Shown here: positions 1 to 31,737 of the stretch, one piece after another | Position numbering within the stretch: the stretch's first letter is position 1 | How the letters are laid out: each line of letters opens with the position of its first letter | From: a virus | Strand: one strand, 5' to 3' | DNA length: 31,737 nucleotides | IMG/VR virus record: IMGVR_UViG_3300038714_000108 | Coordinates: 1 to 31,737 of that record | Position numbers and translations under genes: made by a program | Notes under the pieces: generated by a model | What the model saw: the letters and a program-made list of their open reading frames with translations, nothing else | What the model was told of the DNA's origin: nothing | Databases searched by the model: none

Positions 1-1917
1 AATGGCAGGAGCAGCAATCAAAGCAAACGGCCCAGCAGCTGCTATCATTTTAGCACTAGCCTCAGCCATAGATGCGATAACGCTCCCAAATGCTTTACCC
101 TTATCTATTAAAAAACTTTTCAATGCAGTTGCTTTTTGAGAACCTAATTTTATTTGGTTTGTTGCATTTTCAAAAGCAACCTCCTGCATTTTCTTTTTAA
201 TAAATGCTTTTGTGTGTTCACCTAAAAATCTAATTGCACTATTTTTTACTGCTTCTTCAATTTTCTTTCGTCTTTCTGCACCATGCATTTCTGCATCTGT
301 TAGCGTATTCACAAATTGATCATGAGCAGCTAAAGTTGCATTATATAAAATGTTTTTATTTTCTAGTTCTTCTACAATTCTTTGTTTATCTTCCTCAGAT
401 AATGAATTTCTAATTTCATTAATCTGGCTAGAGGTTTCCTCTTCTAAAGCAACTTCTTCATCTTTAATAGATTTTTTAGCCTCTAAATTCGCCCTCAATG
501 AATCTAACTCTGACAACATTTGTTTTAATTTATTATCGCCTAGCTCCTCATCCATTTCTTTTTGAACTTTTGCTTGGATTTCAGCACCAGCAATTATGTC
601 ATCATACATTCCCTTAAATAAATCTCCAATAATATCAGCAGTCGCTTTATTTTGCAAAACAATTTTTTCATTCAATTTTGCAAATGCTTCAGGTTTAATG
701 CTATTAAATGGATCAAAAGCATCTTGAATTTTCAACCTAGTAACTGCCAATCTTGCGTCAATATTATCTAAAATCAATGAAATAATCTTTACCATTGTTT
801 TCATTATTGTGGGCAAATCATTTTTTACTGCTTTAGCTAAATTGTCAAATCCAATCTCACCTAATTTTGCAAATTCTTTATTTACTTCCTCAAGTTTTGG
901 CTGTATGATTGATATTATAACAGTTCCAATTTCTATCAATACAGACTGAATACTGTTTTTTAACATCGCCATTTGTTGATTAAACCCAGATGCCATTTTT
1001 TCAAACGCTTTTTCTGTTGCTCCAGCTGATTCTGTTGCAAAGGTATTTACATTTTTAGTAAGGGTGTCAAAATTATTAGCCATTGTTTGAATACCTAAAA
1101 TTGCCTCAACTCTAGGTATTATCTTTTTAAATGTGTCTGGGTCAAGACCTTGGAATTGTTTAACTGTTCCTACAAGGTCTAATGTCCCATCATCAAACCT
1201 TTTTATTTCAATTCCTGCCTCCTCCATTGCTTTTTTAGAACTATCTGCTGGAGATGTCAAAGAAACTAAGGCAGCTCGTAAAGCAGTTGTAGCTTGAGCA
1301 GTTGAGATACCACTTGCTGTAATGGTTGCCATTGCCGAGTTTACACCATCTAAACTAAGACCAGCTGATCTTGCAAAAGGTAATACTTGCCCCATGCTAG
1401 ATGCTAATTCGCTCATTGTGGTTTTACCTAGTCTAACAGTTGTAAATAGCGAATCAGAAACCTCGTTCACATCATCAGCTGTCAACCCTAATGCGTTGAG
1501 CGATGTCGTAAGTATGTCGGCAGCTTCAGCTGCACTTGTAACCCCACCAACTGCTAGTTTTGAAGTTGCTGATAATATCTTTGCAGAGTCAGCTGCGTTG
1601 CTAAACCCTGCAGATATGATGTCATATTTTGCTTTGCTTAAAGAGTCCAACGCCAATCCAGAAGCTTGTGAAACAAGTCTTAATTCCTTAGACATTTTTT
1701 GCAAATCTCTATTGGTAGAATTGTTCATTAGAGTTGAAATTTCTTTTAAATTCTTTTGAAAATCTCCTGCAAGTTTAGTCGATAGCGTAGCCACACCTGC
1801 CCCTGCTATTGCAGATGCTTTACTTATAAAGGCAACTGCACTACCTACTTTCTTTAAAGATGATGTGGTTTTCTTTGCCCCTTTTTCTGATATTTTTAAT
1901 ATTAAATTTTTAGCCAT
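1..1917 (-). CDS. Tail tape measure protein, 5' part (continues at 31737-31432)
   Basis: This gene encodes the tape measure protein that sets tail length and threads the tail tube. It starts at the ATG at 1915-1917, overlapping the upstream chaperone gene by 8 bases, and stays open for 639 codons to the window edge. Residues about 45-210 look like the TP901/PhageMin_Tail core, with alternating Ala/Ser/Gly-rich amphipathic helices. Hydrophobic helices follow near residues 300-380, and a charged coiled-coil stretch lies around 430-560. The frame leaves position 1 reading ...AAPAI and continues in frame at 31737. With the 9-base terminal duplication counted once, the protein is about 737 residues, short for the family. 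The assignment rests on composition, core motifs and position after the chaperones. Confidence 0.92.
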   Translation of the reverse strand, partial: MAKNLILKISEKGAKKTTSSLKKVGSAVAFISKASAIAGAGVATLSTKLAGDFQKNLKEISTLMNNSTNRDLQKMSKELRLVSQASGLALDSLSKAKYDIISAGFSNAADSAKILSATSKLAVGGVTSAAEAADILTTSLNALGLTADDVNEVSDSLFTTVRLGKTTMSELASSMGQVLPFARSAGLSLDGVNSAMATITASGISTAQATTALRAALVSLTSPADSSKKAMEEAGIEIKRFDDGTLDLVGTVKQFQGLDPDTFKKIIPRVEAILGIQTMANNFDTLTKNVNTFATESAGATEKAFEKMASGFNQQMAMLKNSIQSVLIEIGTVIISIIQPKLEEVNKEFAKLGEIGFDNLAKAVKNDLPTIMKTMVKIISLILDNIDARLAVTRLKIQDAFDPFNSIKPEAFAKLNEKIVLQNKATADIIGDLFKGMYDDIIAGAEIQAKVQKEMDEELGDNKLKQMLSELDSLRANLEAKKSIKDEEVALEEETSSQINEIRNSLSEEDKQRIVEELENKNILYNATLAAHDQFVNTLTDAEMHGAERRKKIEEAVKNSAIRFLGEHTKAFIKKKMQEVAFENATNQIKLGSQKATALKSFLIDKGKAFGSVIASMAEASAKMIAAAGPFALIAAPAI

Positions 1918-2317
1918 CTGATTCTGCTTTGTGTTTCTTAATGTTGTTTATTTCTTGCTCAATTATTCCAAACATATCAAGTTTAATCGCACAAATATTA
2001 TCTAAGTCTTTCCCTAGTGGGATATTAAATTTAGTTACTAGCCTATAATCTTCTAAAACATCCCAAACCCATTTTTTAATATGATATTTAGGATTTGTAA
2101 AAAAAGGCATTTCATAGTAGAGAGTTTGACCAACCCCAAACTTTGAAACACCTTTTTGATTTAAAACTCTTTTTATTTCTTCCTCTACTTGATTTTTATT
2201 TTCAAAAAAAATCTTTCTACCACTTACAGGCGACCGAGCAGTGTAAGGTATTGTAAAATTATTATCTGGAAAACCTAATTGCGTAAACCAGACAGCACTC
2301 CTCAATCGCCAGTAGAG
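1910..2317 (-). CDS. Tail assembly chaperone T part (made as G-T fusion by -1 frameshift)
   Basis: This is the downstream half of the tail assembly chaperone pair. It lacks a good start of its own: the first usable codon is a TTG at 2303-2305 lying on the stop of the preceding gene. The frame is open upstream of that TTG as far as a slippery heptamer at 2317-2323, so the natural product is probably a fusion with the 2302-2580 protein, as in lambda G/GT. The junction would read LELGN-LYWRLRSAVWF. The fusion would be 223 residues, 88 from G and 135 from this frame. Chaperones of this kind coat the tape measure protein during tail assembly, and the tape measure gene follows directly with an 8-base overlap. 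Confidence 0.8.
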   Translation of the reverse strand, partial: LYWRLRSAVWFTQLGFPDNNFTIPYTARSPVSGRKIFFENKNQVEEEIKRVLNQKGVSKFGVGQTLYYEMPFFTNPKYHIKKWVWDVLEDYRLVTKFNIPLGKDLDNICAIKLDMFGIIEQEINNIKKHKAESDG

Positions 2318-2580
2318 TTTCCCAATTCAAGACCCATATATGCAACGATAATAGCTGAAAGCACTTCATCTTCTTCAACAACTGTCAATCCTTTTAGTTT
2401 TTTTTCTGCCTCTTCCTCAGAACCAAAAGCCAACAATGTGAATTTATCTGCTAGGTCGTGCATCTCCATTAAGTCGTTTTTATCATTAAACGCTTTTTTT
2501 ACCTCTTTATAATGATCACGCCTTTGCTTTCTTGTTATTTCATTTACTTCAAAGTCCCCATGTTTTGTTTCAACTATCAT
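2302..2580 (-). CDS. Tail assembly chaperone G part
   Basis: This 92-residue acidic, helical protein lies between the tail tube gene and the tape measure gene, the classical place of the lambda gpG-like chaperone. The sequence is charged throughout (ITRKQRRDHYKEVKKAF, then EEEAEKKL). Its ATG at 2578-2580 is preceded by AGGGAGA. The frame ends five codons after an in-frame G GGA AAC heptamer, so a minority of ribosomes would make the G-T fusion. It is recognised by position, size and frameshift arrangement rather than by a strong sequence motif. Confidence 0.78.
   Translation of the reverse strand: MIVETKHGDFEVNEITRKQRRDHYKEVKKAFNDKNDLMEMHDLADKFTLLAFGSEEEAEKKLKGLTVVEEDEVLSAIIVAYMGLELGNSTGD
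2317..2323 (-). promoter_or_regulatory. Programmed -1 ribosomal frameshift site (GGGAAAC)
   Basis: On the minus strand the bases read G GGA AAC, with GGA and AAC being zero-frame codons of the upstream chaperone. This fits the X XXY YYZ pattern and differs from the lambda G/GT heptamer (GGGAAAG) only in the last base. After a one-base backward slip the next codon is CTC, and the frame continues open into the 1910-2317 reading frame. The zero frame terminates shortly after, at TGA 2302-2304. Confidence 0.8.
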
Positions 2581-2593
2581 TTAATCTCCCTAA

Positions 2594-3670
2594 TTACCAA
2601 GTTGTTATTGCACTATTTTCAAATGTCTCCAATTTAAATGCCTTATTAGAACTATTTTGCACACACTCAAACTCAAGAGTATGAAATACACCTGTTTCAC
2701 TTAAATCTTGTCCAGGATCACCAGTATATTGTATCTCTGCAGTTATTTCCATTTCACCAGCTGCATCATTACCAGACCCACAAATCAAATTAAGTGTCAT
2801 TGTGTTACCATCAAGAAAATCTTGGATTACGTTATTGCCAGCACCATAATCAAACTCATCATCATATTTTATCACTATGCTACCAGTTACAACATACTCT
2901 GGGAATACATAAACTTCAGCATCCCCATTTGTATTAAAACCAACTCTATTAACACCATTCGCTATATTAAAGCTAAATGATTTCATGATAAAAGTTTGGG
3001 TTGCGTTACCTTCAACATCTAATGTCCTTGTGTCAAAGTCCATAACATTAAAGTATTGAGTTTGAGCATCCACCCAAGTTCCATTAAAAGTTTGCTCTAA
3101 AACTGTTCCTGTTGATATTGGGTTGCTAAAACCAGAAAAATAATTTCCACCAATGCTCACCAGTCCGTTATTAGCACCTACATCACCAGTTATTGTTAAA
3201 TCGGATACGACAACGCCAGTTACTTTTATACCCTCACCTGCAGCTGGATAATAAGCTAAATTAACACTATGAGGCATACCACTTGTGATACTTCCACCCA
3301 TAGAAGTTAAATTGCTTGTCCCATCTATATCCATTTCATGTAATGTGCTTCCAGATGTTCCACTTTCTTGCCCAACAAGTAGGGCGTGCTGAGCCAATGT
3401 CCTTGGCGTTGCTAACATTTCAAAAGGTGCAGTAACTGTACCACCCCTTAAATTTACAACTGTATCTGCAGCATTCTTTACTGTACCTCTGCCACTTAAT
3501 AATCTGGATTCCCTAGAAATATTAAATGTTGGTTTTTGTGCTTGGACAACAGGTTGCGTTAAATACGCAGTCCCATCATCACCATCTGTGTCTATACCTA
3601 CCCCAAAAGCTGTTTCGGCTTTTAAACCATACTTTATACTACTTACAGGGAGAACTCTTGTGTCAGCCAT
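2594..3670 (-). CDS. Major tail tube protein
   Basis: This 358-residue, beta-rich, Gly/Thr/Ser-rich protein sits directly upstream of the tail assembly chaperones, where siphoviruses encode the tail tube subunit. The N-terminal part has the usual lead-in (SSIKYGLKAETAFGVG...), followed by alternating strands and a C-terminal region with DDEFDYGAGNN, TMTLNLICGSG and LEFECVQN. It is longer than minimal tube proteins, so an inserted Ig-like or decorating domain is possible in residues about 110-220. The ATG at 3668-3670 overlaps the preceding stop as TAATG. Its Shine-Dalgarno sequence, AGGAGG, is formed by the last codons of that preceding gene. Confidence 0.78.
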   Translation of the reverse strand: MADTRVLPVSSIKYGLKAETAFGVGIDTDGDDGTAYLTQPVVQAQKPTFNISRESRLLSGRGTVKNAADTVVNLRGGTVTAPFEMLATPRTLAQHALLVGQESGTSGSTLHEMDIDGTSNLTSMGGSITSGMPHSVNLAYYPAAGEGIKVTGVVVSDLTITGDVGANNGLVSIGGNYFSGFSNPISTGTVLEQTFNGTWVDAQTQYFNVMDFDTRTLDVEGNATQTFIMKSFSFNIANGVNRVGFNTNGDAEVYVFPEYVVTGSIVIKYDDEFDYGAGNNVIQDFLDGNTMTLNLICGSGNDAAGEMEITAEIQYTGDPGQDLSETGVFHTLEFECVQNSSNKAFKLETFENSAITTW

Positions 3671-3861
3671 TATTTAGCCTCCTTACTTTGTTTTTTTGTT
3701 TTAGCCTTTTCTACGAATCCCATTTTTAGTAATTCGTTTCCAGCATCTTCAGGGATTTCTACTACTTCACCTGCCCTGAGTTTACCAAGTGAAGATTTAT
3801 CACAAAGCACACCATTTGGATTAACTCTGTAAATTTTATTTAATTTTGCTTTAACTTTCAT
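3670..3861 (-). CDS. Small tail-region protein of unknown function
   Basis: This 63-residue protein starts at ATG 3859-3861, which overlaps the upstream stop as TAATG and has GGAG nearby. An in-frame start at 3885 would add eight residues but overlaps the upstream gene more. The sequence MKVKAKLNKIYRVNPNGVLCDKSS..LRAGEVVEIPEDAGNELLKMGFVE looks like a small beta-barrel fold with a charged Lys-rich tail. It lies between the tail terminator candidate and the tube gene, so a tail role is inferred from context only. Confidence 0.7.
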   Translation of the reverse strand: MKVKAKLNKIYRVNPNGVLCDKSSLGKLRAGEVVEIPEDAGNELLKMGFVEKAKTKKQSKEAK

Positions 3862-4283
3862 TAAATCAACTCCATGTTTTGACAATTAAAATTTGCTATG
3901 CCCCTAACTAACGATTTGTCATCTTCGTCAATCTCATAATTTATTGTGCTAATTTGAGCATCAAACCATTCTGCTCCTGTGTTTTGTATTTTGTTATCAT
4001 AAACAAGCCTTTTTAATCGCTCCATTACGTTAGAGACTTGCTTGATTGTATTTTTAGTGTACTTGCCACCAGATTTTAATTCATAATTAATGATAACATT
4101 ATACTGCCTTTGCATACCACTACTAATATTGGTTACTAATTCATCGCTCTCTGGTATTAATAAAAATGACTGATTTCCTTTATGTTCATCATAATAAACT
4201 GGTATATTAAATTCATCATTAATAATCTTGTTAAGGTTTTCCAAGATTTCATCAAAAACAATATTTGTAAATGTTATTGGCAT
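3861..4283 (-). CDS. Tail terminator / tail completion candidate
   Basis: This 140-residue protein lies between the connector candidate and the tail tube, where phages place the tail terminator protein that caps the tube and joins it to the head. Its layout fits such proteins: an N-terminal helix (FDEILENLNKIINDEFNIPVYYDE), a central strand (QYNVIINYELKSG), a helix (TIKQVSNVMERLKRLVYDN) and closing strands. I see no diagnostic motif, so the function is by position and predicted fold. ATG 4281-4283 overlaps the upstream stop. Confidence 0.6.
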   Translation of the reverse strand: MPITFTNIVFDEILENLNKIINDEFNIPVYYDEHKGNQSFLLIPESDELVTNISSGMQRQYNVIINYELKSGGKYTKNTIKQVSNVMERLKRLVYDNKIQNTGAEWFDAQISTINYEIDEDDKSLVRGIANFNCQNMELI

Positions 4284-5269
4284 TAATACCTCGATGCCCT
4301 TACTGTTTTAATTGGTGTAAAGGTTTGATCTAATTCTCCACTCACCTCTAGTTCCCATTCATCATCTGCAACATAAACTCCAGGAGAAAATCTGACATAC
4401 ATATCATGACCTACAAGTTGCCAATATCCATCAATTATTTCATCATTAGCCATTTGCTCTAGCTTCAAACCATTTTCATTGCCAATAAAAGAATTAAATT
4501 TTACACTGGTGTTTGCAGTTCCTGCACTAAATGTCCCACCAGCACTTATAATTATTTTTATTATATCCCAAGGGTAATTTGATCGACCTCTTATATCAAC
4601 TATTCCTCCAGTTGTATTTGTGTCAGTAGACACTATTCTTAAAATACCTCTATGCTTGGATTCATCTTCGCTTTGATATAAGGTGATTTCACCCTTTCTT
4701 AGCATATCAAGGAAACCAGTGCCTTGCTCATTGATAGCTTGAGATTTTATTTGGTCTGCTTTTTCTACATCATATGGTCTTATAAGGGATTCAACTGCCA
4801 TGATTGCAGTACACCTAGATATTATCTCAGGGTAATCAAAATTTGTGGCATCCCCAGAGCCAACGCCTTTGTTTGGGTATATTGGGAAAGGGAGATAGTT
4901 GCGGACAAAGTCAGAGGCTCTTTTTACCACCTCAGTTTTAAGATCGCTCCAGTCACGGGATGCCTCAAAAACACTAGAATTTAATGCAGAAACAGAAGAT
5001 GATGACAAAAAAAACTGAAATGAATCAGTGCTAGTAGAATAATTATATTCATTGTCTGCATTAGGGGTGTCTGTTACAGAGGTCATTTCTACCCCATCTT
5101 TAAAAAGTTGGTCAATAAATCCTGTGTTATTTAGTTGATAAAGGTTAGAAGTGTCAGTAGTGGTAAAGTTACTCGCTAAAACTTTTTTCCCATCGTATTC
5201 ACTAATATTTGGCTCAATAAAGGTCAAATCAGTAGTGGTATTGCAATAACTTTCGTGATATGTACTCAT
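4283..5269 (-). CDS. Head-tail connector / adaptor candidate
   Basis: This is a 328-residue protein. Residues about 105-180 form a helical segment (ASRDWSDLKTEVVKRASDFV, then YPEIISRCTAIMAVESLI, then YDVEKADQIKSQAI) that resembles the helical core of gp6/gp15-type head-tail adaptors. The flanks are beta-rich and polar, with an acidic C-terminal domain (GVYVADDEWELEVSGELDQTF). It is followed by the tail terminator candidate and the tail tube, which supports a neck role. The long N-terminal beta region is unusual for a simple adaptor, so a neck fusion with a decorating domain is possible. Confidence 0.5.
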   Translation of the reverse strand: MSTYHESYCNTTTDLTFIEPNISEYDGKKVLASNFTTTDTSNLYQLNNTGFIDQLFKDGVEMTSVTDTPNADNEYNYSTSTDSFQFFLSSSSVSALNSSVFEASRDWSDLKTEVVKRASDFVRNYLPFPIYPNKGVGSGDATNFDYPEIISRCTAIMAVESLIRPYDVEKADQIKSQAINEQGTGFLDMLRKGEITLYQSEDESKHRGILRIVSTDTNTTGGIVDIRGRSNYPWDIIKIIISAGGTFSAGTANTSVKFNSFIGNENGLKLEQMANDEIIDGYWQLVGHDMYVRFSPGVYVADDEWELEVSGELDQTFTPIKTVRASRY

Positions 5270-5490
5270 GCTTTTGCCTTTGGTATTAAATAAGGCTCTT
5301 CAATTATTTCAAATTCAAGATTTCTTATTGATTCTATAATTGTTATTATAATTTCTTTTTCATCTATACTCATATTATCTAAAATAACATTTGATAAATC
5401 TATTTGTTTAGATAATTCCTTGCATTTCATCATTAAATCAAAAGCATTATAATCAATATCATCAGTTCTTATTTCTTTGATCTTTTCCAT
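5266..5490 (-). CDS. Small acidic hypothetical protein
   Basis: This 74-residue protein is rich in Ile, Glu and Asp and predicted to be helical (DNMSIDEKEIIITIIESIRNLEFEIIEE). It overlaps the upstream metallophosphoesterase gene by 22 bases and the downstream connector gene by 4. I do not recognise a family. Its place at the junction between the lysis/phosphoesterase block and the tail block gives no firm role. Confidence 0.65.
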   Translation of the reverse strand: MEKIKEIRTDDIDYNAFDLMMKCKELSKQIDLSNVILDNMSIDEKEIIITIIESIRNLEFEIIEEPYLIPKAKA

Positions 5491-6515
5491 GTTAAATATT
5501 CAGCTGCTTCGTATGGATTAAAAATAGTTGTAATAAGTCTATTATCATGATCTTCATAGTGAGGATCAATAATTGTAACTGGTGCATTAAATATGTTTTT
5601 ATCATCTAGTCCTAATTTATCTGCATAGCCATCCATAATTTTAAAACTTGCAACTTGCAACGCATGAGAAATTAAGCCTGATGCTGGGTCTTTTAAAACT
5701 TGATAACCACTAACATGAGTATGACCACAAGTAAGAATGTGATCTTTCCAACCCATTTGGGCAGCTTTTGCCACGCCATGTGCAGTATTCCACATACTAT
5801 AACCTTTGAATGTATGTCTAGCATTAATTCTAATTTGTCTTTGATTTGGGAATTTTAAATTTAATCTTGCACCCCATTTTTCATAAACGCCTTGATGTCC
5901 TCTCATTATAAAATCTAGGGGGTCACCATCACCACTCCAGACATCATGGTTTCCTGCTACCAAATAGAGCCAATTAACGCTATTTACAAAATGCTCTGTA
6001 AGTCTCCATGACTCTTTTGCAGTTGTTGATTGTTGACCATATAAAAAAGACAGTCTACCAATCCAATTATTTTGCACATCCCCTAAATTACCTGCAAACA
6101 TTCCATCTGTTTTATTTATTAAATTACATAATGAATAAACTTCAGCAATGTTTGTCCCATCATCATCTATATGAGGATCACCAAAATGACAAATGCCAAT
6201 AGCACCATGCTTTTTAATTTCTATATCAATTAAAGTTTTGGATTCTTTTGCTTTGATTTTTACAGAGTATTTTCTTTTTCGATGTTCTATTAATTCATCA
6301 ATAGGAATATGCTCTGGGTCTGATTGTTGTTTTACAAAATCTGCTTTTTCTAAAATTATTGGATTCACGCTACGTTTTCCACAATTATTACACATCCATT
6401 GTTGTTTTTTGCTTTTTGCTCGATACAAAAAACCAAATTTTCTAACATCCCTACTTCCACAATACCTACATCCAATAATATTTCCATCAATATCTTGAGT
6501 TATTTGTTCAGCCAT
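5469..6515 (-). CDS. Calcineurin-like metallophosphoesterase with N-terminal zinc ribbon
   Basis: This 348-residue enzyme has two parts. Residues 16-45 form a zinc ribbon (C16, C19, C42, C45) of the type seen in InsA-like and other DNA-binding ribbons. Residues about 105-330 are a dinuclear metallophosphoesterase, with GDPH at 112-115, GDVQNN at 145-150, GNHD at 188-191 and GHTH at 264-267. These supply the expected Asp, His and Asn metal ligands, so the enzyme should be active on a phosphate ester. The substrate could be nucleic acid, nucleotide or protein. The start at 6513-6515 was chosen because it gives an 8-base overlap with the endolysin candidate; an earlier start at 6602 would add 29 residues inside that gene. 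Its location in the structural/lysis block is unexpected. Confidence 0.88.
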   Translation of the reverse strand: MAEQITQDIDGNIIGCRYCGSRDVRKFGFLYRAKSKKQQWMCNNCGKRSVNPIILEKADFVKQQSDPEHIPIDELIEHRKRKYSVKIKAKESKTLIDIEIKKHGAIGICHFGDPHIDDDGTNIAEVYSLCNLINKTDGMFAGNLGDVQNNWIGRLSFLYGQQSTTAKESWRLTEHFVNSVNWLYLVAGNHDVWSGDGDPLDFIMRGHQGVYEKWGARLNLKFPNQRQIRINARHTFKGYSMWNTAHGVAKAAQMGWKDHILTCGHTHVSGYQVLKDPASGLISHALQVASFKIMDGYADKLGLDDKNIFNAPVTIIDPHYEDHDNRLITTIFNPYEAAEYLTWKRSKK

Positions 6516-6996
6516 ACTTAACAACAATTTCTTTGAAATGCTCAACAGTTCCAGACCCTTTTGAAGTATTGTAAAAAGATTTCCAGTAAACTGCTTGATC
6601 ATCTAATGACTCTGGAAGTTTCTTGGGTACTCTCCAATAATGTAATCTGCAAACTACTATTTGAGCAATTAAATTTGTTGTTAATATATTTTTCCAATCT
6701 TCTTCAACAGGATCAGTAAAGTGTTTCCAATCTAAATAGCAAACGTCTGCAACTTTTTTCATTAGTTGTTCTCTATATCTTAAATAATCATCACAGAGGC
6801 TAACAGCAACCCAGGGTTCGCATTGGAAAAAACCTCTGGCTATATTGCTCCCCCCTTTTTGCATGATATATTTATATTTAGATTCAACTAACCCAGTTCT
6901 GTAAACCATCATCATAGCATCATGGCTGTAATATTTAGACCCCATTTTTTCCAGAGTTGTTTTTATTACAGTTAATATTTGCATGGAGTCAATCAT
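6508..6996 (-). CDS. Endolysin candidate (lysozyme/transglycosylase-like)
   Basis: This 162-residue soluble protein has no signal peptide. Residues 36-61 carry a Glu (E38 in GLVESKY) followed by a Gly-aromatic-Gln-x-Glu-Pro element (ARGFFQCEP, 53-61). This resembles lysozyme-fold phage hydrolases whose motif reads G-x-x-Q-x-E-P. The C-terminal part (RLHYWRVPKKLP...AVYWKSFYNTSKGSGTVEHF) resembles the tail of those same proteins. With small membrane proteins just upstream, it is the best candidate for the peptidoglycan hydrolase that ends infection. The catalytic assignment of E38 is inferred. ATG 6994-6996 overlaps the preceding stop as TAATG. Confidence 0.6.
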   Translation of the reverse strand: MIDSMQILTVIKTTLEKMGSKYYSHDAMMMVYRTGLVESKYKYIMQKGGSNIARGFFQCEPWVAVSLCDDYLRYREQLMKKVADVCYLDWKHFTDPVEEDWKNILTTNLIAQIVVCRLHYWRVPKKLPESLDDQAVYWKSFYNTSKGSGTVEHFKEIVVKYG

Positions 6997-7259
6997 TATT
7001 TTTTCTCTAGTATTTTAGTCATAACTCCAGCAAAAATATCTGTACCTTTATCAATAAGGTTTTCAAATAACTCTTGCTCTTGTTCTTCATTCATCCATGG
7101 AATATTTATCTTTTTATTGATTGCAGTTGCCCATTCTTCTTCAAATTCTTTTGATTGGATTACGTCAATTACATACTGATTAATAGCTTTTTTTAATTGT
7201 GGAACGGATGCCTCTGCTTGTTTTGTTATCTCACCTACAACTATTGCTTTTATATCCAT
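6996..7259 (-). CDS. Small acidic conserved-looking phage protein
   Basis: This 87-residue, largely helical protein lies between a one-span membrane peptide and the endolysin candidate. The C-terminal half (INIPWMNEEQEQELFENLIDKGTDIFAGV) is amphipathic and looks conserved in character, but I cannot name a family. ATG 7257-7259 is TAATG-coupled to the membrane peptide gene, which suggests co-expression with the lysis genes. Confidence 0.7.
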   Translation of the reverse strand: MDIKAIVVGEITKQAEASVPQLKKAINQYVIDVIQSKEFEEEWATAINKKINIPWMNEEQEQELFENLIDKGTDIFAGVMTKILEKK

Positions 7260-7396
7260 TATTTTTCCTTTTTTATGGTTAGTATTAAAGCCACTATTGA
7301 TAAAACACTTACCATGATCTGCAAGTATTCACTAATTTGGCTTATGTTTACAAAATAGTTTGTTGTGCTTATTGCAAAAACTCTTAAAGTGTCCAT
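7259..7396 (-). CDS. Small single-span membrane protein (45 aa)
   Basis: This short gene starts at ATG 7394-7396 (TGATG overlap with the upstream stop) and ends at TAA 7259-7261 (TAATG overlap with the next start). The product has one hydrophobic segment (MVSVLSIVALILTI) followed by a Lys-rich end (KKEK), suggesting an N-out, C-in span. It is coupled at both ends and lies two genes before the endolysin candidate, so a holin or accessory lysis role is plausible but not shown. Confidence 0.7.
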   Translation of the reverse strand: MDTLRVFAISTTNYFVNISQISEYLQIMVSVLSIVALILTIKKEK

Positions 7397-7677
7397 CACC
7401 ATTTTACCTTATTCGCCCAGTAAGCAGCCGACATTTTACCTTTAGCAATGTTTTTCCGATGCCTTGCCTTAAATGATTTGCGTTTAGCTTTCATTCTTGC
7501 AGATTCACCCCTTTTTGGTTTTCCTGCAGTTTTTGCCCCTTGTTGCCCAAACCTTATTAATTTTACTTTGTTACCACTTTTTGCTAAAACCATGTGAGAT
7601 TTAGTTTTGTGCCTTGGTGTTCTCTTGGGTTTATTGTACCCACTTAAACCAAATCTTTTTAATCTTGGGTCACGCAT
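7396..7677 (-). CDS. Small basic protein of a type common in marine phages
   Basis: This 93-residue protein is very basic (many Lys and Arg in KPKRGESARMKAKRKSFKARH). A central strand region (SHMVLAKSGNKVKLIRFGQQG) and the closing motif KGKMSAAYWANKVKW match a conserved protein I recall from marine phage genomes. The function is unknown. The charge suggests nucleic-acid binding or a packaged structural role, which is inference. The start is TAATG-coupled to the upstream holin-like gene. Confidence 0.82.
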   Translation of the reverse strand: MRDPRLKRFGLSGYNKPKRTPRHKTKSHMVLAKSGNKVKLIRFGQQGAKTAGKPKRGESARMKAKRKSFKARHRKNIAKGKMSAAYWANKVKW

Positions 7678-7994
7678 TAGCTTTTTCCATTTATCCTGCT
7701 TAAACTACCATCTATTCTTGATACTTGATTATCTAAGTCATTAATACTCTTAGTCATAGCATCAAACTTTCTATCTAATTTGTCATCTGATTGATTCCAT
7801 CTGCTAATAAGTTTAATAATCATGCCCTCCATATTTTCAAGAGTTTCAGATTGCCCTTTATTTTCAACTTTCAAATTTTCCAATGTTTCTTGTTGCTTGG
7901 CTGATTTATTAGATAAAGACACCACTAAATAAACAAACATTGCACCAACAACACCTATCATTCCAGCTTCCCCATACACGGCTAAAAAATCCAT
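7677..7994 (-). CDS. Holin-like membrane protein with coiled coil
   Basis: This 105-residue protein has one N-terminal membrane segment at about residues 9-28 (EAGMIGVVGAMFVYLVVSL). A long charged coiled coil follows (SAKQQETLENLKVENKGQSETLENMEG, then KLDRKFDAMTKSINDLDNQV). This architecture resembles BhlA/UviB-like holins and small phage spanning proteins. It is one of several membrane proteins in the 7259-8361 block ahead of the endolysin candidate. A structural coiled-coil role is an alternative. Confidence 0.6.
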   Translation of the reverse strand: MDFLAVYGEAGMIGVVGAMFVYLVVSLSNKSAKQQETLENLKVENKGQSETLENMEGMIIKLISRWNQSDDKLDRKFDAMTKSINDLDNQVSRIDGSLSRINGKS

Positions 7995-8074
7995 TAATCT
8001 TTTTCCTTAATATATTCTATATCTATTTGATAACTTGTGTTTGTAACCCAATCGATATTTGTTTCATAAATCAT
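7994..8074 (-). CDS. Possible 26-residue peptide coupled at both ends
   Basis: This tiny frame starts at ATG 8072-8074, overlapping the upstream stop as ATGA, and ends at TAA 7994-7996, overlapping the next ATG as TAATG. It encodes MIYETNIDWVTNTSYQIDIE plus YIKEKD. The AAGGA in its last codons is the ribosome binding site of the next gene. Its reality rests on the double coupling. Alternatively it only carries ribosomes through the gap to the holin-like gene. Confidence 0.4.
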   Translation of the reverse strand: MIYETNIDWVTNTSYQIDIEYIKEKD

Positions 8075-8361
8075 AGAACCATCCACCATGCAATGCCAGT
8101 CTCTACTACAATATCAGCCATTGTATTATATGCCCATCTTTTTTTAGTCGTGTAAGGTTCATAATTCTCTATTATCCATTCAAAAACCTCCCAAGCTACA
8201 CCAAGTATTAACACACCTAAAACACACCAAAGGTCACTCCATCCAAGCCATTGAAATATTTTGCAAAAAAAAGCACCTGCACCAATATGGTAAGCAGTCC
8301 AACCATCTAATTGACCTGTTTTTAGTTGCCATTGAACTAATTTTGTTAATGGGGATTTCAT
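8071..8361 (-). CDS. Small polytopic membrane protein
   Basis: This 96-residue hydrophobic protein has about two to three membrane segments: around residues 20-40, a strong span near 44-62 (LWCVLGVLILGVAWEVFEW), and a terminal segment (ADIVVETGIAWWMVL). Trp-rich HIGAGAFFCKIFQWLGW and KKRWAYNTMADIVVE look like conserved loops of small phage or bacterial membrane proteins. A holin-type role is possible from context. The start overlaps the preceding stop as ATGA. Confidence 0.7.
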   Translation of the reverse strand: MKSPLTKLVQWQLKTGQLDGWTAYHIGAGAFFCKIFQWLGWSDLWCVLGVLILGVAWEVFEWIIENYEPYTTKKRWAYNTMADIVVETGIAWWMVL

Positions 8362-8648
8362 CTTTCTACTACCTTATTATTAATTATTTTATGTTTCACA
8401 ATGTCGATACGCCCATGATTATCAGAGTCATTTTTATTATTACACTCTTTCACATATTCTTCTTCAATAACTTTAAAACTATCAGATTTTTTAACAATTA
8501 CACCATCAACCCTCAAGAAATAATTTTTTGATTCAGGATATGTTAAATTTAAAAAAGTGCCATCTGCCAACCGCACTTTCTTTGTCATCCCTTTTCGAGT
8601 GTTTTTATGTATTACTACATCAAAATCATAGGCACATCGAATTATCAT
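8358..8648 (-). CDS. Hypothetical protein
   Basis: This 96-residue basic protein has an N-terminal beta-rich half (IIRCAYDFDVVIHKNTRKGMTKKVRLADGTFLNL) and a charged C-terminal half. It overlaps the next gene by 4 bases and shares one base with the preceding stop (TGATG). No family was recognised. It lies in the accessory block downstream of the fibre gene. Confidence 0.65.
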   Translation of the reverse strand: MIIRCAYDFDVVIHKNTRKGMTKKVRLADGTFLNLTYPESKNYFLRVDGVIVKKSDSFKVIEEEYVKECNNKNDSDNHGRIDIVKHKIINNKVVER

Positions 8649-8890
8649 CAGTCGTTTTCATCTCCTGGATCATGTGGTGATGGGTCATTTAATGAACTTC
8701 TAAGCATATCTACAAATCCATCGTGACCAACTTGTAATTGATCAGCGACAAACCTATTAGTCGCCTGTTTGTTTTGTATGTCTCTGAGATGAGCAACCAT
8801 TATTTTTTGCTTATCTGTCATTTTATTAATTTCATACTCTTTTTCATCTAATGTGAGTATTTCTGGCTTGTCTTTTTTTGTTTTTGCCAT
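8648..8890 (-). CDS. Small helical hypothetical protein
   Basis: This 80-residue charged protein has the pattern ILTLDEKEYEINKMTDKQKIMVAHLRDIQNK, which resembles a frequent small phage protein (a short beta start followed by an amphipathic helix). The ATG at 8888-8890 has AGGAG upstream. It lies just after the fibre gene. Its last codons include AGGAGAT, which serves as the ribosome binding site of the next gene. Confidence 0.7.
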   Translation of the reverse strand: MAKTKKDKPEILTLDEKEYEINKMTDKQKIMVAHLRDIQNKQATNRFVADQLQVGHDGFVDMLRSSLNDPSPHDPGDEND

Positions 8891-8908
8891 TGCTTCTCCT
8901 GTTATTAG

Positions 8909-11900
8909 TTAAAGTTTTGATTCTAATTCTTTCACTCTTGCAGTTAATTCTTGAATAGCCTTCACTAATGGAGTAATTAATTCTGTTTCCCCAAGTTCTT
9001 GCATTGTATCAGCGTTTTCTTTCCATACTGGAAATTCAGAATGTCCAGCTTTGTCCATAGATGCTTTAACTTCTTGAGCAATAAACCCATAATTAACTCT
9101 ATCTGGATTTTTTCTTTTTGTTTTTGTTTCATTATAAGTATCAAATTCTTTTGGATATTCGCTTGGTGCTTTTTTCTTAAACGTTACAGTTCTCAAATCA
9201 TTAATAAAATCAAGACCTAGTGTATTATCTTTTATCTCTTTTTTAATTCTTTCGTCTGAAGAATGTGTCCATGTAGCATTTTCGCCAAAATCATTAGTAA
9301 TATGGTCTGAATCAACACCAATTCTAATTGTTTCAGTACCACCACCACCAACTGCATCTGTACCAGCACTAAGAACTATTTCCTCATTTACACTTGCAGA
9401 AGATGGTGCTGCTCCTGTACCAATACACACACTTCCTCTACCGCTTTGAATATTGCTACCAGCTTGGTATCCGATACAGATATTATGAACTCCAGTATTG
9501 ATTGCTGTACCCGCTTGGTAACCTATAGCAATATTGCCATTAGCAGTTGTTAACGACATTAATGCTTCACTTCCAATAGCCACGCTATAATTTGCCCCAT
9601 CTAATGCACCCCTCATTACATCATTACCTATCCCAACATTATGATTACAAGCCGAATCTGTCCATGTTCCAGAGGCAACTTGATAACCTATAAATACATT
9701 TTCAGAAGAGCCAAGACTTGTGCTTCCAGCATCTGTATCATACATTACTTGGTGTCCAATCGCTACATTCTTACCGCCTGTAGTATGGACTCCCATTGTT
9801 TCTTGTCCTATTGCTGTATTACCAGCGGCAGATGTCATTGACATGAGAGCTTTATATCCAACAGCAACTGTTCCATTTGCAGTCGCATTATTAATTGTCG
9901 CTAATGAACTTGTGCCAATAGCTATTATATTGGAACTATTGAAAGCATTACCCGCTGATTTTCCAATGCTAACATTATCGCTCCCCGAATTTATATTGTA
10001 ACCCGAATAACTCCCAATCAGAACATTATTATCACCAGAACTCAGTTCTATTCCTGTTCCATGTCCAATGCAAGTATTATCTGTAGCATCTGATAATGTA
10101 CCAAAGCCAGCTTTATGCCCAATAAAAGTATTTCTAACTGAACCTGAGTCAATAGTTCCAGCTAAATAACCAAATACTGTATTTGCACTTGTGCTATCTG
10201 CCCCCCCTGTGCCACCACTATCATTACTACTTAGTGAAATTCTAGAGTTTATATCAAATTTTGCTACATCAGTAAAACTTATAGTTGAATTATCTGTACT
10301 GCTTCCAGCAACTTTAAAAGTGTGTGTACCATCTCTTTGCGTATACATACTAACTTCATCTTCATCAATCCTTCTATAACTACCCCCACTATGAAAATAT
10401 ACATTTTGCCCGATGTTAAAAGTACCACCAGCACCAGCGGCAGTTGCTCCAAAAATTGCACCTGAACCACCTATTTGTAATGCTGTTCTTGTAGGAAGCC
10501 AATCTGCTTCTGGTGTAACATTAAATCCTGTGTTACCATTCGCATCTACTACAAGCCTTTTAGTAGTAGAATGGTTTGTTAATACATAAAATTTAGAAGT
10601 TGTTTGGTCATATCCTACTACTCCATCATCATTTTGCCCATCATCTCCAAAATGTATTTGCCCATGACTTGAATTGCCACTTAAAATAGTTATTGCAGTA
10701 TTTCCACTATTTTCAACCGCTAAAACAGAGTCAGAATGAGCAGAAATTGTTCCAGCACTTGCTTTATAAACATGAAGATTTGTGTCCGCTGAATCTATTC
10801 CAATTCCAACATTTCCGTTGTTAAAATAAAAACCACCAGCACCAGTATAAAACTGTATTCCATTGGCATTATTATAACTGTTGAAATACCCCCATCCATT
10901 ATCTTCGTAGCACCCAGTTAGTATATAATTATCTCCAGAACCGTGAAATTTTAATCTCTGATTAGTTCCTTCTGTTGTAACTTTAACTCCATCTATGGTC
11001 AAAGCACCATCAGATGCAATTCTTAATCGTTCTGTTTCAGAAGCATTTCCATCAGTAGTAAAGAATCTTAAAGATGCTCCATTTTCTGTGGCACTCCAAG
11101 CTGCATCACAAATAGCATCAATTCTTGCACCCTCAGTCATTGTACCAGCACCATCTTCAGAACCTCTAAAGCTGATTACACCTAATCTGTGATCATCTCC
11201 CATTGCTCCACCATCATTAGAGCCTAGTCTTAAAGATGCACCTTGTGAGGATGAACTTGTATTTGTATCTATTATATCTAAAGCATTTGCCCCAGCAGCA
11301 CTTGCGGGATTTTGTGTGCCAATTCCCACGTTCCCATAATCATCTATTACTAACCTTGTTCCCTCTGAACCACCAGCCGTTTTTGTAACAAAGTGGAGTT
11401 CAGTTCCCATCGCTCCACTTGCCCCAGCTTTTGCTTGTATTCTTGCATACGCTCCATCATGTCTCCTGTCAAATGTTAATTCAGAATCTCCAGCACCACC
11501 ACTATCTTGATGAATTAAAATTTTATTATTAACCATTAATGGAACATCGGTTACATTACCAGCAGTTCCTATCTGCACTACACCAGACTTAAGAGTCAAT
11601 GTTTCAACTTCTGAACCAGCCTTTGCAGTGTACATAGACAGTTTAGCATCATCACTTGATGCTGCTACATCTGTTTGAAATCCTCTAAGCAACAACAATC
11701 TTGTCTTAGTTCCTCCATCATCTTTAGCGTACCAACTAATGTCACCAATTTGGTCGCTATTTGCTGGACTTGATGAATTTTTATAAAGATGTATTGCAGA
11801 TGGTGAATTATCAGCATTTTGATTTTCTATATTTAAAATAGGTCTGTCGGCTGTGGCATTTTGTATATCTACTTGTGTACCATTGACTGTAAGCGTACCT

Positions 11901-12388
11901 GGAAATACAGCGTTCATATCAGAATCAAAAGTAAGTCTATTCCCACTACTTAAATCACCAGCACCAGTATTTATGACAAAATTATCTGAATCTGAATTAT
12001 CAATTCCCATCATGTATCTTTTTGTACCAGTTAATAAGAATTGTGCAACTGCATCGCCAGTACCATCTTGTTCTATCAGTAATCCATTTGTTGTATCAGT
12101 TGTACTATTGTCTACTTTGATGTGCATGGGTGTAGTAGGTGTTACTCCCACCCCAACTCGTGTATTTTGCGTATCAACGACAAACACATCTCCACCATCT
12201 GAATTTTTTCTGACTAATAATGCTTCTGTATTGGTTACATCTATTACTTGTGTACCTTCAATCACCTCGTCAAAACTAAGCGACCCTCCACCAGATACAG
12301 TTAAATCACCAGATATTGTTAAATCTCCATCTATTGTTCCACCATTACCAAAATCTTCAACAATCGCCTTTACCATTGTACTTTGCAT
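8909..12388 (-). CDS. Large fibre protein with C-terminal S74 intramolecular chaperone
   Basis: This 1159-residue fibre is the largest gene in the window. Residues about 15-40 contain a repetitive strand register (DGDLTISGDLTVSG). Residues about 80-640 carry repeated beta modules with phrases such as NVGIGT and RLVIDDYGNVGIG. Residues about 740-1030 form a YadA-head-like repeat region with IG/AIG repeats about every 15-30 residues (NTFIGHKAG, NVLIGSYSGY, VAIGHQVMY). Residues 1043-1159 are an S74 chaperone domain starting SSDERIKKEI and containing YGFIAQEV and a terminal coiled coil. In that family the chaperone trimerises the fibre and cuts itself off, usually just before the Asp of the Ser-Asp pair. 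It probably binds the host surface. It is placed next to capsid genes, so attachment to the head rather than the tail is possible. Confidence 0.9.
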   Translation of the reverse strand: MQSTMVKAIVEDFGNGGTIDGDLTISGDLTVSGGGSLSFDEVIEGTQVIDVTNTEALLVRKNSDGGDVFVVDTQNTRVGVGVTPTTPMHIKVDNSTTDTTNGLLIEQDGTGDAVAQFLLTGTKRYMMGIDNSDSDNFVINTGAGDLSSGNRLTFDSDMNAVFPGTLTVNGTQVDIQNATADRPILNIENQNADNSPSAIHLYKNSSSPANSDQIGDISWYAKDDGGTKTRLLLLRGFQTDVAASSDDAKLSMYTAKAGSEVETLTLKSGVVQIGTAGNVTDVPLMVNNKILIHQDSGGAGDSELTFDRRHDGAYARIQAKAGASGAMGTELHFVTKTAGGSEGTRLVIDDYGNVGIGTQNPASAAGANALDIIDTNTSSSSQGASLRLGSNDGGAMGDDHRLGVISFRGSEDGAGTMTEGARIDAICDAAWSATENGASLRFFTTDGNASETERLRIASDGALTIDGVKVTTEGTNQRLKFHGSGDNYILTGCYEDNGWGYFNSYNNANGIQFYTGAGGFYFNNGNVGIGIDSADTNLHVYKASAGTISAHSDSVLAVENSGNTAITILSGNSSHGQIHFGDDGQNDDGVVGYDQTTSKFYVLTNHSTTKRLVVDANGNTGFNVTPEADWLPTRTALQIGGSGAIFGATAAGAGGTFNIGQNVYFHSGGSYRRIDEDEVSMYTQRDGTHTFKVAGSSTDNSTISFTDVAKFDINSRISLSSNDSGGTGGADSTSANTVFGYLAGTIDSGSVRNTFIGHKAGFGTLSDATDNTCIGHGTGIELSSGDNNVLIGSYSGYNINSGSDNVSIGKSAGNAFNSSNIIAIGTSSLATINNATANGTVAVGYKALMSMTSAAGNTAIGQETMGVHTTGGKNVAIGHQVMYDTDAGSTSLGSSENVFIGYQVASGTWTDSACNHNVGIGNDVMRGALDGANYSVAIGSEALMSLTTANGNIAIGYQAGTAINTGVHNICIGYQAGSNIQSGRGSVCIGTGAAPSSASVNEEIVLSAGTDAVGGGGTETIRIGVDSDHITNDFGENATWTHSSDERIKKEIKDNTLGLDFINDLRTVTFKKKAPSEYPKEFDTYNETKTKRKNPDRVNYGFIAQEVKASMDKAGHSEFPVWKENADTMQELGETELITPLVKAIQELTARVKELESKL

Positions 12389-12390
12389 CT

Positions 12391-12735
12391 TTAAACCTCT
12401 ACTATTCTAACTGCACCTGTTGTTGTGCTAGTTGAGTTGTAATTAAAATAAATAGTGTTCCCTAATGACCTTGGGACTGTAATAAATGTCAATGTGTTTT
12501 TAGGTAGTAATAAATCATTACTAGCATTTACGTTTGTTTCTGAAGAGGTAAAATTAAAATAAATTTCTACTGCAGAATAAACGCCTATTGTGTTTGATCC
12601 AGAGTTTAATAATTTATGAGTTGTATTTGCGACATCAGCTGAACTTCCCGCAGTCCCAGCACTTGCTACGCTCCAACCTCCTCCTGGGGTTACATTTAAT
12701 GCCTCTTGAACTGAATATTTATGTAGGTCTGCCAT
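12391..12735 (-). CDS. Small beta-rich structural protein (capsid decoration or fibre base candidate)
   Basis: This 114-residue protein, rich in Ser, Thr and Asn, has a beta pattern typical of virion decoration proteins (VYSAVEIYFNF, LTFITVPRSLGNTIYFNYNS, GAVRIVEV). It lies between the capsid block and the fibre gene, separated from the fibre by two bases. Its closing codons include GAGG, the ribosome binding site of the fibre gene. It could decorate the capsid or anchor the fibre. I cannot separate these from sequence. Confidence 0.65.
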   Translation of the reverse strand: MADLHKYSVQEALNVTPGGGWSVASAGTAGSSADVANTTHKLLNSGSNTIGVYSAVEIYFNFTSSETNVNASNDLLLPKNTLTFITVPRSLGNTIYFNYNSTSTTTGAVRIVEV

Positions 12736-12791
12736 TTTTTCTTCCTCTCTAAGCTAATGACAAAGCGTGAATGAGATCGTGCTTTATCTAA

Positions 12792-13049
12792 TTATTTTTT
12801 CTTTTTAGTCACTTTCTTAGCAACTTGCTTTACTTTTTTTGCCATAGATCGCTTTTTAAGGGGTTTTTTGTACTCTGTATGGTCAGTTTCACTCATTACC
12901 CTAGTAAAACCTTTATTAATTAAAAACTCTTTGATTTCAGGGTGTTTTTTAAATTGAGATTCCTCAACCCTTTCCATTTTTCCACCTAGTTTTTGAACCC
13001 AGTATTGCATATCTATACTCCATTTGTCTTGGGGCATGGAAAACCACAC
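12792..13049 (-). CDS. Small Lys-rich protein after the capsid gene
   Basis: This protein has up to 85 residues, starting either at GTG 13047-13049 or at ATG 13035-13037 (81 residues). The N-terminal half is mixed (DMQYWVQKLGGKMERVEESQFKKHPEIKEFLINKGFTRV). The C-terminal 25 residues are almost all Lys, Arg, Val and Ala (KPLKKRSMAKKVKQVAKKV), suggesting contact with nucleic acid or an acidic capsid surface. It follows the major capsid gene by 21 bases. No family recognised. Confidence 0.65.
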   Translation of the reverse strand: MWFSMPQDKWSIDMQYWVQKLGGKMERVEESQFKKHPEIKEFLINKGFTRVMSETDHTEYKKPLKKRSMAKKVKQVAKKVTKKKK

Positions 13050-13070
13050 CCCAAAACTCGTTACTTGCTA

Positions 13071-13967
13071 TTAATTAGCGTTTCTTATTTTAATACCTTT
13101 TTTATTATCGGTGTCATCTAAACGCTTAACGCCATAAACAGTATCAGCTACAACTTTCATCCCCAGGGCATCTATGGAATATTCCGACTGCACCCTAACT
13201 TCTTGTTGTACTGCACACACAGCTGCCGACTTATGAAAGATAACGCCACTAATTGTGTTATTATCTCCACCAGTTGAGAGTGTATTGCTCATATAGACAT
13301 CAACTCCGTACAATGAGCCAACTAATCCTGTTCTTAGACCTCTGTTCCCCTCGCCTACTGCATCATTTCTAATGAAATATTGTGCAATTCCTGCAGCTGG
13401 GTTAAGAATGTCAGCAAACAATGTTGGATTTACAACTAAAGCACACTCGCCATCCATATAAGGGACATCATTTTCACCAAGCGTTGCTAATAGAGATTCA
13501 AACTCTGCAGCTGTCATTGTGTCATCTGTTGCTAAAACCAGAGACTCTTCAAGATCATCTAACTCTGCAAAGATGTCCGCATCCAGTTGCCTAGCCAGTG
13601 CCTCACCCATCATTCTTGCATATTTTTCCACTAAATCTGCTTCAGACTGTATCATCAGTATATCTTCAAATAATTTAGCAACATACTTATGCTTGTTTAA
13701 TGATAATTGAGTTTCTGTTGTTGCAGTCGCATCATAACTTACGTCTGAACCTGCAGACTTGTCACTTGCACTAATTAAACTGATTTCTGGTACATGAACA
13801 ACATCTCCAAAACCTTTTGAACCTACTAAAGCCGAGTAATCTTCAATCAACCCTCTAAATACACTTTTTCTTTCAAAATATTTGTAGATACCCTCTGACC
13901 AAATCTCAGGAATAAAATGTTGGTCAGTGCTGGTTGTTGCAGCTGATCCTTGATAATGTTTTGCCAT
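13071..13967 (-). CDS. Major capsid protein (HK97-like fold)
   Basis: This 298-residue protein directly follows the scaffold gene. The opening STDQHFIPEIWSEGIYKYFERKSVF is a typical start of phage coat proteins related to the T7/P22-like HK97-fold groups. Other fitting elements are GFGDVVHVPEI, the helix DLVEKYARMMGEALARQLDADIF (spine-helix-like) and the late A-domain region YGVDVYMSN followed by VICHK-like strands and VYGVKRL. No protease domain or long N-terminal delta domain is visible, consistent with a separate scaffold. AAAAGG from the last scaffold codons supplies its ribosome binding site. Confidence 0.88.
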   Translation of the reverse strand: MAKHYQGSAATTSTDQHFIPEIWSEGIYKYFERKSVFRGLIEDYSALVGSKGFGDVVHVPEISLISASDKSAGSDVSYDATATTETQLSLNKHKYVAKLFEDILMIQSEADLVEKYARMMGEALARQLDADIFAELDDLEESLVLATDDTMTAAEFESLLATLGENDVPYMDGECALVVNPTLFADILNPAAGIAQYFIRNDAVGEGNRGLRTGLVGSLYGVDVYMSNTLSTGGDNNTISGVIFHKSAAVCAVQQEVRVQSEYSIDALGMKVVADTVYGVKRLDDTDNKKGIKIRNAN

Positions 13968-13970
13968 TTT

Positions 13971-14507
13971 TTACCTTTTGATAGAGTTACGCAAAATTTC
14001 ACCCCAGTTCGCTCTTCTCTCTTCGCTAGTCATGTCGACCCAATGTTTGTTGTTAGGGTTTGTTGCCCTAGCAGGAGTTGAACTTGTTGAGACAACTTCT
14101 TGCTTTTCGTTTTTAAATTTATTTGATACAGTTTCAATTAATGTTAAATCTGCATCTTTTAATTGATCTCTTAAATCTTCATCAAGTGAGTCTAGTAATC
14201 TTTCACGCTTTGAGTTTTCCATGTTTTTCAATCTATCATAATCAGGCATAATGGATTCAAGTTCGCTTTTATACTTTTGTGCCAACTCTTTATGCTCGTT
14301 ATTTTTGATCATTTTCGCTTCTTTATCTTTTTCAACTTGTGCTTTTAACTCAGCATACTTTGATTCGATTTCTTGAGCCCTGTTTCTGTACTTTTTGCTT
14401 TCTGCAATTAAATTACCAACTTCAGGGTTTGTTGGTGTTTCATTCTGGCTATCAGTTGCCACCTCTTGTGCGTTATCTTGCACTGCTTCTGTTGTAGTTT
14501 CAGACAT
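13971..14507 (-). CDS. Capsid scaffold protein
   Basis: This 178-residue, highly charged, helix-forming protein has an acidic, Gln/Thr-rich N-terminus (SETTTEAVQDNAQEV) and a long coiled coil at about residues 30-135. Its short basic C-terminal helix (WVDMTSEERRANWGEILRNS) is the kind that binds the coat protein. The place immediately before the major capsid gene and the composition are typical of scaffolds. No protease residues are seen. ATG 14505-14507 has AGGAAGG upstream. Confidence 0.85.
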   Translation of the reverse strand: MSETTTEAVQDNAQEVATDSQNETPTNPEVGNLIAESKKYRNRAQEIESKYAELKAQVEKDKEAKMIKNNEHKELAQKYKSELESIMPDYDRLKNMENSKRERLLDSLDEDLRDQLKDADLTLIETVSNKFKNEKQEVVSTSSTPARATNPNNKHWVDMTSEERRANWGEILRNSIKR

Positions 14508-14556
14508 TCTGCCTTCCTCTTTTGTTATTAAAATTTATAATTATATCTATGGTTTT

Positions 14557-15015
14557 TTAAACATCTAAATCTATTATAATATCTTTTTTACTAAATTTTA
14601 CAATTCTATCGTCAATAATTTTTCTAAAATAATCCCTAACAAACTGTTCATTTTTATCATTAAGACCATAAACATTCCTCCCTTTTTTTGCGTTTCCCTC
14701 AAATTTTAGACCATCCCTATAATTTAGTTCAACGCTTTCATCAGTTGGCTTTTGTGCTTTTAATGAATTTAACATTACACCAGTTAATCTTAGGTTAGGA
14801 GGCGATATTTGTTTATTAGCCTGTACCCCCTTTCTAGTGGCTCTCCCTTGTTTTTTTACTATTTTATATTGATCAGAATATTTTTTAAAAGGCTTACCAT
14901 TACCATCTTGGCTAATCCCTTTGTCAGTGTCTTGTAATATCCTAGTGACTAACTTACCACCAAGAATTAACCATTGGTTTCTTTTAAATGTTGTAATGTC
15001 TTTTGCTTTTTTCAT
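14557..15015 (-). CDS. Virion morphogenesis protein (Mu gpG / Phage_tail_S-like)
   Basis: The chosen start is ATG 15013-15015, overlapping the MuF-like stop as TAATG, which gives 152 residues. A TTG at 15039 would add eight. The pattern GKPFKKYSDQYK...LRLTGVMLNSL, followed by a beta hairpin region (YRDGLKFEGNAKKGRNVYGLN) and a helix (NEQFVRDYFRKIIDDRIV), matches the phage virion morphogenesis family that includes Mu gpG and P2 gpS. In Mu this gene also follows F and precedes the scaffold/protease gene. The exact role here (tail completion or head maturation) is not established. Confidence 0.65.
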   Translation of the reverse strand: MKKAKDITTFKRNQWLILGGKLVTRILQDTDKGISQDGNGKPFKKYSDQYKIVKKQGRATRKGVQANKQISPPNLRLTGVMLNSLKAQKPTDESVELNYRDGLKFEGNAKKGRNVYGLNDKNEQFVRDYFRKIIDDRIVKFSKKDIIIDLDV

Positions 15016-15725
15016 TAAATATCTGGATGTATTTCCCAAGAGTGTCTACAATTAAATCCTCCACGGAATCCAAAGGGTGTGCCACTTCCATTTACTTGTT
15101 TTTCTGTATATCCTTTTGGATAATTGTTTCTTTCATTTTCTATTGTTGCTCTGCAACTATCCCTAGTTTTTGAATCAAGCGGCCCAAAGTAAGTCCACTT
15201 AACATCTATGCCCTCAAAAACTTTATATCTAGCAAGATCATCAAATGTTTTAATGCTTGTGTAAACGCTTGTGTTTAATTGGTAATCTGCCAACCCAATG
15301 TTTCCAATAGCATCTATTGTGTCATTAATGCTTACTCCTCCATATAAGTTTTGGAAAATAGATGAAGTTAATCTATCTGAGAATCCTCTTGCTTGACCTA
15401 ATAATTGAGCAGTGTTTAAATCTTTTAATGTTTCTAATCCTTGTAAACCTGCCCCACTTAACGCTGTAACTCCTCTTCTTGATGCTTCTGCTATGGTTTG
15501 TTCTAATAGCTTACTGTAATCATCTTCTAAATTGTTTAACGCATTGCCATAACCAGAATTAATTAATTCATTAAATAGGTTTAATTGCCCAACAGCATTT
15601 ATTAATTGCGTATCAGACAACGCCCCCAAATTTCTTACGACCCTTGTTAAGTTTCTTTTAAATGTCCTTTCTAGCTTTTGAACATCTTTTGTGAATTTAT
15701 TGACTGCTGGTTGTACCTGAGCCAT
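15015..15725 (-). CDS. Minor head protein, MuF-like
   Basis: This is a 236-residue protein. The N-terminal two thirds are helical (LERTFKRNLTRVVRNLGALS; DYSKLLEQTIAEASRRGVTAL). The C-terminal domain shows the MuF signature: WTYFGPLDSKTRDSCRA at about residue 178, then YTEKQV, a Gly/Pro-rich turn and GGFNCRHSWEIHP near the end, with Cys and His residues probably binding metal. These proteins enter the capsid with the portal and take part in head assembly or are ejected. It overlaps the portal gene by 29 bases, as expected for a portal-MuF pair. Confidence 0.82.
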   Translation of the reverse strand: MAQVQPAVNKFTKDVQKLERTFKRNLTRVVRNLGALSDTQLINAVGQLNLFNELINSGYGNALNNLEDDYSKLLEQTIAEASRRGVTALSGAGLQGLETLKDLNTAQLLGQARGFSDRLTSSIFQNLYGGVSINDTIDAIGNIGLADYQLNTSVYTSIKTFDDLARYKVFEGIDVKWTYFGPLDSKTRDSCRATIENERNNYPKGYTEKQVNGSGTPFGFRGGFNCRHSWEIHPDI

Positions 15726-17070
15726 TTAAGATTCTTTGGAAAGTTGATTGAGGTTGTTGAGAGTTTGCAACTTGTTGGTTTTCTTCCATGATTCCAGACA
15801 TTTTAGTTTCTAACTCTTCATCACTCATGTCAGGATTATAATACAACAACAAATCTTTTTGGCTAATGATATTATTATCTAGTTTCCAAGATAGCATTTC
15901 CCTTTCTTCTTTTGGAGATAATGGATAAGACACCTCGCCAAAGTCAACTGAATAATCCTCAGATAAGTTCATAACATTATGAACTTCTAATATTCTTCGA
16001 TCTATATTGTAACGCTCTTGCTCCCATTCTCTAAAAATAGATAAATCACTTTTTCTTGCCTCAAGATTCTCAATTTCTAATATTCGTAACGCCTCACCAC
16101 TTGGGGCATTACCTCCAGATTCACCCCATCTAATTCTAAGCTGGTTGTTTTCTGCAACTTGATTAGCCATTGATTTTGTTGCTTCAATTAATTCAACCAA
16201 ACTACCTCCTGGAGCAACATAACTAAAGGATGCACCCTCTGGTAATATATAAGCATTATCTATTCCAGCTGTCAATTTTCCTTGCCCCTCTTCAATGCCA
16301 GTAAATACTGGTTGCCCTAATCTGAATCTAACTGAAAGAGCGATTTCAGTCATTGCTATTGCAATATGCAACCCTGCCCTAGTGACATCATAACTAGATT
16401 TATTAAACATTACTCTTGATATAGGATTGATTCCATAAGGGTTAAGCATCTCTACATTATCTTTAACTGAATATCTGTTCCCTTTTTCATCAAACTCAAA
16501 ATGTAATCCAGGCATATTTTCTCTATCTTCTGACCAAAATACAAATCTTTTTTTAGTAGCATCTAAACTTTCTATTTCATAACTAAAACCAAATGGCTCT
16601 GTGTCTCCATGTAAATAATATTCCTTTACAACTGGGAGGATTTCATATTCTAATCTATTACGCCTTTCATTGTATCTTGATTTCATATAACAACAACCAA
16701 GCAACCAAGCCAACTCAGCGTACTCCCTAGTCTTTGTGTTCAATCTATAAGCAACCTCATTGTAGTCATCATTAATCTCACCACCAATAAGCCTTTGTGG
16801 ATTTTCCTTGTATAGCATCAATCTGGCTTTAGCAAATCGAGGAACGCAAGAGCCTATAAATGGAGGTACTTGACTTAATGATGCACTAGCAAACCAAGGC
16901 TCAATATGTTTGTCTAAATTTTGATTATAATAAAAATCTAATGACTCCATTAAATTATAATCTTGTTGAGCCAAATAGTTTTCCCCAGCATCCTTAACGC
17001 TTTGTAATACTGCTTGTTCACTTAAATCTGGTATAATATTTCTATTTACACTTTTTCCAAAATTAAACAT
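15697..17070 (-). CDS. Portal protein
   Basis: This protein of about 457 residues starts at ATG 17068-17070, preceded by TAGGTGG. A GTG two codons earlier is possible. Features typical of SPP1 gp6-type portals are a helical wing start (YYNQNLDKHIEPWF...), a hub region (EILPVVKEYYLHGDTEPFGFSYEI) and FNKSSYDVTRAGLHIAIAMTEIALSVRFRLGQPVFTG. The sequences GGNAPSGEALRILEIENLEARKSD and REWEQERYNIDRRILEV form the long crown/stem helices. It forms the dodecameric DNA channel at one capsid vertex and docks the terminase, whose large subunit is encoded just upstream. Confidence 0.9.
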   Translation of the reverse strand: MFNFGKSVNRNIIPDLSEQAVLQSVKDAGENYLAQQDYNLMESLDFYYNQNLDKHIEPWFASASLSQVPPFIGSCVPRFAKARLMLYKENPQRLIGGEINDDYNEVAYRLNTKTREYAELAWLLGCCYMKSRYNERRNRLEYEILPVVKEYYLHGDTEPFGFSYEIESLDATKKRFVFWSEDRENMPGLHFEFDEKGNRYSVKDNVEMLNPYGINPISRVMFNKSSYDVTRAGLHIAIAMTEIALSVRFRLGQPVFTGIEEGQGKLTAGIDNAYILPEGASFSYVAPGGSLVELIEATKSMANQVAENNQLRIRWGESGGNAPSGEALRILEIENLEARKSDLSIFREWEQERYNIDRRILEVHNVMNLSEDYSVDFGEVSYPLSPKEEREMLSWKLDNNIISQKDLLLYYNPDMSDEELETKMSGIMEENQQVANSQQPQSTFQRILNGSGTTSSQ

Positions 17071-17076
17071 AACCAC

Positions 17077-18279
17077 CTACCATTTTATTGTATTACCAAC
17101 CATACGCCTAATTGGAAACTTATAATCTATTGCATAACTACAAGCATCTAGACTGTGTGTTAGTTCTATGTTATCTTTAGCCAACCCACCTCTTTTATCT
17201 CTTTGGCATTGTTCTAAATCTTTTATTAAATATGTACAACTAGGGTCAACTGTCATTCCAATGTTACCATCAGCATCTTTTAATTTTCTATTAAGAGCAT
17301 TGAGCCTATCAATGTGACTGGGGTGTCTGTTTTTTACTCGTATAAAAAATCCATGATCTCTAAGTATCTGGTGATCAGAACGCCTTGACGTTGTTGACCT
17401 AGACTTACCAGCTGGGTCTGGATAGCACTCCACATTTGGTGCAATCTTTTTCATTTCCAAGCCTAGTTCATCTGTATTGCTATTTCTTAATCTAACCTCT
17501 TTATAAAAATGAATTGTGCCATCTGTGAACTCACTAGCCAATACAGCTGTATTATAATCAACATTATGGTCAACCCCCCACCATAATTTTTTAGAAACTT
17601 CCTTGGCTTTAACGCAATGTATATTTCTGTCAAAGTTCCAAGCAGCTCTGTTTCCTGTTGTTTCAAAACTCCCTTCAAATTCTTGCTTGAAGATAACTGC
17701 ATCCATTGTTCTTTTAGCAAGTTCTATTTCCTCTTTAGGTACAAATCCACCTTGTAGTGTAGTAAATTGCCATGATTTCCACTCTTTCTCTGATTGACCT
17801 TTTAAATATAAATCATACATAGCATCATAACCATTTGGTGTCCCAATAAACAAACACTCACCCTTTGTTGTTGCCAACATGGGCATAATGATTTCCTGCC
17901 ATACATGAGGTTTAATATAAGCCATTTCATCCATTACTGCCTTGGTCAGCTCTACTCCACGCAAGTTATTTTCATTGTCTGCACCTTTAACAGATAACTC
18001 TGCCCCATTATCAAACATGACACTCAATTCACTTTCATTTAATTTGGCATTATCGAATCCAGCAAACATTTGCCTTAGAACTGGGAATACAATCATCTTG
18101 CCTTGCCTATAAGTTGGGGTCACAAACCAACGTCTTTCATTGGGTTGAAAAACATCTTTTAATAAATACATTAAACTTAGAACTGTTTTACCCCACCTGC
18201 GACCTGCTACAATTACTTTGAATCTAGCTTTGTCTTTTAATATTTCTTTTCTTGTGGTATTAACAGTCCAGTTAATCAT
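17077..18279 (-). CDS. terL: Terminase large subunit
   Basis: This 400-residue packaging motor has an N-terminal ATPase and a C-terminal RNase H-like nuclease. Walker A is AGRRWGKT at 25-32, Walker B is KAVMDEMA at 113-120, and the coupling motif is around GTPNG at 146-150. The nuclease shows D237 in GVDHN, the conserved block PDPAGKSRSTTSRR near residue 292, and a final acidic residue D378 in HSLDACSYA. The enzyme translocates DNA through the portal and cuts it. The length is on the short side for the family but all motifs are present. ATG 18277-18279 overlaps the preceding stop as ATGA. Confidence 0.95.
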   Translation of the reverse strand: MINWTVNTTRKEILKDKARFKVIVAGRRWGKTVLSLMYLLKDVFQPNERRWFVTPTYRQGKMIVFPVLRQMFAGFDNAKLNESELSVMFDNGAELSVKGADNENNLRGVELTKAVMDEMAYIKPHVWQEIIMPMLATTKGECLFIGTPNGYDAMYDLYLKGQSEKEWKSWQFTTLQGGFVPKEEIELAKRTMDAVIFKQEFEGSFETTGNRAAWNFDRNIHCVKAKEVSKKLWWGVDHNVDYNTAVLASEFTDGTIHFYKEVRLRNSNTDELGLEMKKIAPNVECYPDPAGKSRSTTSRRSDHQILRDHGFFIRVKNRHPSHIDRLNALNRKLKDADGNIGMTVDPSCTYLIKDLEQCQRDKRGGLAKDNIELTHSLDACSYAIDYKFPIRRMVGNTIKW

Positions 18280-18467
18280 CCAAACACTCTTTTAAATAAT
18301 GCTTTAGGAACTTTTTTCCCTTGTTTGTAAAGCCTTTGCATCTTTGCTATGTCTCTGGCTCTTTGAGTACGTTTAGCACCCTTTGTACCAGTAAGATATT
18401 TTTTAGGAACTGTTTTATATGTTTTATCTTTAGCTACTCGCCTATTCATTTTGCGTTTCTTTCTCAT
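18276..18467 (-). CDS. Very basic small protein
   Basis: This 63-residue protein is about 40 percent Lys plus Arg (MRKKRKMNRRVAKDKTYKTV...RARDIAKMQRLYKQGKKVPKAL). It overlaps the terminase large-subunit gene by 4 bases and the upstream basic-protein gene by 4. The function is unknown. Position and charge suggest DNA binding during packaging or a small structural role. Confidence 0.75.
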   Translation of the reverse strand: MRKKRKMNRRVAKDKTYKTVPKKYLTGTKGAKRTQRARDIAKMQRLYKQGKKVPKALFKRVFG

Positions 18468-18727
18468 TTTTTACGCCTACGCTTACGCTCACGCCTTGCT
18501 AAGATTGGATCATGTTTTATTCTTTTTTGACCCTTTACTATCTTTATAAATGAATTTACTCTAGCAATTCCCCAACTACTAGGTGTCATCCCTTTCCTTG
18601 TGCCACTACTAACAGCTGCACCTAGACCCCTCCTGTAAACTTTCATTAATGTTGATCTAGGTATTTTGTTTTTTCTGGCTAATGCACCAATCCTAGTTGC
18701 CACAGATTTTCTTTTTTTAGCCATCAT
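18464..18727 (-). CDS. Small basic protein, DUF5824-like pattern
   Basis: This 87-residue basic protein has a central motif, VYRRGLGAAVSSGTRKGMTPSSWGIARVNSFIKIV. It recalls a small phage domain in which a YRRGxGA...SSGxR...xxxWxxARVxSF pattern is conserved (DUF5824, from memory). The ends are rich in Lys and Arg. It lies between the two terminase genes and overlaps the small-subunit gene by 11 bases. Two Met codons in a row (18727, 18724) are possible starts. Confidence 0.75.
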   Translation of the reverse strand: MMAKKRKSVATRIGALARKNKIPRSTLMKVYRRGLGAAVSSGTRKGMTPSSWGIARVNSFIKIVKGQKRIKHDPILARRERKRRRKK

Positions 18728-19058
18728 CTATTACCATTACTTGTATTGGTTCAGATTTAGTTGTTCTTTCTTGACGTTCTACTGCTCTACCCTCTAACCT
18801 TTCAATAATCATAGACATAGCTTTTAAATCACCTCTTTCAGCTAATTGAAACAACTTAGAGACTATTATCTCACGCCTTTCCTTATCGCCTAACTTGGTG
18901 TAGCTAAACTCTTTTATTAGATCAGTATAAGCATTACGCCTACCATTAGGGTTACCAGACTCGCCTTTTTTCCATCTATTACCAAGCGTATTACCTTTTT
19001 CAAAGTCTCCATTGGCTTTATGATTTGGGCGTTTGTTTTGCGTTTGTTTTTCAGTCAT
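18717..19058 (-). CDS. Terminase small subunit candidate (DUF5681-like)
   Basis: This 113-residue protein starts at ATG 19056-19058; an upstream TTG would add two residues. The N-terminal part contains GNRWKKGESGNPNGRR, the hallmark of the DUF5681 family often found before terminase large subunits. It is followed by a helical DNA-binding-like region (YTDLIKEFSYTKLGDKERREIIVSKLFQLAERGDLKAMSMIIERLEGR) and an acidic tail. It would recognise the packaging site and load the large subunit. Small-subunit identity is inferred from the motif and neighbourhood. Confidence 0.72.
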   Translation of the reverse strand: MTEKQTQNKRPNHKANGDFEKGNTLGNRWKKGESGNPNGRRNAYTDLIKEFSYTKLGDKERREIIVSKLFQLAERGDLKAMSMIIERLEGRAVERQERTTKSEPIQVMVIDDG

Positions 19059-19230
19059 GTTCAACTAAACCCATTGAAAACGCTTTATTTATTTTAGTAA
19101 TTAACTGTTTAACTTTTTCTGTGTCTATTTCATAAACATCAAACTCTAATCTAAAGTTACCAGTTGTTTTAAGGTTTTTGATTCCAACTAATTCCGTTGT
19201 TAATGCAATACCTCTATTTTCTTTTGACAC
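19051..19230 (-). CDS. Small protein with GTG start (59 aa)
   Basis: This gene fills part of what would otherwise be a gap. The frame opens at GTG 19228-19230, just after an in-frame TAA, and ends at TGA 19051-19053, overlapping the terminase small-subunit start by 8 bases. The product (SKENRGIALTTELVGIKNLK..., then FRLEFDVYEIDTEKVKQLI, then INKAFSMGLVEHD) has a clear beta-beta-alpha pattern and normal composition. It overlaps the preceding 30-residue gene by 17 bases. Function unknown. Confidence 0.6.
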   Translation of the reverse strand: MSKENRGIALTTELVGIKNLKTTGNFRLEFDVYEIDTEKVKQLITKINKAFSMGLVEHD

Positions 19231-19306
19231 GCTTTATTTTGGTCATTTTTTTCTTTTTCTTGGGTCTACCTTTTTTTGATCCGTAAGTACCTTTGCCCAT
19301 TGGCAT
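19214..19306 (-). CDS. Tiny Lys-rich peptide (30 aa)
   Basis: ATG 19304-19306 has a good ribosome binding site (ATAGGAG). The peptide reads MPMGKGTYGSKKGRPKKKKK and then MTKIKRVKRK, ending at TAG 19214-19216. The MPxGxGTYGSxxGRPKK pattern is one I recall as a recurrent tiny phage protein. It is almost wholly basic apart from the Gly/Tyr start. It opens the packaging/structural block, so it may be the first late gene. Confidence 0.65.
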   Translation of the reverse strand: MPMGKGTYGSKKGRPKKKKKMTKIKRVKRK

Positions 19307-19328
19307 AATAAAACTCCTATAATTTTTT

Positions 19329-19334
19329 ATTATA
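19329..19334 (-). promoter_or_regulatory. Possible -10 element before the packaging/structural block
   Basis: The minus strand has a perfect TATAAT about 22 bases upstream of the ATG at 19306. No convincing -35 element stands at the normal distance and the surroundings (19307-19380) are extremely AT-rich, so chance occurrence is quite possible. Function as a late promoter is an inference from position. Confidence 0.25.
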
Positions 19335-19380
19335 AAATTTATAAATGAATTATGCTTTTATAAAATGACTATTGAATTAT

Positions 19381-20001
19381 TTATAACCATTCCTTTACAA
19401 TCCCCAAGTCTATACAATCCATTAGGAAAATATGTTCATTGCTTGTGTCTAGGTCTTTTTTACTTCTAGCCTTTACCATCTCCATGTAGGATTTATTTGT
19501 TGGTGTCCTGTCTCCATCAAAAAACCTCATGTCAAAAACAATTTTATCTGGAGTGTCGTATTTCTTTTTACCATCTACTAGCATTTTGTATTTTACTTTT
19601 GTTTTTAAATCCCAATAGCCATTTTTAACCATCTTCCAAGTATTGCCTAAACGAGTCATGTTTGATAAGTAGTAATACATTCCTGCCAATTCCATTTCAT
19701 TGTTTATTTTTACATTTGCCAACTTCCTTTCATAAAGACTTGGCACACCCTCTAAGACATCAATACGCTTTATAGTTTTTTCATCAACCTCATAAATCTC
19801 CCCATATACACAATGATTTTTAGCTGGGATCATGTAGGGAAAACCATGCCCAAAATCAACTAAGGCATGGTGTTTTAGTTTGTAGTGTTGTAAAAATGTA
19901 GCCTCTTTTCTTGAAAGGGATTTGCCATTTCTTACCTTTTGTAAGTAACTATAATGATTTACCCCTCCCTTTTTTAATGTTCCATAAACAAATAATTTCA
20001 T
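19381..20001 (-). CDS. AIG2/GGCT-like gamma-glutamyl cyclotransferase with C-terminal extension
   Basis: This 206-residue protein begins with MKLFVYGTLKKG, the glycine-rich binding loop of AIG2/GGCT-like cyclotransferases. VYGEIYEVD is at 65-73 and the conserved VLEG at 82-85, where E84 is the likely catalytic acid. Such enzymes convert gamma-glutamyl amines to 5-oxoproline plus the free amine. After about residue 110 there is a tail without the usual family pattern (MRFFDGDRTPTNKSYMEMVKARSKKD...). The gene is joined to the upstream amidotransferase as TAATG, so the cyclotransferase is made with the amidoligase and amidotransferase. Here it probably trims a gamma-glutamyl group from the module's product, or protects an intermediate; this is inferred. 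Confidence 0.82.
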   Translation of the reverse strand: MKLFVYGTLKKGGVNHYSYLQKVRNGKSLSRKEATFLQHYKLKHHALVDFGHGFPYMIPAKNHCVYGEIYEVDEKTIKRIDVLEGVPSLYERKLANVKINNEMELAGMYYYLSNMTRLGNTWKMVKNGYWDLKTKVKYKMLVDGKKKYDTPDKIVFDMRFFDGDRTPTNKSYMEMVKARSKKDLDTSNEHIFLMDCIDLGIVKEWL

Positions 20002-20930
20002 TATCTAACCTTTTTGATTGTTGAGCCATCATTGGCTTTTATTTTTTTAAATAAACTCATTTGATCCTTAAAAGAAAACCTTGGTACAAAGTTTTTAATT
20101 GTATGATCATAATTTTTAACAACTTTATTTACATGGGGGGTTTTTTCATACGCTCCAATGCTAGAATTAAACTTGTAATGTTTCCTTACGAATGGTTTTT
20201 GAAACTTGATTGTTTTTGTTCTAATCTTAAAAGTTGATGTATTGACCCTTAACATAGTGTTTGGTTTTATGTCTATTGGCTCTATTTTGCCCCAGGCTCC
20301 TGCTTTTATTATTTGTTGGGTGCTACCATAGGCATAAAGATCAAACCTCGGAACATAAACCATTTCAAGAGGGTTGTTACCTTTGATCATGTAAATGTAC
20401 TCTGGATACTCTACATCAGCCCAAACAATACTCACCCTACCTCTAACCTTTGGCAGTCTATTCAATGCAAAGTCTTTAATGTCTTTTGATGTTTCATATA
20501 ATCTGAATATTGCCTCACTATCTACCTCAGCAAATCTAGTCATCTCATATTTCTCAAATAACTCTTTATGATTATGGATTGACCCATTGTGAGTACCAAT
20601 GGTATTACCTGCCCTAATAGGATGATTATTCTTGTTGATTGATGGTTTACCAAGGGTTGCATATCTAGTGTGACCCATTAAACAAGTGATGTCATTGTAA
20701 ACTAAATCAAGACACTCCTGAGCATTGCTATCTTCTAAGAAACTATAAGCATTTTTAGGTTTCTTGCAAATTGTAAAATCACCTCTCTTGTCAATTAAAG
20801 CAAAACCAGTAGCATGACCACCCCTAGTATCAGCCTCTATTAGCATTTCTTCAAAACTGTTAGTAATGAGAGATAGGTCATTTTTAGACCTATCCCCATT
20901 TTTTAAAATTACTCCAGCTAATCCACACAT
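20001..20930 (-). CDS. Class II (Ntn) glutamine amidotransferase
   Basis: This 309-residue enzyme has Cys2 immediately after Met, the N-terminal nucleophile of class II amidotransferases. Family motifs follow: RGGHATGFAL at 36-45, GHTRYAT at 86-92, NNHP at 101-104, GTHNGSIHNH at 112-121 and DSEA at 137-140. It hydrolyses glutamine to glutamate and ammonia. It lacks the sugar isomerase or synthetase domain of GlmS or AsnB; the last 100 residues are basic and unfamiliar. The acceptor should therefore come from a partner, and the amidoligase encoded one base upstream is the obvious candidate. GGAGGAA in the last amidoligase codons is its ribosome binding site. Confidence 0.9.
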   Translation of the reverse strand: MCGLAGVILKNGDRSKNDLSLITNSFEEMLIEADTRGGHATGFALIDKRGDFTICKKPKNAYSFLEDSNAQECLDLVYNDITCLMGHTRYATLGKPSINKNNHPIRAGNTIGTHNGSIHNHKELFEKYEMTRFAEVDSEAIFRLYETSKDIKDFALNRLPKVRGRVSIVWADVEYPEYIYMIKGNNPLEMVYVPRFDLYAYGSTQQIIKAGAWGKIEPIDIKPNTMLRVNTSTFKIRTKTIKFQKPFVRKHYKFNSSIGAYEKTPHVNKVVKNYDHTIKNFVPRFSFKDQMSLFKKIKANDGSTIKKVR

Positions 20931-20931
20931 T

Positions 20932-21945
20932 TTAAATTTCCTCCATGTTTCTTGTTATTGTTCTATATAAACCACTTCTTGATCTTGAAAGATTCATTGA
21001 TCCTGTTGTCATTGCTTTAAATCTCTCACATATTGTTTTGTTCGCAGTTTTCACATCATGACATTGATTCTTGTGACCAATGAAACCAATAGCCTTGCGA
21101 AAATGAAAAAGACCATGCTCATTTGTTTGAACTTTTGTAAAACTAACGCTTTTTCTATTGATTGAACTTGTTATGATAAGTTGTGTTAGTACTGTCCACG
21201 CCCAGATTTTATCAAAGTTGATTGATCCTTGATGATAGCGAAATTCAACTGAACCTCTTGTCCAAATGTTGTGAAAATTTAATCCACAATATCTAGTGCT
21301 TTGAGTGATGCTTGGAGGAGAACTGCTATCCTGCATATACTTTCTGTAAGTATCATCCTTAATATTACTTTTAATTAAATCGCTAACCTCTTTGTTACTT
21401 CTTATTACAAAATTATTTAGCTTTGCCATTACCAACCTTACTGGTCTTGTCCAATATGATCCATTAACTTGCATAAGTCTTGATGGAGAAACTAATCTGT
21501 AAATGATATGTTCAAATTTTGCGACCAACTTAATTACATTTAGCAAATATTTTTCCACAACTTCCTTACTTTTTAGCATAACATCTGTAACATCATGATG
21601 CACATGAAGACCACAAGACTTATTAACTTTGCAACCTATTTGATTTAACACTTTGCAAACTGTTTTTAGTTGTCTTTTTCCCTCTTGACCATATAATTTT
21701 GGTGAAACTAATTCATTTCCACCATAAAAACCTGTTTGACCAATAACTGTACTATCTGTTGTCATCACCCAACTATCAGTTCTTCTGTTTCCTCTTGATG
21801 TCCAACCTGTATGGTTAACATTGATTCTGGCAGCTCTTAAAGCACTTACTATGTCATGTCTTCTTACAGGTGAAATAAACTCAATTTCTATTCCAAATGC
21901 TAAAAATTGATTAAATCTGCCTTTGATTGATTGAAAAATATTCAT
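20932..21945 (-). CDS. Glutamine-synthetase-like amidoligase (Amidoligase_2)
   Basis: This 337-residue protein belongs to the COOH-NH2 ligases with a glutamine-synthetase-like fold. The motifs are GIEIEF at 18-23 (metal-binding glutamates), NELVSPKL at 77-84, CGLHVHHD at 111-118, GLNFHNIW at 221-228 and SVEFRYHQGS at 232-241. Family members use ATP to join a carboxylate to an amine. The substrate is unknown. The gene leads a cassette with a glutamine amidotransferase and a cyclotransferase, spaced by one base and by a one-base overlap. ATG 21943-21945 has TGGAG upstream and a 180-base leader in front. Confidence 0.88.
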   Translation of the reverse strand: MNIFQSIKGRFNQFLAFGIEIEFISPVRRHDIVSALRAARINVNHTGWTSRGNRRTDSWVMTTDSTVIGQTGFYGGNELVSPKLYGQEGKRQLKTVCKVLNQIGCKVNKSCGLHVHHDVTDVMLKSKEVVEKYLLNVIKLVAKFEHIIYRLVSPSRLMQVNGSYWTRPVRLVMAKLNNFVIRSNKEVSDLIKSNIKDDTYRKYMQDSSSPPSITQSTRYCGLNFHNIWTRGSVEFRYHQGSINFDKIWAWTVLTQLIITSSINRKSVSFTKVQTNEHGLFHFRKAIGFIGHKNQCHDVKTANKTICERFKAMTTGSMNLSRSRSGLYRTITRNMEEI

Positions 21946-22126
21946 GATTTGACTCCATTTTTTTTATTTATTAATTGATTCACGATATAATATTAAACAA
22001 TACAACTGATAAATACAAGCACTTCCTTAACTATTTATAAAAAATAATATTATTGATAAATATGGGATATAATACTACTCGATCCCAGATTATGGTATTT
22101 TAGGGTCTGAACAGTATACTAAATGG
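21946..22126 (-). promoter_or_regulatory. AT-rich leader before the amidoligase cassette
   Basis: These 181 bases contain no convincing gene. On the minus strand TTGTAT at 22013-22018 and TAATAT at 21990-21995 stand 17 bases apart and form a weak promoter candidate. A perfect 12-base palindrome, AATAATATTATT, lies at 22043-22054. GATATAATA and TGATAAATA each occur twice. The region separates the early operon from the three-gene cassette and is a reasonable place for separate control, but the base composition makes chance matches likely. Confidence 0.35.
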
Positions 22127-22954
22127 TTATAATTTTATTAGTTTCATTCCATAATTATTTACTTGGTCTTTTATTTTCAATCCTTTTTTTAATTTTAATT
22201 TATTTACTTTAAATGGTTTATAGTTTACTTGGTGTTGCCACCTGTCCCACTTCCAGATTGTAGTTACTACGTCTGGATGTTGTTCCTCAAGCGATTTAGA
22301 CATTTTTAATCTACCATCTTCTATTTCATATAATGTTTCTGTGTTGCCCCCTCCCATAGTCATTGTAGCTGTTTTATCGCCACAAAAAGCATTAAACAAA
22401 ATAGTACAGTCACCATCTTTTAAAATTCGCAATGATAAATCTGTGTCCTCATTGTAACGCCCTCGCCACCTATGTTTAATCTGATTTGATAACAATATCA
22501 TTGAGTAAATGCGATCATTTAAATAAAATGGGGGTAATCTTTTTCTAGGAATTGCAAATGTCATATAATTCAAACCTGCCATTGTTACGTTTTCATAGCG
22601 ATCTACAAATTTTTCAATAATCCTAAAAATAGTACCACTGCTAATATGCCATCTAACATTGTTATTCAATCTATAAAAATTTTGAATATTATCATCAAAT
22701 ATCCAATGCCTCTTTGCTCCAATATTAATACTATGCTCCCAGACAAAATTTCTTTTTGGAACTCCCCCAACTCCTAAATCTTCAAATGGTGTCACAATTA
22801 ACTTAGTTGGATCAATTACTTTTGAATATTGATCATATTCATTTGGGTAAATTACCATTTTATATGGAACGCCTAATTTTTCAAAACAATTAGCTGTTTT
22901 TGGATTTTGCCATCTACCTTTAGAAATAATATATACTGGATATTTAGGATTCAT
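22127..22954 (-). CDS. TET-associated glycosyltransferase-like protein (TAGT)
   Basis: This 275-residue protein starts at ATG 22952-22954; GTG one codon earlier is possible. It opens with YPVYIISKGR and has HWIFDDNI at 83-90 (a DDN variant of the nucleotide-sugar metal site), RWRGRYNEDTDLSLR at 162-176 and GGGNT at 201-205. These match the phage TET/JBP-associated glycosyltransferase family, predicted and in some cases shown to glycosylate hydroxymethylated bases in phage DNA. No TET/JBP oxygenase or hydroxymethylase is seen in this genome, so its acceptor is unclear. It is TGATG-coupled to a small upstream partner. Confidence 0.8.
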   Translation of the reverse strand: MNPKYPVYIISKGRWQNPKTANCFEKLGVPYKMVIYPNEYDQYSKVIDPTKLIVTPFEDLGVGGVPKRNFVWEHSINIGAKRHWIFDDNIQNFYRLNNNVRWHISSGTIFRIIEKFVDRYENVTMAGLNYMTFAIPRKRLPPFYLNDRIYSMILLSNQIKHRWRGRYNEDTDLSLRILKDGDCTILFNAFCGDKTATMTMGGGNTETLYEIEDGRLKMSKSLEEQHPDVVTTIWKWDRWQHQVNYKPFKVNKLKLKKGLKIKDQVNNYGMKLIKL

Positions 22955-23217
22955 CACTCCTCCTCATCTATATATAAATAATCTATTGGTTTAAATGTTT
23001 TTTTAGGTAAATGAATATAGATTGTTTGATCAGTTATAGTTTGGCTAATTAGATTAGCGAAATCATCCATGTCTTTTTTTGTTGCAAAATGAACTTTTAT
23101 AGACTTGTATGGCTCTATATCTTTATTTACAAATTCTGGCATATCTTTCCAATGATCTTTCCACCAGTTAAGATTTTCAATATCGCCAAATAAATTTTCT
23201 TGATTTTCCTTAGACAT
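22954..23217 (-). CDS. Small conserved-looking phage protein coupled to the TAGT gene
   Basis: This 87-residue acidic protein has the pattern WWKDHWKDMPEFVNKD followed by YKSIKVHFATKKDMDDFANL and ISQTITDQTIYIHLP. I recognise this as a recurrent phage protein of unknown function (W..HW..MPEF...vhF...ed...Fa.li.Q.it). The ending DEEE comes from GAG codons that form the ribosome binding site of the TAGT gene. Coupling suggests a joint role with the glycosyltransferase. The ATG is preceded by AGGAGG, made from the final Arg-Arg codons of the preceding gene. Confidence 0.75.
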   Translation of the reverse strand: MSKENQENLFGDIENLNWWKDHWKDMPEFVNKDIEPYKSIKVHFATKKDMDDFANLISQTITDQTIYIHLPKKTFKPIDYLYIDEEE

Positions 23218-23219
23218 TT

Positions 23220-23480
23220 TTACCTCCTACACTCATTACAAATTTTTCTTTTTTTACCTATTGTTGGCACAATGTTTTTAGGGTAATTGACGTATTTTCT
23301 AACATCAACCCAATAAGGGACATCGCTCCAAACCATTTCACATTGTTTGCAATAAAAAATAGTATTATCTAATGAGTATTGTGTTTTTTTGTATTCTTTC
23401 CTTTGTGAACTGTTTTTGTTCCTTTCGTCAGTTTTTCTTAAAATATAATTTATAATATGCTCAGATTTTTTCTGGGACAT
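23220..23480 (-). CDS. Small zinc-ribbon protein
   Basis: The chosen start is ATG 23478-23480, with AGAG at -10 to -7, giving 86 residues; ATG 23505-23507 would add nine. Two CxxC pairs (YCKQCE and KICNECRR) about 40 residues apart form a zinc ribbon, after a basic N-terminal helix (KSEHIINYILRKTDERNKN). A DNA or RNA-binding role is likely but unproven. It overlaps the end of the replisome-organizer gene by about 20 bases. Confidence 0.7.
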   Translation of the reverse strand: MSQKKSEHIINYILRKTDERNKNSSQRKEYKKTQYSLDNTIFYCKQCEMVWSDVPYWVDVRKYVNYPKNIVPTIGKKRKICNECRR

Positions 23481-24225
23481 ACTCCACTCTGCAACAACTT
23501 GAACCATCTTTTAATTGCCATTTATTAGCTGGCATCTCTCTTTTGCCACACTTAGAACAAAATGCTTTAAATAAACCAGTTGGATATTTATGAAATTTTG
23601 ACTCAAAGGATTTTTCTTGTTTTTTTCCTGTCTTTCCCCATTCTAAATTGTTGTCACGCCACTTGATTAATCTTCTTTTTACATCAAAAGTTTTTTGCAT
23701 TTCAAATTTTAACTTTTTCCCATTCTCATTTGATTCAGTCCAATAATAAACAAAGTTGTTTATTTGCTCACTTGATATGTTTTCAACCTCTTTTGCTTTT
23801 TTTTTTACAATATCAGCAAAATCAATCTCCCTTTCTTCTTTGCTTTTAACCTTTATTTTAACCTTATCTTTATCTTTAAGGGTATTTGATACCCTATGCA
23901 AACCCTTTTCAGTTAATCTTTTTAATACACTCAAATGTGGTTTACTATTTTCCTTCAATTCACCATATTGAAAATCAATAAATGATGGTATAAAGTATTG
24001 ATCCTCGCCCTCAATATATTTCATTTTAGATGTGATCTCTTCTGGTAGTTCCTCAAAAGAAACATAATCCCCAATGAAAAACTCAGATGCCTCCCAATCT
24101 GCATCCCAAATTCCAGCATGATCACATCTTGTTAATAAGTAAATCCAGATCAATTTATTTTTAGGGGTTAACCTCCTGAACCAAGCCTTATCCCAGATTT
24201 TAGTATCAATGAACCTTTTAGCCAT
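23461..24225 (-). CDS. Replisome organizer / replication initiation-like protein
   Basis: This is a 254-residue protein. Residues 1-55 (RFIDTKIWDKAWFRRLTPKNKLIWIYLLTRCDHAGIWDADWE) match the N-terminal winged-helix domain of phage replication initiator/replisome organizer proteins. A Lys/Glu-rich linker lies at about 115-150, followed by a helical DnaD-like segment ending in RLIKWRDNNLEWGK. The C-terminus carries a metal site (C223, C226, C244, C245). It would bind the origin and load host replication proteins. No phage helicase or polymerase is present. GGAGG from the end of the small upstream gene is its ribosome binding site. Confidence 0.72.
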   Translation of the reverse strand: MAKRFIDTKIWDKAWFRRLTPKNKLIWIYLLTRCDHAGIWDADWEASEFFIGDYVSFEELPEEITSKMKYIEGEDQYFIPSFIDFQYGELKENSKPHLSVLKRLTEKGLHRVSNTLKDKDKVKIKVKSKEEREIDFADIVKKKAKEVENISSEQINNFVYYWTESNENGKKLKFEMQKTFDVKRRLIKWRDNNLEWGKTGKKQEKSFESKFHKYPTGLFKAFCSKCGKREMPANKWQLKDGSSCCRVEYVPEKI

Positions 24226-24382
24226 TTTTTTCCTCCAACTTTCTTATCTTTTTATTAATCATCTTTATTTGTTTAAATGTTTCAATTTGAGATTTCATAA
24301 TTTCTATAACATCATCTTTAGTTTGTAAATGTGATTTAAAAAGAAGTTTCTCTACTTTTGATAAAGATTCATTACTCTTCAT
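24218..24382 (-). CDS. Small coiled-coil protein (54 aa)
   Basis: This gene fills the gap before the replisome-organizer gene. ATG 24380-24382 overlaps the upstream stop as ATGA, with GAGGAAA in front. TAA is at 24218-24220, 8 bases inside the next gene. The product is a single charged amphipathic helix (SLSKVEKLLFKSHLQTKDD..., then IEIMKSQIETFKQIKMINKK and IRKLEEKNG). The role is unknown; a partner of the replication protein is possible from coupling. Confidence 0.65.
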   Translation of the reverse strand: MKSNESLSKVEKLLFKSHLQTKDDVIEIMKSQIETFKQIKMINKKIRKLEEKNG

Positions 24383-24789
24383 AAATATTTCCTCGTATTT
24401 CTAGCGATTTTGGTTGGCATAACAATATTATAATCCCTATCAAAACCATCATTTATGTAAAACTTTTGACTGTGTTTTTTTAAAGTCTTTTTATTTGTTA
24501 TTGTTTGTATAGAGACAATGTACTTAGAACCATTTTCAGACTCTCTTGGAAAAAAATAACTTGTTTTATTATTGTCTTTATAGGCTGTGTAAACAGGAAC
24601 CTGACTTCTTGTTTTATAAAATTCATTAGGAAACTCACCATTAACAACCTCCTCATAATTATCATTTCTAAACAACACCCATTTAATTCCAGTATAAAAC
24701 TTAATGACTGCTGATGCTTTGCTTTTTTTCTTCGCCAAAAAAACCTCTCCAACATTCATGTATCCATTTTTATTAACTTTAATTAACAT
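24379..24789 (-). CDS. Hypothetical early protein
   Basis: This 136-residue basic protein is beta-rich in the first two thirds (YMNVGEVFLAKKKSKASAVIKFY, SYFFPRESENGSKYIVSIQT) and Lys-rich toward the end. No family recognised. It lies between the HNH nuclease and the small coiled-coil gene, overlapping them by 11 and 4 bases. GGAGG within the last HNH codons is its ribosome binding site. Confidence 0.68.
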   Translation of the reverse strand: MLIKVNKNGYMNVGEVFLAKKKSKASAVIKFYTGIKWVLFRNDNYEEVVNGEFPNEFYKTRSQVPVYTAYKDNNKTSYFFPRESENGSKYIVSIQTITNKKTLKKHSQKFYINDGFDRDYNIVMPTKIARNTRKYL

Positions 24790-25144
24790 TGTTTAAATCC
24801 TCCAATTTTTTTTGTAATTCATCTCTGATTTCTTCAAAGATTAATTTGTTTTTATTTATTGTATTTGCCTGCTTTTTTAATTGCCTTAGTCTTACCTTGC
24901 CTAACGTCTTTTCTGCCCAATCTTTAGCCTCTATGGGGTGTTTATGCCACCAATACAAATGACAACCCAGACACAAAGCCTTTACATTATTGACATCATA
25001 AGCCATTTTGGGATATTTACCCCTTGGATAAATGTGAGAGGCATGGAGATTTTGAGTTTTACCACACCTCAAACAACATTTATCTCTAAGGATTACAAAT
25101 TCCCTAACCAGTTTATTGAGTTTAGTTTTTTGATTTTTTTTCAT
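24779..25144 (-). CDS. HNH nuclease, NinG-like
   Basis: This 121-residue protein has an HNH domain at residues 15-75. C24 and C27 (CLRC) and C58 and C61 (CLGCH) bind structural zinc. LHASHIYPRG at 33-42 supplies the catalytic His pair, and N53 with H62 completes the site. The layout REFVILRDKCCLRCGK...HASHIYPRG...NNVKALCLGCHLYWWHKHP resembles the NinG/Rap recombination nucleases and other phage HNH enzymes. The C-terminus is a basic coiled helix. It sits in the replication block, which supports a role in recombination rather than homing, but either is possible. Confidence 0.8.
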   Translation of the reverse strand: MKKNQKTKLNKLVREFVILRDKCCLRCGKTQNLHASHIYPRGKYPKMAYDVNNVKALCLGCHLYWWHKHPIEAKDWAEKTLGKVRLRQLKKQANTINKNKLIFEEIRDELQKKLEDLNNVN

Positions 25145-25265
25145 CAGTAAACTTAGACATTAACTGAACCAATCTATTATAAGCTGAACCATTTGTTTTT
25201 ATTTTACCATCACTAAGTAATTTGCTATAAAAACTAATCATCCACCTTTTTCCAATGTTAAGCAT
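25122..25265 (-). CDS. Small basic protein (47 aa) before the HNH gene
   Basis: ATG 25263-25265 overlaps the upstream stop as TAATG, and TAA 25122-25124 lies 23 bases inside the HNH gene. The product is MLNIGKRWMISFYSKLLSDG, then KIKTNGSAYNRLVQLMSKFT and DEKKSKN, a basic helical peptide. Without it there would be a 120-base gap in an otherwise gapless operon. No function can be assigned. Confidence 0.55.
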   Translation of the reverse strand: MLNIGKRWMISFYSKLLSDGKIKTNGSAYNRLVQLMSKFTDEKKSKN

Positions 25266-25810
25266 TAAAACAGTTCTTCTTCTGGGTTATGCTTTGGCAT
25301 AGAACAAGCGATCTTAAACATCCTAGGCATAATTTTTTCTATCAGTTCAACTCTCTTTGCAACATCTCCATCAAACTCATGCTCTGACATAACAAGCCTA
25401 GTTGCATTATTAAAAGCCATACCCCATTTTATTTCCAATGATGTATCTGAATTTGTTTTAGATTCTTGCACCACATTATCTGCACTCATTGGCTTAACAT
25501 CCCATATAAACCCAGCTTTACTTTCCTCTGTTTTTTTCATCAAAATCTTAATAATAGAGTCTTTATCATATAGACTTACACTTTTATACAAAGCCTCTGA
25601 AATAACAAAATCAAACTCTTGATTGTTTCTAATTGCAAATGAACCTTTTTCTTTTGTCTCAAAATCAGAGCCAACATTTTTAGCCTTGAATTTGTACTCC
25701 ATTGTGTCAAAATCATTCATCTCTGCAACCACATCTAATGGTGCTGTTAACAGTTGAATTGACAAAGGTTTATCCATGTGATACGCTTTCTTCAGTTTTA
25801 AAAAAGCCAT
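25265..25810 (-). CDS. Hypothetical early protein (replication/recombination block)
   Basis: The start at ATG 25808-25810 was chosen because CTAGGAGGG precedes it, giving 181 residues; a start at 25846 would add twelve. The protein is mixed alpha/beta, with MAFLKLKKAYHMDKPLSIQL at the start, an acidic middle and EHEFDGDVAKRVELIEKIMPRMFKIACSM near the end. I do not recognise it. Its size and place before the HNH nuclease would suit a DNA-binding or recombination accessory protein, which is only a guess. Confidence 0.75.
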   Translation of the reverse strand: MAFLKLKKAYHMDKPLSIQLLTAPLDVVAEMNDFDTMEYKFKAKNVGSDFETKEKGSFAIRNNQEFDFVISEALYKSVSLYDKDSIIKILMKKTEESKAGFIWDVKPMSADNVVQESKTNSDTSLEIKWGMAFNNATRLVMSEHEFDGDVAKRVELIEKIMPRMFKIACSMPKHNPEEELF

Positions 25811-25818
25811 TATCCCTC

Positions 25819-25935
25819 CTAGTATGTTATTATTTGAATTAAGCACCTCAAAAGCAATAAAATTGCTAATGGCACTATTATAATTGGCAGGTAATCATCT
25901 AACCAATCTATAATTTTTTCCATCATGTTAATCAT
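25819..25935 (-). CDS. Tiny membrane peptide (38 aa)
   Basis: ATG 25933-25935 has AAAGGA upstream and overlaps the end of the other tiny membrane gene by 8 bases. The peptide has an acidic start (MINMMEKIIDWLDDYLPII) and a strong hydrophobic span (IVPLAILLLLRCLIQIIT). It ends at TAG 25819-25821, just before the ribosome binding site of the next gene. Function unknown. Confidence 0.5.
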   Translation of the reverse strand: MINMMEKIIDWLDDYLPIIIVPLAILLLLRCLIQIITY

Positions 25936-26071
25936 TTATAAAATCCTTTATTAGTTTATTCGATATTGATAAAATTGTAATAAATCCAAATATTGCTATT
26001 GCCCAGATTAAACAAGCAATCCCAAGTATAAAGATATTTGCTATCCACTCTGCTATGTTCATTACTATCAT
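25928..26071 (-). CDS. Tiny membrane peptide (47 aa)
   Basis: ATG 26069-26071 overlaps the upstream stop as ATGA. The product is mostly hydrophobic (NIAEWIANIFILGIACLIWA, then IAIFGFITILSISNKLI, then KDFIND), forming one long or two short membrane segments with a charged end. It ends at TAA 25928-25930 inside the next tiny gene. A membrane role early in infection is inferred from position only. Confidence 0.55.
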   Translation of the reverse strand: MIVMNIAEWIANIFILGIACLIWAIAIFGFITILSISNKLIKDFIND

Positions 26072-26295
26072 TTGTCCTCCCTAATTGGCTGAGGGTGTAA
26101 TTCTGCAATCATATCACTCAACTCTTTTTCAGTTAACTGTACTCTATTTTTTAATGGATAAACATACTCTCTCCCATTATTGTGAGGATAGTGAGTTGTG
26201 CTATTATCTTCTTGTGCCTCACAATGTTCCCTACAGTTTGAGCATAATGGTGTTTCAAGTGCCATTAATTCTGCTCCACAACAATCACTAATCAT
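26068..26295 (-). CDS. Small Cys-rich zinc-binding protein
   Basis: This 75-residue protein has two Cys groups near its start (DCCGAEL and LCSNCREHC) that resemble a small zinc ribbon. A polar middle (TTHYPHNNGREYVYPLKNR) and an acidic helix follow. It is ATGA-coupled at both ends. Its ribosome binding site GAGGAGG comes from the Glu-Glu-Asp-Lys end of the preceding gene. Specific role unknown. Confidence 0.7.
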   Translation of the reverse strand: MISDCCGAELMALETPLCSNCREHCEAQEDNSTTHYPHNNGREYVYPLKNRVQLTEKELSDMIAELHPQPIREDK

Positions 26296-26513
26296 TTATC
26301 CTCCTCAATATAATCTAAAGCATCATTTAAGTTTTTATTTAAAATATGTAAATCATCTAAAATGCCATTTATTGATTCTTGTATATCCATCTTGTTTTCT
26401 ATCCTATGCAATCTCCACAGCATACTTAGATTTAAAAGCAATATCATTAACATTGTAAATTCCCAATAAGGAAAATACTCTACGCTAAATAATGCCTCCC
26501 AATAATATCTCAT
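26292..26513 (-). CDS. Single-span membrane protein with helical tail
   Basis: This 73-residue protein has an aromatic N-terminus (RYYWEALFSVEYFPYWEF), one membrane span (TMLMILLLNLSMLWRL) and a charged helix (RIENKMDIQESINGILDDLH...). It is the third membrane protein of the early operon. Function unknown. Start overlaps the preceding stop as TAATG. Confidence 0.65.
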   Translation of the reverse strand: MRYYWEALFSVEYFPYWEFTMLMILLLNLSMLWRLHRIENKMDIQESINGILDDLHILNKNLNDALDYIEEDK

Positions 26514-26839
26514 TACTCACCTCCAAATAAAGTGTATTGATTAGGGTCAATGTCATCTTGTGCAGTTCTCAACCTCCAAAGATGTTCTTTCTTGCCAAAA
26601 TTACCCTTAACAAAATCATCAGTTTTTACAAGTTTTTCATCATTAGTTAAGTTTGTCAATGCTCTTCTAACTGATGTAATTGGGCAATTTAATTTTAATT
26701 TTTCTAATATTTGAGATGGAGAAAGTGGTTTCCCAAATGTTAAAAAATAACTATAAATTAAATCCTCTTGTGATCTTGCCTTTTGATTAGAGTTTTTCAA
26801 CTCATTTCCAGACTCTTTAATTGTATTATAAAAACTCAT
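26513..26839 (-). CDS. Winged-helix DNA-binding protein
   Basis: This 108-residue protein contains a winged helix-turn-helix: QEDLIYSYFLTFGKPLSPSQILEKL, then NCPITSVRRALTNLTNDEKLVKT (recognition helix with SVRRALTNL) and a wing ending in KKEHLWRL. It probably regulates transcription or replication. No inducer or sensor domain is visible. It is the only obvious transcription-factor-like protein seen and is expressed within the early operon. Confidence 0.72.
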   Translation of the reverse strand: MSFYNTIKESGNELKNSNQKARSQEDLIYSYFLTFGKPLSPSQILEKLKLNCPITSVRRALTNLTNDEKLVKTDDFVKGNFGKKEHLWRLRTAQDDIDPNQYTLFGGE

Positions 26840-27255
26840 TAAACCCCCTTTTTAGATTTTTCCAAATCAACCGCTAATAATTTAAACCTATCAGATATTT
26901 TTAAATCATTAAACATTAATGAATAATTTTCTAATGCCTCTACAATGTCATCTCTTTCCTCTTTGGTACAATAAATAACCACCTCGGCAGATTCAGGATA
27001 TGAGGATGTAGTTGCGGAGTCCCCTTTGAATTTGGAATCCTGAACCTGCTTAGTGATTTTGTTGAACCTTTCAATGCCCTCATGGAGTCTTTCACATAAA
27101 GCATTGAAGTGAGTTAGACGTTGTGAATCGGAGTCTAAATCTTCTCCCTCAGTTATGGTCAACAAAGATTTTAAAAAAGAATGTAAATTTAAATAGTGAG
27201 ACTCTAACTCAAGGTATTGATTCTCGCTGTGTTTTTTTATAAATGGAACTGGCAT
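26839..27255 (-). CDS. Helical hypothetical early protein
   Basis: This is a 138-residue protein. The first half is helical (ENQYLELESHYLNLHSFLKSLL, then LTHFNALCERLHEGIERFNK). The second half has VVIYCTKEERDDIVEALENYSLMF. No family recognised. Coupled as TAATG at both ends. GAGGAGG of the preceding gene's last codons is its ribosome binding site. Confidence 0.68.
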   Translation of the reverse strand: MPVPFIKKHSENQYLELESHYLNLHSFLKSLLTITEGEDLDSDSQRLTHFNALCERLHEGIERFNKITKQVQDSKFKGDSATTSSYPESAEVVIYCTKEERDDIVEALENYSLMFNDLKISDRFKLLAVDLEKSKKGV

Positions 27256-27581
27256 TATACCTCCTCTAACATTAAATTAATTTCATCAAGATTTATTTCA
27301 ACCCCATCTAAGACATCTGTAACGCTTAATATTTTAATATTTGGACATGAGCCTAATTTGGTATGAAAACCTCTAGTCTTAGCCTCTTTAAATTCCTCTA
27401 ATAACCACTCTAAGCTATTGTCTACTAAAACATTATAGTCACAACCATTCCCATTTGGGTCAACTTCAAATTCAACCTCCATGCAGTAGCGTTCTTTTTC
27501 TAAACATTTATTGCACATTTTTTTTCCTAGATCAAATTGCCTTTCCTTGAATTTAAAGTCACAATTAATACAAGTTGGCAT
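27255..27581 (-). CDS. Small zinc-binding early protein
   Basis: The start at ATG 27579-27581 was chosen because GGGGGTAAATAAG precedes it and it avoids an 86-base overlap with the upstream gene; the product is 108 residues. Two CxxC pairs (C4/C7 and C23/C26) form a zinc site. An acidic domain follows (FEVDPNGNGCDYNVLVDNSL, WLLEEFKEAKTRGFHTKLG). Function unknown. Confidence 0.72.
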   Translation of the reverse strand: MPTCINCDFKFKERQFDLGKKMCNKCLEKERYCMEVEFEVDPNGNGCDYNVLVDNSLEWLLEEFKEAKTRGFHTKLGSCPNIKILSVTDVLDGVEINLDEINLMLEEV

Positions 27582-27582
27582 C

Positions 27583-27819
27583 TTATTTACCCCCTTGTGA
27601 TTCATAATAGAAATACCAACCATAAGCGTTACAAATCCACCTAGCTTTTGTTGGAGTGGTGTTACCATACCCTTTATCAGTTATATCATTATATAAACCA
27701 ACTAAAAGCATTGGCTTGTTATCAAAGTATGCAATCTCTTTTCCAATGTTTTTAGCATTGGGAATTTTATAATAACATTTATTGTTTTCGTACCTTTTTG
27801 ATTTTTGAGTGTTTTGCAT
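27583..27819 (-). CDS. Hypothetical early protein
   Basis: This 78-residue basic, Tyr-rich protein has a beta pattern (NIGKEIAYFDNKPMLLVGLYN, RWICNAYGWYFYYESQ). The Gly-Gly-Lys ending is encoded by GGGGGTAAATAA, which also supplies the ribosome binding site of the next gene. No family recognised. Confidence 0.65.
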   Translation of the reverse strand: MQNTQKSKRYENNKCYYKIPNAKNIGKEIAYFDNKPMLLVGLYNDITDKGYGNTTPTKARWICNAYGWYFYYESQGGK

Positions 27820-27820
27820 C

Positions 27821-28237
27821 TTACTTACCCCCTATTATTTTAAATTCTTGATTATTATAATATCCGTATTTATCTTTCTCGCCTTTTGCCATGTATTCCA
27901 TATATTTATTTAAAAACTCCATCATTTCTTTTTTTGTTTCAAATGACCACTCATTATCTCTACGAGTAATCCAAACATTATTACCCTGACACTCTGTTTG
28001 ATGTTGAAGAGTTAAAACATAATTTGCTTTGACATACTGACCATTTCTGTTTTCACATCTTGGAGAGTCATACGCTGAAAAGCCTCTGTAGTTGTTGATT
28101 TCCCATCTTAGGATTTCATTAAGCATCATTGGTTTAGTGCATTGTAAATCGTGATAATTACTATCAGATGCGTATTCAACCTTAAAAGACTGGCTTTTAG
28201 ATATAAAAGAATATTTTTTGTCTTGTTTAAATTTCAT
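27821..28237 (-). CDS. First early-operon protein, unknown function
   Basis: The start at ATG 28235-28237 was chosen because GGAG stands about 6 bases upstream; ATG 28247-28249, four codons earlier, lacks a good site. The 138-residue product has an N-terminal beta region (KKYSFISKSQSFKVEYASDSN), an Arg/Asn-rich middle and a helix (KKEMMEFLNKYMEYMAKGEKD). It ends in Gly-Gly-Lys like its neighbour. As first gene behind the promoter candidate it is probably among the earliest expressed. No family recognised. Confidence 0.7.
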   Translation of the reverse strand: MKFKQDKKYSFISKSQSFKVEYASDSNYHDLQCTKPMMLNEILRWEINNYRGFSAYDSPRCENRNGQYVKANYVLTLQHQTECQGNNVWITRRDNEWSFETKKEMMEFLNKYMEYMAKGEKDKYGYYNNQEFKIIGGK

Positions 28238-28280
28238 TTTTAGCTCCATTTTTTATTTCTTTATAAAGATTCACTATGCA

Positions 28281-28309
28281 ATAATAATTACAATAAATGA
28301 AAAATGCAA
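28281..28309 (-). promoter_or_regulatory. Early promoter candidate
   Basis: On the minus strand TTGCAT at 28304-28309 and TATTAT at 28281-28286 are 17 bases apart, a sigma-70-like arrangement with a weak -35 and a good -10. Transcription would begin about 35 bases before the first early gene at 28237. It lies directly after a terminator-like hairpin, in the largest non-coding gap. The AT-rich context lowers certainty. Confidence 0.4.
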
Positions 28310-28316
28310 ACACTTT

Positions 28317-28337
28317 AAAAAAAACCTATAAGGGTTT
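28317..28337 (-). terminator. Rho-independent terminator candidate after the tail operon
   Basis: On the minus strand AAACC, a six-base loop and GGTTT form a short hairpin followed by a run of T (eight in a row including the last stem bases). It would end transcripts from the tail genes before the early promoter candidate. The stem is only five pairs, so it is a weak terminator unless helped by the larger inverted repeat upstream. Confidence 0.4.
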
Positions 28338-28359
28338 ACAAAGACTTAGGAGGGGGCAA

Positions 28360-28410
28360 GGGTGTGTGAATCAAAGGTGAAAATGTTGGAGCAAAAACAC
28401 CTTAACACCC
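28360..28410. repeat. Nested inverted repeat in the operon boundary
   Basis: GGGTGT at 28360-28365 pairs with ACACCC at 28405-28410. Inside it, AAGGTG at 28374-28379 pairs with CACCTT at 28398-28403. The spacing is uneven (8 bases on one side, 1 on the other). This is the most GC-rich stretch of the 190-base gap. It could be an operator, a transcript-end structure or a replication or packaging signal. Confidence 0.4.
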
Positions 28411-28439
28411 ATGCCCATGAATGAAAATTTACTAATTAA

Positions 28440-29222
28440 TTAGCTTAATTGCTCCCTTAATTTAATTGTACATGAAAATCTATTTGGAGATGACTCTGTA
28501 AAATCTATTGGTGAATCTAATCTTACATAGTGAAATGTTCCACTTGTCCCATCTTCTGAGTATATAAACTTCTTATGATCTTGAACATTGGATTGCAATG
28601 CCTCTAAATCGCTTTTAAATGTGGCAGAAATGGAAGAAAAACTTAAAGTGATGGTAGTCTTAGGCTCTCCTGTTTTAACGCTATACTCAACGCCTCCAAT
28701 ACTTTCATTTATTTCTGTGTTAAATGACTCAGCCTCTACAATTCCTATATCTGGATTCACTTCAAAAACTAGCTTTTGACCAGTAATAAATTCTGTAAAA
28801 TTATCTAAATCCCCATTAAAAGTGTATAGCATCCAATTATCAGATGTTGCCTCTGTAAACTCTCCAACATTCCAACCTGCACTCATGGTTGAACTAAAAT
28901 GTAATCTTTCTGTATATTGATTAGATGTAGAATTTTCACTGGCAAACTTTAAATCATTAGACTCAGATGCACTCATGTAAACTGCTAAAAAATCTATTTT
29001 TTTATTTGAACCAAATGGAATCACAATCGCATCCCCATTGTCGTTGTTTACGTTTTGAAAGCTAGTTACTGCAAGACTGGTGCTTTGATCAAGTAACCTT
29101 TCTTGATTGCTAACTGAGTTTGTTGCACTAAAAGCTGTTACTCCACTACCTATTGCAAAGACGCCCTCTGATAATGTTAAACCAAAAGCGTTTGATGAAT
29201 CATAATAAAAAGTTTTTGCCAT
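28440..29222 (-). CDS. Tail tip/baseplate structural protein
   Basis: This 260-residue beta-rich protein follows the tail hub gene with TAATG coupling and is the last gene before the operon boundary. Its phrases FYYDSSNAFGLTLSEGVFAIG, IVIPFGSNKKIDFLAVYMS and KTTITLSFSSISATFKSDLEALQ suggest a two-domain virion protein with a carbohydrate-binding-like first half. Role inferred from position after the tape measure and hub. Confidence 0.6.
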   Translation of the reverse strand: MAKTFYYDSSNAFGLTLSEGVFAIGSGVTAFSATNSVSNQERLLDQSTSLAVTSFQNVNNDNGDAIVIPFGSNKKIDFLAVYMSASESNDLKFASENSTSNQYTERLHFSSTMSAGWNVGEFTEATSDNWMLYTFNGDLDNFTEFITGQKLVFEVNPDIGIVEAESFNTEINESIGGVEYSVKTGEPKTTITLSFSSISATFKSDLEALQSNVQDHKKFIYSEDGTSGTFHYVRLDSPIDFTESSPNRFSCTIKLREQLS

Positions 29223-31432
29223 TATATCTCTCTAAATTTACATTTTAATTTGCCAATTTGCCTTGTAACGCTTATCACCATAAAATTTTTGCCAGACCAA
29301 CTTTGATCAAAAGCATCTATTGGCATAGAGTCAAACGCTACAAAATCCCCAACATCAATACCATAAAAAATTGGATTAACCACAGTTGCACTAACTTCAA
29401 TTTTTTGCTCCCCTAAAATTGAATTATAATAAGAAAACCAATCATCATTAACATTGCTAGTTGCAGATGTAGGAATATCATTTTCACTAGATGAATCCCC
29501 AACGTAAGCATCTAACCTAATTGTTTTTTTATTTTCGTTTGTGCCAACACCTAAATCACTTATTGCGGTAGAGTTGGTAGCTGAAACGCTTGTCATGTGT
29601 CCACTAATTGCTGGGTGTTTTCTATATTCAATGTCCATGCTAGTAATAATATTACTCATTTGAGTGAGGGAAATATTTAAATCATCAATGTCATTTTTTG
29701 TTAATGTATGATCTGTACTAATGCTATCTGGAATAAATATATATTCCCCAGCACCTTGTCCATTAAATCGGAAAATAAAACCCCCTTCAAATTGTAATTT
29801 CTCTAAAACTTTAATTAACTCAGTTGGTTCATTTACCCAGTACCTAATTCGCCAATCTTTTATGGAGTTTAAATTTGTGCCACTTCCCCAATTTGTAGGG
29901 GTGTTTGAATTTGAATAGCTTGTGAATCTATGCAATAAGTCCCTATGAGCCTCATGGATTTCTGTTATAGCTGAATTACTATTCCAACCATTGTCAACTA
30001 ATCCATCTGCTCCTGTGTAAACAAAATCTAAATCATCTAAAAATTTATAAGCGTCTGATTTGCTCCCACCATTAGTTGTGTTGCTAAAATCAAGTTCATT
30101 AACAGTTTCTATTACAACATCAAATAAATTAAAGGTAATATCTAAATTTCCATCTAAAGTTCCAGATTGCAAGGTCTGTAAAACTTCTAAATCAAAATCA
30201 GCACCCCAACCACTACTGCTTGATAAAAAATTTGTGTCTCTATCTGCTTGTGAAGAAACCAGTGCAACGCTTGAAATATCTGTATTTCCTGGACTTTCTT
30301 TTAGGGTTGTACTTGTTCCAGTTCCAGTAAAATTTAAATAACCCAAGGTTTCATCAGTACCAAATGTTTTATCAACTAATTTTACTCTAATTTGACCAGA
30401 GCCAGAAACCAAGGAAAGGCTCCCAGTCCCACTTAAAAAATAATGGAATTGCAAAAGAGATGGAAAGCCTTGTAATTGTGGCATCTTAAATTTTATTCGT
30501 CTACTTGTCCCATTTGTAAAATCTGCATCAAAAGTGAACTGAGTTGATGAACTGGTATCAACAGTTAATCCATTAAAGGCATTGTTGTTTGATTGCCAAC
30601 CAGTATCACTAGATATTCTTTCGCTTAATTTTGTTAATGTTTTTCTTGTCATTTTTTGATGAAATCTAACTGCGTAACCATCTCCATAAACTTCATTAGC
30701 CTCATCTACTGTGTTGTAAGTAGAACCATCAAGAGATAATGGAATAAATTTATCTACTGATTTATCATAGTAATGAGGGTAAGCATCTGAAGAAATACTT
30801 GTAATTCCAGTTAAAGCAAATATTATTTCTCCTCTTCTCTCTTGAATGGGAATAGGATAAAGAGTTTTCCTATTTCTAAAATCATCATCATCTGAACTTG
30901 TGCTTAATGAAACAGTTTCATGATTAGGAGTGTATGAACCATAAGCTATTGGAAAATAATTATTTTTATCAGTTTTTATTTGTGGTATCTCCACACCATC
31001 CCAAGGTTTTTGAGCGTTAATAGATAATTTAATTGTGTCTATTGTGTGAGATATGTTGACTAATTTTCCTGTATATACTAAAAAACAATCGCTTAAAGCA
31101 GTAACATCTTCTGGTTGAATGTAAATTTTAACTGTTCTATTTATATAGTCCCTAGTCCCTCCATAAATTTCCTCAGAAAAATTTTTATTTAAGTATAAAA
31201 AATTTGCGAGAGTAATTGAGACATTTCCTGTTTTAGCTTTGCTCGTTTTTAAATCAATGCTTTCTCTAATGCTTGGCTTGTTTAAAATGCTACCATGATA
31301 AAATACAGACTCTACTGTTGTATCATAAAAAGCAACTCCAGTAAAATTTCCACTACTACCATAATTTAATTGAAATAACCAGTTTTGTTTTATTGAGTGG
31401 TTTTTAAAAGAGTCTGGAAGAGTTAAAGCCAT
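29222..31432 (-). CDS. Tail hub / tip protein
   Basis: This 736-residue protein is encoded directly after the tape measure gene (TAATG overlap), the usual place of distal tail and hub proteins. The N-terminal part (FYHGSILNKPSIRESIDLKT, GNVSITLANFLYLNKNF, YINRTVKIYIQPEDV) is a beta-rich domain like those of other phage tip proteins. Middle residues about 290-440 form a polar beta domain. The C-terminal part (VEFIDPS-like IDVGDFVAFDSMPIDAF, KNFMVISVTRQIGKLKCKFRE) resembles hub proteins that hold the tip ring. It probably closes the tail tube and carries receptor-binding parts. Confidence 0.68.
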   Translation of the reverse strand: MALTLPDSFKNHSIKQNWLFQLNYGSSGNFTGVAFYDTTVESVFYHGSILNKPSIRESIDLKTSKAKTGNVSITLANFLYLNKNFSEEIYGGTRDYINRTVKIYIQPEDVTALSDCFLVYTGKLVNISHTIDTIKLSINAQKPWDGVEIPQIKTDKNNYFPIAYGSYTPNHETVSLSTSSDDDDFRNRKTLYPIPIQERRGEIIFALTGITSISSDAYPHYYDKSVDKFIPLSLDGSTYNTVDEANEVYGDGYAVRFHQKMTRKTLTKLSERISSDTGWQSNNNAFNGLTVDTSSSTQFTFDADFTNGTSRRIKFKMPQLQGFPSLLQFHYFLSGTGSLSLVSGSGQIRVKLVDKTFGTDETLGYLNFTGTGTSTTLKESPGNTDISSVALVSSQADRDTNFLSSSSGWGADFDLEVLQTLQSGTLDGNLDITFNLFDVVIETVNELDFSNTTNGGSKSDAYKFLDDLDFVYTGADGLVDNGWNSNSAITEIHEAHRDLLHRFTSYSNSNTPTNWGSGTNLNSIKDWRIRYWVNEPTELIKVLEKLQFEGGFIFRFNGQGAGEYIFIPDSISTDHTLTKNDIDDLNISLTQMSNIITSMDIEYRKHPAISGHMTSVSATNSTAISDLGVGTNENKKTIRLDAYVGDSSSENDIPTSATSNVNDDWFSYYNSILGEQKIEVSATVVNPIFYGIDVGDFVAFDSMPIDAFDQSWSGKNFMVISVTRQIGKLKCKFREI

Positions 31433-31737
31433 TATGCGAGATTTTGACTGATAGTTTTTTCAATCTCTGGAATAATAAAATCTTTCACATATTCATCATT
31501 AGTAATCGCCCCATTAAAATTAATAGTTATGCCACTCATTCCCCTTGCGAGGTTTTCCTGTTGTGATTGATTTAAAATTAATTCTCCAGGAGTCAACATG
31601 GCTGGGACTGTATCGCCTTGACCTCTGTTTGCTCCTGGAACAATACCACCATCTGCAAACCCCAAAGCACCTTGCCCAGATTCTATTTGGCTTTTTAATG
31701 CAGAGCCTAACGCACCAACAGCTGCGATAATGGCAGG
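31432..31737 (-). CDS. Tail tape measure protein, 3' part
   Basis: This is the C-terminal part of the gene that begins at 1917. The frame is open from the window edge to the TAA at 31432-31434. It contains GFADGGIVPG followed by GDTVPAMLTPGELILN, a C-terminal signature common in phage tape measure proteins. A TTG inside the frame could be mistaken for a start of a 77-residue gene, but the codons upstream of it remain open and coding-like to the window edge. The stop overlaps the next gene's start as TAATG. Confidence 0.9.
   Translation of the reverse strand, partial: PAIIAAVGALGSALKSQIESGQGALGFADGGIVPGANRGQGDTVPAMLTPGELILNQSQQENLARGMSGITINFNGAITNDEYVKDFIIPEIEKTISQNLA

Follow-up and report, generated by a model that had tools for sequence, protein, structure and literature searches.

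The window, by which we mean the whole stretch of DNA that was analysed, comes from a marine phage and makes up a whole IMG/VR contig (31,737 bases). At about 31.7 kb it very probably represents the complete genome, closed into a circle, because 9 bases are common to both contig ends, the tape-measure frame continues across the join, and the joined tape-measure protein (737 aa) aligns end to end with the 739-aa ORF of a relative (64%). The distant kin of its terminase and capsid include Pelagibacter phages, among others. A search of bacterial genomes returned nine relatives, all of them distant, and no promoter or terminator signal in the window exceeded the shuffled background. Three consecutive genes, which we call the trio, encode an amidoligase (AMID), a class-II glutamine amidotransferase (GAT) and an AIG2/GGACT cyclotransferase (GGCT). 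They lie upstream of the terminase in a cargo slot, the stretch between the gene g23461 and DUF5681-TerL. The features of the locus are as follows.

18717-19064, minus strand: DUF5681 gene, the downstream slot border beside the terminase block (Pfam 7.8e-13).
19381-20001, minus strand: AIG2/GGACT-type gamma-glutamylamine cyclotransferase (GGCT), 206 aa, with Glu84 (Pfam GGACT 2.7e-23).
20001-20930, minus strand: stand-alone class-II (Ntn) GAT, 309 aa, with catalytic Cys2 (Pfam GATase_6 9.4e-16).
20932-21945, minus strand: GS-fold amidoligase (Amidoligase_2, PF12224), 337 aa (Pfam 7.6e-26).
22127-22957, minus strand: TAGT glycosyltransferase (PF20691), the next gene upstream of the amidoligase (Pfam 3.4e-37; phrog_842 1.9e-36).
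22954-23217, minus strand: C9, an 87-aa protein that accompanies TAGT and the trio in the slot census.
23461-24225, minus strand: g23461, a conserved early gene and the upstream slot border (HMM matches in 77 loci).

A sequence-only reading of this DNA had described the trio as consecutive, translationally coupled genes of these three families, with a GAT that lacks an acceptor domain and with clear motifs of each family. This description holds. Open reading frames span exactly these coordinates, and all three Pfam matches exceed the curated cut-offs, so the family assignments are not due to chance. Translational coupling is plausible, because the amidoligase and GAT genes are separated by a single nucleotide, the GAT stop and GGCT start overlap by 1 nt, and a Shine-Dalgarno-like GGAG lies ahead of both the amidoligase and the GAT. 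GATase is the sole domain recognised in the GAT, where it is followed by about 115 conserved residues that belong to no family. The catalytic residues are intact in all three enzymes.

The amidoligase belongs to Amidoligase_2: it scores above the PF12224 cut-off, carries GS-type catalytic residues (E20, E22, E78, H114, H116, R156, R218, N223, E234 and R236 are invariant in 23 phage sequences) and has a GS fold in its structural model (pLDDT 87). A sequence search of the PDB gave no match, and its relatives were instead found by fold comparison (Foldseek/VIA-align), in which the best matches were YbdK, glutamate-cysteine ligase, glutamine synthetase (GS) and the Dop/PafA pup enzymes, at Z 10-12 (11-12 for the first three). 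The fold matches are mostly ADP-forming carboxylate-amine ligases, and we predict that the phage protein is an ATP-dependent carboxylate-amine ligase. Closer relatives were found with an alignment as the query; the window amidoligase alone returned no match. The GAT and GGCT were compared with their families in alignments of 21-23 sequences per trio family. The GAT retains the MCG start, Cys2, Arg89, Asn115-Gly116 and Asp137, that is, the cysteine nucleophile after the methionine and the Arg, Asn-Gly and Asp of the class-II glutaminase site, and it matches the glutaminase domain of E. coli GlmS (1.5e-9). In the GGCT, the YGTL loop (residues 6-9) is intact and Glu84 aligns with the catalytic E82 of human GGACT. 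It matches GGACT in the PDB by sequence (1e-12) and its model (pLDDT 88) matches mouse and human GGACT (1vkb/3juc). Its C-terminal extension (about residues 135-206) has no known family but is conserved (V155, F161, D162, N169, Y172, M173 and R179).

The TAGT encoded next to the amidoligase has both the DD(N) and EDTD motifs, with D88, D89 and E170-D173 invariant in seven sequences. It is about 41-47% identical to the TAGTs of large Aeromonas, Vibrio and Tenacibaculum phages, and we predict that it is the base-tagging ('handle') enzyme of the window phage's cassette. In T6-like phages, TAGT has been proposed to put a second glucose on glucosyl-hmC (PMC13390438). TAGT is common to the T-even and Aeromonas phages and the window; however, the window is without the hydroxymethylase, as no thymidylate-synthase (TS) homolog is present in the 31.7-kb genome. 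The acceptor of its TAGT must therefore differ or come from elsewhere. The window genome also contains no PF00145 C5-methyltransferase (C5-MTase), and no match to CmoA, CmoX or CmoY was found in it with HMMs that detect the controls. C9 matches no Pfam family significantly, and TAGT and the trio are present in all five C9-bearing slots of a 37-slot census (the window, L180, L185, L218 and L224). At the other end of the slot, the position of DUF5681 is unchanged in relatives.

For the slot census, viral contigs were collected by terminase similarity alone, blind to slot content, and DNA-modification genes were named by Pfam or NCBIfam. Such genes occur in 29 of the 34 deduplicated complete slots. 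Among the cargo are C5-type and N6/N4-type DNA methyltransferases, TS homologs with dUTPase and dCMP deaminase, GTP cyclohydrolase with QueC of the 7-deazaguanine pathway, TAGT, one amino acid:DNA transferase match, and a Tet_JBP dioxygenase with aGPT-PPlase-like and kinase-like proteins. A class-II GAT is found in these TET/JBP-aGPT-kinase cassettes as well. When whole records were searched for Tet_JBP, no match was obtained anywhere, positive controls included, so this search says nothing about the absence of the family. A handle gene (TAGT, TS homolog or CmoX/CmoA) is present in 7/7 slots that carry the trio, compared with 6/27 that do not (Fisher p=3.2e-4, a value that is indicative only, since the grouping was chosen post hoc and the genomes are related). 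On sequence grounds, the place of the trio, in a slot of DNA-modification genes, is what the related sequences add.

The trio occurs in the same gene order in about 25 related contigs, and the co-occurrence in related phages on which the sequence-only reading depended is thus borne out. Upstream sequence is visible in 20 of the slot contigs, a few of them near-duplicates, and in all 20 a base-tagging enzyme precedes the trio: TAGT in 12, often with C9 and sometimes with an NDP-sugar epimerase, a TS homolog in four, CmoX-CmoA in two and an N6/N4 methyltransferase in two. Two pairs of contigs were informative about the exchange of handles. L025 (CmoX-CmoA) and L218 (TAGT) have nearly identical TerL (99%) and g23461 (96%) proteins, but their AMID and GAT proteins are only 52% and 61% identical. 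Since the genomes are alike and the handle, AMID and GAT all differ, these genes were apparently exchanged as a block, and the pair supports a coupling between handle and trio. L020 (CmoX-CmoA) and L018 (TAGT), with TerL proteins 97% identical, also carry different handles, and here both AMID and GAT are 87% identical. The ligase is thus not tuned to one handle, which means either that there is a common acceptor or that the trio is independent of the handle.

The CmoX-CmoA-trio arrangement is represented by two contigs, L020 and L025/L223, in which the order is CmoX, CmoA, amidoligase, GAT and GGCT and in which no AsnB-like gene (CmoY) is present. The CmoA homolog, MT73, matches NCBIfam TIGR00740 at 3e-40, below the equivalog cut-off, and the YecO/CmoA structures in the PDB at 8e-22 to 5e-19. 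The C5-MTase that adjoins it (4232-5329 in L223) keeps the SPPC motif, and its motif X reads GRSV, with an Arg where ordinary enzymes have Asn; this Arg aligns with R350 of CmoX. The divergent C5-MTases of L026-L030 were considered as CmoX and rejected, because they have GNAV instead of GR. The carboxymethylcytosine pathway was predicted from the CmoA homolog and the Arg-type C5-MTase, and was then met in a publication. That work demonstrated biochemically that CmoX and CmoA make 5-carboxymethylcytosine (5cxmC) (Yang et al., Nat Commun December 2025, PMC12783734). CmoA supplies Cx-SAM, and in Synechococcus phage S-B43 the AsnB-like CmoY joins glycine to 5cxmC as an amide. For another cluster of ligases, which has a glutaminase domain, ammonia was suggested as the substrate (PMC12783734). 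The words amidoligase, amidotransferase and cyclotransferase are absent from the main text of that paper.

We gathered 80 CmoX relatives irrespective of ligase, using a five-sequence CmoX alignment as the query; a single CmoX or two CmoA sequences recovered almost only known contigs. The Arg at the R350 position is present in 79 of the 80. Within 5 kb of these 79 genes, CmoA was found in 67 cases, an AsnB-like ligase in 31 and an amidoligase in none. Among cultured phages, TurkishDelight has CmoX, an AsnB with a GAT domain and CmoA, and PaBG has CmoX, CmoA and AsnB; L068 combines both types, since a CmoX-type enzyme and an AsnB-like gene are encoded there near a distant amidoligase. The same alternation is seen after TS homologs, which are followed by an AsnB-like gene in L213 and L217 and by the trio in L226, L022 and L110. 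A glutamine-dependent amide ligase can be built either as an AsnB-like enzyme that contains a GAT domain or from a GS-fold ligase and a GAT encoded apart, and the parallel between these two forms after both CmoX-CmoA and TS homologs is our main ground for suggesting that the trio transfers ammonia to a carboxylate borne by DNA. The S-B43 system and the trio cassettes are alike in pairing a base-tagging enzyme with an ATP-dependent amide ligase in two steps. They differ in that the trio ligase has a GS fold, is ADP-forming by family and is accompanied by a cyclotransferase and a glutaminase encoded apart, whereas CmoY is AsnB-like and AMP-forming; in addition, the window phage has TAGT where S-B43 has CmoA and CmoX. 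We rejected a strict tie between the trio and 5cxmC, because most trio slots carry TAGT and the amidoligases of L020 and L018 are 87% identical despite their different handles.

Cultured phages already have this gene set: Arthrobacter phage Waltz, LUZ24-like phages and PSA-HP1 carry annotated copies of the trio or of enlarged forms of it. The interpretation offered by the sequence-only reading is partly supported. That reading was right to point to the Aravind group's work on amidoligases. Iyer et al. 2009, as they are cited in PMC5498523, PMC10580990 and PMC11945000, predicted that cassettes of this kind modify peptidoglycan against superinfection, and in the papers that repeat this prediction we found no experimental test. 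Applied to the window, the prediction would have amide or gamma-glutamyl groups added to or trimmed from the stem peptides of host peptidoglycan, so that superinfection is blocked. It was published for the phiEco32, LUZ24-like and PSA-HP1 cassettes, which resemble the window in their clustered amidoligase, class-II GAT and cyclotransferase genes, and the amidation of peptidoglycan glutamate by MurT/GatD, a ligase with a glutaminase, is an established reaction of this kind (PMC3267633). Some phages also carry the trio where no DNA handle is recognised. TAGT, TS homologs and C5-MTases are all missing from four trio-bearing records of 30-34 kb (L032, L033, L036 and L037), and no C5-MTase occurs in Waltz, Ottawa or Pae-1. 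In Waltz (Laroyevirus), genes 94-96 are annotated as the same three families and are adjacent, although their order is GGACT-amidoligase-GAT, their proteins are about 21-29% identical to those of the window, and the annotation of the 38.5 kb viewed lists no gene for DNA modification. The trio can thus occur in the absence of any recognised handle for DNA, which counts against the proposal made below, and it may have a different, older function or work with partners that escape recognition. Nevertheless, we consider modification of the host surface unlikely for the window phage. The COOH-NH2 ligase (PF14395) of phiEco32- and LUZ24-type cassettes is absent from the window genome (among ten records, only the positive control Pae-1 matched). 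The enlarged LUZ24-like version adds this ligase and an ATP-grasp-type gene, and a Pfam scan detected no ATP-grasp family among the window ORFs, although the LUZ24-type enzyme itself scores weakly in Pfam. In addition, DNA-modification genes fill the slot in which the window trio lies, and among the slots examined none with the trio lacked such a gene.

Two further explanations seem less probable to us. The amidoligase might make the gamma-glutamyl amide of a free amine, with the GAT providing glutamate or ammonia and the cyclotransferase later freeing the amine and 5-oxoproline; such a small molecule might act on host metabolism or donate to the handle enzyme. In butirosin synthesis, BtrG removes a protecting group in this way. 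Incomplete versions of the trio exist, namely amidoligase-GAT pairs without GGCT and GGCT-amidoligase pairs without GAT; the latter, found in Bacillus and Geobacillus phages and several viral contigs, fit a gamma-glutamyl cycle, and a GAT-GGCT fusion in phage C75C1 points the same way. We regard this route as rather improbable, because it leaves unexplained both the constant base-tagging neighbours in the slot and the CmoY-like place that the trio occupies after CmoX-CmoA. Alternatively, the trio could be an independent module that happens to lie in one hot spot with modules for DNA modification. As 22 of the 27 trio-free slots carry DNA-modification genes too, such company alone is to be expected, and the trio is nearly constant under the differing handles of L020 and L018. 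The accumulation of cargo in a hot spot could lie behind part of the association between trio and handle. As a full account, coincidence strikes us as very unlikely, because it is the handle genes specifically that distinguish trio slots from the others, and because handle, AMID and GAT vary together between the otherwise near-identical L025 and L218.

Based on these comparisons, we propose that the trio uses ammonia derived from glutamine to form an amide on the tag of a DNA base, and that it serves as a modular unit of a DNA hypermodification cassette (a rough probability of 0.55). The sequences themselves give the enzyme families, the conserved active sites, the modelled GS fold, the place in the slot, and the regular company of handles that are swapped; the choice of DNA as substrate, a carboxylate as acceptor and ammonia as amine is inferred, as is the part played by the cyclotransferase. 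In the first step of this model, TAGT in the window phage would place a chemical handle on a DNA base, and in sister phages this would be done by CmoX with CmoA, a TS homolog or an N6/N4 methyltransferase. In the second step, the amidoligase would activate a carboxylate with ATP by way of an acyl phosphate, in an ADP-forming reaction, and would join to it the ammonia that the separate class-II GAT frees from glutamine. Where the handle comes from CmoX and CmoA, it would be 5-carboxymethylcytosine, converted to 5-carbamoylmethylcytosine or a related amide. A possible task for the GGACT-like enzyme is to remove or edit gamma-glutamyl adducts as 5-oxoproline, a release that the sequence-only reading had also put forward. 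The likely gain is that phage DNA would be shielded from host nucleases. The suggestion in the sequence-only reading that an amide is made with glutamine-derived nitrogen is, in our judgement, probably right. Its list of targets included DNA, which stands, but it ranked DNA, virion and wall equally and missed the TAGT neighbour; the comparative slot evidence favours DNA over wall or virion for the window's phage group.

Since 2009, many phages have been annotated with amidoligase, GAT and cyclotransferase genes under a single predicted role, wall modification. A concrete alternative now comes from the slot data and from the connection with CmoX and CmoA, and it predicts the mass of a product: the amide of 5cxmdC, which itself gives a peak at m/z 286.1 (PMC12783734), would lie 1 Da lower, at about 285.1. 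More tentatively, at somewhat less than even odds, we suggest that a GS-fold ligase, a detached glutaminase and a cyclotransferase constitute new modular machinery for forming amides on DNA, one that serves carboxymethyl-, glycosyl-, TS- and N6/N4-type taggers and that replaces CmoY in the CmoX-CmoA phages to yield 5-carbamoylmethylcytosine. If this is true, a second, unrelated type of ligase would join the carboxymethylcytosine pathway, phages would mix and match tagging and amide-forming modules, and at least some phage 'peptidoglycan-modification' cassettes would be DNA hypermodification systems. It also suggests that the marine phages of the window's group carry DNA modifications that are not yet described.

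Features of the trio enzymes (amidoligase; stand-alone class-II glutamine amidotransferase, GAT; cyclotransferase, GGCT) and of the window genome were as follows:
window:19381-19600, minus strand: conserved, helical C-terminal extension of the GGCT
L007:6693-7589: fusion of a class-II GAT-like N-terminal part and a GGACT domain in phage C75C1, with an amidoligase close by
window:1-1917 and 31432-31737: contig ends, with a tape-measure gene across the join
window:18276-18727 and 7396-7677: small proteins very rich in lysine and arginine, one with a DUF5824 match

The GGCT extension is kept in aligned relatives and matched no known family. The two window ends have 9 bases in common and join in frame within the tape-measure gene; the record, though classed as linear, is probably a complete circle. 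The small basic proteins possibly bind nucleic acid.

Related contigs carry other predicted DNA-modification cassettes:
L189:3246-6200 (also L191, L220): TET/JBP dioxygenase, small class-II GAT (239 aa), aGPT-PPlase-like protein and kinase-like protein
L173:4784-7466 (also L203): GTP cyclohydrolase, QueC, putative QueE and a protein without a Pfam family, in the pre-terminase slot

In L189, L191 and L220 a GAT is present inside a thymine-hypermodification-type cluster. The slot cargo of L173 and L203 is likely to direct 7-deazaguanine DNA modification, and its family-less protein is a possible DpdA.

Predicted base-modifying genes directly precede the trio or, in L068, lie near an amidoligase:
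L226:5100-5795, L022:7182-7886, L110:4163-4858: thymidylate-synthase homologs
L021:6952-7884, L024:6988-7887: N6/N4-type DNA methyltransferase
L020:6087-7884, L223:4232-6051: in small marine phages, a CmoX-type C5-methyltransferase (motif X, GRSV) with a CmoA homolog adjoining it
L068:168-5166: CmoX-type enzyme (GRAV) and AsnB-like gene on the same strand; distant amidoligase nearby on the opposite strand

Because Asp replaces the dUMP-selecting Asn in the thymidylate-synthase homologs, their sequences suggest dCMP as substrate. The N6/N4-type enzyme, with no CmoA nearby, might speculatively be a candidate amino-group carboxymethyltransferase. L068 unites CmoX with both ligase types on a single contig. 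The natural CmoX-CmoA pairs of L020 and L223 apparently widen the published 5cxmC system (PMC12783734) to a new ligase context.
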